Part shown: positions 1-64,000 of the stretch, piece by piece
Position numbering within the stretch: position 1 is the stretch's first letter
How the letters are laid out: each line of letters begins with the position of its first letter
NCBI RefSeq assembly: GCF_009916105.1
Contig: NZ_JAAAXQ010000002.1
Coordinates: forward strand, 1-64,000
Origin: Streptomyces sp. GC420
GTDB lineage: Bacteria; Actinomycetota; Actinomycetes; Streptomycetales; Streptomycetaceae
DNA length: 64,000 nucleotides
Reading direction: 5' to 3'
The notes under the pieces: model-generated
What the model was told of the DNA's origin: nothing
The model's input: only the letters and a program-made list of their open reading frames with translations
Database searches by the model: none
Translations under genes and position numbers: made by a program

Positions 1-2055
1 AAGTACGGCAGGCGCACCGGCCGTACCGGCGTCGACCAGCGCGAACGGCTGCACTGGGTAGAACACATACGCGCGGCCGCGGCCCCGACACGGGACGACC
101 CCGCGGTCCTCCCGCCCACCGTCCCTGGGCAGTTGCCGCTCTTCCCCGTCCGCCGGATGCTGTCCATCGACGTCTGCCGGCGCATTTTGCAGAGGCCGCT
201 CACCGGCTACGCCGACGTCGTCGAGCACACCGCGGCGTTTGCGGCGGAGACCGGCATCAGCAAACCCATGCAGCGCAAGCTGCACGAGATGCTGCGCCTC
301 GCGCTCGCCGTGCGCGACGCCGACGGCGACGACCTCGTTGACGAACTGGTCCTCGATGACATCCCCAACTACATCCGGTCTGTCCGGGCGGTCCTTCTGC
401 GGGCGGGGATGCTCAGGGTCTGGGAGGAACCCCGCGAACCTCAACGCCCCCATCGGCCCCGGAAGTTGCGGACCGTGCGCCGTCCGCGTCCGCGCCACAC
501 GATGACTCCGAGGTCCTGCCAGCAGTGCGGCTGCTGGTTCGCAACGAAACTGAGGGTCATCTGCGAGCCGTGCTCCTCCTTCAGCTTCCGGAAGAGAGGG
601 AAGGTCCCGGTATCCACGGGAACGTGCGAGCGCTGCCACCGTGTAGACCTGCCGCTGGCTGACGGACACTGCCGCGGGTGCCGCTGGCACATGGCCAACC
701 ACGGTCAGGGGGGCGTCGCCCGGTTCGGAACGCAGCTGTGGTTCGGTTCACCGGTCCCGGCGCCCACGAGCCTGCGCGGCTCGGACGTTGCCCGGCCGGC
801 CCCGCGTCGTCCTGTCTCCGAGTACTTGGCCGTCCCCGGGCAGGAGAGGCTCTTCGAGCTCCGGCGGGACTGGCGTCCGGTGGCCACGCTGGAGCGCCAG
901 GCCCTGCCGACGCTGACGGACTCGGCCCAACGGCTGCTCGCTGACCTCGACAGCGTGATGAAGCAGGAGATGTGGTCCAAAGTCCCTGCCACCAAGACCC
1001 GGCGCACGTTGCTCGTCTTGGTGTCCTGGCTTGGCGCCGATGCCCCGCTGCTGGAGTCCGACATCAGGGCCCTCGTGGACAAGCGTCCGCTGAAGTTCAG
1101 CGGGCGACGGGTCACGCAGTTCCTTGAAGCCCGAGGGCTGCTGGTTCCGGATCCCGAGTTCCGCCGAGACGCGCATCAGAGGCGGTTGGAGGCCGAGCTC
1201 GCCGCGCTGCCCGCCACGATCGCGCAGGAGCTGTCTGTCTGGATCAAGGTCGTGCGCGGAGAGGGCAAGTGGGAGCACAGCGGCCGTACCTTCCGCAGCG
1301 TCTTCCGCTACTGGCATGTCCTCGACCCGATCCTCACGATGTGGCTGGCGGACGGCGTCGAGAGCCTCCGTGAGATCACCCGCGACGACGTCAAGAAGGC
1401 CATCGCCACCCGCAAGGGGACGCCCGCCCGCTCGATCCACATCGTCCTGCGGAACGTCTTCCGGGCCCTTCGGCAGGAGCGCGTGATCTTCCGCGATCCC
1501 ACCCGTGGCCTCGTCTTCGCCGGGATCAACGTGCCCCCGCCTTCCGTGCCCTCGGACCGGCTGGCTGGCGTCCTCAGCCATGCGCGGGACGACTTCCAGC
1601 GCTTCGTGATGGTGCTGGTCTGCGTCCATGCGCTCAACGGGACTGACATCCGCCGCCTGCTGCTCACCGACCTTGACCTGTCCCGCGAGCGGCTCGTCGT
1701 ACGGCGCCTCGGGAAGCGGCACATCATCTACCTGGACGAACTTACCTACCGCTGCGCCTCCGCATGGATTCGTGAACGCCACCGCCGCTGGCCGGTCACG
1801 AGCAACCCGCATCTGCTGATCAACCGGTGGACTGCGGTGGACACTACGCACTCGCCCATCGGCACCACGTTCAGCAACCTCTTCCGGCCCACCGGACTCA
1901 CGATGACGACGCTGCGGCAGGACCGGATCCGTGACGAGGCGTTCGAGGTCGACGATCCGCTGCACCTGATGCGCCTGTTCGGCATCTCCTCGCACACGGC
2001 GATGCGGTACATCACTGCGGCCCACCCCGAACGCACTGCGAAACTCCCGCGATGA
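1..2055 (+). CDS. Tyrosine-recombinase-like integrase with Cys clusters, 5' end outside window
   Basis: The frame is open from the first base of the window, so the start lies upstream and at least 684 codons remain. The middle carries two Cys-rich clusters that look like zinc ribbons (CQQC...CEPC near 520-590 and CERC...CRGC near 625-680). The C-terminal half looks like a tyrosine recombinase: an NGTDIRRL segment near 1635-1660 (box I Arg), LRQDRI near 1910-1930 (box II) and TAMRYI near 1995-2010 (candidate catalytic Tyr). Large recombinases of this kind often end multi-gene recombinase modules on actinobacterial mobile elements. The partner genes would lie left of the window. The family call rests on motif spacing and the function is inferred. 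Confidence 0.6.
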   Translation, partial: KYGRRTGRTGVDQRERLHWVEHIRAAAAPTRDDPAVLPPTVPGQLPLFPVRRMLSIDVCRRILQRPLTGYADVVEHTAAFAAETGISKPMQRKLHEMLRLALAVRDADGDDLVDELVLDDIPNYIRSVRAVLLRAGMLRVWEEPREPQRPHRPRKLRTVRRPRPRHTMTPRSCQQCGCWFATKLRVICEPCSSFSFRKRGKVPVSTGTCERCHRVDLPLADGHCRGCRWHMANHGQGGVARFGTQLWFGSPVPAPTSLRGSDVARPAPRRPVSEYLAVPGQERLFELRRDWRPVATLERQALPTLTDSAQRLLADLDSVMKQEMWSKVPATKTRRTLLVLVSWLGADAPLLESDIRALVDKRPLKFSGRRVTQFLEARGLLVPDPEFRRDAHQRRLEAELAALPATIAQELSVWIKVVRGEGKWEHSGRTFRSVFRYWHVLDPILTMWLADGVESLREITRDDVKKAIATRKGTPARSIHIVLRNVFRALRQERVIFRDPTRGLVFAGINVPPPSVPSDRLAGVLSHARDDFQRFVMVLVCVHALNGTDIRRLLLTDLDLSRERLVVRRLGKRHIIYLDELTYRCASAWIRERHRRWPVTSNPHLLINRWTAVDTTHSPIGTTFSNLFRPTGLTMTTLRQDRIRDEAFEVDDPLHLMRLFGISSHTAMRYITAAHPERTAKLPR

Positions 2056-2077
2056 GGCGAGCAACGGCGCAAGGGGC

Positions 2078-2461
2078 TCAGGTCTCGTCCTCGGGTTCGT
2101 GCTCCTCGAACTCCGGAAGGGTGAGCACCTGCCACCTGGAGGAGTTCTCGTCCTCGTCGTCCGCCAGGACGAGGACGGCGCCGTCGGGGAGCCGGGCGGC
2201 GGTGCTGATGCCAGCCAGCAAGTCGAAGGCGCACTGCTGCGGGGCCGTGTTCGACTCCCGCACGGCCGCCGCGTACTTCTCATGCCCGCCGAGGCCGAGG
2301 AAGTCGTTCTCCCGGGGGTAGCGGCGTACGGAAACCTCGATCGGGTCCTTCTCCCCGGTCATCTTCACCAGGAGGTCACCCCTGTAGAACTCGACGCCTT
2401 GAATCTGGTCGGCGCGTACGAGGCGCGGCCACAGCCGAACCCACACATCCCGCTTCGCCAT
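2078..2461 (-). CDS. Hypothetical protein, 127 aa
   Basis: I do not recognise this protein. The ATG at 2461 was chosen over an upstream in-frame start because GGAGGGG lies 6-12 bases before it. The product begins MAKRDVWVRLW, has a mixed charged centre and ends in a very acidic tail (EFEEHEPEDET). There is no signal peptide or membrane segment. It lies 76 bp downstream of the broken XRE/TPR regulator on the same strand and converges on the integrase gene, whose stop is 22 bp away. It could be a small accessory protein of the mobile region. Confidence 0.5.
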   Translation of the reverse strand: MAKRDVWVRLWPRLVRADQIQGVEFYRGDLLVKMTGEKDPIEVSVRRYPRENDFLGLGGHEKYAAAVRESNTAPQQCAFDLLAGISTAARLPDGAVLVLADDEDENSSRWQVLTLPEFEEHEPEDET

Positions 2462-2537
2462 CTTGCTGCCCCTCCGTCGCCGACTGTCGGCCGCATCCTG
2501 CCGCCGCGGGCGGTACCGATGGAAATGGCGAGCAGAG

Positions 2538-3894
2538 TCAACTCGCGGTTCCGGCAAGGCGTTCAATGACCGGGCCGATCTGGCGGGCGGCCCGGTGGAG
2601 TTCGAGTTCGGCGGCGAGGCCGGTCAGCAAGGAGGTGCAGCGGCCGGATTCGCCCATGGCCGCGACGTCCAGGGCCTCGGTGGCGGTGTGTGCTGCGGCG
2701 TCGAGATCGCGGCGGCGGGCCTGGGCGGTGGCGATCCACGTGAGGTAGAGGACCTTGTCGCGCATCGCGCCGGGCTCCAGGGCGGCGAGGCCGTCGCTGA
2801 GCAGGGTCTCGGCGGTGGCTGGCTCCCCGAGGTCCAAGAACGCCCGGCCCGTCTCTGCCATATGCGAGGGCCTGCACATCCAGTACACCCAGTCCGGGTT
2901 GTCGTCCCCCGCACGAGCACGCTCGTACTCGGTTTCGGCCTGGGCGAGGAGGCGGGCGGCCTGCCGGGCATCGCCGGTGGCGGCCGTCGCCCGGACCCGC
3001 CAGGTGTCGATCACCGCGGCGACCAGCGGGGTGGTGCGCGTCCCCGCGATGTCGCGGGCGGTGGCCAGGAACTTGGCGCCGGTGGCGGCGGTGTCGCCGT
3101 CGTAGACGCAGGCCAGGGCCAGGTCGGCGAGGAGGTATGCGCTGTGCGCGGGGTCGGCGGTCTCGGCGGAGGCGCGAAGTGCTGCGTGCCAGGCGCGTTG
3201 GGCTTTGGCGGTGTTGTCGGCGTCGAATTCGGCCCAGACGGAAGCGTGCGTACTCGGCGGCGAGGAAGTTGAGGTCGGTGGTGAGCTGTCCCGTGTGGCG
3301 GGCGTGCCGCAGCAGCTTGGTGACCATCTTCAGGTCGGTACGGGCGCTGGTGGTGCAGGCGGTGCCGCCGAGCGAGTCGTCCAGGTGCCACAGGGCGGTG
3401 AGCCGGGCGTGGATCGCGGAGGAGACTTCGACGCCGACGTAGCCGCCCTCGATCCCACGGGCGATGGAGTTCTGGACGTGCTCGGTCCACTGGGTGGTGA
3501 GGTCTTCGAGGACCGGCGTCGGCAGGAGCGGGATGTCGGCGCCGTTCGCGAGGGCGGGGTCGGCGGCCAGGTCGTCGAGGGCGGACAGCGTGACCTCCGG
3601 GGTGAAGGGGGCCAGGACGTCGGGTCCGGGCAGGGCGAGCAGAAGCCAACCGGGCCATCCTCGCGCCCGAACGAGGCCCGGGTCGACCCCGTGAAGGTCG
3701 GCCTTCGCCAACTGTGCGGGTAATTCCGGCTCCAGGCCCGCCTCCCACCGGGCGACCTTCTCCCGGCGATACGCCATGTGCCCGTGCCCGAGCGCGGCGG
3801 CGCGCTCGGCCACGGCCTCGGCGTACGTTCTGAGGCTGTGGCCGCAGTGGGCGCGCACCGCGGCGAGCGGGTGTTTCGGCTGCTTGTTGATCAC
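2538..3894 (-). pseudogene. XRE-type regulator with TPR-like C-terminus, frameshifted
   Basis: A GTG at 3894 opens a protein beginning VINKQPKHPLAAVRAH, followed by a region like the helix-turn-helix domain of Streptomyces XRE regulators. That frame runs to about 3240 (AAEYARFRLG). The family-like continuation (VWAEFDADNTAKAQRAWHAA, then a TPR-like tail through YWMCRPSHMAETGRAFLDLG) is in another frame ending at 2538. One extra base near 3237-3242 explains the switch. Such proteins usually have about 400-450 residues, and the two frames together give that length. If the shift is real, the product is truncated after its N-terminal half. The upstream 297 bp to the lasso gene hold no other gene I can support. 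Confidence 0.65.
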
Positions 3895-4191
3895 GGCATG
3901 TGGCTGATGCACCCCCGGGTGGGATGGAGCCGAGCACGATCGATGCACTGAACGTAGCTGATCCAACACCGGGTTGGGCCCCCGCCGACCTGCAGGGCAC
4001 GGGGGAGGCAACACCGAGGCAGCACCAACCCCTCTTCCTCGTATGGCTGTTCGGCCGTTTCCTGGAAGCAGAGCCACCGGAACCGCGGCCCGGAGGCCCG
4101 AACCTCCCCGCTCAGAGGCCGTACGGGAGCCTGCACCGCCCCGTACGGCCGAGGGGAGCTCCCCCGATCGACCGACTCGTGGAGAAACGTC

Positions 4192-4323
4192 ATGGACACC
4201 AGCACCGAGTTCGAGACCGTCGTCTACACGGCGCCCGTCCTGAGCACCCTGGGCACCGTCACCGGCGCCACCCTCGGCAGCTCCAACCAGGACAACGAGG
4301 ACGACACCGAGTACTGGCAGTAG
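4192..4323 (+). CDS. Lasso peptide precursor, 43 aa
   Basis: This short gene encodes a 28-residue leader and a 15-residue core. The leader fits the canonical lasso motif YxxPxLxxxGxxxxxTx exactly: Tyr12, Pro15, Leu17, Gly21 and Thr27 at the -2 position. Cleavage after Leu28 would release GSSNQDNEDDTEYWQ, which starts with Gly as needed for macrolactam formation and has Glu8 and Asp9 at ring-closing distance. The core is strikingly acidic. GGAGA precedes the ATG by 8 bases. A strong hairpin follows the stop, and a decayed asparagine-synthetase-like cyclase gene comes next. No leader-binding protein, leader protease or lasso ABC exporter gene is visible. The precursor call is firm on motif, but production is doubtful. 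Confidence 0.85.
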   Translation: MDTSTEFETVVYTAPVLSTLGTVTGATLGSSNQDNEDDTEYWQ

Positions 4324-4361
4324 GACCGCGCTCCTGAACAGGGCGTACGTCTGAGCGCGAA

Positions 4362-4401
4362 CGCCCGGGACATTTTCGGCCTTCGGCTGGCGTCCCGGGC
4401 G
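4362..4401 (+). terminator. Hairpin after lasso precursor
   Basis: A perfect 10-bp inverted repeat, CGCCCGGGAC (4362-4371) and GTCCCGGGCG (4392-4401), is separated by a 20-base loop. It lies 38 bases after the precursor stop. Such hairpins commonly end or attenuate transcription between a highly expressed precursor and its processing genes. No T-run follows, as is usual in actinomycetes. Confidence 0.6.
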
Positions 4402-4457
4402 CTCCCCCGTGAAGCCACCATCATCAGCGGGCGGACGAAGGGGCAGAGGTGGGCACC

Positions 4458-5200
4458 ATGCGGTTCGCGGCCGGAAGGTTCACCCCGCACACCGACCATG
4501 AGGGACTGCCCGGCTGGCAGCCCCGCCGGGCAGTCCGCGGCCCGGGACGGGGTCGAGCACGGCGAGTGGGCGGCCGCGACTCGGCTTCCGGGCAGCTACC
4601 TGAGCGTCGTACGGACCGGCCCGGCGCGGCGTATCACCGGCACCCGGGCCGGGGCTATCACCGTGTACTGGCTGCCGGTCGACGACGGCGTGCTGTGGGC
4701 GACCGCGGCCGCGCCGCTGGCCGCTTATGCAGGCGCTGAGCCCGATCCTGCGGCCTTGCTGAGCGCGTTCACCCTCCGGGGCGTCAACTCGCCGAGGCCA
4801 GCCACTTCCGCACGGTGCGGCGCGTCCCGCCCGACCACGCGCTCGTCCTGGAAGCCGGAGCCGGCCCGCGCATCGAACCCGTTCCGCATCCGGCCCGTGA
4901 GCGTTCCTTCGAGCGCCCTGCTCGTGCGCGAGACGGTGACCTCGGGGGTCACCCGGCGCACGGTGGGCACCGACCGGCTCTCCGCGGATCTGTCTGGTGG
5001 AATCGACAGCTCGGTGATCACCAGCCTCGCCGCCACGCGTGCGCCGCTGCTCGCCGTCACGTACACCGATGACCGCATGGGCGAGCAGGACGACATGCGG
5101 TACGCGGAGCGGACCGCGGCCAGCAACTCGGCCATAACTCATGCCTGGGTGCATGGCAGCCGCGCGTCGGTCCAGCACTTCGACGCCGAACGCTCAGGCG
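4458..5200 (+). pseudogene. Lasso cyclase (asparagine synthetase-like), broken
   Basis: Remains of a lasso macrolactam synthetase are spread over more than one frame. MRFAAGRFTPH at 4458 resembles the family N-terminus. The frame then shifts to one reading GEWAAATRLPGSYL and AFTLRGVN (to about 4790). A second shift gives FRTVRRVPPDHALVLEAG (about 4808-4900). A third shift restores LSADLSGGIDSSVIT near 4978-5022, the SGGxDS ATP-pyrophosphatase signature. Similarity ends near 5165, where the sequence runs into a transporter remnant, so much of the C-terminal domain is missing (the family usually has about 550-600 residues). It cannot make an active enzyme as read here. Confidence 0.75.
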
Positions 5201-5523
5201 AAGTCCCGGTATTGGCGCGGGCTGGCCCAGAAGCTGGCGAGGAAGGTCTTCCAGGGGAAGGGCTCCGTCCTGCGGGGCGGTGGCGGCCGTGCCCGCGATG
5301 ACCAGGACACCGAAGAGGGCGGAGCCGGGGCCGAGCGCGTCGGTGAACCCGGCGACTGCGGCGATGCCCGCGGTCACACAGGCATGGCGCCGAACGCGCC
5401 GATGCCGCTGATAATGCCCAGGGAGGTTGACTTGGAGCCGGGGTCCACGTCCGCCGCCAGGTTGGCGAGGAGGACGGCGCAGACCGCGCCGTAGATCGCC
5501 TACAGGGTGACGCTGTTGGCCAT
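5200..5523 (-). pseudogene. Membrane transporter remnant
   Basis: Reading leftward from an ATG at 5523 gives MANSVTL, an in-frame TAG, then AIYGAVCAVLLANLAADVD and LGIISGIGAFGAMP, another stop, and after a frame change GIAAVAGFTDALGPGSALFG and VLVIAGTAATA. The alternating hydrophobic runs and Gly-rich turns look like transmembrane helices of a major-facilitator transporter. At least two stops and one frameshift make it non-functional. It is sandwiched between the broken lasso cyclase and the GMC gene, so it probably marks a deletion junction. The exact family is uncertain. Confidence 0.45.
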
Positions 5524-5562
5524 CAGCGGCCAGGAGGCGCCGTTCGCTCATGACGCGGACGG

Positions 5563-7410
5563 CTACTCGGCGTCACCGCCGGCTGCGGGCCAGACCTGTT
5601 GACTGGACACGTCCATGCGACGAGCTTGGCTTCCCTCTCCTTTCTGCGCGGGTGTCTTTGAGACGGGGAGCGGAAAACGCAGTGCGCCGAAGGCGCTGGC
5701 GGGGACGGTGGGGTGGTGCGGCGCGATGGCGGGGACCGGTTGGTATCCCTTTGCCTGGGCGGGACGCGGGTCGGTGTCGTTCTTGTTGGGCCACATGGAC
5801 ATAGCGCGTTCGGCTTGTGCGGTGATTGTCAGTGAGGGGTTGACGCCGAGGTTGGCTGAGATGGCTGAGCCGTCCACGACGTGGATGCCGGGGTGGCCGT
5901 ACAGGCGGTGGTAGGGGTCGATGACGCCGTGCTCGGCGTCATCGCCGATGGGGCAGCCTCCGAGGAAGTGGGCGGTCATCGGCATCCGTAGTAGGTCGCC
6001 TGCATTGGTGCCGGCGAAGCCGCCGATCTCGGCGGCGAGGATCCGTGCGGCCTGGTCTCCCTCGGGGATGTGCTCGGGGTTGGGGGTGCCGTGACCCTGC
6101 TTGGCTGTGAGCTTGCCCTTGCCGAGGCCGCTGGGCTTGCGGAAGGTGATCAGTGAGTTGTCCAGTGACTGCATCACCAGGCCGATGATGGTCCGTTCGG
6201 ACCAGCGGCGTTTGGAGAGGCTCCGTATTGCCAGGGTGGGGTGTCGTACGACGGTGCGGAGGTAGGAGAGCAGGTTCGAGCGGCGGCGCGGGAACTGCAG
6301 GATGGTCAGCAGGCCCATCGCGTTGGACCCCTTCCCGTACCGCACTGGCTCGATGTGGGTGAAGTTGTTGGGGTGGATCGAGGACGTGATCGCTACGCCC
6401 TGGGTGAAGTCGGGGCGGGCCTGGCCCGTGCGCCGGCGGTAGTGGCGGCCGATGGTGGTGGCTCCTACCAGTGCCTCGGAGTTGGTGCGGGTCAGCGAGC
6501 CCAGTTTCGGGGAGATGCGGGGGAGGCGGCCGGTGTCGTGCAGGGTGTGCAGCAGTGTCTGGGTGCCGTAGGTGCCGGCTGCAAGGACTACCTGGCGGGC
6601 ACGCCAGACCGTGTGCGGGGGCCTGCGCGTGCGGCCGGTGGGCACGGTGGTGACCGCGAAGCCTCCGTCGGCGTCTTCGGTGAGGTCGACGACGGTCGTG
6701 AGGGGGTGTATTTCGGCGCCGGCTTGTTCGGCGAGGTAGAGGTAGTTTTCAGTGAGCATGTTCTTGGCGCCGTGCCGGCACCCGGTCATGCATTCGCCGC
6801 ACTGGGTACAGGCTCGGCGGGAGGGACCGGCGCCTCCGAAGTAAGGGTCGGGAACCTGGGTGCCGGGGGCGGTCCTGGTGGTGCCGTCGGCGTCCCTGCC
6901 GTCGCCGAAGAAGACGCCGACCGGGGTGGGATGGAAGGTATTGCCGCACCCCATGGCCTCGGCTGTGGCCTTGAGATGGGTGTCGGCAGGGGTGACAGTG
7001 GGATTGAGCCGGACGCCGAGCATGCGCCGGGCCTGGTCGTAGAAGGGGGCAAGCTCCGTGTGCCAGTCGGTGATGTGCCCCCACTGCCGGTCTTCGAAGA
7101 AGGCTTTCGGGGGGATATAGAGGGTATTGGCGTAGTTGAGTGAGCCGCCGCCGACTCCCGCGCCGGCCAGGACCAGGACGTTCTTGAGCAGGTGGATGCG
7201 CTGGATGCCGTACAGGCCCAGGGCCGGAGCCCACAGAAACCTGCGCAGGTCCCAGGAGCTCTTGGGCAGCTGGTCGGCGGTGTAGCGGCGGCCCGCTTCC
7301 AGCACGCCCACCCTGTAGCCCTTCTCGGCTAGCCGCAGAGCGGCGACTGAACCGCCGAATCCCGAACCGACCACCAGCACGTCATAGGTGAATGTGTCGT
7401 TGTCCGCCAT
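5563..7410 (-). CDS. GMC-family FAD alcohol oxidoreductase (AlkJ-like role)
   Basis: Predicted FAD-dependent GMC oxidoreductase of 615 residues, related to cholesterol-oxidase-like and long-chain alcohol dehydrogenases. The ATG at 7410 is preceded by AAGGAGC at 9 bases. The N-terminus has the dinucleotide-binding VVGSGFGGSVAA motif, a GAGVGGGSLNYAN segment follows, and CTQCGECMTGCRHGAKN is a Cys cluster typical of this subfamily. The C-terminus has the GMC end signature HVVDGSAISANLGVNPSLTI. It is the last gene of the alkB operon, 46 bp after the aldehyde dehydrogenase, which suggests it oxidises the alkanol made by AlkB to the aldehyde. A sterol or other alcohol substrate is possible. Confidence 0.85.
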   Translation of the reverse strand: MADNDTFTYDVLVVGSGFGGSVAALRLAEKGYRVGVLEAGRRYTADQLPKSSWDLRRFLWAPALGLYGIQRIHLLKNVLVLAGAGVGGGSLNYANTLYIPPKAFFEDRQWGHITDWHTELAPFYDQARRMLGVRLNPTVTPADTHLKATAEAMGCGNTFHPTPVGVFFGDGRDADGTTRTAPGTQVPDPYFGGAGPSRRACTQCGECMTGCRHGAKNMLTENYLYLAEQAGAEIHPLTTVVDLTEDADGGFAVTTVPTGRTRRPPHTVWRARQVVLAAGTYGTQTLLHTLHDTGRLPRISPKLGSLTRTNSEALVGATTIGRHYRRRTGQARPDFTQGVAITSSIHPNNFTHIEPVRYGKGSNAMGLLTILQFPRRRSNLLSYLRTVVRHPTLAIRSLSKRRWSERTIIGLVMQSLDNSLITFRKPSGLGKGKLTAKQGHGTPNPEHIPEGDQAARILAAEIGGFAGTNAGDLLRMPMTAHFLGGCPIGDDAEHGVIDPYHRLYGHPGIHVVDGSAISANLGVNPSLTITAQAERAMSMWPNKNDTDPRPAQAKGYQPVPAIAPHHPTVPASAFGALRFPLPVSKTPAQKGEGSQARRMDVSSQQVWPAAGGDAE

Positions 7411-7456
7411 GTGCGGCAGCTCCTTGAAACGAGTGGAGAGAGCAAAACGAAGTCGG

Positions 7457-9085
7457 TTACCGGAACCGAAATGCCTTGAGTGTCTTGAGCCCGGTGGTGA
7501 GGACGGCGGCGAACTTCTCATCGTCCAGTCCGTGCGGGGGCGCGATGGGCAGTAGCCGCTGGGTGGCGATAGTCTGCGCCTCGGTGAAGCGCAGCAGACC
7601 CTCGGCGCCGTGTCGGCGGCCGAGACCGGAGTCCCCCATGCCGCCCATCGGGGAGTCGAGGGAGCCGTAGGCAGCCGCGTAGGCGTCGTTGATGTTGACT
7701 GTGCCTGTCCGCAGCCGGGCGGCTAGAACACGGCCGTGCCGGGTGTTCCGTGTCCAGACACTGGAATTGAGGCCGTAGGCTGTGGCGTTGGCGGCAGTGA
7801 CCGCCTCGTCCTCGGTGTCGAAGCGGTACACGCAGACAACCGGGCCGAACGTTTCCTCGGCGTACACCGCCATGGCAGGGGTGACGCTGTCGAGCACTGT
7901 CGGTTCGTAGAAGAAGGGACCGATGTCGGGGCGTGCCCGGCCGCCGGTGAGCACCCTGGCGCCAGTCTGCACGGCGCCGTTGACGTGCCGGGCGACGGTC
8001 TCCAGCTGGCGCTCGGAGACCAGCGACCCCATGTCTGCCCCGTAGGCGAGGCCGCCGCCGAGCCTCAACTCCTTGGTCCTGGCGATGAACCGGGTGAGGA
8101 AGGCGTCTGCCACGCGTCGCTGGACCAGGAGCCGTTCGGTGGAGATGCACAGTTGACCAGCGGAGGAGAAGCAGGCCCGCACGGCGCCCTCGACAGCGCG
8201 GTCGAGCGCTGCGTCAGCCAGGACGATCATGGCGTTCTTTCCGCCGAGTTCCAGGCTCGAGCCGACCAGGCGCCCGGCGGTCTGCCGCGCAACCTGGCGG
8301 CCGGTACCGGTGGAACCGGTGAAGGAGACATAGTCGGCGTGCTCTATGACAGCGGAGCCGATTATCGGGCCGTCGCCGACCACGATCTGCCACAGGTCGG
8401 CGGGCATCCCCGCCTCCACCAGCACGTCACGGGCCCACAGGGCGGTCAGGGCGGTCTGTGTGTCGGGCTTGTGGACCATCGCGTTGCCAGCTGCGAAGGC
8501 GGGCAGAGCATCACCAACCGCAAGCTCCAGTGGATAGTTCCACGGCGAGATATGGCCGATCACGCCCTTGGGGCGCCGAGCCTCGATCGTGTGGGTCAGA
8601 AGCGGGAACGCGCCCGCCCGCCGACGGTTACGCAGGTAGGAGGAGGCGGTGCGACCGTAGTACCGGGCGGCGGACGCCACCGCCATAATCTCCTCGAAGG
8701 CATGCAGCCGGGCCTTCCCGGTCTCCGCCTGGATCAGGTCGAGTACCTCACTCTGCCTGCTGAGCAGGAGGTCGTGGAAGCGCAGCAGGACGGCTGCGCG
8801 GTGGCGGACAGGAACCGAAGCCCATGCCTGCTGGGCGCTGCGGGCGCTGCTGTAGGCGCTCTCCACGTCGGCGGGGCTGGACTGCGGCAGCCTCGCCAGA
8901 CGTTCCCCGCTCAGTGGCGTGATGGAGTGGGCGAGTCCGGCATCGCCGCGGGCCGTGACGGACGCGGCCAGGCGGGACACGACGGAGGGGATGGCCGTGG
9001 AGGCAAGGGGACGGCAGACGTCCGGGGCAGCCGGGTTCCCACCGCTGGGTGAGGGCTGCATCTGCGCTGTGGTGGATCCGTCCAT
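7457..9085 (-). CDS. NAD(P)-dependent aldehyde dehydrogenase of alkane operon
   Basis: A 542-residue aldehyde dehydrogenase, somewhat longer than the usual 480-500 because of an N-terminal extension of about 50 residues. It shows the catalytic Cys context SSAGQLCISTER, the general-base Glu in LELGGKNA, the cofactor motif FTGSTGTGRQVA and the SPWNYPLE segment. The ATG at 9085 overlaps the terminal base of the reductase gene, so translation is coupled. In context it should convert fatty aldehydes from alkane oxidation to fatty acids. Its sequence type resembles the succinate-semialdehyde dehydrogenase group, so the substrate is inferred from the operon. Confidence 0.88.
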   Translation of the reverse strand: MDGSTTAQMQPSPSGGNPAAPDVCRPLASTAIPSVVSRLAASVTARGDAGLAHSITPLSGERLARLPQSSPADVESAYSSARSAQQAWASVPVRHRAAVLLRFHDLLLSRQSEVLDLIQAETGKARLHAFEEIMAVASAARYYGRTASSYLRNRRRAGAFPLLTHTIEARRPKGVIGHISPWNYPLELAVGDALPAFAAGNAMVHKPDTQTALTALWARDVLVEAGMPADLWQIVVGDGPIIGSAVIEHADYVSFTGSTGTGRQVARQTAGRLVGSSLELGGKNAMIVLADAALDRAVEGAVRACFSSAGQLCISTERLLVQRRVADAFLTRFIARTKELRLGGGLAYGADMGSLVSERQLETVARHVNGAVQTGARVLTGGRARPDIGPFFYEPTVLDSVTPAMAVYAEETFGPVVCVYRFDTEDEAVTAANATAYGLNSSVWTRNTRHGRVLAARLRTGTVNINDAYAAAYGSLDSPMGGMGDSGLGRRHGAEGLLRFTEAQTIATQRLLPIAPPHGLDDEKFAAVLTTGLKTLKAFRFR

Positions 9086-10299
9086 CAGGGGCAGGCTCCT
9101 CGGTCGGTTTCGGCCGTGAGCAGGCCGTCATCACGGCTGTGTTCGGCGACCAGCCTGCGCAGTGCGCGGAAGTCAACGGGCCTGCCTGCGGCGATACCGC
9201 CGATCAGCCGTCCGCTTCGGTATGCCGCGGCGGCGAAGTCGAAATCGGTGAGGCCACCTTGCACGATCAGCTCGTCAGCCTGCGCGGGATGCCCGCAGAT
9301 CTGCAGGTTGACTCCGTACTGGTTGGTCCAGCCCCAGGGCACGGCATCGTAGGGCCTGTGGTTGCCGGGGAGCATGTTCACGGCGACGGCCGCGCCGTGT
9401 TCTTGGGCGTGGTTCCACTGCTCGATCCGCACCCGCTGCCGGAGGATGGCATCGGGATGGCAGGCAACGTCGCCGGCCGCGTAGATGTGCGGTGCGCTCG
9501 TGGTGCCGTACGCGTCGACGACGATTCCGTCCGCCAAGTCGAGGCCGGCTTGCCGGGCGAGGGTGGTCTCCGGGGTCATACCCACGGCGACCAGAACCGT
9601 CTGGGCTTCCCAGAGGGTGCCCTCGTGGTCGGTCGCCACGAGCGTGTCCCCATGCCGGTCGAGGCGCTCGAGCCTCACATCAGTGTGGATGCGGACGCCA
9701 TGGGCTCGATGCAGCTCCATCACCTCCTGCCGCAGGCGGGCGGGCAGCACCCGCCCCAGGGGCTGGAGGGAGCTCTCCAGGACTGTGACCTGACAGCCCA
9801 TCGCCCGTGCCGTGGCCGCCACCTCCAGTCCCACCAGCCCCGCGCCGACGACGAGCAGCGGGCCGCCGGGCTGAAGGTCCGCACGCAGGGCGGCGACGTC
9901 GCCCAGGGTCCGCAGCGTGTGCACATGGTCGAGGCCCACTGCTTGGGGCAGGGTGCGGGCACGGCCGCCAGTGGCCAGAAGCAGTCGGTCATAGGGGAGC
10001 TGGGAGCCGTCAGCCAGCCGCAAGGCGTCAGCGTCCAGGCCGGTGACCTTCGTACCGGTGAGCAGTTCAATGTCCTGCTCGGCCCACGTGGATGTCGGCT
10101 TGAGCCGGGCAGCTTCTGGACGCGCCGAGTGCCGGAGCATGTTCTTGGACAGCGGAGGACGCTGGTAGGGCTCCTCGGGCTCATCACCAATCAGAACGAT
10201 CCGGCCGCCGAAGCCTTCCTTGCGGAGCGTGAGCGCGGCGGTGGTACCGGCCACTCCGGTGCCGACGATGGCGATGGTCCGGGGCAGAATCTCAGACAC
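9085..10299 (-). CDS. rubB: Rubredoxin/ferredoxin reductase (AlkT/RubB type)
   Basis: A 404-residue FAD- and NAD(P)H-binding reductase. The N-terminal FAD site reads [14 protein letters not shown], the NAD site [14 protein letters not shown] and the second FAD motif [12 protein letters not shown]. It feeds electrons from NADH to the rubredoxins encoded just upstream, which reduce the AlkB diiron centre. The GTG at 10299 overlaps the end of the second rubredoxin gene. An open frame continues upstream to 10446 but lies inside the rubredoxin, so the GTG is preferred. Order and overlap match actinobacterial alkB-rubA1-rubA2-rubB operons. Confidence 0.9.
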
Positions 10300-10465
10300 G
10301 GCTGACCTCGACCATCTGGAAGTCGGTCTTTGCCGCCCCGCAATCGGGGCAGGACCAGTCGTCGGGGATGTCCCCCCAACGGGTGCCGGGCGCGATCCCC
10401 TCATCCGGCCAGCCCTGTTCCTCGTCGTAGGTGAAGCCGCATACAAGACACTGCCACTTCTTCAT
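10292..10465 (-). CDS. rubA2: Rubredoxin (second)
   Basis: A 57-residue rubredoxin with [18 protein letters not shown] and CPDCG, giving the four Cys ligands for one iron, and the usual [15 protein letters not shown] linker. It shuttles electrons from the reductase to AlkB. Its ATG shares ATGA with the stop of the first rubredoxin, and its own stop overlaps the reductase GTG. Paired rubredoxins are characteristic of actinobacterial alkB operons. Confidence 0.95.
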
Positions 10466-10629
10466 GCCGCGCTCTCCTCGAAGTCGATCTTTTCGCGCAC
10501 CCCGCAGTCGGGGCAGCACCAGTCGTCGGGAACCTGGCTCCAGTCGGTGCCTACCGGGAAGCCTTCGCGGGGCTCCCCGGTACGCTCGTCGAAGACGTAG
10601 GAGCAGACCGGGCACCGGTACCGGCTCAT
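10462..10629 (-). CDS. rubA1: Rubredoxin (first)
   Basis: A 55-residue rubredoxin with ligand pairs CPVC and CPDC around [12 protein letters not shown]. It differs from its neighbour in the loop sequence and C-terminus, so the pair is an old duplication and not a recent repeat. The ATG overlaps the alkB stop in an ATGA junction. In known systems usually only one of the two rubredoxins supports AlkB strongly. The sequence alone does not say which. Confidence 0.95.
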
Positions 10630-11792
10630 GCAGCGGCCCCATACCGGGCCAGGACCGTGGAGCGCTTGGCGGGCTGGATGTTGGCCATGGTGACGTCGCC
10701 GCCGTAGTGGGAGAGGAGGCGGTCGTCCATGACGCGCCGCCACAGGGGCGGCACATAGGCGAGGATGATCATGCCGGCGTAGCCGGTGGGCATCTCCGGG
10801 GCCTGGTCGAAGTGGCGCAGTGCCTGGTAGCGGCGGGTAGGGTTGGCGTGGTGATCGCTATGCCGCTGCAGGTGGTAGAGGAGCACATTGGAGGTGACAT
10901 TGTCGCTGTTCCAGCTGTGCCGGGGCTCGCACCGCTCATAGCGGCCACTGGCCGTGCGCTGCCGCAGCAGGCCGTAATGCTCGATGTAGTTGACCACCTC
11001 CAGGAGGCAGAAGCCGAAGACGGCCTGCAGGAGCAGGTAGGGCAGAACACCCGGGCCGAAAGCGGCCACCAGCGCGCCGAACAGCACCAGAGACATCACC
11101 CAGGCGTTGATCACATCGTTGCGTAGGGACCACACCCGCTTGTTCCCCCGTCGCAGGCGGGTCTTCTCCAGCTCCCATCCGGACTGCAGGCTGCCGAGGA
11201 CTGTACGGGGCAGGAACCGGTAGAAACTCTCGCCCAGGCGTGCGCTGGCGGGATCCTCAGGGGTAGCGACCCGCACATGGTGACCTCGGTTGTGCTCGAT
11301 GAAGAAGTGCCCATAGAGGGTCTGGGCCAGCGCGATCTTGGACAGCCAGCGCTCCACCGACTCCTTCTTGTGGCCCAGTTCGTGCGCGGTGTTGATGGCG
11401 ATGCCAGCCACCACGCCGATGGAGAAGGTCAGCCCCAGCTTGTCCACCACTGACAGGCCCCCGTGGGCGAGGAGCCAGCTCCCGGTGACCAGGCCGGCGT
11501 ACTGCAGCGGCAGATACAAGAACGTGCACCAGCGGTAGTAGCGGTCCTGCTCCAGCCAGGCCACCGCACTCAGGGGCGGGTTGGCCGAGTCCTTGCCTGC
11601 TGTCAGATCCACGATCGGGATGATCCCGTACAGCACGATCGGCCCGGTCCACCAGAACACACCCAGCCCCGTGGCTGCTACCAGACCCCACGCGACAAAG
11701 GGGAAGAGGGGCACCAGCAGACCCAGCAGCCATAGGTACCGCTTCGGGTCCCTCCAGGTCATTTCGGAAACGCTTCCCGCATCCACTGCCAT
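10626..11792 (-). CDS. alkB: Alkane 1-monooxygenase, membrane diiron enzyme
   Basis: A 388-residue integral-membrane hydroxylase that inserts oxygen at the terminal carbon of n-alkanes. All the family's His motifs are present: HELGHK at 137-142, HNRGHH at 167-172, NYIEHYG around 268-274 and HLQRHSDHH at 307-315. Several hydrophobic helices lie between residues 19 and 130 and between 228 and 268. The ATG at 11792 is the first gene of the operon and faces the divergent TetR gene across 124 bp containing a palindromic operator candidate. Length and motifs are normal, so the enzyme looks intact. Confidence 0.96.
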
Positions 11793-11850
11793 CGAACATC
11801 ACCCTTCGGGTTCTCGCACCGACGTTCGCCGGTGAAGTGTCCATCAGTAA

Positions 11851-11872
11851 GACATTCTGTTGCCAGTGTGTC
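11851..11872. promoter_or_regulatory. Candidate TetR operator between alkB and tetR
   Basis: A dyad of form GACA-N2-CTG-N4-CAG-N2-TGTC is centred in the 124-bp divergent intergenic region, 59 bp from the alkB start and 45 bp from the tetR start. Size and symmetry suit a TetR-family dimer. Binding by the adjacent regulator is inferred. Confidence 0.65.
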
Positions 11873-11916
11873 AACGGATTGGGCAAAGCGGCCTTCACGG
11901 GTAAGGTGGAGGTGTC

Positions 11917-12552
11917 ATGAAGACATTTCGCGCGGCCGTCCGCTCTCTGCTCCGTGAGCAGGTGCTCGACGCGGCATACGAACAGGTCGCCGCCTTCGGT
12001 TGGGACAAGATCCGGCTGGCGGTGATCGCCCGCAACGCGGGAGTCAGCCGGCAAGCGGTCTACAACGAGTTCGGATCCAAGGATGCGATCGGCCTCGCCC
12101 TGGTCGAACGGGAGGCCGAGCGCTTCCTCGTCGGCATACAGGAACAGCTCGACGCGCACCGCGACGATCTGGACAGAGCCATTGCTGCTGGGGTCGACTT
12201 CACCCTCCGGGAGGCTGCCGACAATCCGCTGATCAAGGCCATCCTCACCGCTTCCCGCGGCGGCGAGGACACCCTCCTCGCCTACCTGACCACCCGCCCC
12301 GAACCCGTCTTCAACACCGCCATCGCGATGCTCGACGCCTACGTGGCGGATGCCTGGCCCGACATCGATCCGGAATCGCGGAACCTGGCAGTAGAAGCCG
12401 TGGTGCGGCTCACCGTCAGTCACATGGTCCAGCCCACTTCGCCCCACGACGAAACGGCTCAGCGCATCGCCGACATCGTCACACGGACCGCACGCCCCTG
12501 CCTCCCGGCGCCGCGCCAGCCGGACCGCGGTCCGAAGCCCACCGGAAGCTGA
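11917..12552 (+). CDS. TetR-family regulator of the alkane operon
   Basis: A 211-residue TetR-type repressor. The N-terminal helix-turn-helix covers about residues 10-60 and includes LAVIARNAGVSRQAVYNEFGSKDAI. The rest is the helical ligand domain. It is divergent from alkB, the usual position of the alkane-responsive TetR genes (AlkU/AlkX type) in actinobacteria. GGTGGAGGT lies just before the ATG. It probably represses alkB and itself through the palindrome at 11851-11872. A fatty acid or acyl-CoA ligand is plausible but unproven. Confidence 0.88.
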   Translation: MKTFRAAVRSLLREQVLDAAYEQVAAFGWDKIRLAVIARNAGVSRQAVYNEFGSKDAIGLALVEREAERFLVGIQEQLDAHRDDLDRAIAAGVDFTLREAADNPLIKAILTASRGGEDTLLAYLTTRPEPVFNTAIAMLDAYVADAWPDIDPESRNLAVEAVVRLTVSHMVQPTSPHDETAQRIADIVTRTARPCLPAPRQPDRGPKPTGS

Positions 12553-12613
12553 ACGAGAGCACAGCATCGGCCGGTTCGCGCCGGTCCCTCGCTCTCAGTA
12601 GCCGCAGCGACAG

Positions 12614-12756
12614 AACGGGGTGCTGGGCATGGCCCGGTGGCATCAACGACCAGGCGGTCCTGCCGCAGGTCAAGGACGACATACGCGGCTGCAAGCCCGG
12701 ACGTATGATCACCGCGGTCGGCCACGATCCCTCCTCCGCGGACAACCTCCCCTGCC
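12614..12756 (+). pseudogene. IS1634-like transposase relic
   Basis: A short stretch translates as CWAWPGGINDQAVLPQ, then VKDDIRG and SSADNLPCL. It matches part of the larger degenerate transposase at 40.3-42.1 kb (CWVWPTG, DQAILPRAKDDIRDW, SSADNLACL). No start, end or inverted repeat is recognisable. It lies just upstream of the truncated coupling-protein gene, so an IS of this type may have caused the loss of the monooxygenase hydroxylase genes. Confidence 0.6.
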
Positions 12757-12780
12757 TTCCCTTCCGGCCGTATCTCGGCG

Positions 12781-12960
12781 GGCCCCTTACTACCGGCTGG
12801 AGAACGAGGGCGGCTTCGAGATCGGCCTCGACGAGATCGAGCCGCTGATCGGCCATCGCTGCGACGTGTTCGACTTCATGGTGAACGTGACGACCACGAT
12901 CGGCCGGGCCTGCAATGACGGCAACAAGTTCCGAGCGGTGAGCGTCGGGGCGGAGGCCGG
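12781..12960 (+). pseudogene. Soluble diiron monooxygenase coupling protein, C-terminal fragment
   Basis: About 60 codons read PYYRLENEGGFEIGLDEIEP, LIGHRCDVFDFMVNVTTTIG and RACNDGNKFRA. The DVFDFMVNVTTTIGRA-type ending resembles MmoB/DmpM-family coupling proteins of propane and methane monooxygenases. The N-terminal part is missing and is replaced by the IS1634-like relic. The fragment is in frame with the next gene and no stop lies between, so a fused read-through product is possible. Recognition is by remembered family pattern and should be confirmed by profile search. Confidence 0.5.
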
Positions 12961-12997
12961 CACACCGCCGCCGTCCCGGAGACGAGAGGGGCGAACG

Positions 12998-13219
12998 GTG
13001 ACTGACTCGGACGCGGCGGGCGGCCCTCTGGAAGAGGAAGAGACGGGCAACGTGATCTACCGGGACGACGAGTTCCTGGTCCGCGTGGAGGAGGTCACAC
13101 CGTTCTGGCGCTGGCTGATCTTCCGCGCCGGCCGGATGGTCCAGGAGGGCGTGTCCATCAGCGAACGATCCGCCCGTGACGCCGCCCTGACGGTGGCCGC
13201 GTACCTGCGCGGCCGGTGA
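12998..13219 (+). CDS. MmoD-like protein of soluble diiron monooxygenase operon
   Basis: A 73-residue protein whose core FWRWLIFRAGRMVQEGVSIS and following ERSARDAALTVAAYL resemble MmoD (OrfY) of soluble methane monooxygenase operons, which has a WRW...VQEG.SIS pattern. MmoD proteins bind or modulate the hydroxylase in methanotrophs. The GTG at 12998 is chosen because GAGAGGGG lies just upstream. It sits between a coupling-protein fragment and the reductase, as in the mmoB...mmoD-mmoC order. The hydroxylase subunits are absent here, so its partner is missing from the window. The homology is from memory of the family and moderately sure. Confidence 0.55.
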   Translation: MTDSDAAGGPLEEEETGNVIYRDDEFLVRVEEVTPFWRWLIFRAGRMVQEGVSISERSARDAALTVAAYLRGR

Positions 13220-13373
13220 GCGCACCGCGGGGCCCTGGAGCGACGAGCGCGTCCGGTCCTGTTCCGCCCCGGGGGGCGTTCCGCAGGGTACCGGAAGCCG
13301 GAAGGAACCAGGATGCCCGCTGAAGGGATTGAGTCGGCCCGAAGGCGACTCCCGACACCGACAAGGGGATCGG

Positions 13374-14263
13374 ATGAGCTACACCGTGAAGCTCCTGTTC
13401 GAGGACGATCACGAAGTGACGATCTCGTGCCGGCCTGACGAGGACATCATCACCTCGGCCCTGCGCCAGGGGCTCATCCTGATGAGCGAGTGCCGCGAGG
13501 GGGCGTGCTCGACGTGCAAGTCCTTCCTGGCGGACGGCGAGTACGACGAACTGCTGCCGTACTCCGTCTATGCTCTCTCCCCCGGTGAGCAGGAGGACGG
13601 CTACGTGCTGTGCTGCGGGCTGCAGCCGCGCAGCGACATGGAGATCGAGCTGGACTATCCCTTTTCCATGTCCACCAGTTCGAGGAGTCCGAGCGCCGGG
13701 GCGTCGTCGAGGACGCCGCGATGGTTTCCGACACGGTGGCCCGGCTGGTGGTCCGCCTGGTGGACGGCAGGGACCGGGAACCGTTCGGCTACCTGCCCGG
13801 TCAGTTCGTGCGGCTGGACCTGGGCAACGGGGTCAGCCGTGATTTCTCCATGGCCGACCTGCCGGGCGAGAACCGTCCGCTGGAGTTCTTCATCCGCGTC
13901 TACCCCGACGGGAAGTTCTCCGGACACATCGGCAGCCATGCCTACCCGGGCGAGGAACTGAAGGAGCTCCAGAAGCGGCTGCCCGCACTGAGCGTGTACA
14001 GCACGGTCGTCCACCCCGACCCCGCGTGGACCGGGGAGGTCGGGCTGGTGACCGACGTCGCCGAGCGGGTCCTCGAACAGCCCGGGCGGTTCGAGTACTA
14101 CTGCGGCCCGCCGGCCATGATCGGGGCCACCACCCGGCTGCTGGAGAGGCTGGGCGTGCCGCGCGAGCAGATGCACCACGAGGACTTCGTACCGAGCGAG
14201 AGGGAGAACGATGGCTCCGCCGGTCACAGACCAACGACTACGTCCGGGCCGAGATGCTGCTGA
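13374..14263 (+). pseudogene. Diiron monooxygenase reductase (MmoC type), frameshifted and internally deleted
   Basis: The ATG at 13374 follows AAGGGGA. The N-terminal [2Fe-2S] domain is intact, with CREGACSTCKSF and a distal Cys in YVLCCGLQ. After IELDYPF the expected HVHQFEESERRG is in another frame. A run of four T at 13662-13665 where three are expected accounts for this. The second frame has the FAD-binding segment YLPGQFVRLDLG and the end EYYCGPPAMI. Between SHAYPGEELKELQKRLPALS and VYSTVV about 40-50 residues seem to be missing, including the usual NAD-binding Gly motif. With one frameshift and one deletion the enzyme should be inactive. Confidence 0.75.
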
Positions 14264-14373
14264 GTGAGCGGCTGATGAAGGTCCGCACACTGGGCTGGTA
14301 CGACAAGCCGCTCGTCGAGGATCTGCGTGCCGGGCGGGGAGTGATCGTCCACACCGCGCCCGCCGGGGCGTGA
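14211..14373 (+). pseudogene. Small unknown ORF, likely frameshifted
   Basis: An ATG at 14211 overlaps the end of the reductase frame and gives MAPPVTD. After a one-base shift a continuous stretch QTNDYVRAEMLLSERLMKVR, TLGWYDKPLVED and LRAGRGVIVHTAPAGA runs to 14373. I do not recognise the family. Position suggests a small last gene of the same monooxygenase operon. It may not encode a protein. Confidence 0.35.
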
Positions 14374-14432
14374 CACCGAGTGCCGCTCCGTGGCGAGTAC
14401 GGAGCGGCGAACCTATAGAGGAGGGTGAGGTC

Positions 14433-14705
14433 GTGCCGAAGTTCGGCATGGAGCGCGGCATTCCGGGCGCGGGCAAGTGGTCCGAGACCGACGTGGCGGA
14501 AGTCAGCGCCAAGTCCAACGAGGTCCTCGACGGGATGCCCGACGTGCGGTGGCAGGAGAGCTACGTGTCCGACGACAAGCTCTACTGCGTCTACGTGGCC
14601 CCTGACGCGGAGAGCGTACGCGAGCACGCCCGCCGCGGCGGGTGCCCCGCGGACAGTGTCTGGGAGGTCCGCCGTGTGATCGACCCGACCGGCGGCGGAC
14701 GCTGA
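14433..14705 (+). CDS. DUF4242 / SCO4226-like small protein
   Basis: A 90-residue protein with the DUF4242 pattern: an N-terminal MERGIPGAGKWS strand, SYVSDDKLYCVYVAPDAESV in the middle and REHARRGGCPADSVWEVRRV near the end. The Streptomyces member SCO4226 is a small ferredoxin-fold nickel-binding protein. Whether this one binds metal cannot be read from sequence. The GTG at 14433 is preceded by AGGAGGGTGAGG. It follows the decayed monooxygenase operon by 59 bp and may once have belonged to it. Confidence 0.75.
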   Translation: MPKFGMERGIPGAGKWSETDVAEVSAKSNEVLDGMPDVRWQESYVSDDKLYCVYVAPDAESVREHARRGGCPADSVWEVRRVIDPTGGGR

Positions 14706-14810
14706 TCCGGCAGTCCACCGGCGTGCCCTGCGCAGGCGTTCCGCCGCCACGTGCCACGTTGACCGAGGGATGGTCCCTTGACGGGGTGCGCTGTCCGGCA
14801 GGCCTGCCGA

Positions 14811-15269
14811 TCAGCTCACGACCAGTGTGATCGTCTCTGCCGTGCAGACGGGGCGGTCGGTGTCCTGTGCCTCGACCGTCCAGCCGAAGACGATCCGAAC
14901 GCCGGCCGGCACATCGTGCAGGCTCTTGATGGTTGCCGTGGCCCGCACCTTCGTCCCCACCCGGACCGGGGCGGGAAAGCGGACCTTGTTCAACCCGTAG
15001 TTCAGTCGCGCCGCACCGGTCCGGATCGCGTAGAGGCGGGAGGCGAAGCCGGGAAGCATGGACAGTGTCAGGTGGCCGTGGACGATCGTGCCGCCGAGGG
15101 ACGAAGCGGCTGCGCGTTCGGGGTCGACGTGGATCCACTGGTGGTCTCCGGTCACGTCGGCGAACCTGTCGACGGTCTGCTGACTGATCTCCACCCAGTC
15201 GGTGGGACCGAACTGCTCACCGACCGCAGCCTTCAGATCCTGGACGCAGGTGAACACCCGCTGCGACAT
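14811..15269 (-). CDS. MaoC-type (R)-specific enoyl-CoA hydratase
   Basis: A 152-residue single hotdog-fold protein with the MaoC hydratase signature: Asp and His in FADVTGDHQWIHVDPERA, then GGTIVHGHLTLSM. It would hydrate an enoyl-CoA in a beta-oxidation-like route. Its ATG shares ATGA with the thiolase stop, making it the last gene of a four-gene minus-strand operon (SDR, HTD2-like, thiolase, MaoC). Length and motifs are normal. An acyl-ACP role is less likely here. Confidence 0.85.
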   Translation of the reverse strand: MSQRVFTCVQDLKAAVGEQFGPTDWVEISQQTVDRFADVTGDHQWIHVDPERAAASSLGGTIVHGHLTLSMLPGFASRLYAIRTGAARLNYGLNKVRFPAPVRVGTKVRATATIKSLHDVPAGVRIVFGWTVEAQDTDRPVCTAETITLVVS

Positions 15270-16480
15270 CAGACGACTCGCTCGAAGACAGCCGCGAGGC
15301 CCTGGCCTCCGCCGATGCACATGGTTTCAAGGCCGTAGCGGGCCTCGCGACGGTGCAGCTCCCGCGCGAGCGCCCCCAGCATGCGCACTCCGGTGGCGCC
15401 GACGGGATGGCCCAGGGAAATGCCGGAGCCATGCACGTTGGTGCGCTGATGGTCCTCTTCGGTGAACTTCCACTCGCGCATCACCGCCAGCGCCTGGACC
15501 GCGAACGCCTCGTTGAGTTCGATCACGTCGATGTCGGCGAGCCGCAACCCGGCGCGCTGGAGGGCGGTCCGTGTGGCCGGCACCGGGCCGATGCCCATCA
15601 CCTCGGGGGGGACGCCGGCAACCGCCCAGCTCACCAGCCGGACCAGTGGGCGCAGGCCGTGCTCCTCGGCCACCTGCCGGGTAGTGACCAGGCACATCGC
15701 AGCGGCGTCGTTCTGGCCGCTGGCGTTGCCGGCGGTCACCGTGGCGTCCGGGTCGGAGGAGGCCAGAATCGGGCGGAGAGCGGCCATCGTCTCCATCGAG
15801 GTGTCCGGCCGTGGGTGCTCATCGATGTCGACCACCGTGTCGCCCTTCCGGCCGGGCACGGTGACGGGGATGATCTCCTCGGCGAAGAGGCCCGCCCGCT
15901 GCGCTGCGACGGCGCGGTGGTGTGAGTTCACGGCGAGGCGGTCCTGTTCCTCGCGTGAGATGGCGTAGTCCCGCCGGAGGTTCTCCGCGGTTTCGAGCAT
16001 GCCACCCCGCAGCGGGTGGTTGCGGCCCCCGGCGGTGGTGCGTGCCCTGATCAGCGCGTCGTGCATCCTCACGCCGGTGCGGGCTCCACCCCAGCGGATG
16101 TCAGTGGAGTAGAAGGCGGCGTTGCTCATGCTCTCGGTGCCGCCGGCCACGACGACATCGTGGGCGCCGGTCTGCACTTGCATCACGGCGTTGATGACGG
16201 CCTGCAGGCCGGAACCACAGCGACGGTCGACGTGCTGGCCCGCAACGGTGACCGGCAGTGCGGAGTCCAGGGCGACGACGCGTCCGATCGCAGGTGCCTC
16301 ACTGGTCGCGTTGCAGTGGCCGAGGATCACGTCGCCGATCCGGTCGGGGTCGACACCGGTCCTCTCCAGCAGGCCGCGCAGGGCGGCGACGCCGAGGTCG
16401 ACGGCGCTGATGTCCTTGAACGCGCCGCCGTAGCGGCCGATGGGGGTGCGGACAGGTTCGCAGACGACGACATCACGCAT
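15269..16480 (-). CDS. Acetyl-CoA acetyltransferase / 3-ketoacyl-CoA thiolase
   Basis: A 403-residue thiolase. It has the acylated Cys in DRRCGSGLQAV, the ELNEAFAVQAL and GHPVGATG motifs and the C-terminal catalytic Cys in TMCIGGGQG. It cleaves 3-ketoacyl-CoA to acetyl-CoA plus a shortened acyl-CoA. Its position with hydratases, an SDR and CoA-transferases suggests a degradative role, for example on 3-oxoadipyl-CoA from the adipate made by the cyclohexanone genes. The start overlaps the end of the HTD2-like gene by 8 bases. Confidence 0.9.
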   Translation of the reverse strand: MRDVVVCEPVRTPIGRYGGAFKDISAVDLGVAALRGLLERTGVDPDRIGDVILGHCNATSEAPAIGRVVALDSALPVTVAGQHVDRRCGSGLQAVINAVMQVQTGAHDVVVAGGTESMSNAAFYSTDIRWGGARTGVRMHDALIRARTTAGGRNHPLRGGMLETAENLRRDYAISREEQDRLAVNSHHRAVAAQRAGLFAEEIIPVTVPGRKGDTVVDIDEHPRPDTSMETMAALRPILASSDPDATVTAGNASGQNDAAAMCLVTTRQVAEEHGLRPLVRLVSWAVAGVPPEVMGIGPVPATRTALQRAGLRLADIDVIELNEAFAVQALAVMREWKFTEEDHQRTNVHGSGISLGHPVGATGVRMLGALARELHRREARYGLETMCIGGGQGLAAVFERVV

Positions 16481-17408
16481 GGGCTGCGCCTTTCGGGAGA
16501 CGAGGTACGAAGCCGACGGACAAGTGCGTCAGCAGGGTGCCGTCGCCACCCCGCAGGGTGGCCTCGGCCGAGTCGGAGGCGATTGTGACGGAGACGTGCC
16601 CCTCACTGCCGCAGAACAGCGGGGCGTTGTTGCGGTGGCGGAGGCTGGCGGCCGTACGGTCGGGTGCGGTGAGGCGGAGGGCTTCGGCGAGCACCAGGGT
16701 CGACAGGGGGCCGTGCACCACGAGGCCGGGGTATCCCTCCACCCTGGTGGCATAGGGCCAGTCGTAGTGGATGCGGTGGGCGTTTGCGGTGGCCGCGCTG
16801 AACCGCATCAGCAATGTGGGGTCGGTCACGAATGTCCAACCTTCCCCCTTGCGTACGAGCGGGGGGCCGACCAGTGGCCTGGCGGCCGGAGGCACGGGAT
16901 CGGGCAGTGTCGCTGGGTCCGGGACCGTGGCGGGGGGCCGGTAGAGGATGTCCTGCCGCTCTCTGAGGAGTACCGGCCCGCGAGGCTCGCTGAGCGTGGT
17001 GGAGACGCGGACGATGGCGAACCGGCCGCTGCGTCCGACCTTCTCCTCGACGGAGTCCACCACCGACTCCCGCACCACGTCGGCTCCGACACGAAGGGTG
17101 CCGTAGAAGAGGGTCTCGCCCCCGGCGAACATCCGTCGGGGCAGGCCGTTCAGCCGGGGGAGGAAGTCGCCGGGGCGCGGATGCCCGTCCGGACCCAGCA
17201 CCGAGGACGCGGGCCAGCGGGGCAAGGCCACCCACTGCCACATCGGCGGGAGTGGGTCGCCGGTGGCGACGGTGGGTGCGCCGGTGTCCAGTAGCGCCTG
17301 CAGGGCGGTCACGGGCGCCGGATCCAGGGTCTCGACGGAGGTCATGGGCCGCGGCATCCACGCGCCGGTCTCTGACCGCCTGGCCGTCCCACTGGCCTGA
17401 CGGTTCAC
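16473..17408 (-). CDS. HTD2-like hydratase, candidate mesaconyl-C4-CoA hydratase
   Basis: A double-hotdog MaoC-like protein of about 311 residues from the GTG at 17408, which overlaps the SDR stop as GTGA. An ATG at 17345 would give 290. The C-terminal half carries the dehydratase site: [19 protein letters not shown] and [20 protein letters not shown]. The family includes fungal/mitochondrial HTD2 and bacterial mesaconyl-C4-CoA hydratase (Meh). A gene resembling 2-methylfumaryl-CoA isomerase (Mct) lies two genes upstream, and Mct makes the substrate of Meh in the 3-hydroxypropionate bi-cycle. The exact substrate is an inference. Confidence 0.75.
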
Positions 17409-18142
17409 ATGAACCGCCCCCCGGTGACCTCCGCGACCGTGCCGGTCATGTAGGACGACAGCCCGGAGGCGTAGAAGAGCGCCACGGAAGCGACTTCGGA
17501 GGGCTCACCGGCCCGGCCCATCGGAATCTCGGCCATCTTCTGGTCCCAGGCCGTCTGCGGCATCGCCTCGGTCATCGCCGTGCGGATCAGTCCGGGCTGG
17601 ATCGCGTTGACCCGCACTCCGTGGTGAGCCAACTCCTTGGCGGCGGCCTTGGTGAGGCCGACGATGCCTGCCTTCGCGGCGGAGTAGTTGGTCTGGCCTG
17701 CCATGCCCACCTTGCCGGACAAGGAGGAGATGTTCACGATCGCGCCGGACTTCTGCTCGCGCATGCGCAGCGCCGCGAGCCGCGTGCCGTTCCAGCACCC
17801 CTTGAGATGCACGGCGATCACCTGGTCGAACTCTTCCTCGGTCATCGTCCGCATGGTCGCGTCCCGTGTGATGCCGGCGTTGTTGACCACCACATCCAGC
17901 GATCCGAAGGACGTCACAGCGGTCTCGATCACTCGCCGGACGTCATCGGCCTTCGCAACGTCGCAGGCGACCCCGACTGCCGCATCGGGCCCGATGTCCT
18001 TCGCCGCCGCGTCGGCCGCCGCACCGTCGAGGTCCGCGATCACTACGCGTGCCCCCTCCGTCACGAACGCCTTCGCGATTGCGAGGCCGATGCCCTGCGC
18101 GCCACCGGTGATGACCGCGGTCTTCATCTCAAGAAGGCCCAT
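17405..18142 (-). CDS. SDR-family 3-hydroxyacyl-CoA/3-oxoacyl reductase
   Basis: A 245-residue short-chain dehydrogenase of FabG type. It has the cofactor motif [16 protein letters not shown] at the start of beta-4, and a Ser...TNYSAAKAG catalytic set (Tyr and Lys in YSAAK). The first gene of the operon, it starts 264 bp after the Mct-like gene's stop; no gene is credible in that gap. It probably oxidises or reduces a 3-hydroxyacyl-CoA between the hydratases and the thiolase. Cofactor preference was not assessed. Confidence 0.88.
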
Positions 18143-18406
18143 CAGATGCTCCTGTTCCTGTCATGTGTCACGAGTCGGGCGCCGCGATCACCGTGCGCCG
18201 CCATGCTCCGGTGCCCTCGCCGGCGAGATCCCGTGGAACGTAGTGACGGTAGGGCTCGGCTCGGCTTCGTCCCGCCGGAAGCCGTCGGACCTCCGGGAAC
18301 CCGGGCGGCGTCCGAGGCGACGCTCCTCGTGGAGGCAGCGCACCCCGGTGAGATGTCCGCCAGCCCCTTGGTCTCGCGCACGCTGTGCCGCAGGTCGTCC
18401 CACGCC

Positions 18407-19729
18407 TCATCCGGCTGCCTCACGAGGAGCGGGGCGGCGTACCACGCCCAGGGCGACCAACTCGTCGAACTCGGCGGTGGACAAGCCCCCTTCCTCGGTC
18501 AGGACCTGTCGTGTGTGCTGGCCGACGGCAGGCGCCGGGGCCGCTCTGCCGCGACGGCCGTCCAGGGTGACGGGTGATCCGGGGACAAGCAGTGGACCGA
18601 TACCGGGCTGGTCCGCGGTCTCGAAGAGCGGGTGTTCGCGCAGCAGGCTGGCGTCGTCGGCGACGAGGTCGGCAAAGCCGCGGTACGGCGACCAGAGCAA
18701 CCGGGTCGTCGCCAGCACCTCCCGCACCTGGTCGGCGTCATGCCGGGCGAACCACTCGGCGACGAGACCGGCCAGCACCCGCCGGTGCCGGTAGCGGTCG
18801 CCCTCGTCGGCGAAGTCCGCGCCCAGCGCCTTCCCGAGCGCGTCCACGGTCGCGCTCAGCCCTGTGACCTGGAGGAGATCGGCCCACTGCCGCGGCGTCA
18901 GCGCCACCAGCATGAACCGTTGCCCGTCGGCCGTGACGAAGTCGGTGCCGAAGGTTCCGTAGACGAAGTTGCCGTCGGCCCTGCGCTCTTCCTCGGGCCG
19001 GAGCTGCGCCTGGGCGAGGTGACCGAGCTGACCGGCGGTGGCCAGGGCGACGTCCTCGAGCGCCACCCGAACCTCCGCGCCACGCCCGGTTGCGCGCCGC
19101 CTCAGCTCCGCAGCGAGGAGCCCGGTGGCCAGATAGAGTCCGGCAGCCAGGTCCCAGGCCGGGAGCACATGGTTGACAGGGGCACCGTGCCCCTCCGGCC
19201 CGGTGATCAACGGGAACCCGGTGCCGGCCTGGACGGTGTAGTCGACGGCGGTGCCGCCGTCGTACCGCCCCATGAGCTGTACGCGGATCACGTCGGCGCG
19301 GCGGCTGCTCAGGGAGCGGTAGGTCAGTTCGTCCCATCGCCCGACGTTGGTGACGAGTATGCCGCCGGCGGGGCCTCCGCCGACGACGAGCTCGGCAACC
19401 AGCCGCCTGCCGCGTGGGTCGGCCAGGTCGACCTCCACGGCGCGCTTTCCGGGGTTGAGCCCGTTCCAGTACAGGCTGGCCCCATCGGCTGTGAGGGGCC
19501 AGCGAGTACGGTCCGGTCCGCCCCCCAAGGGCTCGACGCGGATCACATCCGCGCCGAGTTGAGCCAGCGTGAGACCGCAGAGAGGCGTGGCGACGAAGCT
19601 CGAGACCTCCACGACGCGCAGGCCCGACAAGGGCCCGGGCCGGTGTGCCTCGTACCGATCACCGGCACTCGCCGAGGAGCCGTGCAGAGCGTCGGCACGG
19701 GAGACCGTTGTGTGGCGGGCGTCCGTCAT
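18407..19729 (-). CDS. Class III CoA-transferase, 2-methylfumaryl-CoA isomerase (Mct)-like
   Basis: A 440-residue CaiB/BaiF protein. Long stretches follow the 2-methylfumaryl-CoA isomerase pattern: VEVSSFVATPLCGLTLAQLG, WNGLNPGKRAVEVDL, the MGRYDGGTAVDYTVQ segment and VNHVLPAWD, then GNFVYGTFGTDF and EHPLFETADQPGIGP. That enzyme moves CoA within mesaconate (C1 to C4). The N-terminus carries about 25 extra residues before the family core, so a start at an internal codon is possible. The downstream HTD2-like gene supports a mesaconyl-CoA-type reaction, but an analogous dicarboxylate such as an adipate derivative is equally possible. Confidence 0.75.
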   Translation of the reverse strand: MTDARHTTVSRADALHGSSASAGDRYEAHRPGPLSGLRVVEVSSFVATPLCGLTLAQLGADVIRVEPLGGGPDRTRWPLTADGASLYWNGLNPGKRAVEVDLADPRGRRLVAELVVGGGPAGGILVTNVGRWDELTYRSLSSRRADVIRVQLMGRYDGGTAVDYTVQAGTGFPLITGPEGHGAPVNHVLPAWDLAAGLYLATGLLAAELRRRATGRGAEVRVALEDVALATAGQLGHLAQAQLRPEEERRADGNFVYGTFGTDFVTADGQRFMLVALTPRQWADLLQVTGLSATVDALGKALGADFADEGDRYRHRRVLAGLVAEWFARHDADQVREVLATTRLLWSPYRGFADLVADDASLLREHPLFETADQPGIGPLLVPGSPVTLDGRRGRAAPAPAVGQHTRQVLTEEGGLSTAEFDELVALGVVRRPAPREAAG

Positions 19730-20404
19730 CGCGACCAGAGCCTCACTGTGTCGATGCCCTCACCCAGAACCCGAGGCAGCTCCTCGTCGGTCCGACGGGG
19801 AGTCCCACAGGCACGGTCGGCGGCTGAGGTACGCAGGTCTGTCCCACCGCGGGGGGTGCCGGTCCTTCGGATGGGCCGGCTGAGTCCGGGCAGGTCGCCA
19901 CCGGTGTGGCAGCGCAGCGGGAGGTACAGCCGACGTGCTGCACCGGCGGGACAGTGGTGACCCGTGCCCCCGGCGGCACAGGGACCGGCCACCGATCCGT
20001 GGTCGGTGCCGGAGTCAGGCCCGGTGGCGACAGTCCCGCCGCCTGCTCGCAGGCCGGGTCTGGCGGCGTCCGACGCGCGCGACCGCAAGGCGGATGACTG
20101 CCCTTGTACTGGCTGCACGGGGGGGACCCCGATGCCAGGTCCTCCCTCGGCCTGAGTGAAGCCGAAGGAGGTGAAGTGTCTACCGGGCGTCACGCGACAG
20201 GCAGGACGCTCGCAGCAGGCCCTGGTCATGCGGGCTCCCTTGCTGGGGCTGGGTTGATCACACCTTCAGCCTGCATGCTGGGGGCGCCGCATCTCCAATA
20301 CTTCTTTGACGGCACACTGATGCGCCAGGAGCATTAATAATCGATGACAGATATCTTCCGCGACGTTAAAGGCGTCAACGTGCGGATGTCGGGACGACGC
20401 AGGA
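19730..20404. other. 675-bp region without a supportable gene
   Basis: Between the minus-strand CoA-transferase and the LysR gene I find no convincing coding sequence. Several frames are open by GC bias only. The last 70 bases are markedly AT-richer (TTAATAATCGATGACAG near 20334-20350), like the promoter region upstream of the LysR gene, so a promoter for the CoA-transferase may lie further left, around 19740-20340. Confidence 0.4.
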
Positions 20405-21319
20405 TCAGCGCGCGCCTTCCGGGAGGAAGGGCGTGGGGAGCGCCTCCTCGGATGCGCGCAGCACTGCCCGCAGGGCCGGGTTGGGGTCGCCCTTGCGCCA
20501 GGCGAGCCGGGAGTACGTGGGGGTACGGCCTTCCTCCAGCGGGACCACGGTGATGCCGGCCTGGACGACGTTTCCGACCGCGACGTCGACCGAGAAGGTG
20601 ATCCCGACCCCGGCCGCCACGAGCGCCATCGCGGTCCACGAGTCCGGCGCGGTCTGGACGATGTCCGGGGTGAAGTCCGCGTCGTGGGCGGCGCGGATGA
20701 ACGCGTCGCGCACACTGGAACCCGGATCCGCGGGCAACGCGACGAACTGTTCGTCGCGGCAGTCGGCCAGACTCACCGGCTCCCGCCCCGCGAGGCGGTG
20801 TCCGTTGGGGACGACCAGTACGTAGTGCTCGACGGTGACGATCCGGTGGGCGATTCCCGCCGGCTCCACGGTCCAGCGTACGATGGCGAGATCGAGCGTG
20901 CCGTCGATGACCATACGCAGTCCCTCGTGAGCATAGGTAGTGCTGCGCAGACTCAGTTCGATACCCGGGTGGCGCTCTCGGACGAGCCGCCCGAGCCGGC
21001 CCACCAACAGGTGCGACGAAGGGCCGGCAAACCCCATGCGCACCCGGCCGGTTTCTCCGCGGCCGGCCGCCCGCACCGCGCGGCGTGCGATCAGACAGCC
21101 CTCGAGTACCTGCCGGGCCGGGTCGAGAAGGGCCTCGCCTGCACCGGTGAGGTGCACACTGCGGGTGGTCCGCGCGAAGAGGGGTGCTCCCAGCTCGCGC
21201 TCCAGCTGCTTGATGGTGCGACTCAGTGCCGGCTGGGCGATATGGAGCCGATCGGCGGCGCGACCGAAGTGAAGCTCCTCGGCGACGGCCAGGAACGCCT
21301 CAAGCTGGTGCAGTTCCAC
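20405..21319 (-). CDS. LysR-family regulator
   Basis: A 304-residue LysR-type regulator. The N-terminal winged helix reads FLAVAEELHFGRAADRLHIA and QPALSRTIKQLERELG. The ligand-binding domain starts near residue 90. The GTG at 21319 is 86 bp from the divergent CoA-transferase gene, and the space holds an inverted repeat TTAAT-N12-ATTAA. It probably controls the divergent CoA-transferase and acyl-CoA dehydrogenase genes. The inducer would be a dicarboxylate or its CoA ester by context. Confidence 0.88.
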   Translation of the reverse strand: MELHQLEAFLAVAEELHFGRAADRLHIAQPALSRTIKQLERELGAPLFARTTRSVHLTGAGEALLDPARQVLEGCLIARRAVRAAGRGETGRVRMGFAGPSSHLLVGRLGRLVRERHPGIELSLRSTTYAHEGLRMVIDGTLDLAIVRWTVEPAGIAHRIVTVEHYVLVVPNGHRLAGREPVSLADCRDEQFVALPADPGSSVRDAFIRAAHDADFTPDIVQTAPDSWTAMALVAAGVGITFSVDVAVGNVVQAGITVVPLEEGRTPTYSRLAWRKGDPNPALRAVLRASEEALPTPFLPEGAR

Positions 21320-21343
21320 GAGATCTCACTCATCGCAATCTTG

Positions 21344-21365
21344 TTAATAATCATCGGCGCATTAA
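21344..21365. promoter_or_regulatory. Candidate LysR operator
   Basis: An inverted repeat TTAAT (21344-21348), 12-base spacer, ATTAA (21361-21365) lies in an AT-rich island between the divergent LysR and CoA-transferase genes, about 40 bp before the latter. The location is typical for a LysR site. Confidence 0.55.
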
Positions 21366-21405
21366 GTATTGGACGCGCAATAGACGGTTCGCAATCCTTG
21401 CAGCC

Positions 21406-22626
21406 ATGACCAACGCGCTCCTTCCCCTTGACGGCATCACCGTGGTCACGCTGGAACAGGCAGTGGCCGCGCCCCTCGCGACCCGTCACCTTGCCGACCT
21501 CGGAGCCCGGGTGATCAAGGTCGAGCGGGTCGGAGAGGGTGACTTCGCTCGCAACTACGACCATGAGGTCCACGGATTGGCCTCACACTTCGTGTGGCTC
21601 AACCGCGGCAAGGAATCGGTGGCGCTCGACCTCAAGTCGCCCGAGGGTTCCGAACTCGTCCGCCGCCTCGTCGCTCGGGCCGACGTATTCGTCCAGAACG
21701 CCGCTCCTGGGGCGGCCGAACGGCTGGGCCTCGGGGGTGAGGAGCTGGTCGCACGGCACCCGCGGCTGGTGGTCGCCGGGATCTCCGGATACGGCACGGG
21801 CGGCCCGCTGCGCGACCGCAAGGCCTACGACATGCTGATCCAGGCGGAGACGGGCCTGATCTCGGTCACGGGCACCCCGGAGACCGCCACCAAGACCGGG
21901 ATCCCCAGTGCCGACATCGCCGCAGGGCTCTACGCGTGCCAGGCGGTCCTGGCCGCGCTGTTGCGTCGGGAGCGGACCGGGCGAGGCGGGGTGGTCGACA
22001 TCTCGATGTTCGACGCCACCGTGGAATGGCTCGGCCACCCGATGTACATCCAGCTGTACGGCGGCCGGCAGATCCCGCGGATGGGGCTGAGCCACGCCTC
22101 GATCGCGCCGTACGACGCATATCCGACCGCCGACGGCCAGATCCTCATCGGTGTGCAGAACGACCGAGGCTGGCAGAGCCTGGTCGGGGACGTGTTCGGG
22201 CGGCCGGACCTGGCCGACCACCCGCATCTGGCGACCAACCCGCTCCGGGTGGCTCACCGCGAGGAGTGCGACCGCGTGGTCGCGGAGCAGACCCGCCGCT
22301 TCGGCACCGCCGAACTCGAGGCCCGGCTGGCGGCTGCCGGTGTGCCCGCGGCCCAGGTCAACGACATGGCCGGGCTGGTGGCCCATCCTCAGCTGTCGGC
22401 TCGGGATCGCTGGCGGCAGGTCGACACGCCGGCCGGACCCATAGCGGGAGTTCTGCCACCCGTGTCCTTCCGCGACGTCGAACTGCCGATGGGCCCTGTC
22501 CCCGCTCTCGGCGCTCACACCGACGCGGTGCTCGCCGAGTTGGGCGTGGACGCGGCACGTATCGACCGCCTGGCCGCCGCCGGTGTCGCGGGTCGTCCCG
22601 CGCGGGTGCCCGCCACCGCCGAATGA
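21406..22626 (+). CDS. Class III (CaiB/BaiF) CoA-transferase
   Basis: A 406-residue CoA-transferase with the family start LPLDGITVVTLEQAVAAPLA and ADLGARVIKVERVGEGDFAR, the Asp-containing KAYDMLIQAETGLIS segment (catalytic Asp of the family) and GLYACQAVLAALLRRERTG. It would activate a free carboxylic acid with CoA from a donor such as succinyl-CoA. No clear ribosome site precedes the ATG at 21406, so the message may be leaderless. It is followed 25 bp later by an acyl-CoA dehydrogenase, giving an acid activation plus desaturation pair. Adipate is a likely substrate given the cyclohexanone genes nearby. Confidence 0.85.
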   Translation: MTNALLPLDGITVVTLEQAVAAPLATRHLADLGARVIKVERVGEGDFARNYDHEVHGLASHFVWLNRGKESVALDLKSPEGSELVRRLVARADVFVQNAAPGAAERLGLGGEELVARHPRLVVAGISGYGTGGPLRDRKAYDMLIQAETGLISVTGTPETATKTGIPSADIAAGLYACQAVLAALLRRERTGRGGVVDISMFDATVEWLGHPMYIQLYGGRQIPRMGLSHASIAPYDAYPTADGQILIGVQNDRGWQSLVGDVFGRPDLADHPHLATNPLRVAHREECDRVVAEQTRRFGTAELEARLAAAGVPAAQVNDMAGLVAHPQLSARDRWRQVDTPAGPIAGVLPPVSFRDVELPMGPVPALGAHTDAVLAELGVDAARIDRLAAAGVAGRPARVPATAE

Positions 22627-22651
22627 ACCACAGACTGGAAGGAACCGCAGC

Positions 22652-23800
22652 GTGGAACCCGAAGAGTTCACCTCCGTCCTCGATGCCGTCCGTACCTTCG
22701 TCCGCAGGGACGTGGTCGCGGCGGAGGAAGAGATCGAGGAAGAGGACCGTATCCCCGGCCGGATCCGGGAGAAGGCGGCCGCCATGGGGCTGTTCGGCTT
22801 CGCCATCCCTGAGGAATACGGCGGGCTCGGCTTCTCGATGTCGGAGGAGGTCCGGCTCGTGATGGAGCTGGGATGGACCAGCCCTGCCTTCCGGTCGATG
22901 TTCGGCACCAACAACGGCATCGCCGGCCAGGTGCTTGTCAACTGCGGCACCGAGACGCAGAAGAAGAAGTACCTGCCCGGTCTCGCCGGCGGTGACCTCA
23001 TGGCCTCTTTCGCCCTCACCGAGCCCGAGGCCGGCTCTGACCCCAGCGGCCTGCGGACCCGTGCGGTCCGCCATGGGGACCACTACGTCATCTCCGGGCA
23101 GAAGCAGTTCATCACCAACGCGCTTGAAGCGGATCTTCTCATGGTCTTCGCCCGGACCGGTGACGCGGCCCGGGGGATGGACGGCATCTCGGTCCTCATC
23201 GTGCCCACCGACACCCCTGGCGTCACCATTGGCCCCAAGAACGCCAAGATGGGGCAACGTGGCGCCGCGACCTCGGAGATCTACTTCGAAGAGGCCCGCG
23301 TACCGGCCGAGAACCTCGTCGGAGAGGTCGAGGGGGAGGGGTTTCGAGCCGCGATGCGCTCCCTGGCCAAGGGCCGACTGCACATCGCCGCGCTCACGGT
23401 CGGACTGGCGGACCGCCTCATCGACGAGAGCCTGCGCCACGCCACCACCAGCAGCCAGGGTGGCCACAAGCTCACCACGTTCCAGCTTGTCCAGGCCATG
23501 CTCGCCGACAGCCAGACCGAGGCATATGCCGGGCGCGCCATGGTGCTTCAGGCCGCGTGCAGCTGGGACGACGGCAGCGACCGGCGACTGGCGCCCTCGT
23601 TGTGCAAGCTCTTCTGCACCGAGGCCGTCGGTCGTATCGCGGACCGCGCCGTCCAGATCCACGGCGGTCTGGGTTACATGCGTGGGGTGCCCGTCGAGCG
23701 GTTCTACCGCGACGCCCGGCTGTTCCGGCTCTACGAGGGCACCAGCGAGATCCAGCGGCTGATCATCGCCAAGCAGATGGCGAGGAACTTCCCGGTGTAA
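22652..23800 (+). CDS. Acyl-CoA dehydrogenase
   Basis: A 382-residue FAD acyl-CoA dehydrogenase. The signatures are ALTEPEAGSDPSGLRTRAV, QIHGGLGYMRGVPVERFYRD and the catalytic-Glu region RLYEGTSEIQRLIIAKQMAR. The GTG at 22652 follows GGAAGGA. It would introduce the first double bond and pass electrons to ETF, whose genes lie 9 kb downstream. The pairing with the CoA-transferase suggests a glutaryl/adipyl-type substrate, although Arg residues specific to glutaryl-CoA enzymes were not assessed. Confidence 0.9.
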   Translation: MEPEEFTSVLDAVRTFVRRDVVAAEEEIEEEDRIPGRIREKAAAMGLFGFAIPEEYGGLGFSMSEEVRLVMELGWTSPAFRSMFGTNNGIAGQVLVNCGTETQKKKYLPGLAGGDLMASFALTEPEAGSDPSGLRTRAVRHGDHYVISGQKQFITNALEADLLMVFARTGDAARGMDGISVLIVPTDTPGVTIGPKNAKMGQRGAATSEIYFEEARVPAENLVGEVEGEGFRAAMRSLAKGRLHIAALTVGLADRLIDESLRHATTSSQGGHKLTTFQLVQAMLADSQTEAYAGRAMVLQAACSWDDGSDRRLAPSLCKLFCTEAVGRIADRAVQIHGGLGYMRGVPVERFYRDARLFRLYEGTSEIQRLIIAKQMARNFPV

Positions 23801-24252
23801 GCATGTGAAGGGTCGGGCGGCCGCCGATCACCGGCTCGGCGCGCCCGCGAACCCGGCCTGATGTCGGTCAGGCCCTGCTGCCTTGCTGAGCCGACCGACC
23901 CCCGAAACTCTGCTGTGGGTGCGCGAGATCTAGCTGCCAGCGGATCCGGCGTCAAGGGTGCCTCGCCCCGATCACGGAGCCACTCCGGACTCCGCCTCCG
24001 GCCACCCTCCCGCTGCGAGCGGGACGGGGAGGCCGAGGCCGCCACTGACTGCCGTCGTCCTTCGTCGAGGCGGAGCCGGGCCGGGTGCGAGGGCGGACCA
24101 CCGTGGACGGCATTGCCGCCGTCGGGACGGCTGCCCGACTGCCGTCGTCGGCGGCCCGTCTCGTCAGGAGCGGTGACGAGCCCCTGCCAGGGTCCCACGA
24201 CGCCGCGCCCATCTCCCCCGGGTGTCGGCCGGTTGCCGCCCCGCTCGACCGG
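23801..24252. other. 452-bp convergent intergenic region with hairpin
   Basis: This is the gap between the acyl-CoA dehydrogenase and the convergent AcoR-like gene. No gene is credible. A hairpin TCCCGCT-GCG-AGCGGGA at 24008-24024, flanked by further complementary C- and G-rich arms (24001-24033), could serve as a bidirectional terminator. Confidence 0.5.
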
Positions 24253-26067
24253 TCAGCCGCCGGTGATCAAGGGCATCTGATCGTGGCAGTCGAGGTGAAG
24301 AGCCTTGATCTTGCGGTACAGCGTGGTCCGCCCTATTCCGAGCAGTACCGCCGCCTTGGAGCGGTTGCCGTCGGCTTCCTGGAGAGCGGCCAGGATGGCC
24401 TCGCGTTCGGCCTTTTCGTATCCGGTGAGCTGCCGACCCTGGGCGGCATCGCGGAGCCACAGCGGGAGGTGTTCCAGCTGGATCAGCCAGCCGGGCCTCG
24501 CGGCCGCGACATCGGCCATGGCCAGGCGCAGCTCCCGGATGTTGCCGGGCCAGGGGTATGCCATGAGCGCCGCTCGTACGGCAGACGACAGCGTGGTGCC
24601 CGCCTTGATGCCTGCCAGGCCGGACAGGATGGCCTGGGCAACGTCGGGAATGTGCTCCTTCATGTGGTAGAGCTCGGGTATGGCCACCGTGATCGCCGTT
24701 TGCTTCAGCAGGTCCGCGACGTGCTGTGGCGTCCGCTTGAGGTTGACCGTGAGGATCAGTCGGCCGGGTGCCGGGTCTCGAGGATCCGCGGTGTTGCCGG
24801 CGAGGTCGGTCAGGGCCTTGACCTGGTCGACGGAGCCGGCGTCGAGATCCTCCAGATGACGGAGGACGAGATGGCCCCCGCTGGACAGGGTTTGCACGGC
24901 ATCGGCGAACCACCGGGGGGTGCGTTCGGCGGCGGCGCAGAGGTCGACGACCGTCACAGGATGCTGAGGGCCGAGGGCGGCGATCCCTTGGGACAGACGG
25001 AACTTGCCGGTGCCCGGTGCGCCGCCGATGGCGATCGTCCGTGAGGCGTCGAGGGCGTACCGGAGATGCTCGTTGACCGCAGGCACGGGGTGGAGCGATT
25101 CGGCCGCATCCGTGCCCCGGCGTGGGGCCCCCCTTCCGAGGCGTACGTCGGGGCGGAACTCGAGCCGGAAGGCATCACCGACGGGGTCGGTGATGCGGTG
25201 CGCCACGGCGAGAACGCGCCCGTCCGTCAGATCGAGTTCGATGGTCTGCGGGTCCGTGTCCCAGGACCGGCCGGTCACGGTCGCCCACAGCAGCGGATGG
25301 TGTTCCGGCGTGACGAATCGCAGCCCGGCGGGGTTGGCCAGCACCGCGTCGGAGGTCAGGACCACCACTGGCGCCCGGCGCGCCGGGCCTGACCGGGGGG
25401 TCAGGGCAGCGAGCAGTGCCCGGTTGCGCCCGCCGTCCAGGTCGGTCATGACCTGTTCGGCCTGCCGGGCGGCATTCGTCGCGAGGGTCAACAACAGCGG
25501 GTTGGTGGCCCTGACCGGGCAGGTCAGCGCGATGGAGCCGACCACGCGACCGGTGCCTGGCATCCGGATGGGTGCCCCCGCGCAGGTCAGGGGCCCGAGC
25601 AGGTCGTTGTAGTGCTCACCGCCGCGCACCAGGAGCGCGGACTTGTCCTCCAGCACGGTACCGATGGCGTTCGTACCCACGGCGCGCTCGGAGAAGTCGA
25701 AGCCCTCGGCCGCACAGGCGTTGTCGAGCTTGCTGCGCTGCGTGACGCTGCCCGCTCGCCGTGACAGGATCCGGCCCTGATGGTCGCTGAGGAAGACCGC
25801 GACCCCGAGTCCGTCAAGGTCCGAGCTGAGCCGGTCGAGCACAGGACCGCTCGAGCGGCACAGCAGCTCGGAGCGCCCTTGGGGGTCGAGGTAGCGGAAG
25901 GCGACACGGTCGGTGGGCACCGCTTCGCTGGCAGACCGGCGCCAACTGCGCAGGATGACGCTTCGAACCGACCCGGTGGCATCCTCATGGTTCTGCACGC
26001 CCTGACGCAGCAACCTGTCGCGCGCTTCGCGCAGCTCTTCCAGATTGGTCGTGGGGAGGTGCTCCAT
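24253..26067 (-). CDS. AcoR-like GAF/AAA/Fis regulator lacking the GAFTGA motif
   Basis: A 604-residue regulator. The N-terminal part holds a GAF-like sensor (AEGFDFSERAVGTNAIGTVLEDKSAL is typical of the AcoR group). The central AAA-like domain has a weak P-loop GGAPGTGKFRLSQGIA and the PWPGNIRELR segment. The C-terminus is a Fis-type helix-turn-helix (ILAALQEADGNRSKAAVLLG, then IGRTTLYRKIKAL). The GAFTGA loop that contacts sigma-54 is not visible, as expected in actinobacteria, which lack sigma-54. It lies 21 bp after the alcohol dehydrogenase on the same strand and probably controls the cyclohexanone-type genes. In proteobacteria that role is held by the AraC-type ChnR. Confidence 0.85.
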   Translation of the reverse strand: MEHLPTTNLEELREARDRLLRQGVQNHEDATGSVRSVILRSWRRSASEAVPTDRVAFRYLDPQGRSELLCRSSGPVLDRLSSDLDGLGVAVFLSDHQGRILSRRAGSVTQRSKLDNACAAEGFDFSERAVGTNAIGTVLEDKSALLVRGGEHYNDLLGPLTCAGAPIRMPGTGRVVGSIALTCPVRATNPLLLTLATNAARQAEQVMTDLDGGRNRALLAALTPRSGPARRAPVVVLTSDAVLANPAGLRFVTPEHHPLLWATVTGRSWDTDPQTIELDLTDGRVLAVAHRITDPVGDAFRLEFRPDVRLGRGAPRRGTDAAESLHPVPAVNEHLRYALDASRTIAIGGAPGTGKFRLSQGIAALGPQHPVTVVDLCAAAERTPRWFADAVQTLSSGGHLVLRHLEDLDAGSVDQVKALTDLAGNTADPRDPAPGRLILTVNLKRTPQHVADLLKQTAITVAIPELYHMKEHIPDVAQAILSGLAGIKAGTTLSSAVRAALMAYPWPGNIRELRLAMADVAAARPGWLIQLEHLPLWLRDAAQGRQLTGYEKAEREAILAALQEADGNRSKAAVLLGIGRTTLYRKIKALHLDCHDQMPLITGG

Positions 26068-26088
26068 CGCTTCCTCCGACGGCTCAGT

Positions 26089-27165
26089 TCACCCGGCGAC
26101 TGTCCGGTCCGCAGACAACACGATCCGCCCGGCGACCTTTCGCTGGACGAGTTGGGCCAGCGAGTCCGCGACGCCGGCTGCGTTCAGCGTACCGCGAATG
26201 AGCGGGATACGTGGTAGATTGTTCGTTTTGGCCATGCCGACCAGCTCCTGGAGCTCGGCCAGGGTGCCCACGTAGCTGCCCTGGAGCGTGAGCATCTTCA
26301 CCGGCAGCAGAGCGGTGGGGATCGTCATCTCTCCGCCGAAGAGTCCGACGTGGACCAGGAGGCCACCCTTCCGGAGTGCGTCGAAGGCATGGATGGCTGT
26401 CGATGTCCCGTTGACGAAGTCGATGACGGCTGCGACTGGTTCACCCGCGGCTGCGACGATGTCGGCGGCGAGCGAGGCGGGGTCGGCGAGCACGGTCTTG
26501 CCGGCACCCATCTCCAGCGCCAGCTTGAGGTTCCGCTCGGAGAGGTCCACGGCAATGGTGTGCCGATGCCCCCTCGCCTGGAGCATGGCGACGGCGGTCA
26601 GTCCGAGCCCGCCGGCGCCGATGACGACGACCGGCTCCTCGGGGTCCACATGGCGCACCTTGTTCACAGCGCTGTACGACGTCAGCCCGGAGCAGGCGAG
26701 GGTGGCCGCCCACGCGGGATCGAGCCCACCGATGTCGATCAGGTACTTCTCGTGCGGGACCGAGATGTACTCCGCATAGCCGCCATGGCGCTGCACGCCC
26801 AGCATCCGTCCCTTGGTGCAGGCGTTGTCGCGACCGCTGCGGCATGTCGAGCACTCCCCGCATCCTATCCAGGGGAAGACGAGCAGCATCTTCCCGACCA
26901 GGTCGGCAGATGCTTCGGGGCCCACGCTCTCGACCACTCCGACGACCTCATGGCCGAGGACCAGGGGATAAGGAACACCCCGGTCCTTGAGCAGCATCAT
27001 GCCGCGGGTCCCAAGATCGTAGCCGCCCTCGAGCAGGTGGGTGTCGGAATGACAGACGCCGGAGTACAGGACGCGCAGGACGACCTCCGCACCCACCGGC
27101 GCAGGAGTCGGGAGCGTGATCTCGGTGATCTCCTTTGTGCCCTCGAGCACTGCGTACGCCTTCAT
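26089..27165 (-). CDS. Zinc-dependent alcohol dehydrogenase (ChnD-like role)
   Basis: A 358-residue medium-chain zinc alcohol dehydrogenase. Catalytic zinc ligands lie in GVCHSDTHL (Cys38) and LGHEVVG (His72, Glu73). Structural zinc ligands are in GCGECSTCRSGRDNACTKG (Cys102, 105, 108, 116). The NAD site reads VVIGAGGLGLTAVAML. It is divergent from the hydrolase/Baeyer-Villiger genes and should oxidise 6-hydroxyhexanoate to 6-oxohexanoate if the cluster works like chn. Other primary alcohols are possible. Confidence 0.88.
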   Translation of the reverse strand: MKAYAVLEGTKEITEITLPTPAPVGAEVVLRVLYSGVCHSDTHLLEGGYDLGTRGMMLLKDRGVPYPLVLGHEVVGVVESVGPEASADLVGKMLLVFPWIGCGECSTCRSGRDNACTKGRMLGVQRHGGYAEYISVPHEKYLIDIGGLDPAWAATLACSGLTSYSAVNKVRHVDPEEPVVVIGAGGLGLTAVAMLQARGHRHTIAVDLSERNLKLALEMGAGKTVLADPASLAADIVAAAGEPVAAVIDFVNGTSTAIHAFDALRKGGLLVHVGLFGGEMTIPTALLPVKMLTLQGSYVGTLAELQELVGMAKTNNLPRIPLIRGTLNAAGVADSLAQLVQRKVAGRIVLSADRTVAG

Positions 27166-27246
27166 GGTTTCGACCCTCCGTGCGGTGCGCCCCGCTGTGG
27201 GGCAGTGTGCCCACGATCACAGCTGGCGATTCAGGAAGTCCAATAC

Positions 27247-27262
27247 ATAGTCAGCAGACTAT
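27247..27262. promoter_or_regulatory. Palindrome between adh and hydrolase genes
   Basis: ATAGTC-AGCA-GACTAT, a perfect 6-bp dyad, lies in an AT-richer part of the 310-bp divergent region, 82 bp from the adh start. It is the best operator candidate for the AcoR-like regulator. The rest of the region (27166-27475) holds no gene. Confidence 0.55.
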
Positions 27263-27475
27263 TGATGACGTGATCGCAATAATCGGCTGGTTGAGGGAGT
27301 CCCGACCGAGCCGCAGCTGCCAGGGGCTCTCGTGAATTCGGTGTTGCGCCCCGATGTCCGGACGATTGTCCAAGTGTTTCAGATCGGAACAACCCGCCGT
27401 AGCGGGGCTGCCGCACGCTGACGCTTGCCAGTCACCCAGATGTCATCTGGGTTCCGTCGTGTGAAAGGCGATCCG

Positions 27476-28375
27476 ATGCCCATCTCTGCCGAAGCCGGCT
27501 ACCTGGAGGCCCTGTACCGCGATTGGACGGACCGCATGGCCGCGGACCCGCAGATGTCCATCGCCATGCTGCGCAGTCTCTTCGACGAGTGGCACCAGCC
27601 CACCCTCGAACCCGAAGGAGTGACCTACCGGTCCGGCGCCGTTGCCGGCGTCGAGGGTATCTGGGCGCTCCCCGTCGACGCGGACGCGTCGAAAGTGATC
27701 ATGTACACCCACGGCGGGGGATTCTCGGTCGGGTCCGCCGCCAGCCACCGCAAGCTCGCCGGGCATCTGGCCAAGGCCCTGAACACGACAGCCTTCGTCG
27801 TCGATTACCGGCGCGCCCCCGAGCACCCCTTCCCCGCACAGATCGAGGACGCCGCTGCGGTCTACCGTGCACTCCTGGACCAGGGGTTCGCTTCCCGGAA
27901 CGTCCTGACGGCCGGTGACTCGGCCGGCGGCAACCTGGCGATCTCCGTCGTGCTCAGGCTGCGGGACGACGGTGTCCCGCTGCCGGGTGCGGTCATCGCG
28001 TTCTCGCCGTGGCTCGACATGGAGCACACCGGGGACACCCTGGTCAGCAACGCGGCGACCGATGGGCTGGTCAGCCGCGAGATCCTCGAAGGAATGTCGG
28101 CGATGTTCCTCGGCGAGAGTGGCAAGCCCAACGATCCGCTGGCCAATCCGCTGTACGCCGACTACAGCGGCTTCCCCCGTCTGTACGTCACCGCCGGGTC
28201 GGTGGAGACGTTGCTGGACAACGCGACGCGGCTGGCCGACCGCGCGGCCGCGGCCGGTGTCGACGTGACTCTGTCGGTCGTCGACGGCATGCAGCACGTG
28301 TTCCCCTTCCTCGCCGGCCGCGCCCCGGAAGCCGACGCGGAGATCGCCCGTATCAGCGACTGGTTCCGCCGATGA
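27476..28375 (+). CDS. Alpha/beta hydrolase, HSL-type lactone/ester hydrolase (ChnC-like role)
   Basis: A 299-residue hydrolase of the hormone-sensitive-lipase group. It has the oxyanion motif HGGGF at 79-83, the nucleophile in GDSAGG (Ser149), an acid in the GSVETLLDNA segment and His274 in DGMQHVFPF. It sits directly upstream of a Baeyer-Villiger monooxygenase, 50 bp apart, so it most likely opens the lactone produced by that enzyme (epsilon-caprolactone to 6-hydroxyhexanoate). No signal peptide is present, so it is cytoplasmic. Confidence 0.85.
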   Translation: MPISAEAGYLEALYRDWTDRMAADPQMSIAMLRSLFDEWHQPTLEPEGVTYRSGAVAGVEGIWALPVDADASKVIMYTHGGGFSVGSAASHRKLAGHLAKALNTTAFVVDYRRAPEHPFPAQIEDAAAVYRALLDQGFASRNVLTAGDSAGGNLAISVVLRLRDDGVPLPGAVIAFSPWLDMEHTGDTLVSNAATDGLVSREILEGMSAMFLGESGKPNDPLANPLYADYSGFPRLYVTAGSVETLLDNATRLADRAAAAGVDVTLSVVDGMQHVFPFLAGRAPEADAEIARISDWFRR

Positions 28376-28425
28376 CCGGCCGCCGACCCGCACGAGAAAC
28401 GACAAGAGCAGAGGAGACAACTTCC

Positions 28426-30015
28426 ATGGCCACACACCACGATGTCATCGTGATCGGCGCCGGCTTCGGCGGAATGTACGCGCTGAAGAAGTTCCGCGAT
28501 GATCTGGGCCTCAACGTACGCGTGTTCGACAAGGCGGGCGGCGTAGGGGGTACCTGGTACTGGAACCGGTACCCCGGTGCTCTGTCGGACACCGAGTCGT
28601 TCGTCTACTGCTACTCCTGCGACAGGGACCTTCTGCAGGAATGGGACTTCGACACGCGCTATCTCAACCAGCCGCAGATTCTGCGGTACCTCGAGCACGT
28701 CGCGGACCGCTGGAAGCTGCGACCCGACATCCAGCTCAACACCGGCATCGCCGCCGCGCACTTCAACGAGGCGGACAACCTCTGGCACGTGCAGACCGAC
28801 AACGGCGAGCGCCACACCGCCAAGTACCTGGTGACCGCCCTCGGGCTGCTCTCGGCGACCAACCTGCCCAACATCAAGGGCATCGAGACCTTCCAGGGCG
28901 ACCTCGTGCACACCGGGGCCTGGCCGGACGACCTCGAGCTCGCCGGGAAGCGCGTCGGGATCGTGGGCACGGGATCCACCGGCACGCAGGTCATCACCGC
29001 GATCGCGCCCGAGGTGGACCACCTCACCGTCTTCCAGCGCTCCGCGCAGTACACCGTGCCGGTGGGCAACGGCCCGGTCTCGAAGGAGTATGTGGCCCAG
29101 GTCAAGAAGGACTACGACGCCATCTGGGCACAGGTACGCGAATCGGCGGTCGCGTTCGGCTTCGAGGAAAGCGACGTCCCCTACGCTTCGGTCTCCCCCG
29201 AGACGCGGCAGGCGATCTTCGAGCGGGCCTGGCAGAAGGGGGGCGGCTTCCGCTTCATGTTCGAGACGTTCGCCGACATCGCCACCGACGAAGAAGCGAA
29301 CAAGGGCGCCCAGGACTTCATCAAGGCCAAGATCGCCCAGATCGTGAAGGACCCCGAGACGGCACGCAAGCTGACGCCGAGGGACTTCTATGCCAAGCGG
29401 CCTCTGTGCGACAGCGGCTACTACGCCACCTTCAACCGGGACAACGTGGAGCTGGTCGACGTCAAGGAGAACCCGATCGCGGAGATCACGGCCAAGGGTG
29501 TCAGGACCTCGGACGGGGTGGAGCACGAACTCGACACGCTGATCTTCGCGACCGGCTTCGACGCGGTGGACGGCAACTACAAGCGGTTCGACCTTCGCGG
29601 GCGCGACGGTCTGGCGATGAAGGACTACTGGCGCGACGGCCCGTCGAGCTACCTGGGGGTGACCGTCGCCAACTTCCCGAACCTGTTCATGGTGCTCGGG
29701 CCCAACGGTCCCTTCACGAACCTGCCGCCCTCGATCGAGGCGCAGGTCGAATGGTTCACCGACCTGGTGAAGCACGCAGAGGACACCGGGCTGTCAACGG
29801 TGGAGGCCACCGCCGACGCGGAACAGCAGTGGACCGACACCTGTCAGGCGATCGCCAACGCGACCCTGTTCCCCAAGGCGCAGTCGTGGATCTTCGGCGC
29901 CAACATCCCCGGCAAGAAGAACACCGTCTACTTCTACCTGGCCGGTCTCGGCGCCTACCGCAAGGTTCTCTCCGACTGCCAGGACGCCAGCTACAAGGGA
30001 TTCCAGTTCGCCTGA
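28426..30015 (+). CDS. chnB: Baeyer-Villiger monooxygenase, cyclohexanone-monooxygenase-like
   Basis: A 529-residue flavoprotein. The N-terminal FAD site is VIVIGAGFGGMYAL, the Baeyer-Villiger fingerprint FQGDLVHTGAWP lies at 156-167, and the NADPH site is VGIVGTGSTGTQVI. A second conserved piece GGVGGTWYWNRYPGALSD is typical of cyclohexanone and cyclopentanone monooxygenases. It converts cyclic ketones to lactones with NADPH and oxygen. The ATG at 28426 follows AGAGGAGA. The surrounding hydrolase, alcohol dehydrogenase, aldehyde dehydrogenase and SDR genes match the cyclohexanol degradation set. The symbol is by analogy. Confidence 0.92.
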   Translation: MATHHDVIVIGAGFGGMYALKKFRDDLGLNVRVFDKAGGVGGTWYWNRYPGALSDTESFVYCYSCDRDLLQEWDFDTRYLNQPQILRYLEHVADRWKLRPDIQLNTGIAAAHFNEADNLWHVQTDNGERHTAKYLVTALGLLSATNLPNIKGIETFQGDLVHTGAWPDDLELAGKRVGIVGTGSTGTQVITAIAPEVDHLTVFQRSAQYTVPVGNGPVSKEYVAQVKKDYDAIWAQVRESAVAFGFEESDVPYASVSPETRQAIFERAWQKGGGFRFMFETFADIATDEEANKGAQDFIKAKIAQIVKDPETARKLTPRDFYAKRPLCDSGYYATFNRDNVELVDVKENPIAEITAKGVRTSDGVEHELDTLIFATGFDAVDGNYKRFDLRGRDGLAMKDYWRDGPSSYLGVTVANFPNLFMVLGPNGPFTNLPPSIEAQVEWFTDLVKHAEDTGLSTVEATADAEQQWTDTCQAIANATLFPKAQSWIFGANIPGKKNTVYFYLAGLGAYRKVLSDCQDASYKGFQFA

Positions 30016-30099
30016 CCAGGCTTGTTCGCAGGCCGGGGCCCCACCGGCCTGCGTCGCCAGTCCTTCTCCCCCCCCGTCGCATGTGAGAGGCAGGTTCTC

Positions 30100-31575
30100 G
30101 TGTCCCACACGATCACCGTTCAGTTCCCCGGCACCGAACGCCGCCATACGGTCCACACCGGCATCCATGTCAACGGCGAATGGATCGACCTCCCGGCGAC
30201 GTTCGACGTGGTCGACCCGGCGACCGGAGTTGCGTTCGCCTCCGTGTCGGACGGCACCGCGGCCCATGCGCAGGCCGCCCTGGACGCGGCGAGTGCCGCC
30301 CAGGCATCCTGGGGCGAGATCGCGCCCAGGGCCCGTGCCGACATCCTGCACGCATTCCACCAGTTGCTGGCGGAGCGTGCCGACGCCTTCAGCGACGTCA
30401 TGGTGCTGGAGTCCGGCAAGCCCCGGGCGGATGCCGAGGGCGAGATGGTGCTCGCTCTTGACTTCGTCAGGTGGCTCGCGGAGAAAGCGGCCCATGTGCA
30501 CGGTTCCTTCTCCCGGGCCTCCCGCGGCGACTTCCGGATCATCACCACGTTGCAGCCGGTGGGTCCCAGCCTCCTCGTCTCGCCGTGGAACTTCCCTGTC
30601 CTGATCCCGGCGCGCAAGGCGGCCGCAGCGCTGGCGGCCGGCTGCACCGCGATCATGAAGCCTGCAGCACAGACGCCGCTGACGTCGGCGCTGCTCATGC
30701 AGACGCTCATCGACGCGGGCCTGCCGGCCGGGGTGATGAACCTCGTCCCCACGACCCGGGCGGCCGAGCTGTCCGAGCGGTTGATGCAGGACCGGCGGCT
30801 GCGCAAGGTCAGCTTCACCGGATCTGTCGGCGTAGGCTCCCTGATGATGCGGCAGGCATCACGGGAGATCATGAGCGTTCAGCTCGAGCTCGGAGGGAAT
30901 GGCCCCTTCATCGTCCTGGAGGACGCCGACATCGAGAACGCCGTGGCACAGGCGATCGCGGCCAAGTTCCGCAACGCCGGGCAGGCATGCGTCGCCGCGA
31001 ACCGGATCATCCTGCACCGGGCCATCGCCGCGGAGTTCACCGAGCGGTTCGTCGACCGCACGCGCGCGCTCGTGGTCGGCCCCGGCCACCGGCCGGGCGT
31101 CGACGTCGGGCCGATGATCTCCCAGACCCAGCGGGAAGCCATCGCCGGCACCATCCAAGCGATTGTCGGCGACCACGCCGAGGTACTGCTCGGGGGAAAA
31201 CCCATCGGCGGCGACGGATACTTCTTCGAACCCACCGTCCTCCAGATGCACGACACCGCGCCGGACTTCTCCTGTCAGGAACTCTTCGCCCCGGTCGCGC
31301 CCCTGTTCACCGTCGATTCGGTCGACGAGGCCGTCGCCTTCGCCAACGACACCGACTACGGACTGGCCGGCTACCTGTTCACCACTGACGTCTCACGTGC
31401 CGTGACCATCAGTGAAAGGCTCGACGTGGGCATGGTCGGTGTCAACCGTGGCCTCATGGCCGACCCGGCCGCACCGTTCGGCGGCGTCAAGTCCTCCGGT
31501 CTCGGTCGAGAGGGTGGCCACCACGCCCTTGATGAATTCATGGAGACCAAGTACATCGCGCTCACCACCGGCTGA
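30100..31575 (+). CDS. Aldehyde dehydrogenase (ChnE / semialdehyde type)
   Basis: A 491-residue NAD(P)-dependent aldehyde dehydrogenase: SPWNFPVLIPARKAAAAL, FTGSVGVGSLMM, the general-base Glu in QLELGGNGPF and the catalytic Cys in RNAGQACVAANR. It belongs to the succinate-semialdehyde dehydrogenase group, suited to omega-oxo acids. The GTG at 30100 follows GAGAGGCAGG; upstream in-frame starts would intrude into the intergenic region. In the cluster it should oxidise 6-oxohexanoate to adipate. Confidence 0.88.
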   Translation: MSHTITVQFPGTERRHTVHTGIHVNGEWIDLPATFDVVDPATGVAFASVSDGTAAHAQAALDAASAAQASWGEIAPRARADILHAFHQLLAERADAFSDVMVLESGKPRADAEGEMVLALDFVRWLAEKAAHVHGSFSRASRGDFRIITTLQPVGPSLLVSPWNFPVLIPARKAAAALAAGCTAIMKPAAQTPLTSALLMQTLIDAGLPAGVMNLVPTTRAAELSERLMQDRRLRKVSFTGSVGVGSLMMRQASREIMSVQLELGGNGPFIVLEDADIENAVAQAIAAKFRNAGQACVAANRIILHRAIAAEFTERFVDRTRALVVGPGHRPGVDVGPMISQTQREAIAGTIQAIVGDHAEVLLGGKPIGGDGYFFEPTVLQMHDTAPDFSCQELFAPVAPLFTVDSVDEAVAFANDTDYGLAGYLFTTDVSRAVTISERLDVGMVGVNRGLMADPAAPFGGVKSSGLGREGGHHALDEFMETKYIALTTG

Positions 31576-31677
31576 GTGACGGGCCCCGGACGGACCGGGT
31601 GACGACCGGTTGCTAGGGGCTTCGCACGAGCCGGAGCGCTGTCCGCTGATCCACCTCACACTTTCGAAGGACGAATC

Positions 31678-32430
31678 ATGGCGCATCGACTGGATGGCAA
31701 GGTCGCGATCATCACTGGTGCCGCGCGCGGACAAGGCGCGGCGGAGGCACGTCTGTTCGCCGCCGAGGGGGCGTCGCTCGTCATCACCGACATACGCGAA
31801 GACGCACTGCGCGCCGTAGAGAAGGAGCTCCAGGACACTGGTGCCGCGGTCGTGGCTGTGCCGCACGACGTCACCGACGAGGCGGCGTGGGGCGATACCG
31901 TCAACCGTGCGATCCAGGAGTTCGGCCGCGTCGACATCCTCGTCAACAACGCCGGGATCCTGAGCATGGCCGGGGTCGAGGAGACCTCGCGCGAGCAGTG
32001 GGACCGGATCGTGGCCGTCAACCAGACGGGAGTCTGGCTGGGCATGAAGTACGCCGTGCCGGCCATGCGCCGCTCCGGCGGAGGGTCCATCGTCAACGTC
32101 TCCTCCATCTACGGCCTGATCGGCAGTGGAGCGGCCGCGGCCTATCAGGCCACCAAGGGGGCGGTCCGTCTCCTCACCAAGACAGCCGCGATCCAGTACG
32201 CACCCGAAGGCATCCGCATCAACTCCCTCCACCCGGGTGTCATCGACACAGGCATGGTCGAGGAAGAGGTGCCGGCCGCCTTCCGGCCGGCACTGGTCAC
32301 CGCCACACCGCTCGGCCGCATGGGCAAGCCCGAAGAGATCGCGTACGGCGCGCTCTTCCTCGCCTCCGAGGAGTCATCGTTCGCGACAGGATCCGAACTG
32401 GTCCTGGACGGCGGCTACACGAGCCAGTGA
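31678..32430 (+). CDS. SDR-family alcohol dehydrogenase (ChnA-like role)
   Basis: A 250-residue classical SDR: TGAARGQGAAEARLFAAEGA at the cofactor site, NNAGILSM, then the catalytic Ser and AYQATKGAVRLL (Tyr, Lys), with Asp at the end of beta-2 (ITDIRED) favouring NAD. It resembles 3-alpha/20-beta-hydroxysteroid and cyclohexanol dehydrogenases. As last gene of the plus-strand operon it could start the pathway by oxidising cyclohexanol to cyclohexanone. A strong hairpin follows. Confidence 0.85.
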   Translation: MAHRLDGKVAIITGAARGQGAAEARLFAAEGASLVITDIREDALRAVEKELQDTGAAVVAVPHDVTDEAAWGDTVNRAIQEFGRVDILVNNAGILSMAGVEETSREQWDRIVAVNQTGVWLGMKYAVPAMRRSGGGSIVNVSSIYGLIGSGAAAAYQATKGAVRLLTKTAAIQYAPEGIRINSLHPGVIDTGMVEEEVPAAFRPALVTATPLGRMGKPEEIAYGALFLASEESSFATGSELVLDGGYTSQ

Positions 32431-32436
32431 CCCGCT

Positions 32437-32480
32437 GGGCGGCCGGCCGCCACGGATGCGGCCAGGCCGCCGGCCGGCCC
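32437..32480. terminator. Bidirectional hairpin terminator
   Basis: Complementary arms GGCCGGC (32441-32447) and GCCGGCC (32469-32475), with G/C-rich extensions on both sides, lie between the convergent SDR and etfA genes. The rest of the 138-bp gap holds no gene. Confidence 0.5.
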
Positions 32481-32568
32481 TTGCGCTGTGTCCCGGCTGA
32501 CGGAGTCGGCCGGAGGCAGCCTGAACACCACCGCGGGCGATCGAGGCAGGGTGCCGGGGACTGCCGCC

Positions 32569-33549
32569 TCAGCGCTGCGAGCCACTCATTTCTCGCGGGT
32601 CCTTGATCTCCTCGGTGAGCTGCGGGACGACGTCGAAGAGGTCGCCGACGATGCCGTAGTCGACCAGGTCGAAGATCGGGGCCTCGGGGTCCTTGTTGAC
32701 GGCCACGATGGTCTTCGAGGTCTGCATGCCGGCACGGTGCTGGATGGCGCCGGAGATGCCGTTGGCGATGTAGAGCTGCGGCGAGACGGACTTGCCGGTC
32801 TGGCCGACCTGGTTGGTGTGCGGGTACCAGCCCGCGTCCACCGCGGCGCGCGAGGCGCCGACGGCCGCACCCAGCGAGTCGGCCAGCGCCTCGATGATCG
32901 CGAAGTTCTGCGCGCCGCCCACACCACGGCCGCCGGAGACCACGATCGCGGCCTCGGTCAGCTCGGGGCGGCCCGTCGACTCACGCGGCGTACGGCCCGT
33001 GACCCTGGTGTCGGTCGCCCTGGCGGAGAACGTCACCGACAGCGCCTCCACCGCACCGGCGGCCGGAGCGGCCTCGACGGCGGCCGAGTTCGGCTTGACC
33101 GTGATGACCGGGGTGCCCTTGACGACACGCGAGGTGGTGGTGAACGACGCGGCGAACACCGACTGGGTGGCCACCGGGCCCTCGTCGCCGGCCTCCAGGT
33201 CGACGGCGTCGGTGATGATGCCGGAGCCGATGCGCAGCGCCAGACGCGCGGCGATCTCCTTGCCCTCCGCGGAGGACGGGACCAGGACCGCGGCCGGGGA
33301 GACCGCCTCGACGGCGGCCTGCAGCGCGTCCACCTTCGGCACGACGAGGTAGTCGGCGTACTCGGCGGCCTCGTGGGTGAGGACGGGGGTCGCGCCGTGC
33401 TCGGCCAGCGCGGCGGCGGTGTCGGCGGCGCCGGTGCCCAGCGCGACGGCGACCGGCTCGCCCAGGCGGCGGGCCAGGGTCAGCAGTTCCAGGGTCGGTT
33501 TGCGGACCACGCCGTCCGCGTGGTCGACGTAGACGAGGACTTCAGCCAT
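32569..33549 (-). CDS. etfA: Electron transfer flavoprotein alpha subunit
   Basis: A 326-residue EtfA. The C-terminal FAD domain has [54 protein letters not shown] and [20 protein letters not shown], all family hallmarks. With EtfB it accepts electrons from acyl-CoA dehydrogenases and passes them to the ETF:quinone oxidoreductase. It is the third gene of an acd-etfB-etfA operon, 62 bp after etfB. The pair serves the catabolic dehydrogenases here, in addition to any housekeeping set elsewhere. Confidence 0.95.
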
Positions 33550-33611
33550 GGGACTTCTTCTCTCCTGCGTAACGAAGTTGAGGGGCGGTCAGCCAGGGGG
33601 CAGGCGAGACC

Positions 33612-34394
33612 TCAGATGAACTTCTGGCTCGCGAGGAACTCGGCGAGCTGCTTGCCGCCCTCGCCCTCGTCGTTGACGATCGTGCCGGCCGTGCGCGCCG
33701 GGCGTTGGGCCGCGGTCACGACCTTGGTGTACGCGCCGTCGAGGCCGACCTCCTCGGCCTCGATGTCCAGGTCGGACAGGTCCCAGGACTCCACCGGCTT
33801 CTTCTTCGCCGCCATGATGCCCTTGAAGGACGGGTAACGCGCCTCGCCCGACTGGTCGGTGACCGACACGACCGCCGGGAGCCGTGCCTCCAACTGCTCG
33901 GAGGCCGCGTCGCCGTCGCGGCGGCCCTTGACGACGCCGTCCTCGACGGACACCTCGGACAGCAGGGTGACCTGCGGGACGCCCAGGCGCTCGGCCAGCA
34001 GGGCCGGGACGATGCCGCCGGTGCCGTCGGTGGAGGCCATGCCGGAGACGACCAGGTCGAAGCCGGCCTTCTCGATGGCCTTGGCCAGGACCAGGGAGGT
34101 GCCGATGGCGTCGGTGCCGTGCAGGTCGTCGTCCTCGACGTGGATCGCCCTGTCGGCGCCCATGGACAGCGCCTTGCGCAGGGCGTCCCTGGCGTCCTCG
34201 GGGCCGACCGTGAGGACGGTGACCTCTACGTCGTCGTCGGAGTTCTCGGAGATCTGCAGCGCCTGTTCGACCGCGTACTCGTCCAGCTCGGAGAGCAGAC
34301 CGTCCACGTCGTCCCGGTCGACGGTCAGGTCATCGGCGAAGTGCCGGTCGCCAGTGGCGTCGGGCACGTACTTCACGCACACCACGATCTTCAT
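33612..34394 (-). CDS. etfB: Electron transfer flavoprotein beta subunit
   Basis: A 260-residue EtfB starting MKIVVCVKYVPDATGDR, with the AMP-binding ETF beta region DLVVSGMASTDGTGGIVPAL and SFKGIMAAKKKPVESWDL near the C-terminus. The ATG at 34394 overlaps the stop of the acyl-CoA dehydrogenase gene (ATGA), so the two are translated in concert. A much longer open frame upstream lies over the dehydrogenase gene and is not real. Confidence 0.95.
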   Translation of the reverse strand: MKIVVCVKYVPDATGDRHFADDLTVDRDDVDGLLSELDEYAVEQALQISENSDDDVEVTVLTVGPEDARDALRKALSMGADRAIHVEDDDLHGTDAIGTSLVLAKAIEKAGFDLVVSGMASTDGTGGIVPALLAERLGVPQVTLLSEVSVEDGVVKGRRDGDAASEQLEARLPAVVSVTDQSGEARYPSFKGIMAAKKKPVESWDLSDLDIEAEEVGLDGAYTKVVTAAQRPARTAGTIVNDEGEGGKQLAEFLASQKFI

Positions 34395-35557
34395 GCGTCG
34401 AGTCCTCCTCGCCCGACCAGTTGGCTCGCGATCACGTTCCGTTGAATCTCGTTGGTGCCCTCGCCGACGATCATCAGCGGCGCGTCGCGGAAGTAGCGCT
34501 CGACGTCGAACTCGGTCGAGTATCCGTAACCGCCGTGGATGCGCACGGCGTTGAGGGCTATGTGCATTGCTGTCTCGGAGGCGAAGAGCTTCGCCATTCC
34601 GGCCTCCATGTCCACCCGGCGCCCCGCGTCCGCTTCCCGGGCCGCGTGCAGGGTCAGCTGCCGGGCCGCAGTCAGGGAAGTCGCCATGTCTGCCAGGTAG
34701 TTGCCGATGGACTGGTGCTGCCAGATCGGCTTTCCGAACGACTCGCGCTCCCGAGCGTAGGCGAGCGCGTCCTCCAGCGCCGCCCGGCCGACGCCGAGGG
34801 CACGGGCGGCGACCTGCAGCCGCCCGGTCTCCAGGCCCTTCATCATCTGCGCGAACCCCCTGCCCACGGCTCCGCCGAGCACGGCATCCGCCGTAGCCTG
34901 GTAGTCCTCGAAGGACAGCTCGCAGCTCTCCACGCCCTTGTAGCCGAGCTTGGGCAGGTCGCGGGAGACGGTCAGGCCGGTGCCGTGCTCGACGAGGAGG
35001 ATCGACATGCCCTTGTGCGCGGGACTCGCCTCCGGATCCGTCTTGCACAGCAGTGCGATCAGCTGTGAGCGACGGGAGTTGGTGATCCAGGTCTTCGCAC
35101 CGTTGATGACATAACCGTCGGCGTCTCTACGGGCCACCGTGCGCATGGCTTGCAGATCGGATCCGCCTCCCGGCTCGGTCAGGGCCATCGTCGCGCGGAT
35201 CTCGCCGGTGGCCATCTTCGGCAGGTAGTGCCTCCTCTGCTTCTCGGTGCCGAAGTGCAGCAGCAGTTTGGCGACGACCGTGTGGCCACCCATTGCTCCG
35301 GCCAGGCTCATCCAGCCGCGTGCCAGCTCCTCGGTGATCAGCACGTAACAAGGGGTCGAGACGCGGGTGCCGCCGTATTCCCCGGGGACCGCGAGACCGA
35401 ACACGCCGAGCTGCTTCATCTGCTCGATGAGTGCCTCGGGGTAGACGTCCGCGTGCTCCATCTCCCGGACGACCGGCTTCACCTCCTTGTCCACGAAGTC
35501 GTGCACCGTCCTGACAATCAGCTGCTCGTCCTCGGAAAGTATGTCGAGAGTGCTCAT
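34391..35557 (-). CDS. Acyl-CoA dehydrogenase coupled to ETF
   Basis: A 388-residue acyl-CoA dehydrogenase: ALTEPGGGSDLQAMRTVARR, WITNSRRSQLIALLCKTD, then VRIHGGYGYSTEFDVERYFR and the MIVGEGTNEIQRNVIASQLV ending, in which the Glu of GEGTNE aligns with the usual catalytic base. It is the first secure gene of the operon with etfB and etfA. The gene is translationally coupled to etfB, which suggests a dedicated electron path. The chain-length preference is unknown. Confidence 0.92.
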   Translation of the reverse strand: MSTLDILSEDEQLIVRTVHDFVDKEVKPVVREMEHADVYPEALIEQMKQLGVFGLAVPGEYGGTRVSTPCYVLITEELARGWMSLAGAMGGHTVVAKLLLHFGTEKQRRHYLPKMATGEIRATMALTEPGGGSDLQAMRTVARRDADGYVINGAKTWITNSRRSQLIALLCKTDPEASPAHKGMSILLVEHGTGLTVSRDLPKLGYKGVESCELSFEDYQATADAVLGGAVGRGFAQMMKGLETGRLQVAARALGVGRAALEDALAYARERESFGKPIWQHQSIGNYLADMATSLTAARQLTLHAAREADAGRRVDMEAGMAKLFASETAMHIALNAVRIHGGYGYSTEFDVERYFRDAPLMIVGEGTNEIQRNVIASQLVGRGGLDA

Positions 35558-36061
35558 GGCGCGACGCTCCTCGCAGTGTCCTGGTATTGGCGCAGGCGGG
35601 TGATTCGGTCAAGTCCTCGGCGCGCGGACCCGGCCGCGCCGGCATTCCGGTCCGGCCCGGTGAATCCCCGCAGGCTCGTCCGGGGCAGGGACCCGACCGA
35701 GGAGGGACGAAGCGGCCGAGCACGGCGACGTCGGTCTCGCCGAAGCGAGCGCCCACGACCGCTGCGGCTCCAGGCGGAGCGGATCGCAGTCGAACACGGG
35801 CAGGAAGCCTGCCCTCGAGGAGCTCGGACGCTGGAAGGAGCGGCGGGTGCGGCACGATCCCTGCGCGCTCGGCCCGGATCGTGAGCTGCCGCCCGATGCG
35901 ATCGATCACCGGCGTACTGGATGTCGCACCAGCGCCCAGCTTTCGACCGCTCGAACGTCCAGGTCGGCTGGCTGCCACGTGACAAAGGGGCGGCAGCCTG
36001 CCGCCCGACACCTGTGGCGGTGCGACCGGTGGCTGCCAGCTCCTCAAGGTGCTCACCCATG
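35554..36061 (-). other. Degenerate or unrecognised ORF before the acd-etf operon
   Basis: The 630 bp between the dehydrogenase and the divergent LysR gene have no secure gene. On the minus strand an ATG at 36061 opens a frame (MGEHLEELAATG) whose stop at 35554 overlaps the dehydrogenase ATG as ATGA. This suggests it was once the first gene of the operon. The amino-acid composition of the middle (Arg/Ala/Pro-rich) looks like a wrong frame, so frameshifts are likely. I do not recognise a family. Confidence 0.3.
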
Positions 36062-36098
36062 ACTGACCTCCAGGGGTGCGATCCTGCACCCGCACAGC

Positions 36099-36144
36099 CA
36101 TGATGAGACATCATGTATCGTCGCGAGAAATAGCAATTTGCTAT
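36099..36144. promoter_or_regulatory. Two palindromes in the LysR divergent promoter
   Basis: CATGATG-AGA-CATCATG (36099-36115) and ATAGCAA-T-TTGCTAT (36130-36144) are both perfect dyads 14 bp apart. The second has the LysR T-N11-A arrangement and ends 43 bp before the LysR GTG. Together they resemble the recognition and activation sites of LysR regulators controlling divergent genes, here the acd-etf operon and the regulator itself. Confidence 0.7.
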
Positions 36145-36187
36145 GGGGCGTATGCCGCTGTGCGAATGCATCGAAAGGCGGGGTGCT

Positions 36188-37171
36188 GTGGACCTCAAGC
36201 AGCTCAAGGCGATCGTGGCCGTGGCGGAGGTGGGAAGCGTGACGCGGGCCGCGGAATGCCTGCACCTGGTGCAGCCCGCGGTCACCCGCCAGATCCGCAA
36301 CCTGGAACGGGAACTCGGCATCCCTCTCTTTGAGCGCACAAGCCAAGGCATGCGTCCCACCGAGGCTGGAGGGATCATGGTCGACCGCGCTCGGCGCGCG
36401 CTCAACGAGTTGGAGCGGGCCCGTGCAGAGGTTCAGCCGACCCCCGGGGTCGTGTCCGGCATCGTGACGGTCGGCCTGCTGGAAAGCACCAGCGATCTGC
36501 TGGCCGAGCCGCTCGTGACGGCCGTCGCCCGTAACCACCCCACCGTAGAACTGCGCCTGATGACCGCCTACTCGGGTCATCTGCAGCAGTGGCTCGACGC
36601 CGGGGATCTGGACCTCACCCTGCTGTACAACCTGGACAGCACGCCCTCGTTCAACGCCAGACCGCTGGTCCGAGAGCGCCTCTGGGCCGTAGCTCCCCCC
36701 TCAACCGGACTCCGAGCCGACCACCCGGTGTCGTTCGCGGAAGTGGCGAAGCACCCGCTGATCATGCCCGCCCCGGGCCACGCACTGCGAAGTCTCATCG
36801 ATGCGGAAGCGATCCGGGCGGAAGCCGACCTGTCCGTCGCGGTACAGACCAACTCGATGCGCGTACAGAAGCAGCTGGTCCTGGCGGAGCACGGATGGAC
36901 GATTCTGCCCGGCTCGGGCGTCGCCGAAAGTGTCGCGCGGGGCTCCGTGAGCGCCGCGCCGATCAGCGAACCCGACGTATGGCGATCGATCGTCCTTGTC
37001 GCACCGAGGTTCGTGCGCACACCACCCGCCGTGGAGGTGGTCGCTGGCGAGTTGGCCCGCCAGGCCGTCTCAGCGGTGGATCAGGGCAGGTGGCTCTCAG
37101 CGGAGTTCGGGACTGCAAATCGTTCGTTCGGTGTAACTCCCGATCAGGGAGGATGCACTGATGACCAGTGA
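36188..37171 (+). CDS. LysR-family regulator
   Basis: A 327-residue LysR-type protein beginning VDLKQLKAIVAVAEVGSVTR, with the winged helix AAECLHLVQPAVTRQIRNLE near residues 20-40 and a full ligand-binding domain. The GTG at 36188 is preferred to a start at 36143 because GAAAGGCGGGG precedes it and the upstream start would overlap the palindromic operator. It is divergent from the acd-etf operon. The last few residues read into the IS256 relic, so the C-terminus may have been altered by that insertion. Confidence 0.88.
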   Translation: MDLKQLKAIVAVAEVGSVTRAAECLHLVQPAVTRQIRNLERELGIPLFERTSQGMRPTEAGGIMVDRARRALNELERARAEVQPTPGVVSGIVTVGLLESTSDLLAEPLVTAVARNHPTVELRLMTAYSGHLQQWLDAGDLDLTLLYNLDSTPSFNARPLVRERLWAVAPPSTGLRADHPVSFAEVAKHPLIMPAPGHALRSLIDAEAIRAEADLSVAVQTNSMRVQKQLVLAEHGWTILPGSGVAESVARGSVSAAPISEPDVWRSIVLVAPRFVRTPPAVEVVAGELARQAVSAVDQGRWLSAEFGTANRSFGVTPDQGGCTDDQ

Positions 37172-37475
37172 GAACGTGACCGAGGCTGAGACCGCCGAGC
37201 AGTCCGAAGCGAATCCGTCGAAGGCGGTGGACGACCGGCCGGCCGATGAGCTGGTCTCCCGCGCCCAGGACGAGGGCCTTCAGCTGACCGGCGAGGGCGG
37301 GCTGCTGCACAGATGACCAAGCGGCTGCTGCAGTCCGCCCTGGAGGGCAAGATCACCGACCATCTCGGGCCATGACAAGCACGACCCGGCCGGGAAGAAC
37401 GGCGGCAACTTCCGCAACGGCACCCGTGCGATGACCGTTCTGACGGAGGCCGGGCCGGTGGAGAGCAGGCTTCAC
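37161..37475 (+). pseudogene. IS256-family transposase relic
   Basis: Across shifting frames this reads MTSENVTEAETAEQSEAN, AQDEGLQLTGEGGLL, MTKRLLQSALEGKITDHLG, HDKHDPAGKNGGNFRNGTRA and MTVLTEAGPVESR. This is the N-terminal region of IS256-type (mutator) transposases (LTGEGGLL...ITDHLGYDKHDPAGRNGGN). It is cut off after about 100 residues of the usual 410, with at least two frameshifts. It overlaps the LysR stop. The 150 bp to 37625 hold nothing I recognise. Confidence 0.8.
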
Positions 37476-37625
37476 CCTGCTTCGTCACCGAATTCCCCTC
37501 GGATAGCGTCACCCTCCGCTACCGTCGCGTGTGAGACGGGGCCGTTCGGTTGGCAGTCCCGTGCACTTCGGCATGTGGATCTCCACGGTCGTCGGAGAAC
37601 CTGATGCCAACGCTGGTCGTCGGTT

Positions 37626-39995
37626 TCAGGCCCGGGCAGGGAGGGGCTGTTCGGCCCAGATGGTCTTGCCCTGTCGGGCGTGACGGGTACCCCATCGCTG
37701 TGTGAGCTGGGCGACCAGCAGAAGGCCGCGGCCGTTCTCGTCGAAGGTCCGGGCCCGCCGCATGTGAGGCGTCGTACTGCTGGCGTCGGTCACCTCGCAT
37801 ATCAGGGTGCGGTTACGTATGAGCCTCAGCCTGATGGGCGGCCGACCGTGGCGGATGGCGTTGGTGACGAGCTCGCTGACCACAAGTTCGGTGACGTAGG
37901 TTTCCTCATCCAGTCCCCATTTCCCCAACTGGGTGGATGCCCATGCCCGAGTCCGAGCGACGGCGGCGGGGTCGGCGGGGATGTCCAAGGCCGCAACCTG
38001 GGACGGGTCCAAGGCGAAGGTGCGTACCAGTAGCAGCGCGGCGTCATCGTCGGCGCGGGTGGGAAGCAGCGCCTGCAGCACGGTGTCGCCGATGGCGTCC
38101 AGTGACCCAGTGGCCCGGACCAGTGCGTGGCACAGCAGGTCGACGCCCTCATCGAAGTCGCGGTCACGGGTCGTGACCAGTCCATCCGTGTACAGAGCCA
38201 ACAAGCTGCCCTGAGGCAGACTGACCACAGCGGTCTCGAAGGGCAGGCCACCCAGGCCGAGCGGCGGGCCGACGGGCATCTCGACCAGGCCGACGTCGCC
38301 GTCGGGCGTGACCAGGGCAGGCTGCGGGTGGCCGGCGCTGGCGAAGGCGCAGCGACGGGAGACGGGGTCGTAGACCGCATACAGGCAGGTTGCGCCGATG
38401 TCTCCACCGCGTTCAGAGGCGGCCTCGACGGACAGGCGTATGACCAGGTCATCCAGGTGAGTGAGCAATTCGTCCGGGGGAAGGTCGAGGTCAGCGAGAG
38501 TATGCACCGCAGTGCGCAGCCGGCCCATGGTGGCCGCGGCTTGGATGCCGTGGCCGACGACGTCCCCCACCACGAGGGCGACCCTTGTGCCGGACAGCGG
38601 GATGACATCGAACCAGTCGCCACCGACGTCGGTCCCGGAGCCGGCCGGCAGGTAACGGGACGCGGTCTCCAGGCCCCCTTCGTCGGGGAGTGTCTGCGGC
38701 AGCAGGCTCTGCTGCAGGGCCTCGGCGGTGATGCGCTCACGGGTGTAGCGGCGGGCATTGTCGATGCATACGGCTGCCCGCGCGGTGATCTCCTCGGCCA
38801 GCATCAGGTCGTCCCCTTCGAAGGGCTCCGGCCGCTGGTTACGAAAGAACAGAGCGACACCGAGCGTGGCACTCCGTGCCCGGATCGGTACGGTCATGGA
38901 CGAATGGAAACCGTGCTTGCGCATCCAGTCGGCCTGGGCGGAGCCCCACTGGCCGAGGGCGGCATCGGTCAGCGCATGGATGGCCGACCGACCCGTGGCC
39001 AGACACTCGGCCGGAGGGGAGGAAACCGGGTGGACGACCTCCAGCGCCGCCGACCCGGCCTCGGGGCGGCCCTCGAAGGCGCACTGCCAGGCGGCGTGGC
39101 GCAGGGCGATCGGGCTGGATTGCCTACCGGCGGGCGGCTCCTCACCCTGGTCGAGGGAGGCGAACAACTCGACGGATACGTAGTCCGCGAGCCGAGGGAC
39201 AGCCACGCCGGTCAGTTCCTGCGCGGTGCGTGTGATGTCCAGGGCGCTTCCGATTCGGGTACTGGCCTCATTGAGCAGCAGCAACCGCTGACGAGCCTGG
39301 TACTGCTCGGTCGTGTCCCGTGCCTCGAACCCCACACCCATCGGTTGGCCGGCCGGGTCCCTCAGCAATGCCAGAGAGACCGACCAGGCGTGCTCATACG
39401 CCTCTCCCGGAACGCGCAGAAAGTACTCCAGGTGCTCCTGCCTCTCACCGGTCTCCAGCACCCGGCGCATAACCCGCTCGGCCTCCTCGAGACCCGGATC
39501 CGGAACGATCTCTGGTAGCCGCAGTCCGCGCATCTGGGCCGTCGTGAGGGCGACTGCTTGCTCCGTGTCGGCGTTCGCCCGCTCCAGCCGCAGATCCGTG
39601 TCGAAGAGTGCCAGGATGCTCGGGGCCTGGACGAACCCCTGCTCCACCATCGCCTCAGCCAGGGGTGCCTGCGACTTGCCTGCGCCGGGGGAAACCAACA
39701 GCCACTCCGACGCTTTCCCGCGGTCTGCCGTCCGCCGAAGAACCTGCACGCTCAGATCCATGCAGCGGCCGTTCCGGTGCCGTACTGCCACACGTCCGCG
39801 CCAGCTGTTCTGGTAGCCCAGGGATCCCTTCACCTGCTCGATGACACGCTCGGCGAGCAGCAGGGCTGCCGCGTCCCGTCCGATGATCTCCTCAGCCCGG
39901 TAGCCGAGCAGTTGCCGTGCCCCTTCACTCCACCCAGTCACGATCCCCTGGGCATCGAGGGTGGCCGTGGCGGGGTGGGGGAGGCGGATGGCCAT
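37626..39995 (-). CDS. PAS/GAF SpoIIE-type phosphatase with anti-sigma-like ATPase domain
   Basis: A 789-residue multidomain signalling protein. Two PAS-like domains cover roughly residues 5-115 and 145-265, a GAF domain about 280-450, a PP2C/SpoIIE phosphatase about 470-690 (DVGGDWFDVIPL, VGDVVGHGIQAAATMGRLR, ALYTDGLVTTRDRDFDEGVD) and a C-terminal HATPase_c domain of the RsbW/SpoIIAB kind (ELVVSELVTNAIRHG, ENGRGLLLVAQL). Such proteins are numerous in Streptomyces and act in stress or developmental sigma-factor partner switching. The ATG at 39995 is preferred; a GTG 60 bases upstream has a poor spacing. Confidence 0.88.
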   Translation of the reverse strand: MAIRLPHPATATLDAQGIVTGWSEGARQLLGYRAEEIIGRDAAALLLAERVIEQVKGSLGYQNSWRGRVAVRHRNGRCMDLSVQVLRRTADRGKASEWLLVSPGAGKSQAPLAEAMVEQGFVQAPSILALFDTDLRLERANADTEQAVALTTAQMRGLRLPEIVPDPGLEEAERVMRRVLETGERQEHLEYFLRVPGEAYEHAWSVSLALLRDPAGQPMGVGFEARDTTEQYQARQRLLLLNEASTRIGSALDITRTAQELTGVAVPRLADYVSVELFASLDQGEEPPAGRQSSPIALRHAAWQCAFEGRPEAGSAALEVVHPVSSPPAECLATGRSAIHALTDAALGQWGSAQADWMRKHGFHSSMTVPIRARSATLGVALFFRNQRPEPFEGDDLMLAEEITARAAVCIDNARRYTRERITAEALQQSLLPQTLPDEGGLETASRYLPAGSGTDVGGDWFDVIPLSGTRVALVVGDVVGHGIQAAATMGRLRTAVHTLADLDLPPDELLTHLDDLVIRLSVEAASERGGDIGATCLYAVYDPVSRRCAFASAGHPQPALVTPDGDVGLVEMPVGPPLGLGGLPFETAVVSLPQGSLLALYTDGLVTTRDRDFDEGVDLLCHALVRATGSLDAIGDTVLQALLPTRADDDAALLLVRTFALDPSQVAALDIPADPAAVARTRAWASTQLGKWGLDEETYVTELVVSELVTNAIRHGRPPIRLRLIRNRTLICEVTDASSTTPHMRRARTFDENGRGLLLVAQLTQRWGTRHARQGKTIWAEQPLPARA

Positions 39996-40316
39996 CAAGA
40001 GCCATCCTGGTGGTTTCCGGGAGTAGCGCTGTGATGCGCCATCGCGCACCTCCTCTTGCCGACCCCTGGCGGTGTGGCACATGGTCACAGGTCGTGTGGA
40101 CGACGCAATCCCCGGGCCCGGCGTCACGCAATTCCCCAGGCCCTGTCCTGGTTCATGTCTACTTGATGGAGGGCCTATTTGTCTTGTCGGGGCCGCCTCC
40201 TCCCTGAGTTCCGCGGTTGGTGGGCGCGCGGATGTGTCGAAAACGGCGGTTGATCTGCGGAAACGTCGAGAGATCGGCTGCGGAGGCGTGTGCCCACGCG
40301 GTCGCGTTGCGGCTGC
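39996..40316. other. 321-bp gap without gene
   Basis: This is the upstream region of the SpoIIE-type gene and the 3' flank of the degenerate IS1634-like element. No coding sequence is credible. The promoter of the phosphatase gene is expected between 40000 and 40130. IS ends were not recognised. Confidence 0.4.
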
Positions 40317-42059
40317 TCAGGCGGGGTCTGCGGCGGTGATCCGGGGCGGCGGCTTGATGCCGCAGTCGGGGTAGGGGGTGGCCTGCTCGCTGTTCAGCGG
40401 GGTGGTCTGGGTGATCTGTCCGGCGTCGCCGGCGAGGGTGAACTCGTGGACGCGGCCGAGCTGGGTGCTGATCCGGTTCCGGGTCTGGCCGGTGCGGCGT
40501 TCGGCGACGCGGATCAGCAGCGGGGGAGCCAGCACGGCAGTACGTAGGCGCGGATGCGGTGTTCGAGGCGGTGGAAGACCAGTCGTAGTTCCAGCACCGT
40601 TTTCAGATCGTAGAATCCGCGCTCGGCTTCCAGGAGCGCCTTGTAGCCGACCGCGATATCCTCGGTACTCAGGTGCGGGTCGGAGCTGGTCAGCAGGTAC
40701 TTGCCGTCCAGCCGTTCCTCCGCCTTGATCTTGGTGCGGTCGATGGCCAGCCGTCCGTTCTTCGATGTCCTCAACCACCGCTTCAGGGTGGGGTGTTCGA
40801 TCAACGCGCATTCGGCGCGCATGTGGGCGGCCGCGGCCCGCTCTCGCGTTTCCGGTGGTGGCGCGCTTGGCATCGCGCTCGCGCTGGGACCGGATCCGCT
40901 CGAGTTCAGCCTCGATCCGCTTGATGGCCTCGTCGCGGTGGTGGCGGTCGCGCTCTTCCTGGGCGGGGTTGTGGCAGATGACGAAGCGCCGTCTCGGGGC
41001 ATGGTCGAGCTTGACCTCCTTGACACGCAGGTTGCCGCGGATCTGCTGGTAGCGGCCCTGCCGGGCGAGTACGGCCTCGACCAGGTCACCGCCGGTACGC
41101 ATGTGCATCTCGGCGATGTAGTGGCCACCGGCACGGGTGAGGCAGGCCAGGTTGTCCGCGGAGGAGAAACGGCGGTCGACCACGGTGATCACGAGGTCGA
41201 GCCTCCAGTCGCGAATGTCGTCCTTGGCCCGCGGCAGGATCGCCTGGTCGCTGGTCCCGTCGGCCATACCCAGCACCGGACCGGGACACCCTCCTTGGTG
41301 ACGGCCAGCCCGATGGTGATCTGCGGCAGGTCGTCGCGGTGATCCTTGCTCTTGCCATACGTGCTGTGAGCGATCACGTCAATTTTGTGATCGCTCACAC
41401 GTGCGGAACGGCGCCTCGCCCGCGTCGGGCTCGTCGCGTTCGAAGTAGGTGTTCATGGTATGGAAGAACAGCAGGTCGACCTCGAGGTTGAGGAGGTTGG
41501 CGACCGCGAAGAACACCGCTTCTTGCACTTCCGCCTGGGCGTCGGCCTCCACCGGCAGGTCCATGGCTCGGTATGCCTGGTCCTCGTCTATCGCCTCCAG
41601 ACCGGGTATCACCGCGTCACGGCCGGCCCACTCGGCCGCCGACAGCTTCGAGGCCGGTGCGATGGCACGGTTGGCGACCAGCGTGAACAGCACCCGCTCG
41701 ACGTCGGTACGGAACCGGCGCATGCTGAGGATCTTCTTCAGCGCTTGGTCGATCTCCAACTGCCGCCACAGGCCCTGAGAAGCCAGACCGCTCCCAGCGG
41801 GCGCGAGCCGGTCACCTCCGGCAGCCGGTGTGGTCGCGTCAGCGCCGTCCTCGCCGAGGTAGCGGTTGGCCGAGGCGACCAGACGACGCAAACCGTCGGT
41901 GTCCGGGTGGTCCTCGCGGCCGAAGTTGTGCACCATATCGGCCCGCGTAGTGCCGTTGACCCGCCGCTTGTACGCGAGTTGGACACAGCGGACCGTCGTG
42001 CCGCTCTTGTTCTCCCGCCGAGTGGTCCGCAGGTACATGCCCAGAGCGTCAACGGTCAT
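40317..42059 (-). pseudogene. IS1634-like transposase, degenerate
   Basis: Minus-strand pieces in changing frames form one transposase. The N-terminal part from an ATG at 42059 reads MYLRTTRRENKSGTTVRCVQ and HNFGREDHPDTDGLRRLVAS to about 41385. A second piece, KIDVIAHSTYGKSKDHRDDL and PQITIGLAVTKEGVPVRCWV, runs to about 41280. Then come DQAILPRAKDDIRDW and SSADNLACL, and a C-terminal frame with TKIKAEERLDGKYLLTSSD and TEDIAVGYKALLEAERGFYD before a last shift. The product would have about 560-580 residues, matching IS1634-type DDE transposases, but at least three frameshifts inactivate it. A related relic lies at 12.6 kb. Confidence 0.8.
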
Positions 42060-42230
42060 AGCAGGAAGATCAATATGCCACGGAAGAGACGTGTGCCCAC
42101 ACCTTTCACGGGTCGCGCGTACCCGCAAAACGGTGACCTGCGCAGACACTGCTCAACGCACCCGTTATATGCCTACGAACTGCGGAACTCAGGGTCTACG
42201 CAGGCCCGAGACTCACCCCCGCCACAGTAA

Positions 42231-42267
42231 CTGATAGTCTACTATCGCATCGATAGCGAGCTATCAG
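42231..42267. promoter_or_regulatory. Nested double dyad upstream of patatin-plsC-tetR operon
   Basis: An outer pair CTGATAG (42231-42237) and CTATCAG (42261-42267) encloses an inner pair CTATCG (42242-42247) and CGATAG (42251-42256) around CAT. The four arms repeat the element CTATCR in alternating orientation. It ends 60 bp before the patatin start. It suits cooperative binding of two TetR dimers, and the obvious candidate is the TetR encoded last in the operon, now split by the composite transposon. A cruciform or RNA hairpin role is also possible. Confidence 0.65.
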
Positions 42268-42326
42268 TTTGCCGTCGAGTCGGCGAGCGGAGAAGCGCTC
42301 GCATGAGGATGAGGGGAGGGCATTCC

Positions 42327-43148
42327 GTGGACGCATCCCGTACGGAGACGATCGAAGCTGCGAGTCCAAGACCAGGAGCCTCCGAGGTCTGGGGCCTCGC
42401 GCTCTCGAGTGGGGCGGCACGAGGAGCTGCTCATGCCGGCGCTCTGCTGGCGTTGGCTGAGTACGGGGTCGACACCGAGATCGTCGTGGGGACGAGCGTG
42501 GGGGCGCTCATAGGCGGTGCGTGGTCAGCGGGGCTGTCAGCGGCGAAGATCGCCGAGCGTATCGAAGCCGTGACCTGGTCGGACTTCGGGAGCCTCCGAC
42601 CGAGCCGGCGGATCGCACTGATTGAGACGACCGCTCTGAGGGCAAACTTGCACTGGATCTTCCAGCGCCGTCACGTCGAGGACCTTCCACGCCGCTTCGC
42701 GGCCGTGGCGACCGATGTGCGCACCCGCCGGGCAGTCCTGCTGGACCGGGGCTCCGCCGCCACGGCGGTCGAGGCGTCGGTCGCAGTCCCCGGCATGTTC
42801 CCTCCGGTGCGCGTCGGCGACAGGGTACTTGTCGACGGTGCGCTGAACTCGCAGCTGCCTGTCTGGGCCGCGCGCCGACTCGGCGCCACGCGGACGATCG
42901 GTGTCCGGCTGCGGGTACCGACCTCTCGGAGCGGCCGCTCGGCCCTTCAGCGAGCGGTTCTTCCGCCGGCGGAGATCATACAGCCGGATATCGAGATCGT
43001 CATCGACACCGACGGGCATTCCTCCTGGTCCTCACGGGATGTGCCCCGGCTCATGGCCCTCGGGTACGACGCGGCCTCTCGCCAACTACACGCGTGCGCC
43101 CAGGAGATGGACCTCACGTCGATGCGGGTCGCCGGTGTCCGGCGCTGA
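42327..43148 (+). CDS. Patatin-like phospholipase (RssA type)
   Basis: A 273-residue patatin-family hydrolase: the oxyanion segment [14 protein letters not shown], the nucleophile in VGTSVGALIGG (Ser57) and the catalytic Asp in VDGALNSQLP. It should hydrolyse acyl esters of lipids using a Ser-Asp dyad. The GTG at 42327 follows AGGGGAGGG. The stop overlaps the plsC start by 14 bases. Together with the acyltransferase it suggests membrane lipid remodelling, for example as a response to hydrophobic or solvent stress. Confidence 0.88.
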   Translation: MDASRTETIEAASPRPGASEVWGLALSSGAARGAAHAGALLALAEYGVDTEIVVGTSVGALIGGAWSAGLSAAKIAERIEAVTWSDFGSLRPSRRIALIETTALRANLHWIFQRRHVEDLPRRFAAVATDVRTRRAVLLDRGSAATAVEASVAVPGMFPPVRVGDRVLVDGALNSQLPVWAARRLGATRTIGVRLRVPTSRSGRSALQRAVLPPAEIIQPDIEIVIDTDGHSSWSSRDVPRLMALGYDAASRQLHACAQEMDLTSMRVAGVRR

Positions 43149-43851
43149 GACGGGGTTCCCGGAGGCGCGGCGTCCTCACGGAGGATCGCGGCGCGACGTC
43201 GACCCGCTCGAGTGTCTTGCCGCCCGGGTGCTGCGACGCGGCGCCGGTGCCCTGATCGCGCTTGGTGTGCGAGGAGTCGCCCGGCTGGAGACTTCCGGGC
43301 TCGAGGAGTGCGGTGATCTGGGGAAGGGCCCTGTGATCGTCATCAATCACCGCAGCTTCTTCGACCCGCTGGTGGTCGTGACGCTGTGCCGCAGGTACGG
43401 TGTCTGGCCGTACACGCTTGCCCGGGAGGACTTCTTCGACAAGCCCCTGAGTCGTACGGTCCTTCGTGTACTCCGGGCGATCCCCGCCCTTCGAGGGCGC
43501 TCGGCCCTGGGCGGACTGCGCCGAGCAGAGCGTCTGCTCGCACAGGGCCAGGTCGTGGTGATCGCTGCGGAAGGGCGTATCGTCCCCGATCACGAGCGTC
43601 CCGACGGCATCGGCGAGCTTCGTGGTGGGGCTGCCTGGCTCGCGTACCGCACCTCCGAGATGGTGGTGCTCACCCTGACCGGAACGGACGACGTGTGGCC
43701 GGTCGAGCGCACGCTGCCGCGGTGGAAAACGCTGGACCGGCCGATCGTCACCGTTCGCGCACGCCGAGTCCCCCTCGATCCGGGCCTGCGCGGCCGCTCG
43801 ATCACCACTGTCATCCGCGCGACGATGTCCGAACTCATCGACGACGCCTGA
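43135..43851 (+). CDS. 1-acyl-sn-glycerol-3-phosphate acyltransferase-like (PlsC family)
   Basis: A 238-residue acyltransferase with NHRSFFDP (the HX4D motif, His72/Asp77), LAREDFF, and AAEGRIVPDH (replacing the common EGTR motif). A hydrophobic stretch ALIALGV near residue 40 may anchor it to the membrane. The GTG at 43135 lies inside the patatin gene end, indicating coupled translation. It would acylate lysophospholipids. The tetR gene follows after about 150 bp. Confidence 0.85.
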   Translation: MSGAETGFPEARRPHGGSRRDVDPLECLAARVLRRGAGALIALGVRGVARLETSGLEECGDLGKGPVIVINHRSFFDPLVVVTLCRRYGVWPYTLAREDFFDKPLSRTVLRVLRAIPALRGRSALGGLRRAERLLAQGQVVVIAAEGRIVPDHERPDGIGELRGGAAWLAYRTSEMVVLTLTGTDDVWPVERTLPRWKTLDRPIVTVRARRVPLDPGLRGRSITTVIRATMSELIDDA

Positions 43852-44003
43852 TCCGTGCCGGCCGTGCCGCGCACGTGTGGCAGAGCGCGACGGCGCTCGG
43901 CGCACCCCTTGGCATCCAGCGCCACGAAGCCTCGCGCCGCCACGCGATAGTCTGACCCCAGGCCACAAGTGGTGCCCGGGGGACGCGTGGAAGGACGGTG
44001 CAC

Positions 44004-44175
44004 GTGGACGCTCGGACAATGCGCGCCGACGCGGTCACCAGTGTCGGGAGGATCCTTGAGGCCGCACGTCGGGTCTTTGCGACAGGCGCGGGGGCAGGCC
44101 CGCTCACCAGGATCGCCCAGGAGGCCGGCGTGGGCATCGCCACGCTCTACCGGCATTTCCCGAACCGGCAGTCCC
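44004..44175 (+). pseudogene. TetR-family regulator, 5' part, split by composite transposon
   Basis: The N-terminal DNA-binding domain reads RILEAARRVFATGAGAGPLT, RIAQEAGVGIATLYRHFPNR, then QS, where the transposon begins. The GTG at 44004 follows GGAAGGACG; a GTG at 43998 is possible. Joining this part to the sequence after the second TCCC at 62962 continues without a stop as QSLAKAVAKAVYERIF through to the stop at 63366, giving a TetR protein of about 190 residues. In its present state the frame runs into the IS and ends at 44228, so only a DNA-binding domain plus a short tail could be made. Confidence 0.92.
44172..44175. repeat. Target-site duplication, left copy (TCCC)
   Basis: TCCC lies directly before the left terminal repeat of IS copy 1. 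The same four bases follow the right terminal repeat of IS copy 2 at 62962-62965. The inner flanks of the two IS copies (TCAC after copy 1, GGTC before copy 2) do not match, so the duplication belongs to the whole composite element. Confidence 0.85.
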
Positions 44176-44311
44176 TCTCGACTTTCGTCGTTCTGACCAA
44201 CTGTCAGGTAGGTAGCTCGCACGGGTGACCTGTGGCCATCGGCCCGGCCGGGAGGCAGACGCCAAGGAAGCATCGGCGGTGCTTATGTCGCCTGCTGTGA
44301 GGGACCCGCCG

Positions 44312-45511
44312 ATGCTTCCGGATCCGACCGTACCCGCATCTCTGCTCGCTGTGCTGGGCGCTTTGCGCGGCAGTTTCACCTCGCCGACCTTCTCCACGTT
44401 CGCCGCGCTGGTCACTGGGTTGATCGCGAACACCGGTCGGGGCACGGTCACCGGGATACTGCTGGGCGCGAACTTGACGCGTCACTGGTCCCATGACCGG
44501 GCCCACTCCTTCTTCGCCCGCGCCCGCTGGGAGCCGCAGACGCTGGGCGCGTCGCTGTCCCACCTTGTGGTGCGCTCTGTGGTACCCGACGGCACCCCGC
44601 TGACGGTGGCGGTGGACGACACGCTGTTCAAACGGCGTGGGAAGAAGGTCTTCGGCGCCGCCTGGCAGCACGACGGCTCCGCCGCCGGCCGCGACGGGAT
44701 CGGCTACGGCACCTGCTTCGTCGTCCTCGGCCTGATCGTGGACCTGCCGTGCCTGCCCCGTCCGGTGTGCCTGCCGGAGGCCGCCCGGCTGCACCGCCCG
44801 AAAGGCGAGCAGACCAAGGTCGAACTGGCCGCTTCCATGATCCGATTCCTGGCCGCCTGCCACTGGAGCCGACGTATCGATGTGGTCGCGGATGCCGCCT
44901 ACCACGGCAAGGCGCTGCGTGACCTGCCCGTATCTGTCACCTTCACCACCCGACTGCCGTCCCACGCGGTGCTCTACCGCCATGCCCCACCGCCGACCGG
45001 ACGGCGCGGTAGGCCCCGCCTGAAAGGCGACAGGCTCGGCACTCCGGCCGAGCTGGCCGCCACGCTGGCGTTCACCCCGCAGGCCGTGACCCGCTATGGC
45101 CGCACCGAGACCGTGTTCACCGCCGAGACCACCTGCCTGTGGTACGGCTCCTTCCACACCCAAACGGTGAAGGTGTTGCTGCTCCGCGAGGATGCCATCG
45201 ACACCGGCTACGACCTGGCGTTGATCTCCACCGACCTGACCGCGTCGGCCGGGCAACTGGTGACCCGGTATGCCGCGCGATGGTCGATCGAGGTGACCTT
45301 CGGCGAAGCCCGCAGCATCCTCGGCGTCGGCCAGGCCCACCACCGGACCCGGCGCGCGGTCCAGCGAGGGGTTCCGTTCGGCCTGTACTGCTACACAATC
45401 ACCGTGGTCTGGTACGCGCTGCACGGCCACCACCCCCAGGACGCGGCCGAGCACCGGGCACGGGCCCCGTGGTACCTCACCAAGACGCACCCTGATGGCG
45501 CTCCGACATGA
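44312..45511 (+). CDS. IS701-family DDE transposase, copy 1
   Basis: A transposase of 399 residues from the ATG at 44312 (GAGGGA 9 bases upstream; the frame is open further to 44225). The DDE residues are probably Asp102 or Asp103 in VAVDDTLFKRRGKKVFG, Asp194 in VVADAAYHGK and a Glu in SIEVTFGEARSILGVGQ. The KKVFGAAWQHD and RTRRAVQR segments are IS701 hallmarks. It acts on the terminal repeats of either IS copy, so it can move the whole composite element. The sequence is identical to copy 2. Confidence 0.92.
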   Translation: MLPDPTVPASLLAVLGALRGSFTSPTFSTFAALVTGLIANTGRGTVTGILLGANLTRHWSHDRAHSFFARARWEPQTLGASLSHLVVRSVVPDGTPLTVAVDDTLFKRRGKKVFGAAWQHDGSAAGRDGIGYGTCFVVLGLIVDLPCLPRPVCLPEAARLHRPKGEQTKVELAASMIRFLAACHWSRRIDVVADAAYHGKALRDLPVSVTFTTRLPSHAVLYRHAPPPTGRRGRPRLKGDRLGTPAELAATLAFTPQAVTRYGRTETVFTAETTCLWYGSFHTQTVKVLLLREDAIDTGYDLALISTDLTASAGQLVTRYAARWSIEVTFGEARSILGVGQAHHRTRRAVQRGVPFGLYCYTITVVWYALHGHHPQDAAEHRARAPWYLTKTHPDGAPT

Positions 45512-45636
45512 CCGCCAAGCTCCGCCGAACGATCATCGCGGCCCGATTTATGCCCATCGACGCCGGTCAGCCCACAGATACCGAAATCCGCGCCGTGCAA
45601 GAGGCATGGGCCGCAGCCAGCACAAACCTGGCATGA
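45508..45636 (+). CDS. Small ORF downstream of transposase, copy 1
   Basis: A 42-residue ORF whose ATG shares ATGA with the transposase stop; it reads MTAKLRRTIIAARFMPIDAG and ends just before the right terminal repeat. The overlap suggests coupled translation, or a C-terminal extension by frameshifting. Its function is unknown and it may be non-coding. Confidence 0.45.
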   Translation: MTAKLRRTIIAARFMPIDAGQPTDTEIRAVQEAWAAASTNLA

Positions 45637-45664
45637 CGATCAATCAGAACGTCGAAAGTCGAGA

Positions 45665-45870
45665 TCACCGTACAGACCCCAAAATCGGGCGTCGGCGCCG
45701 AGCAACGCGACGACCTGCGTATCCGCGCTGATGTCGCGGACAAGGGCGCGCAGATCCCGCGCGGTCGCGAGGTCGATGGCGTTGGCGGACGCCGGACGGT
45801 TCAAGGTGATCGTCGTGATGCCGTCGGCGTGATGGCGGACGACGCGGTCCATCTCCGTCTCGGTGTACAT
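45665..45870 (-). pseudogene. Enoyl-CoA hydratase, truncated by IS copy 1
   Basis: The N-terminal 68 codons of a crotonase-family protein (ITTITLNRPASANAIDLATA, then VVALLGADARFWGLYGDL) run from the ATG at 45870 into the right end of the IS. The sequence breaks within the oxyanion-hole segment (GADARFWGLYGDL aligns with the usual GAGRAFCAGGDL). The remaining roughly 190 residues are lost. It follows the acyl-CoA ligase gene by 51 bp on the same strand and was its operon partner. Its loss marks the left edge of the captured segment. Confidence 0.85.
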
Positions 45871-45921
45871 ACCTTCTCCTGATGATCCGGCGCGGTCGGG
45901 CGACTGATGCTTTCTGCTGGC

Positions 45922-47460
45922 TCAGTTCACGGCGCGTGCGAAGCCCTGCCAATACGGCTCGCGCAGCAGGAACTTCTGGATCTTGCCGGTCGCCGTGACG
46001 GGAATCGATTCACGGAACTCGACAGAGGTCGGTGCCTTGTACCCGGCGAGCCGCTCCTTGCAGTGCGCAATGATCTCGGCCTCGGTGACGCTGGCGCCCT
46101 CCGCGAGCACGACGAGAGCCTTGACGGTCTCGCCCCATCGCGAGTCCGGCACCCCGATCACCGCGACCTGCGCTACCGACTGGTGCCCGAAGATGCAGTC
46201 CTCCACCTCGATCGAGGAGACGTTCTCGCCTCCTGTGACGATCACGTCCTTCTTCCGGTCGGTGATCGTCAGATGGCCTTCGGAGTCCAGCGTGCCGCCG
46301 TCACCGGTGTGGAACCAGCCGTCGCGCAGGGCCGACTCGGTGGCTTGGGGGTCGTTCCAGTACCCCTGCATGACGACGTTGGAGCGTGCCAGCACCTCCC
46401 CGGAGTCGGAGATGCGGATCCGCGCTCCGAGGGCCGGCAGTCCGGCACGCGACAGCCGGCCGGCGCGCTCGTCGGCGCTGAGCACGTCGTCGACAGGAAG
46501 AGATCGGTTGAACGTCAGCAGGGGAGAGGTCTCGGTGAGTCCGTAGATCTGGTACATCTCCCACCCGAGCTCGTCGCCGAGTCGGGCGATGAGCCTACTC
46601 GGCGGCGGTGCGCCGGCGCAGATGAGGCGCACGCGATCGCGCCCCGGGATCTCACCGTCCCACGTCTGCGCCGCATCCACCACGGCGTTCCACACGGCCG
46701 GAGCGCCGCACATCAGCGTCACGCCGTGCGCCTCGACCCGCCGCAGGATCTCGGCACCGTCGACCTTGCGCAGCACGACCTGTGTCGCTCCGAGGCCAGC
46801 CATCCCGAACGGCATGCCCCAGCCGTTGCAGTGAAACATCGGCAGCGTGTGCAGATAGACGTCACGCTCCCAAGCGCGAGTGTGGAGGGCCAGCGTGGTG
46901 GCGTTGATCCACAGGTTCCGGTGGGTGATCTGCACGCCCTTCGGGCGGGACGTCGTTCCGGACGTGTAGTTGATGGTTGCGGTCGCTTCCTCCGACGGGT
47001 TCGCCCACGCGATCGGTTCGGTGTCGAACCGCATCAGTCCGGTCTCGGTCTCTTCACCGAGGACGAAGCGGTGCGGCACCACGATCCCGGACAGGGCCGA
47101 ATCGAGCTCGGGGTCCACGAGCAGCACCGACGCGCCGCAATGGTCGACGATGTAGCCGATCTCGGCCGGCGAGAGGCGGAAGTTGATCGGGACGCAGATC
47201 CGTCCGCTGGCCGGTACGGCGTACAGCAGCTCGAGGAGGCGAGCCGAGTTCTGGCTGACGACGGCCACCCGCTCGCCAACCGCGATGCCGAACGCGTCGA
47301 ACCCTGCCTGCCAGGCGCGCACCCTGTCGGCGAGCTGGGCGTAGGTCAGCGATCCCACGGAGATCGCTGGCTGCTCCGGTTCGTCGACGATGGCGAGGGA
47401 GTTGGCGAACCCCGTCACGCCTCGCTCCAGGAAGTCCGCGACCGTCAACGGAACGTGCAT
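45922..47460 (-). CDS. Acyl-CoA ligase (AMP-forming)
   Basis: A 512-residue adenylate-forming ligase. Motifs include the P-loop-like INYTSGTTSRPKGVQITHRN, YQIYGLTETSPLL, DGWFHTGDGGTLDSEGHLTI, TDRKKDVIVTGGENVSSIEV and the C-terminal catalytic Lys in VTATGKIQKFLL. The ATG at 47460 is chosen because GGAGG precedes it; the open frame continues 70 codons upstream. It activates a carboxylic acid to its CoA ester. In the cargo it may take the acid (such as benzoate or a short alkanoate) released by the meta-cleavage hydrolase. The substrate cannot be read from sequence. Confidence 0.9.
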   Translation of the reverse strand: MHVPLTVADFLERGVTGFANSLAIVDEPEQPAISVGSLTYAQLADRVRAWQAGFDAFGIAVGERVAVVSQNSARLLELLYAVPASGRICVPINFRLSPAEIGYIVDHCGASVLLVDPELDSALSGIVVPHRFVLGEETETGLMRFDTEPIAWANPSEEATATINYTSGTTSRPKGVQITHRNLWINATTLALHTRAWERDVYLHTLPMFHCNGWGMPFGMAGLGATQVVLRKVDGAEILRRVEAHGVTLMCGAPAVWNAVVDAAQTWDGEIPGRDRVRLICAGAPPPSRLIARLGDELGWEMYQIYGLTETSPLLTFNRSLPVDDVLSADERAGRLSRAGLPALGARIRISDSGEVLARSNVVMQGYWNDPQATESALRDGWFHTGDGGTLDSEGHLTITDRKKDVIVTGGENVSSIEVEDCIFGHQSVAQVAVIGVPDSRWGETVKALVVLAEGASVTEAEIIAHCKERLAGYKAPTSVEFRESIPVTATGKIQKFLLREPYWQGFARAVN

Positions 47461-47537
47461 GGGTAACCTCCGCAATCTGCCCGTCGTGCCACACGGCACG
47501 CCAAGCGGCACAGTATTGAGCCGGAAACCTCGCGGAC

Positions 47538-47558
47538 TTCCGTAATTCACCCGGATGT
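47538..47558 (+). promoter_or_regulatory. Candidate BphT operator, copy 1
   Basis: The pattern TTCCGTA-N-TT followed by CCCGGATGT lies 85 bp before the start of the broken enoyl-CoA hydratase that leads the bphD transcript. Two further copies occur at 49294-49314 and 60669-60689. Confidence 0.65.
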
Positions 47559-47642
47559 TTCGACCGACATCGGCCCGTCTACTGAGACCGAAGCCACACC
47601 GCGCCAGATCCGCGCGGGCCGGTCGAACGAAGGAGATGGGCG

Positions 47643-48258
47643 ATGACGGTGCCGCGGGACGCTGGGTCATCGCGGTGGCGCGGTGGGTCCAGCAAGCCGC
47701 GGGATGACGGCGTGGTCGTCACCTGCGTCGACCGGGTGCTGCGAGTGAGCCTCAACCGGGTCCTGGCGCTGAACGCCATACGACGCCGCGATGGCGCGCC
47801 GCCTGAACTTCGTCTGGTGCAGTGTGCGCGACGACCCCGAGGTCGACGCGATCGTGCTCAGCGGTGCGGGAGCCGAAGCCTTCTCCGTCGGCTTCGACCG
47901 CGCCGACCGTCCGTCCGTCCCGGTCACGCCGCGCGAGTGCGGCGTCGACAAGCGTCTGGTCGTCGCGGTGAATGGGGTCGCCTGCCGGGAGGCGTTGCAG
48001 CTGGTCGAACAAGCGGACGTCGTCGTTGCCTCCGCCCACGCCCGGTTCCTGGCAGCTGCACCTGACCTGGTCGGCCCGCGGCTGACTACCCGTGGTTCGA
48101 CCGGCACTGCGCCTGCACCCATCACCGCCGAGCACGCCCTCAGGTCGGGCCTGGCTGACGACGTCGTACCGCTCGCCTCGCTGCACCGACGCGCGGCGGA
48201 ACTGGCCACATCCCTTGACCACCCACACACTCAGCACCGGAGAAGGAACCTCACATGA
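47643..48258 (+). pseudogene. Enoyl-CoA hydratase, frameshifted and shortened
   Basis: The ATG at 47643 leads to GVVVTCVDRVLRVSLNRVLA and LNAI, the crotonase N-terminus. Around 47775-47790 the homologous sequence moves to another frame (MARRLNFVWCSVRDDPEVDA, IVLSGAGAEAFSVGFDRADR). Later ITAEHALRSGLADDVVPLAS matches the family, but about 60 residues between are missing or scrambled. The total is near 205 codons against the usual 255. The last codons overlap the bphD ATG (ATGA), so even as a broken gene it may deliver ribosomes to bphD. Confidence 0.75.
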
Positions 48259-49079
48259 CCGTGACCTCGACGACCGAAAGCCGCAGGATCAAGGCGGGTG
48301 GCGTTGACACCACCTACTTCGACTCAGGCGTGGGCGAGCCCGTCATCCTCATCCACGGATCGGGTCCGGGAGCGTCCGCTTGGGCCAACTGGCGGAAGAT
48401 GATCGGACCGCTCTCGGAGAACTTCCGCGTCATCGCCCTCGACCTCGTCGGGTGGGGCACGACCGAGCGCCCCGACGACGTCTGGTACTCGCTCGAGACG
48501 TGGACCGACCAAGTGCTCGGCCTGATGGACGCGCTCGAGGTCGACGAGGCCTCGTTCGTCGGGAACTCCCTCGGCGGCCGGATCGCCCTGGAGCTGGCGA
48601 GTCGTCACCCGGAGCGGGTGCAGCGCATGGTCCTGATGGGCTCGCCGGGTCTGGGGATGGTCCCGACCGAGGCGCTGAAGGCGCTTCGCTCCTACGAGCC
48701 GTCGTATGACGCGATGGAGGATCTCCTCGTCAACGTCTTCGTGTGCGATCCGGTCATCATCACGCCTGACCTCGTCCTGGACCGGTACGAGGCGAGCATC
48801 GCCCCCGGCGCTCACGAGGCCTACCGCTCCATGTTCTTCGACGAGAAGCACGCCGGGAACGATCTCGGCATCACGCCCGAGGTCGTCAGCGCGATCGAGA
48901 CGCCGACCCTCGTCGTCCACGGGCGGGAGGACCGCGTCGTTCCCCTCCAGGTGGGGATCAACATGGCCCAGGCGCTGCGCAACGCGGACATGCACGTCTT
49001 CGGCAATTGCGGTCACTGGACCCAGCTCGAGCGGGCCGACGACTTCAACGCGGTCGTCGAGCAGTTCCTCAGCAGCTGA
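48255..49079 (+). CDS. bphD: Meta-cleavage product hydrolase (BphD-like)
   Basis: A 274-residue alpha/beta hydrolase of the C-C bond hydrolase group. Hallmarks are HGSGPGASAWANW near the N-terminus, the nucleophile Ser105 in VGNSLGGR, Asp226 in HGREDRVVP and His254 in GNCGHWTQLE. It cleaves the vinylogous diketone made by BphC to 2-hydroxypenta-2,4-dienoate and an acid (benzoate if biphenyl is the substrate). It comes before the dioxygenase genes, whereas many bph operons place it after bphC. Alkylbenzene-type substrates are equally possible. Confidence 0.92.
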   Translation: MTVTSTTESRRIKAGGVDTTYFDSGVGEPVILIHGSGPGASAWANWRKMIGPLSENFRVIALDLVGWGTTERPDDVWYSLETWTDQVLGLMDALEVDEASFVGNSLGGRIALELASRHPERVQRMVLMGSPGLGMVPTEALKALRSYEPSYDAMEDLLVNVFVCDPVIITPDLVLDRYEASIAPGAHEAYRSMFFDEKHAGNDLGITPEVVSAIETPTLVVHGREDRVVPLQVGINMAQALRNADMHVFGNCGHWTQLERADDFNAVVEQFLSS

Positions 49080-49293
49080 CCGCAGCCAGGAGCAGTGGTG
49101 GGCCCGCGACAACGGCGCTCCCGGGCCGGCCGGCGCACGTGGGGCGGCGTACGGCGTCGTCTCGATGCCCGTGTCCCGGCGGGCCTCTGTGGCGCCGCGA
49201 CAAGGCCGCAGAACGCCTTGGAATGCGGCGTCGGACAGCGCGCGTCGCGCTGCCCTTGCCCTGTGCTCACCGCGCTACCTGACCTGGAACAAC

Positions 49294-49314
49294 TTCCGTA
49301 CTTTCCCCGAATGT
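49294..49314 (+). promoter_or_regulatory. Candidate BphT operator, copy 2, bphA promoter region
   Basis: TTCCGTACTTTCCCC followed by GAATGT lies in the 330-bp gap between bphD and bphA1 (49080-49409), 95 bp before the bphA1 ATG. The gap has no gene. The spacing to the start codon is close to that of copy 1, and both copies face the downstream genes. Confidence 0.7.
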
Positions 49315-49349
49315 ATGGGGCCACCGGCTCCACCGCCCTTGGGCGATAG

Positions 49350-50795
<1,446 letters not shown>

Positions 50796-50832
50796 GCCCG
50801 ACTCCCTCTTGAATTCGCGGAAGGGAATTCCG

Positions 50833-51402
50833 ATGACGATCAACATGGAAGCGCCTGCGAACGCTCTTGTGAGCATGAAGCCCGGGCCGGTCGATCCCGT
50901 CCTGCAGCACGAGGTCGAGCAGTTCTACTACTGGGAGGCCAAGCTTCTCAACGACCGGCGCTTCGTGGACTGGTTCAAGCTGCTGGCGCAGGACGTCCGG
51001 TACCTCATGCCGATCCGTTCGACTCGGATGATGCGCGAGGCGAGCCTGGAGTGGGGCGCCGTGGGCGACTACGCCCACTTCGACGACAACCACGAGATGA
51101 TGGCCGGGCGGATCAGGAAGATCACCTCCGACGTGAGCTGGTCGGAGAACCCGGCCTCGCGCACCCGCCACGCGATCACGAACGTCATGATCCTTGACGG
51201 TGATCGGACCGACGAGCTCGAGGTCTCGAGTGTCTTCGTGGTGTACCGGAGTCGACTCGAGCGCCAGGTGGACATCTTCACTGGCGAGCGTCGTGACGTC
51301 CTGCGGCGGACCGATATCGATGCTGGCTTCGAGATTGCGTCGCGGACGATCCTGATCGACCAGAGCACGATCCTGTCGAACAACCTCAGCTTCTTCTTCT
51401 AG
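50833..51402 (+). CDS. bphA2: Aryl-ring-hydroxylating dioxygenase beta subunit
   Basis: A 189-residue small subunit with the family pattern [20 protein letters not shown], then [20 protein letters not shown] and [19 protein letters not shown] at the C-terminus. It assembles with BphA1 as a hexamer and has no cofactor. The ATG at 50833 follows GGAAGGG; a TTG 24 bases upstream is in frame but less likely. It lies 37 bp after bphA1. Confidence 0.95.
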
Positions 51403-51414
51403 GGGGTAGTTCAG

Positions 51415-51737
51415 ATGGGTTTGACGCGGATCTGTGCAGCTGCGGATGTTCCTCCGGGCGAAATGCTCCGGTTCGACAGCGACGAAGGGCCACTCCTTCT
51501 CAGCAATGTCGACGGCGAGTACTTCGTCACGCAGGACACCTGTACTCATGATGACTGGTCGCTCTCCGAGGGATACCTGGAGGACGGCATCGTCGAGTGC
51601 ACCCTGCACTGGGCGCGGTTTTGTGTCCGTACAGGAGCGGTCAAGGCGTTGCCGGCATCCACGCCGCTGCGCACGTACGTCGTCATGGTCGAGGACGGCG
51701 ACGTCATGGTGGACCTCGAATGCGAGGCCGCGTCGGC

Positions 51738-51741
<4 letters not shown>
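51415..51741 (+). CDS. bphA3: Rieske ferredoxin of the dioxygenase
   Basis: A 108-residue Rieske ferredoxin. The cluster ligands are Cys43 and His45 in [10 protein letters not shown] and Cys62 and His65 in ECTLHWARF. It carries electrons from BphA4 to BphA1. Its stop overlaps the bphA4 start (ATGA). Length and position are those of rhodococcal bph operons. Confidence 0.95.
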
Positions 51742-54711
<2,970 letters not shown>

Positions 54712-54821
54712 ACGCACCTGCCGTCACCGCCGGGCCTGCTGGACACACGGGGGCCTCCCCCTGAGTGGTGGACACGCTGATACTGGATCTGCTTGATCCG
54801 GAGGAAGCGAGAACACCGCCG

Positions 54822-55115
54822 ATGGCGATGAAGGACTACTCGGACGAGTTCAAGGCCGATACCGTGGCCCTGTACGAGTCCACGCCCGGGGCGACCTACA
54901 AGAGTATCGCCGCTGACCTGGGCATCAACAGGGAGACGCTGCGTGAGTGGGTGCTGCGGGACCGGGAACGTCGCGGCGTCGCCCCGGCGGCCGCTCGGTC
55001 AGGCAGGGCAGCGCCGGCCCGGGCAGGACAGCTGGCACCGTCCGCCGACCCGGACGAACGGATCCGGCAGCTGGAGGCCCGGGTGGCCGAGTACTACAGC
55101 CTCAGATCTTCGTGA
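54822..55115 (+). pseudogene. IS3-family orfA relic
   Basis: From the ATG at 54822 the frame reads MAMKDYSDEFKADTVALYES, GATYKSIAADLGINRETLRE and WVLRDRERRGV, the helix-turn-helix half of IS3-type OrfA, then AARSGRAAPARAGQLAPSAD and a coiled-coil start RIRQLEARVAEYY. It breaks off there, and orfB is absent. The segment 55116-55281 up to bphS holds no gene. The IS landed between bphC and bphS and was later deleted in part. Confidence 0.8.
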
Positions 55116-55281
55116 TGTGATCGGCTGTGGTCGGGTGATGCTCGCCAGGGGCGGAGGCGGGCGGGCAGGGGGTCGCCGCGCCGGGTGTAGTGGCTGACGG
55201 TTGCCCGGGTCGGGTGTGTCCACTTTCGCAGGGGAAGGCCCCATCTATTCTCCAGAATGGTCCGTCGGGCTTGGTGAGGGC

Positions 55282-58200
55282 ATGCAGTTCAACACGGTGA
55301 AGGTGCTGCGGGAGAGTCCCGGCATCACGACGACGCTCGCGGTCTCGGCGGATGACCGCGAGCTCGTGGTGCGACGTCTGGATCTCTCGAGGACTCGGCC
55401 GTGGAGCCGGCGGTGGCTCGAGGGCGAGGTCGAGACCATCCGAAGGACGCGACTTCCCCATGTCGTGGCGGTCACGATCGCGGATCGGGGACTGGATCAC
55501 CTCGACCTGGTCCGTCCCTTCGTCGAAGGGCTGGACATTCGGGAGTGGTTCGCCCGGCAGCCGCCCCCCTCGCTCGTCGAGCAGCTCAGGGTGATGAGCA
55601 CGCTGTTCTACCCGCTGGCGCGCCTGCACAGCCTGGGCATCGCCCATGGAGGTGTGACGCCGGCGAACATCGTGCTGACCGGGCGTGGCGACCTGGTCCT
55701 GCTCGACGTGGGGGTGTCGCGTGCGCAGCTTGCTGCGCGGGACGGCTGGACGGATCGCGCGGACGTGGACAATCAGCGAAGCGACCAGCCGCATCAGCAC
55801 CTGGACGTGGGCTTCACCGCCGACCTTTTCGCTGCTGGCCTCGTGCTGTTGGAGTCAGTCGCTCAGGTGAATCGCACGGCGAGTGTGCTGCGGCGCATGC
55901 ACCCGTCCGCGGAAGGCCTCGGAGATCCGGCGCAGCTCCTCGATCTCGTGAGGGTGCCGAGTCCGTTGCGGCCCGTCTTCGCGAGACTGCTCGACCCCGT
56001 TCCGGCGATGCGTTTCCAGACCGCCGAGGAGGTGCTCGGCGAGCTCGAAGCGCTGCTCGCAACGAGCACCAAGCTGGAGCCCGGCGCCGGCGTACCGCAG
56101 GGGTCCGGCGCGTCGACGTCTGCGCCCGCGCCGCCGCCGGTGGGCCGGTACCACGAGCTCGCCGCACTCATCAGCGGCGCGGAAGGGGCCGAGCATGGGT
56201 CTGGATCGACCATCTGCCTGAGCGGAGAATCGGGCCTCGGCAAGACCCACCTGCTGGACGCTGTGACCGAGCACGCGGCGGGGCGGGGAACGACCGTGTT
56301 GCGCACCGGCGCCTTCGACCAGGCCCCGACGCGGCCGTTGGGTCCGTTCGGCGGAGTGTTTCGGGACGTGGTCGCCCACCTGGGCGCGCACCCGGACGGC
56401 GTGGTGCGTGTCCGCGACGATCTGGGCGACCTCCTTCCCGTGGTTCTCGACCAGGTCCCCGAGTTCGCCGCTGCCTTCGCGGGCGCGCCCGCAGCGCGAG
56501 AGCCGGGGCCCGTGCTCCTGGACGCCCCGGCCCAGGTCGTCCCCGCGGCGATCGCCAGGCTGCTGGTCGCCGCCTTCGGGCCCGAGGACGCTGGTTTGAT
56601 CGTTCTCGACGACGGTCAATGGGCTGACGACCTGACCTGGCAGGTGCTCGAGAAGCTGGCCGAAACGATCGGGGCCAGAGCGCCCACCGGCGCTGCCAGC
56701 ATCACGCTGGTCATCTCCTGTCGGCCCGAAGCCGTGGCAAGGGTCCGCGAGTGGGGCGTAGCTCAGGTCGAGTACGTCGGCCTCTCGCCGCTCTCGGAGG
56801 TGGACACCGAGCAGCTGATCCGCTCGGTCGACGCCAGCGTGCCCGCCGACGTGATCCCCTACGTCGCGAAACTCTCGCGCGGGAATCCCCTGGACGCCCT
56901 CCTCATCTGCCAGGGGCTGATGGATTCGTCCTTCCTCAGCGGGGCATCCGCTGGCTGGACGGCAGACGAGCGCGCTGACGGCGGCGAGCCCGCGCCGCTC
57001 GACGCACGACGATCAAGTCCGGAACGCGGCGCCCCTGAGGTCCTGGTCTCGACGTGGCTGAGCTCGCTGTCACCCCCGACGGCGGAGGCCCTGCATCAGG
57101 CTGCTGTCATCGGACGACGGTTCTCTGCCGGGCTCCTCGCCGCTGCCCTGTCGGTGAGCGCATCGGCGGTCGAGCAGCGACTGGACGAAGCCGTCCGTCG
57201 AGGCATCGTTCGCGGCGTCCCGGGCGGGGATCGCGGCGAGCTCGAGTTCGCCCATGACCGCCTCCGCGACGCAGTGCTGCGCGCGCTGGACGAGGGCGGC
57301 AGGCAGGCGCTGCACCTCCGTGCTGCTCGTGCCCTGCAACGACGGGGGACGTCGCGGGCCGATTACGACATCGCCTACCACTATGCGCGCGCGGGGCACC
57401 CGGCTGAGGCGTTGGACTATGCGCTCCGCGCCGGGGAGGCCGGGCTGAGGCACCATGCCCTCGACGTCGCCGAGATCAATTTCGCGATCGCCGAGGCCGG
57501 TCTCGCGAGCAGCGACCTCGGTGTCGACGACGGCCTGGGGTTTCGCGTCTACGAGGGTCTGGGCACCGTCCACATGCTCCGTGGCAACTACGACCTGGCC
57601 GCCAAGGAGCTGGTCCGCGCGCACGACCTGTCGAGAACCCAGACGGCCACCGACTCCGTCCCGATCGCCACGCTGCTGAGCGAGCTCGCCTTCAAGACCG
57701 GACGCTTCGACGACGCTGCCCAATGGCGGCAGCGCTCGCTGGAGGACCTCGCGTTGCCGGTTCCCCGACACGCCTGGCACGCTGGCGTCTCCGTGCTGTA
57801 TGAGTTGGTGCTCCTCGCCGGCGGGTGGCTCGTCCGGCCCCTCCGGGCAGGCAGATCCGCGCGGCGGTACGTCGACAGTGAACGTCGGCGCCTGGCCGCA
57901 CGGACGTACAACCGGCTGGTGTACGAGTGGTGGTTCATCCGATCGCCGGTCTGGGTGGTGTGGGCGATCCTGCGCGGCGCCCGGTTCGCGAATGCCGCTG
58001 GGAGCACACGAGAACGAGCACAGGCACTGTCCACAGCGGCGGTCCTCTCGGGCACAGCACCGATCCTGGCGCCGATCGCCCTGCGACTGATCAACCGCTC
58101 GCTGCGGCTGCGAGAACGCGCCGGAGATGGCTGGGGGCTCGCGCAGTCGCACCACTTCCGTGGGTTCGTGCTCTACGCCGCCAACCGGTACCGCGAGGCG

Positions 58201-60021
58201 ATCGAGGCTTTCGACACCGCTATCACCGCCTTCGACGTCCTCGGGGATCGCTGGGAGCAGGTCGCTGCGATGTGGCAGAAGGCGTTGTGCTTCGGGCGGT
58301 TGGGACTGTTGAACGATGCCGGGACGCTGGCGCGCTACACCTACCGGGAGGCCAAGCGTCGGGGCGACCTGATCGGGGCGGGCACCGCACTGGCGATCTG
58401 GGCCAGCTACCTGCCCGGAGACGTCGCCATCGAGACGCTGATGCGCGAGATCAACGAGACCGACCCCGGGGATCGCCACACCCTCGCCTTGTTGCAGGCG
58501 TCGCGCGCGCAGCGACTCGCTCACGCGGAGCACTACGAGCAAGCCCTGGACGCAGCTCGGCAGGCCGACGAGCTGCTGCGCGCCTCGGGGATCAGGAACC
58601 ACTTCCTGGCCCCGATCCTCACCTCGCATCTCCAGATCCTCCGTATGTCCTTGCCCGCCGGTGCTTCCTGGTGGACCGAGGAGCGACGACTCCAGACCAG
58701 GACCTCCAGAAGGATCCTTCGACGTGCGCGACGCTCCGCTCTCGTCTTCAGCGGCGAACGTCCGGCGGCGTGGCGGGAATGGGCACTGATGGCGTTCGCC
58801 TCGGGTCACCGGCTGCTCGGAAGCGTGGTCCTGCGGGCCGCGGCCCGCAGCGCACGGCGCCACGCGGCACAAGGCGAATTGGCGGCGTGCGCACTGGTGG
58901 CTTCCCTGGCGGGCGTCACACCCCGACGAGGCGCCCTCGCCGGAATCTCGGTGCCCGAGACCGTCCGTGAGCTGGGCATCAGCGTCGACCGCGGCATCGT
59001 GGAGGCCGGGTCGGCGCACGAACCGTTCGCCGGCACCTCTTCGACGCGTCATCATGCGTTGCTCGATGCCGTCAGCTCCCTGGTTGCCGCCGACGAGGTC
59101 GCCGAGGTGCTCGACAAGCTTCGCGATGCCGTGTTCGCAACCACCACCGCGCGACGGGTCGAGTTCACTCGGAACGAGACCGAAGTCGAACAACGCGAGC
59201 CGGGTACCGCACCCGAGAGTGCCGAGATGCACGTCACCGAACGGTTGGTCATGCCCGTCGGTAGCGACGGCGAGGCCGAGGTCTCGGTGGTGGCGGCCTT
59301 CCCGCTGGGAGAAGGCGAGCAGCACGCGCCGACGATGGAAGTGCTCGCGGCAGTCGCGGGTGGCGTGATCGAGCGCGAGATCCTTCGCCGGGAGTCGATG
59401 GAGCGCATGGTCGCCGTACAGGAAGCCGAGCGCGGTCGAATTGCGCGCGACCTCCACGACGAGTTCAGCCACCTGTTCGCCACCGCGATGGGCGGGCTCA
59501 GCACGCTCCAGGACTCCTCGGACCCGGCCGTGCGGGAGACGGCGACCGAGGTGCGCGAGATCGTCCGCCAAGGCATCACGGTGGCGCGCTCGGTCGCTTG
59601 GTCGCTGCGGCCTTCCGGGCTCGACGACCTCGGTCTCGTCGGATCCATCGAGCAGTACGTCGAGGACTTCCGCGAGCGGTTCCCGATCCGGGTCGATCTC
59701 ACGACCACCGGCCATGTTCCCGCGCTGTCTCCGGCCGTAGAGACAGCGGTTTTCCGCATCGTCCAGGAGGCGCTGACCAACATCGCGCGGCACAGCGGCG
59801 CCCGCGAAGCCAGCGTCATGCTCGTCGGTTCCACGGACTCCCTCCGCGCGGTCGTGGAAGATAATGGAATCGGCTTCGATGTCGAGCTCGCCGACCAGCG
59901 CAAGTCGCTGGGCCTCATCGGCGCACGCGAACGTACCCGGTTGGTCGGTGGGCGGCTGTCCATCGAATCCAGTCCCAACCAGGGAACGACGATCATGGCG
60001 GAGGTGCCGGTCAAGTCGTGA
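55282..60021 (+). CDS. bphS: Giant sensor histidine kinase (BphS/BpdS type)
   Basis: A 1,579-residue sensor from the ATG at 55282; an earlier TTG at 55201 would add 27 residues. In order: a protein-kinase-like domain (about 1-250) with AHGGVTPANIVL where active kinases have HRD, so probably a pseudokinase; an AAA/STAND-type ATPase with Walker A GESGLGKT near 315-322 and LIVLDDGQWADD; a long TPR-like helical region; a GAF-like region near 1250-1370; then a histidine kinase with RIARDLHDEFSHL (His about 1392) and the N-box QEALTNIARHSG. The layout matches rhodococcal BphS (about 1,576 residues), which senses aromatics. It is coupled to bphT. Confidence 0.93.
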   Translation: MQFNTVKVLRESPGITTTLAVSADDRELVVRRLDLSRTRPWSRRWLEGEVETIRRTRLPHVVAVTIADRGLDHLDLVRPFVEGLDIREWFARQPPPSLVEQLRVMSTLFYPLARLHSLGIAHGGVTPANIVLTGRGDLVLLDVGVSRAQLAARDGWTDRADVDNQRSDQPHQHLDVGFTADLFAAGLVLLESVAQVNRTASVLRRMHPSAEGLGDPAQLLDLVRVPSPLRPVFARLLDPVPAMRFQTAEEVLGELEALLATSTKLEPGAGVPQGSGASTSAPAPPPVGRYHELAALISGAEGAEHGSGSTICLSGESGLGKTHLLDAVTEHAAGRGTTVLRTGAFDQAPTRPLGPFGGVFRDVVAHLGAHPDGVVRVRDDLGDLLPVVLDQVPEFAAAFAGAPAAREPGPVLLDAPAQVVPAAIARLLVAAFGPEDAGLIVLDDGQWADDLTWQVLEKLAETIGARAPTGAASITLVISCRPEAVARVREWGVAQVEYVGLSPLSEVDTEQLIRSVDASVPADVIPYVAKLSRGNPLDALLICQGLMDSSFLSGASAGWTADERADGGEPAPLDARRSSPERGAPEVLVSTWLSSLSPPTAEALHQAAVIGRRFSAGLLAAALSVSASAVEQRLDEAVRRGIVRGVPGGDRGELEFAHDRLRDAVLRALDEGGRQALHLRAARALQRRGTSRADYDIAYHYARAGHPAEALDYALRAGEAGLRHHALDVAEINFAIAEAGLASSDLGVDDGLGFRVYEGLGTVHMLRGNYDLAAKELVRAHDLSRTQTATDSVPIATLLSELAFKTGRFDDAAQWRQRSLEDLALPVPRHAWHAGVSVLYELVLLAGGWLVRPLRAGRSARRYVDSERRRLAARTYNRLVYEWWFIRSPVWVVWAILRGARFANAAGSTRERAQALSTAAVLSGTAPILAPIALRLINRSLRLRERAGDGWGLAQSHHFRGFVLYAANRYREAIEAFDTAITAFDVLGDRWEQVAAMWQKALCFGRLGLLNDAGTLARYTYREAKRRGDLIGAGTALAIWASYLPGDVAIETLMREINETDPGDRHTLALLQASRAQRLAHAEHYEQALDAARQADELLRASGIRNHFLAPILTSHLQILRMSLPAGASWWTEERRLQTRTSRRILRRARRSALVFSGERPAAWREWALMAFASGHRLLGSVVLRAAARSARRHAAQGELAACALVASLAGVTPRRGALAGISVPETVRELGISVDRGIVEAGSAHEPFAGTSSTRHHALLDAVSSLVAADEVAEVLDKLRDAVFATTTARRVEFTRNETEVEQREPGTAPESAEMHVTERLVMPVGSDGEAEVSVVAAFPLGEGEQHAPTMEVLAAVAGGVIEREILRRESMERMVAVQEAERGRIARDLHDEFSHLFATAMGGLSTLQDSSDPAVRETATEVREIVRQGITVARSVAWSLRPSGLDDLGLVGSIEQYVEDFRERFPIRVDLTTTGHVPALSPAVETAVFRIVQEALTNIARHSGAREASVMLVGSTDSLRAVVEDNGIGFDVELADQRKSLGLIGARERTRLVGGRLSIESSPNQGTTIMAEVPVKS

Positions 60022-60647
60022 TTAGTGTGGCGGTGTGCGATGACCACGGGCTCATCCGTTCCGGTATCCGGCGCATCCTCGAGGCGACATCGGAGTTCGA
60101 GCTGGTGGCGGCGGTGGCGACCGGCGACGCTCTCATGTCCGCGCTCCCGAACCTGCGACCCGACCTGCTCGTGCTCGACATCCGGCTGGCCGACGTCAGC
60201 GGCCTCGACCTGCTGGAGAAGATCGCCGCAGTCGCCCCGCAGACCCGAGTAGTCGTGCTGAGCATGCACGGCGCGAAGGGATACGTGGAGAAGGCCCGAG
60301 CGCTCGGCGCACGCGGTTACATCACCAAGGAATGCCTCGACGAGGACCTAATGTCGGTGCTCCGTGCCGTGATCGCCGACGAGGGCTTCGTATCGTTCCG
60401 TGCCGCCGCACCGACCGCGAGCGGCGCCGCGCAGCGGCGAAGCGCCGACATCGATGCACTGTCGTCGCGCGAGCTTGAGGTGCTGAGGTTGATCGCGGCG
60501 GGACTGACCACGGGTGAGGTCGCCGAGCAGCTTACAGTCTCCCCGCGCACCGTCGAGAGCCATCGCGCGAGCATCCAGCGCAAGTTGCAGGTCCGCACTC
60601 GTGCCGAGCTGGCGCGGATCGCCCTGGATGAGGGCCTTCTGGACTGA
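60018..60647 (+). CDS. bphT: NarL/LuxR-type response regulator (BphT/BpdT type)
   Basis: A 209-residue response regulator, the same length as rhodococcal BphT from memory. The receiver domain has the acidic pair Asp8/Asp9, the phosphorylated Asp54 in LVLDIR and Lys in YITKE. The LuxR-type helix-turn-helix covers about 147-195 (SSRELEVLRLIAAGLTTGEV, EQLTVSPRTVESHRA). The GTG at 60018 overlaps the bphS stop by four bases. It should activate the bph promoters, probably through the three copies of the TTCCGTA-type motif in the cargo. Confidence 0.93.
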   Translation: MISVAVCDDHGLIRSGIRRILEATSEFELVAAVATGDALMSALPNLRPDLLVLDIRLADVSGLDLLEKIAAVAPQTRVVVLSMHGAKGYVEKARALGARGYITKECLDEDLMSVLRAVIADEGFVSFRAAAPTASGAAQRRSADIDALSSRELEVLRLIAAGLTTGEVAEQLTVSPRTVESHRASIQRKLQVRTRAELARIALDEGLLD

Positions 60648-60668
60648 GTCGCGAGCTCGGCGCGGCTT

Positions 60669-60689
60669 TTCCGTAGTTTCCCTCGGATG
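60669..60689 (+). promoter_or_regulatory. Candidate BphT operator, copy 3, orphaned
   Basis: TTCCGTAGTTTCCC, one extra base, then CGGATG lies 22 bp after bphT. It faces right, where only fragments follow, so it probably marks the promoter of a third regulated operon that was lost on rearrangement. Confidence 0.6.
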
Positions 60690-60925
60690 GCGGTCGGCCG
60701 CGCTGAGGGAAGACTTACCTTCACTGAGCTCGTTTCATCCGGAAGTTGCTGGTCACGGGTCTGGTGTGGCGGTGGTTGGGTGTACTCGTGCTGGCAGAGC
60801 GGCATGATCGTGGGGCTTGATCGTCCGTCAAGGATCCTTGGGTGATTGCCTGTTCTGCCTGCACGCTGGGTACGGATGCGCCTACGATCCGTGTCGGAGG
60901 CGTCACGCGGACGGCAGGGGGATCG

Positions 60926-61033
60926 GTGGACCCGATACTGGAGCGGATCGGCACGCGCCGCGCCTACCTCGCTGAGCAGGCCGAACTGCTGGGCAAGCAG
61001 CTGGCGGGGGTTGTCGACAGAGGCGGACCGTGA
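60926..61033 (+). pseudogene. Small coiled-coil protein fragment
   Basis: The frame from GTG 60926 reads VDPILERIGTRRAYLAEQAE and LLGKQLAGVVD, a heptad-like start typical of small actinobacterial ORFs found near mobile elements. It ends abruptly at the junction with the NTPase fragment on the other strand. Function is unknown. It is useful mainly as a junction marker. Confidence 0.4.
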
Positions 61034-61396
61034 GCAGGACGCGTTCGTAGTCCGATCCGTTCGATGCCGAGCGGGCCAGGTCGATCCGGATCGGCAGGAT
61101 TCGCCGGCCTGCCCAGGCGGGCTCGCCCCACTGGACGGGACGCTGCTCGGCGTCGGTGAGCGATGCCTCGATCTTGCGCAGCAGGGTCGACTTCCCGACG
61201 CCGCCGACCCCGTGGAACACGATCACGTTGTTGCGCGGCGCCTCCAGGTCCTCGACGTCGAAGCCCGGGGCGGCGATGTGCCGCAGGTGCTCCTCGATGG
61301 CGGTGGCGACAAGGTGCCACTGGGCTTGGCGGTGGTGAATGCCTCGTCGCTGCCCACGGGGTCATTGCAACTGAACAGCGCACGAAGGTCGGCCAT
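61030..61396 (-). pseudogene. STAND/NACHT-type NTPase, N-terminal fragment
   Basis: On the minus strand MADLRALFSCNDPVGSDEAF starts at 61396. After a one-base shift near 61345 the homologous frame continues QAQWHLVATAIEEHLRHIAA, PGFDVEDLEAPRNNVIVFHG and VGGVGKSTLLRKIEASLTDA, the last with a Walker A GVGGVGKS. It is cut near 61030 where it meets the coiled-coil fragment. Such NTPases of actinomycetes are large, so most of the gene is missing. Confidence 0.6.
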
Positions 61397-61608
61397 GTGA
61401 CGAGGTCCCCCCAGAAGTGATCACCTGAGACCCAACCTATGCCGCGTACCGTGACCGGCCGCAGGCCAGGTCTCTCGACTTTCGTCGTTCTGACCAACTG
61501 TCAGGTAGGTAGCTCGCACGGGTGACCTGTGGCCATCGGCCCGGCCGGGAGGCAGACGCCAAGGAAGCATCGGCGGTGCTTATGTCGCCTGCTGTGAGGG
61601 ACCCGCCG

Positions 61609-62808
61609 ATGCTTCCGGATCCGACCGTACCCGCATCTCTGCTCGCTGTGCTGGGCGCTTTGCGCGGCAGTTTCACCTCGCCGACCTTCTCCACGTTCGC
61701 CGCGCTGGTCACTGGGTTGATCGCGAACACCGGTCGGGGCACGGTCACCGGGATACTGCTGGGCGCGAACTTGACGCGTCACTGGTCCCATGACCGGGCC
61801 CACTCCTTCTTCGCCCGCGCCCGCTGGGAGCCGCAGACGCTGGGCGCGTCGCTGTCCCACCTTGTGGTGCGCTCTGTGGTACCCGACGGCACCCCGCTGA
61901 CGGTGGCGGTGGACGACACGCTGTTCAAACGGCGTGGGAAGAAGGTCTTCGGCGCCGCCTGGCAGCACGACGGCTCCGCCGCCGGCCGCGACGGGATCGG
62001 CTACGGCACCTGCTTCGTCGTCCTCGGCCTGATCGTGGACCTGCCGTGCCTGCCCCGTCCGGTGTGCCTGCCGGAGGCCGCCCGGCTGCACCGCCCGAAA
62101 GGCGAGCAGACCAAGGTCGAACTGGCCGCTTCCATGATCCGATTCCTGGCCGCCTGCCACTGGAGCCGACGTATCGATGTGGTCGCGGATGCCGCCTACC
62201 ACGGCAAGGCGCTGCGTGACCTGCCCGTATCTGTCACCTTCACCACCCGACTGCCGTCCCACGCGGTGCTCTACCGCCATGCCCCACCGCCGACCGGACG
62301 GCGCGGTAGGCCCCGCCTGAAAGGCGACAGGCTCGGCACTCCGGCCGAGCTGGCCGCCACGCTGGCGTTCACCCCGCAGGCCGTGACCCGCTATGGCCGC
62401 ACCGAGACCGTGTTCACCGCCGAGACCACCTGCCTGTGGTACGGCTCCTTCCACACCCAAACGGTGAAGGTGTTGCTGCTCCGCGAGGATGCCATCGACA
62501 CCGGCTACGACCTGGCGTTGATCTCCACCGACCTGACCGCGTCGGCCGGGCAACTGGTGACCCGGTATGCCGCGCGATGGTCGATCGAGGTGACCTTCGG
62601 CGAAGCCCGCAGCATCCTCGGCGTCGGCCAGGCCCACCACCGGACCCGGCGCGCGGTCCAGCGAGGGGTTCCGTTCGGCCTGTACTGCTACACAATCACC
62701 GTGGTCTGGTACGCGCTGCACGGCCACCACCCCCAGGACGCGGCCGAGCACCGGGCACGGGCCCCGTGGTACCTCACCAAGACGCACCCTGATGGCGCTC
62801 CGACATGA
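61609..62808 (+). CDS. IS701-family DDE transposase, copy 2
   Basis: Identical to the copy 1 transposase (399 residues, same start choice, same candidate catalytic residues in VAVDDTLFKRRG, VVADAAYHGK and SIEVTFGEAR). Two intact transposases mean the element is probably still mobile. The direct orientation of the two IS also allows loss of the cargo by homologous recombination, leaving one IS in tetR. Confidence 0.92.
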   Translation: MLPDPTVPASLLAVLGALRGSFTSPTFSTFAALVTGLIANTGRGTVTGILLGANLTRHWSHDRAHSFFARARWEPQTLGASLSHLVVRSVVPDGTPLTVAVDDTLFKRRGKKVFGAAWQHDGSAAGRDGIGYGTCFVVLGLIVDLPCLPRPVCLPEAARLHRPKGEQTKVELAASMIRFLAACHWSRRIDVVADAAYHGKALRDLPVSVTFTTRLPSHAVLYRHAPPPTGRRGRPRLKGDRLGTPAELAATLAFTPQAVTRYGRTETVFTAETTCLWYGSFHTQTVKVLLLREDAIDTGYDLALISTDLTASAGQLVTRYAARWSIEVTFGEARSILGVGQAHHRTRRAVQRGVPFGLYCYTITVVWYALHGHHPQDAAEHRARAPWYLTKTHPDGAPT

Positions 62809-62933
62809 CCGCCAAGCTCCGCCGAACGATCATCGCGGCCCGATTTATGCCCATCGACGCCGGTCAGCCCACAGATACCGAAATCCGCGCCGTGCAAGAG
62901 GCATGGGCCGCAGCCAGCACAAACCTGGCATGA
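62805..62933 (+). CDS. Small ORF downstream of transposase, copy 2
   Basis: Identical to the 42-residue ORF of copy 1, again starting in an ATGA overlap with the transposase stop. Conservation between two recent copies carries no evidence of selection. Confidence 0.45.
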   Translation: MTAKLRRTIIAARFMPIDAGQPTDTEIRAVQEAWAAASTNLA

Positions 62934-62961
62934 CGATCAATCAGAACGTCGAAAGTCGAGA

Positions 62962-62965
62962 TCCC
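62962..62965. repeat. Target-site duplication, right copy (TCCC)
   Basis: TCCC directly follows the right terminal repeat of IS copy 2 and equals the four bases before IS copy 1 at 44172-44175. Four-base duplications are usual for the IS701 family. Confidence 0.85.
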
Positions 62966-63366
62966 TGGCCAAGGCGGTGGCCAAGGCGGTGTATGAACGA
63001 ATCTTCAGCACCGAGATCGAACCGGTGCTCACCCGGTTGACGTCGACCAGTGCGCCCTCCGACATCCTCTTGGAGGTCGCGCAGCGGATCGCCACCGTCG
63101 CCCGGCGCGAGCGCGGACTCGTGACGTCGTTGGACTCGCTGGGAGAGACGACCGCGGACCTGCTCGGCCGGCATGGACCGTCGTTCGACGAGTTCGTCGA
63201 GCGTGGACAGGCCGCCGGTAACTTGCGTGCGGACATCTCGGGCGCCGACGTACCGAACTTGCTGGCGATGTTCGCCTCCAGCACCGCGGTGCTGAACGTA
63301 GACGCCGAGGCACGGCGTCGCTACCTCGGATTCATGCTGGACGCGCTGCGCCCGCAGTGTGTGTGA
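62962..63366 (+). pseudogene. TetR-family regulator, 3' part
   Basis: After the transposon the frame reads LAKAVAKAVYERIFSTEIEP, VLTRLTSTSAPSDILLEVAQ and continues to LGFMLDALRPQCV, a typical ligand-binding domain end. It has no start of its own that makes biological sense. Joined in frame to the 5' part at 44004-44175 it completes the regulator. The first codons contain a tandem 12-bp repeat (62967-62990) that encodes AKAV twice. Confidence 0.92.
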
Positions 63367-63544
63367 GAGTCCTGTTGCGGCTGGAAGCTGTTGTCGAAGT
63401 GTCATCCCCACAAAGTAATGTGGAGGTCACGGCTGCTTGACGGGGCTCGGAAGGTTCCGCCAGACGTTCGGTGGGTGCGCCGAGGGGCGTGTACCACGGT
63501 GTCGGTGCGTCGTCAAGTCGTTGCGGCGGATGCGGCTGCGTTAC

Positions 63545-63709
63545 GGGGCCAGCCGGTTCAGCTTGGCGCGCAGCGCCTCCAAGCAAGCCGGCCGGCTCGG
63601 AGGACATCCCCGGCTTGGCGCAGATCCGCTTGGCCATGACCGGCCTGTCCGCCCGCCGCACCACATCCATGATCCGCTGGTAGTCCGCAGGCAGCACCGT
63701 CTCGTCCAT
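63545..63709 (-). pseudogene. Winged-helix mobile-element ORF relic
   Basis: From the ATG at 63709 the minus strand reads MDETVLPADYQRIMDVVRRA and DRPVMAKRICAKPGMSSEPA, then after a frame change CLEALRAKLNRLAP and a stop. It resembles the small winged-helix ORFs that accompany transposases in Streptomyces. It abuts the IS630 relic on the other strand at a junction near 63707. Confidence 0.45.
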
Positions 63710-63940
63710 GCTCTGCTCGCGCTGCGGCACCAGCTGGTGCGCACCCTCGAAGAGGTTCCCGAGGGCGGCATGCACTGGTCGAAGCGCGAGCTGGCCCGGC
63801 AGGTGGGGATCTCGCCCACCAGCGTGCACCGTATCTGGCGGGCGTTTGGCCTGCAGCCCTGGCGGTCCGAGGAGTTCAAGATCTCCCCGGACCCGCTGCT
63901 GATCGACAAGATCCGGGACGTGGCCGTAGGTGCACCGTAG
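63707..63940 (+). pseudogene. IS630-family transposase relic
   Basis: The stretch LVRTLEEVPEGGMHWSKREL, ARQVGISPTSVHRIWRAFGL and QPWRSEEFKISPDPLLIDKI is the central helix-turn-helix region of IS630-type transposases (HWS...AREVGIS...RIWRAFGLQPHR). Neither end of the gene is present, and a stop follows at 63938. The 270 bp between the tetR stop and these relics (63367-63640) hold no gene I can support. Confidence 0.75.
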
Positions 63941-63952
63941 TCCTGCGGTGTC

Positions 63953-63975
63953 CGGCCGCGTCCCGCACGCGGCCG
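63953..63975. terminator. Hairpin near right edge
   Basis: CGGCCGCGT (63953-63961), loop CCCGC, ACGCGGCCG (63967-63975): a perfect 9-bp stem. It lies after the IS630 relic stop and could end transcription from the left or from a gene outside the window. Confidence 0.5.
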
Positions 63976-64000
63976 CCGGGGCCCCAGGGGCTGGTCGCCG

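Follow-up and report, generated by a model that had tools for sequence, protein, structure and literature searches.

Three TTCCGTA-type motif copies on a Streptomyces composite transposon as predicted BphT operators, the third probably a severed promoter

The three copies of a TTCCGTA-type motif found beside bph genes in a Streptomyces genome raise the question of whether they are operators of the regulator BphT encoded next to them and, if so, what the third copy, with no gene behind it, represents. A scan of the window, which is the whole stretch of 64,000 nucleotides from Streptomyces sp. GC420 that was analysed, found the pattern TTCCGTAnTT(T/C)(C/A)CC on the plus strand at the three positions given in the preliminary description (Table 1). 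The distances to start codons reported there were also recovered, being 85 bp from the end of copy 1 to the ATG at 47643 and 96 bp from the end of copy 2 to the ATG at 49410. The CGGATG/CGAATG block said to follow the motif directly adjoins it in copies 1 and 2, whereas in copy 3 it comes only after an extra T, giving half-site spacings of N9 for the first two and N10 for the third. It should be considered that this pattern was derived from the copies themselves, so that exact matches to it are partly circular. As judged from the sequence comparisons presented below, the three copies are very probably operators (BphT boxes) of the adjoining BphS-BphT system, copy 3 probably being the relic of a severed promoter.

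Table 1. Features of the transposon-borne bph region, in window coordinates
Feature	Position	Strand	Remarks
Composite transposon, 18.8 kb	44176..62961		holds the three boxes, the bph genes and bphST
Left IS701-family insertion sequence	44176..45664	+	transposase ORF 44225-45511; NF049999 267.7 bits (cut-off 170)
CoA ligase (AMP-binding), divergent from copy 1	45922..47460	-	79% identical to pRHL1 counterpart; AMP-binding families
Copy 1, predicted box TTCCGTAATTCACCCGGATG	47538..47557	+	in the ligase/hydratase gap
Hydratase region	47643..48258	+	two different frames
bphD-like hydrolase	48255..49079	+	58-61% identical to Nocardioides hydrolases adjoining boxes
Copy 2, predicted box TTCCGTACTTTCCCCGAATG	49294..49313	+	96 bp before bphA1
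bphA1, A2, A3, A4, B, C	49410..54711	+	identities to RHA1 pRHL1 in the text
bphS, large sensor kinase	55201..60021	+	59.9% identical to RHA1 over 1606 positions
bphT, NarL/LuxR-type response regulator	60018..60647	+	67.9% identical to RHA1; Response_reg, GerE
Copy 3, TTCCGTAGTTTCCCTCGGATG	60669..60689	+	N10 spacing, without a following gene
Probable mobile-element end of the host genus	60722..60830		matches from 60719-60722 on; ends paired in inverted orientation in 3 genomes
Right IS701-family insertion sequence	61473..62961	+	transposase ORF 61522-62808; identical to left copy

The earlier placement of all three copies inside a transposon holds, as they lie between two identical insertion sequences bounded at both ends by TCCC. 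This 4-bp target duplication occurs at the outer ends only (44172-44175 and 62962-62965), so that both two insertion sequences flanking a cargo and a single outer target duplication are present. Moreover, joining the outer flanks gave one uninterrupted TetR-like frame, whose C-terminal part matches TetR_C_43 and whose N-terminal part was recognised by eye; the halves of this tetR gene, 43900-44175 and 62966-63366, are split by the transposon. Among the plasmid records, this insertion sequence appeared in three, all from Streptomyces, with identities of 89-98%.

Within the transposon, a large BphS-type sensor kinase and a BphT-type regulator both adjoin the bph genes, their ORFs overlapping by 4 bases. 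The identities of the bph products to those of RHA1 pRHL1 were 82% (A1), 70% (A2, computed from 50830, a start inside the ORF), 67% (A3), 62% (A4), 73% (C) and 52% (B), and the matches of B to TIGR03325 and of C to TIGR03213 were both above cut-off. For BphS, the AAA_16, TPR, HisKA_3 and HATPase domains were above cut-off, and a kinase-like match was below the Pfam cut-off. The order ligase-box-hydratase at copy 1 is that of RHA1, where fragments of bphD come after the hydratase gene; in contrast, the bphD of the window is intact behind the hydratase region. The dioxygenase operon also differs in its gene order, which is B-C in the window and C-B in RHA1. No Pfam family matched the ORF beginning at 47643, and the hydratase-like reading, which runs from about 47782/47791, is in another frame, so the hydratase gene of the window may be broken or misassembled. 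Furthermore, a short ORF between bphC and bphS (54765-55115) resembles, by eye, the first ORF of an IS3-type transposase, and bphST may therefore be uncoupled from the bphA operon.

The counterpart of the boxes in Rhodococcus is the 20-mer TTCCGTAGTTTTCCCGGATG, which precedes bphA1 on pRHL1 (strain RHA1), pBD2, pROB02 (strain B4) and the plasmid of strain TG-1, and which recurs within the ligase/hydratase gap of pRHL1, pRHL2 and the B4 and TG-1 plasmids. On pBD2 the same 20-mer was additionally found at 167577, upstream of an AMP-binding gene. In a study of strain C1, a 24-bp sequence behind BphST regulation is placed 185 bp upstream of bphA1 (PMC11881993); the 24-mer that starts at L002:13744 on pBD2 likewise stops 185 bp short of the annotated start of bphA1 (13953), the counterpart being identified by its position. 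Both the match to the sequence before bphA1 in RHA1, pBD2, B4 and TG-1 and this distance support the proposal of the preliminary description that the motif copies are BphT operators, and the conservation of the 20-mer at both places in Rhodococcus plasmids, the ligase/hydratase gap and the stretch ahead of bphA1, argues in the same direction. So does the enrichment of the pattern TTCCGTAnTTTyCCCGGATG, which at up to 3 mismatches gave 20 sites across six plasmid records, the reversed control giving 1. A total of 8 of these 20 sites belong to RHA1, lying before bphA1, two dioxygenase alpha genes and the genes for a reductase, a hydrolase and an SCP2 sterol-binding protein, and in two ligase/hydratase gaps. 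The box-linked dioxygenase, reductase and hydrolase genes are presumably etbAa1, etbAa2, etbAd and etbD1, and the BphS1T1 regulon of Rhodococcus jostii RHA1 was reportedly described by Takeda in 2004 and 2010 and by Shimodaira in 2012. The perfect box before the SCP2 sterol-binding gene was found on pRHL2 and pRWAY02 (L103:34749 and L105:3410, minus strand).

In published work, five promoters or gene clusters are given as controlled by BphST or BphS1T1 (PMC6099782, PMC10282184), and a sterol transfer protein is among those listed for strain TFB as induced by naphthalene (PMC3937715). In a report on ThnST, which governs tetralin genes in Rhodococcus sp. TFB and, like the window system, has a LuxR-family regulator, point mutations in an 18-bp box resembling biphenyl-inducible promoters lowered tetralin induction (PMC6563040), which favours the reading of the present copies as BphT operators.

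To what extent the copies stand out from chance depended on the test applied. At up to 2 mismatches, at least three matches appeared in 14 of 100 shuffles of the window, so this loose test was not significant. A matrix of 20 positions was then considered, built from 11 distinct 20-mers, all outside the window, to which the more distant R. oxybenzonivorans system contributed one; a simple background of 71% GC was assumed, and expected counts refer to 2 x 8.59 Mb. The training sites scored 17-35 when left out one at a time. Copy 2 scored 27.4 (expected count 0.008) and copy 1 scored 22.2 (0.33). Copy 3 scored 11.3 without a gap (163, not significant) and 33.8 after the removal of one base (3e-5, or an estimated ~6e-4 when the base is freely chosen). 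Thus, with the window sequences kept out of the matrix, copy 2 is clearly supported, copy 1 modestly and copy 3 only if its extra base is allowed.

In the own genome (8.59 Mb in 854 contigs), the 14-mer occurred exactly only at the three copies, with 11 more places at 1 mismatch, compared with 8 places at up to 1 mismatch for the reversed pattern. A 20-mer pattern modelled on copies 1 and 2 found both at 0 mismatches and four other places, all at 3, the control giving 0. At up to 2 mismatches, the 20-mer matched 17 of 392 genomes of the genus, the own genome (through copies 1 and 2) among them; with the latter left out, there were 17 sites in 16 of 391 genomes against 17 matches of the reversed control. 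An abundance of the motif elsewhere in the genome, which had been named as an observation that would count against the operator reading, was therefore not seen, its level being that of the background in the own genome and in the 391 others. This background level, together with the matrix scores of copies 1 and 2, is a further reason to regard the copies as BphT operators. Furthermore, the own genome was the only one of 391 in the host order with a relative of BphT at E <= 1e-45, and a threshold of E <= 1e-40 gave relatives in 3 of the 341 Nocardioides-family genomes, one being a fragment. A BphT gene fragment 80% identical over 168 residues lies at G512:C2:56420-56950 (in L114); in the 44 kb read around it no match to the bphS kinase was found, nor any box at up to 5 mismatches, bar one 5-mismatch match far off.

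These distributions bear on the idea that the motif serves some regulator other than BphT or is a promoter element of a general kind. Similar DNA-binding domains are common to several LuxR-type regulators, and the assignment to BphT is made here from sequence; however, since the motif does not exceed background in the other 391 genomes of the genus and repeatedly accompanies bphST plasmids and related regulators in Nocardioides, this explanation is highly improbable.

The similarity around the boxes was also compared. When the 80-base flanks of the three copies were set against those of 10 reference boxes and against each other, shuffle P-values below 0.06 were obtained in 3 of 72 tests, which is about the number expected by chance; these were copy 1 against the RHA1 ligase box (upstream, 0.050) and copy 1 against the SCP2 box (upstream, 0.057; downstream, 0.013). 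Conservation thus covers the boxes but not the DNA around them, which, along with the adjacency of bphST, again argues for operators. It also follows that the three copies are not recent duplicates of each other, a possibility that was discarded because their flanks are not common to them. Chance similarity or recent duplication is accordingly the least credible explanation, barely worth considering: the window shuffles and the count of 0.33 expected per genome for copy 1 would allow for it, but the expectation for copy 2, the agreement of the positions with RHA1 and the dissimilar flanks do not.

Regarding the form of the site, the outer arms agreed as an inverted repeat in 3-5 of 5 positions across 13 sites. 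Agreement was full (5/5) in one Nocardioides form and in the box of R. oxybenzonivorans, and copy 2 reached 3/5 owing to its CGAATG. In their N9 spacing, copies 1 and 2 agree with the related sites that were collected. A direct repeat of period 10 was rejected, as it agreed in 1-4 of 8 positions, a poorer fit. Downstream of the boxes, no consistent -10 element was visible.

The preliminary description took the third copy for an orphan promoter, and indeed no gene follows it; more precisely, it is read here as a relic, probably severed, whose spacing is altered. The copy begins 21 bp past the bphT stop. In two Nocardioides genomes (G391 and G392; loci L038 and L039), whose bphST clusters share with the window the order A1-A2-A3-A4-B-C-S-T and a box after bphT, this box stands 131 and 240 bp past the bphT match, with bphD following 75 bp later. 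These clusters differ from that of the window in that bphD follows the post-bphT box, in that the box begins with A, and in their regulator (65% identical); no bphD was found downstream of copy 3 in the window. Instead, matches to DNA of the host genus start sharply at 60719-60722, which places the end of the imported DNA no more than about 32 bp past copy 3. In 3 of 4 genomes read (only 501 bp were read of the fourth), the ends that match occur as inverted pairs with a spacing of about 1.7-2.7 kb, an arrangement like that of mobile-element ends. Similarity to many genomes of the genus sets in from about 61020, with 53 of 295 (own included) matching part of a 772-bp query, and the ORF from this region had only weak P-loop NTPase matches, all below cut-off. 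The order bphT-box-bphD in the two Nocardioides genomes and the sharp start of host-genus DNA are the reasons for considering copy 3 severed, and we infer from its position that the lost gene may have been bphD, the flanks being without similarity.

Alternatively, copy 3 might be a working BphT promoter directed outward to the right IS701 transposase, in which case aromatic inducers would raise transposase transcription. Both point in the same direction, the transposase ORF beginning 832 bp past the box, and no terminator-like site was found within 60500-61600 on either strand (shuffle mean 0.5). However, 12 related stretches (some overlapping), scanned with up to 2 mismatches, gave no box form with N8, N10 or N11 spacing to set beside copy 3, and about 0.8 kb of host-genus DNA intervenes, including the end of another mobile element. 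Such an outward promoter is thus improbable, and copy 3 is better regarded as a severed promoter with off-register spacing.

According to the proposed mechanism, BphS would sense aromatic compounds and phosphorylate BphT, which would then bind the imperfect inverted repeat TTCCG-N9-CGGAT and activate transcription. The bphA1A2A3A4BC genes would be driven from copy 2, copy 1 would serve the hydratase-bphD side and perhaps also the divergent CoA ligase gene, and copy 3 would be a promoter whose gene was lost as the bph block became joined, at its right side, to the mobile-element end of the host genus. The kind of system is already known, as RHA1 has homologous BphS and BphT, a box before bphA1 and in the ligase/hydratase gap, and the same 20-mer core. 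In contrast to RHA1, the set in the window is on one composite transposon, in Streptomyces, and includes an orphan third box; what is new is this setting, the severed third box and a possible wider operator family. The locus offers a testable case of a catabolic pathway that seems to travel with its own sensor, regulator and operators, and its control therefore need not depend on the host. Moreover, the set of likely BphT boxes is widened to the ligase/hydratase gap, an SCP2-type gene and bphD, and copy 3, as a natural N10 spacing variant, could be informative on how BphT reads its site.

The possible wider family was examined in more distant relatives. Among ten loci with distant regulators (L041-L050), eight (L041-L048, Solirubrobacterales-type) carried, on the far strand immediately ahead of the regulator gene, a match to TTCCGTAnTTTyCC with 2 mismatches at most; L049 had no such match and L050 only an unlike one elsewhere. 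The alignment of the eight showed one conserved block, with the consensus TTCCGTACCTTTCCGCAGACTT, in the otherwise variable gap between the regulator and a divergent kinase gene. A search pattern drawn from these same loci occurred, in 7 of 8 genomes searched, at exactly one place each at up to 1 mismatch, in the regulator/kinase gap; at 2-3 mismatches there were 9 more places in five genomes, and the reversed controls gave 4 in all. The eight regulators are 37-39% identical to BphT overall, with 39-41 of 63 residues shared with the window BphT in the DNA-binding domain compared with 34-39 of 130-142 in the rest, and the recognition-helix stretch RTVESHRASIQ is identical in all of them and BphT. 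The right half of the block is unlike CGGATG. Three proteobacterial relatives with other helices, drawn from eleven plasmid matches below 60% identity that include the R. oxybenzonivorans locus, had no box match, apart from a 2-mismatch site within the regulator gene of Ideonella. The Solirubrobacterales block is thus a lead, not a proof. Somewhat speculatively, and with the odds against it, the BphT box and its reading helix could form an old module reaching far beyond biphenyl degradation, of which the transposon carries a portable copy whose third box could lead transcription toward the transposase.

Besides these, a box-like stretch, TCCGTAGTCAGCGCGGATG, lies just past a 42% identical regulator at L040:10668; it may be chance and was set aside, as a short inverted-repeat pattern is expected, by estimate, about once per two such lengths. 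Plasmid pRB98 of Rhodococcus oxybenzonivorans (L057) resembles the window in having a large kinase, a regulator and two N9 boxes, but its regulator is 38% identical, its box GTCCGTGTTTTCCCCGGACG is a full inverted repeat, and the stretch read is without bph genes. These two boxes are at L057:7136 and L057:17074 (minus strand), and one of them fronts a divergent gene beside the kinase gene. Finally, outside the transposon, a reductase-like stretch at 9148-10275 is 41% identical to BphA4, and further catabolic genes may thus be present in the host stretch.
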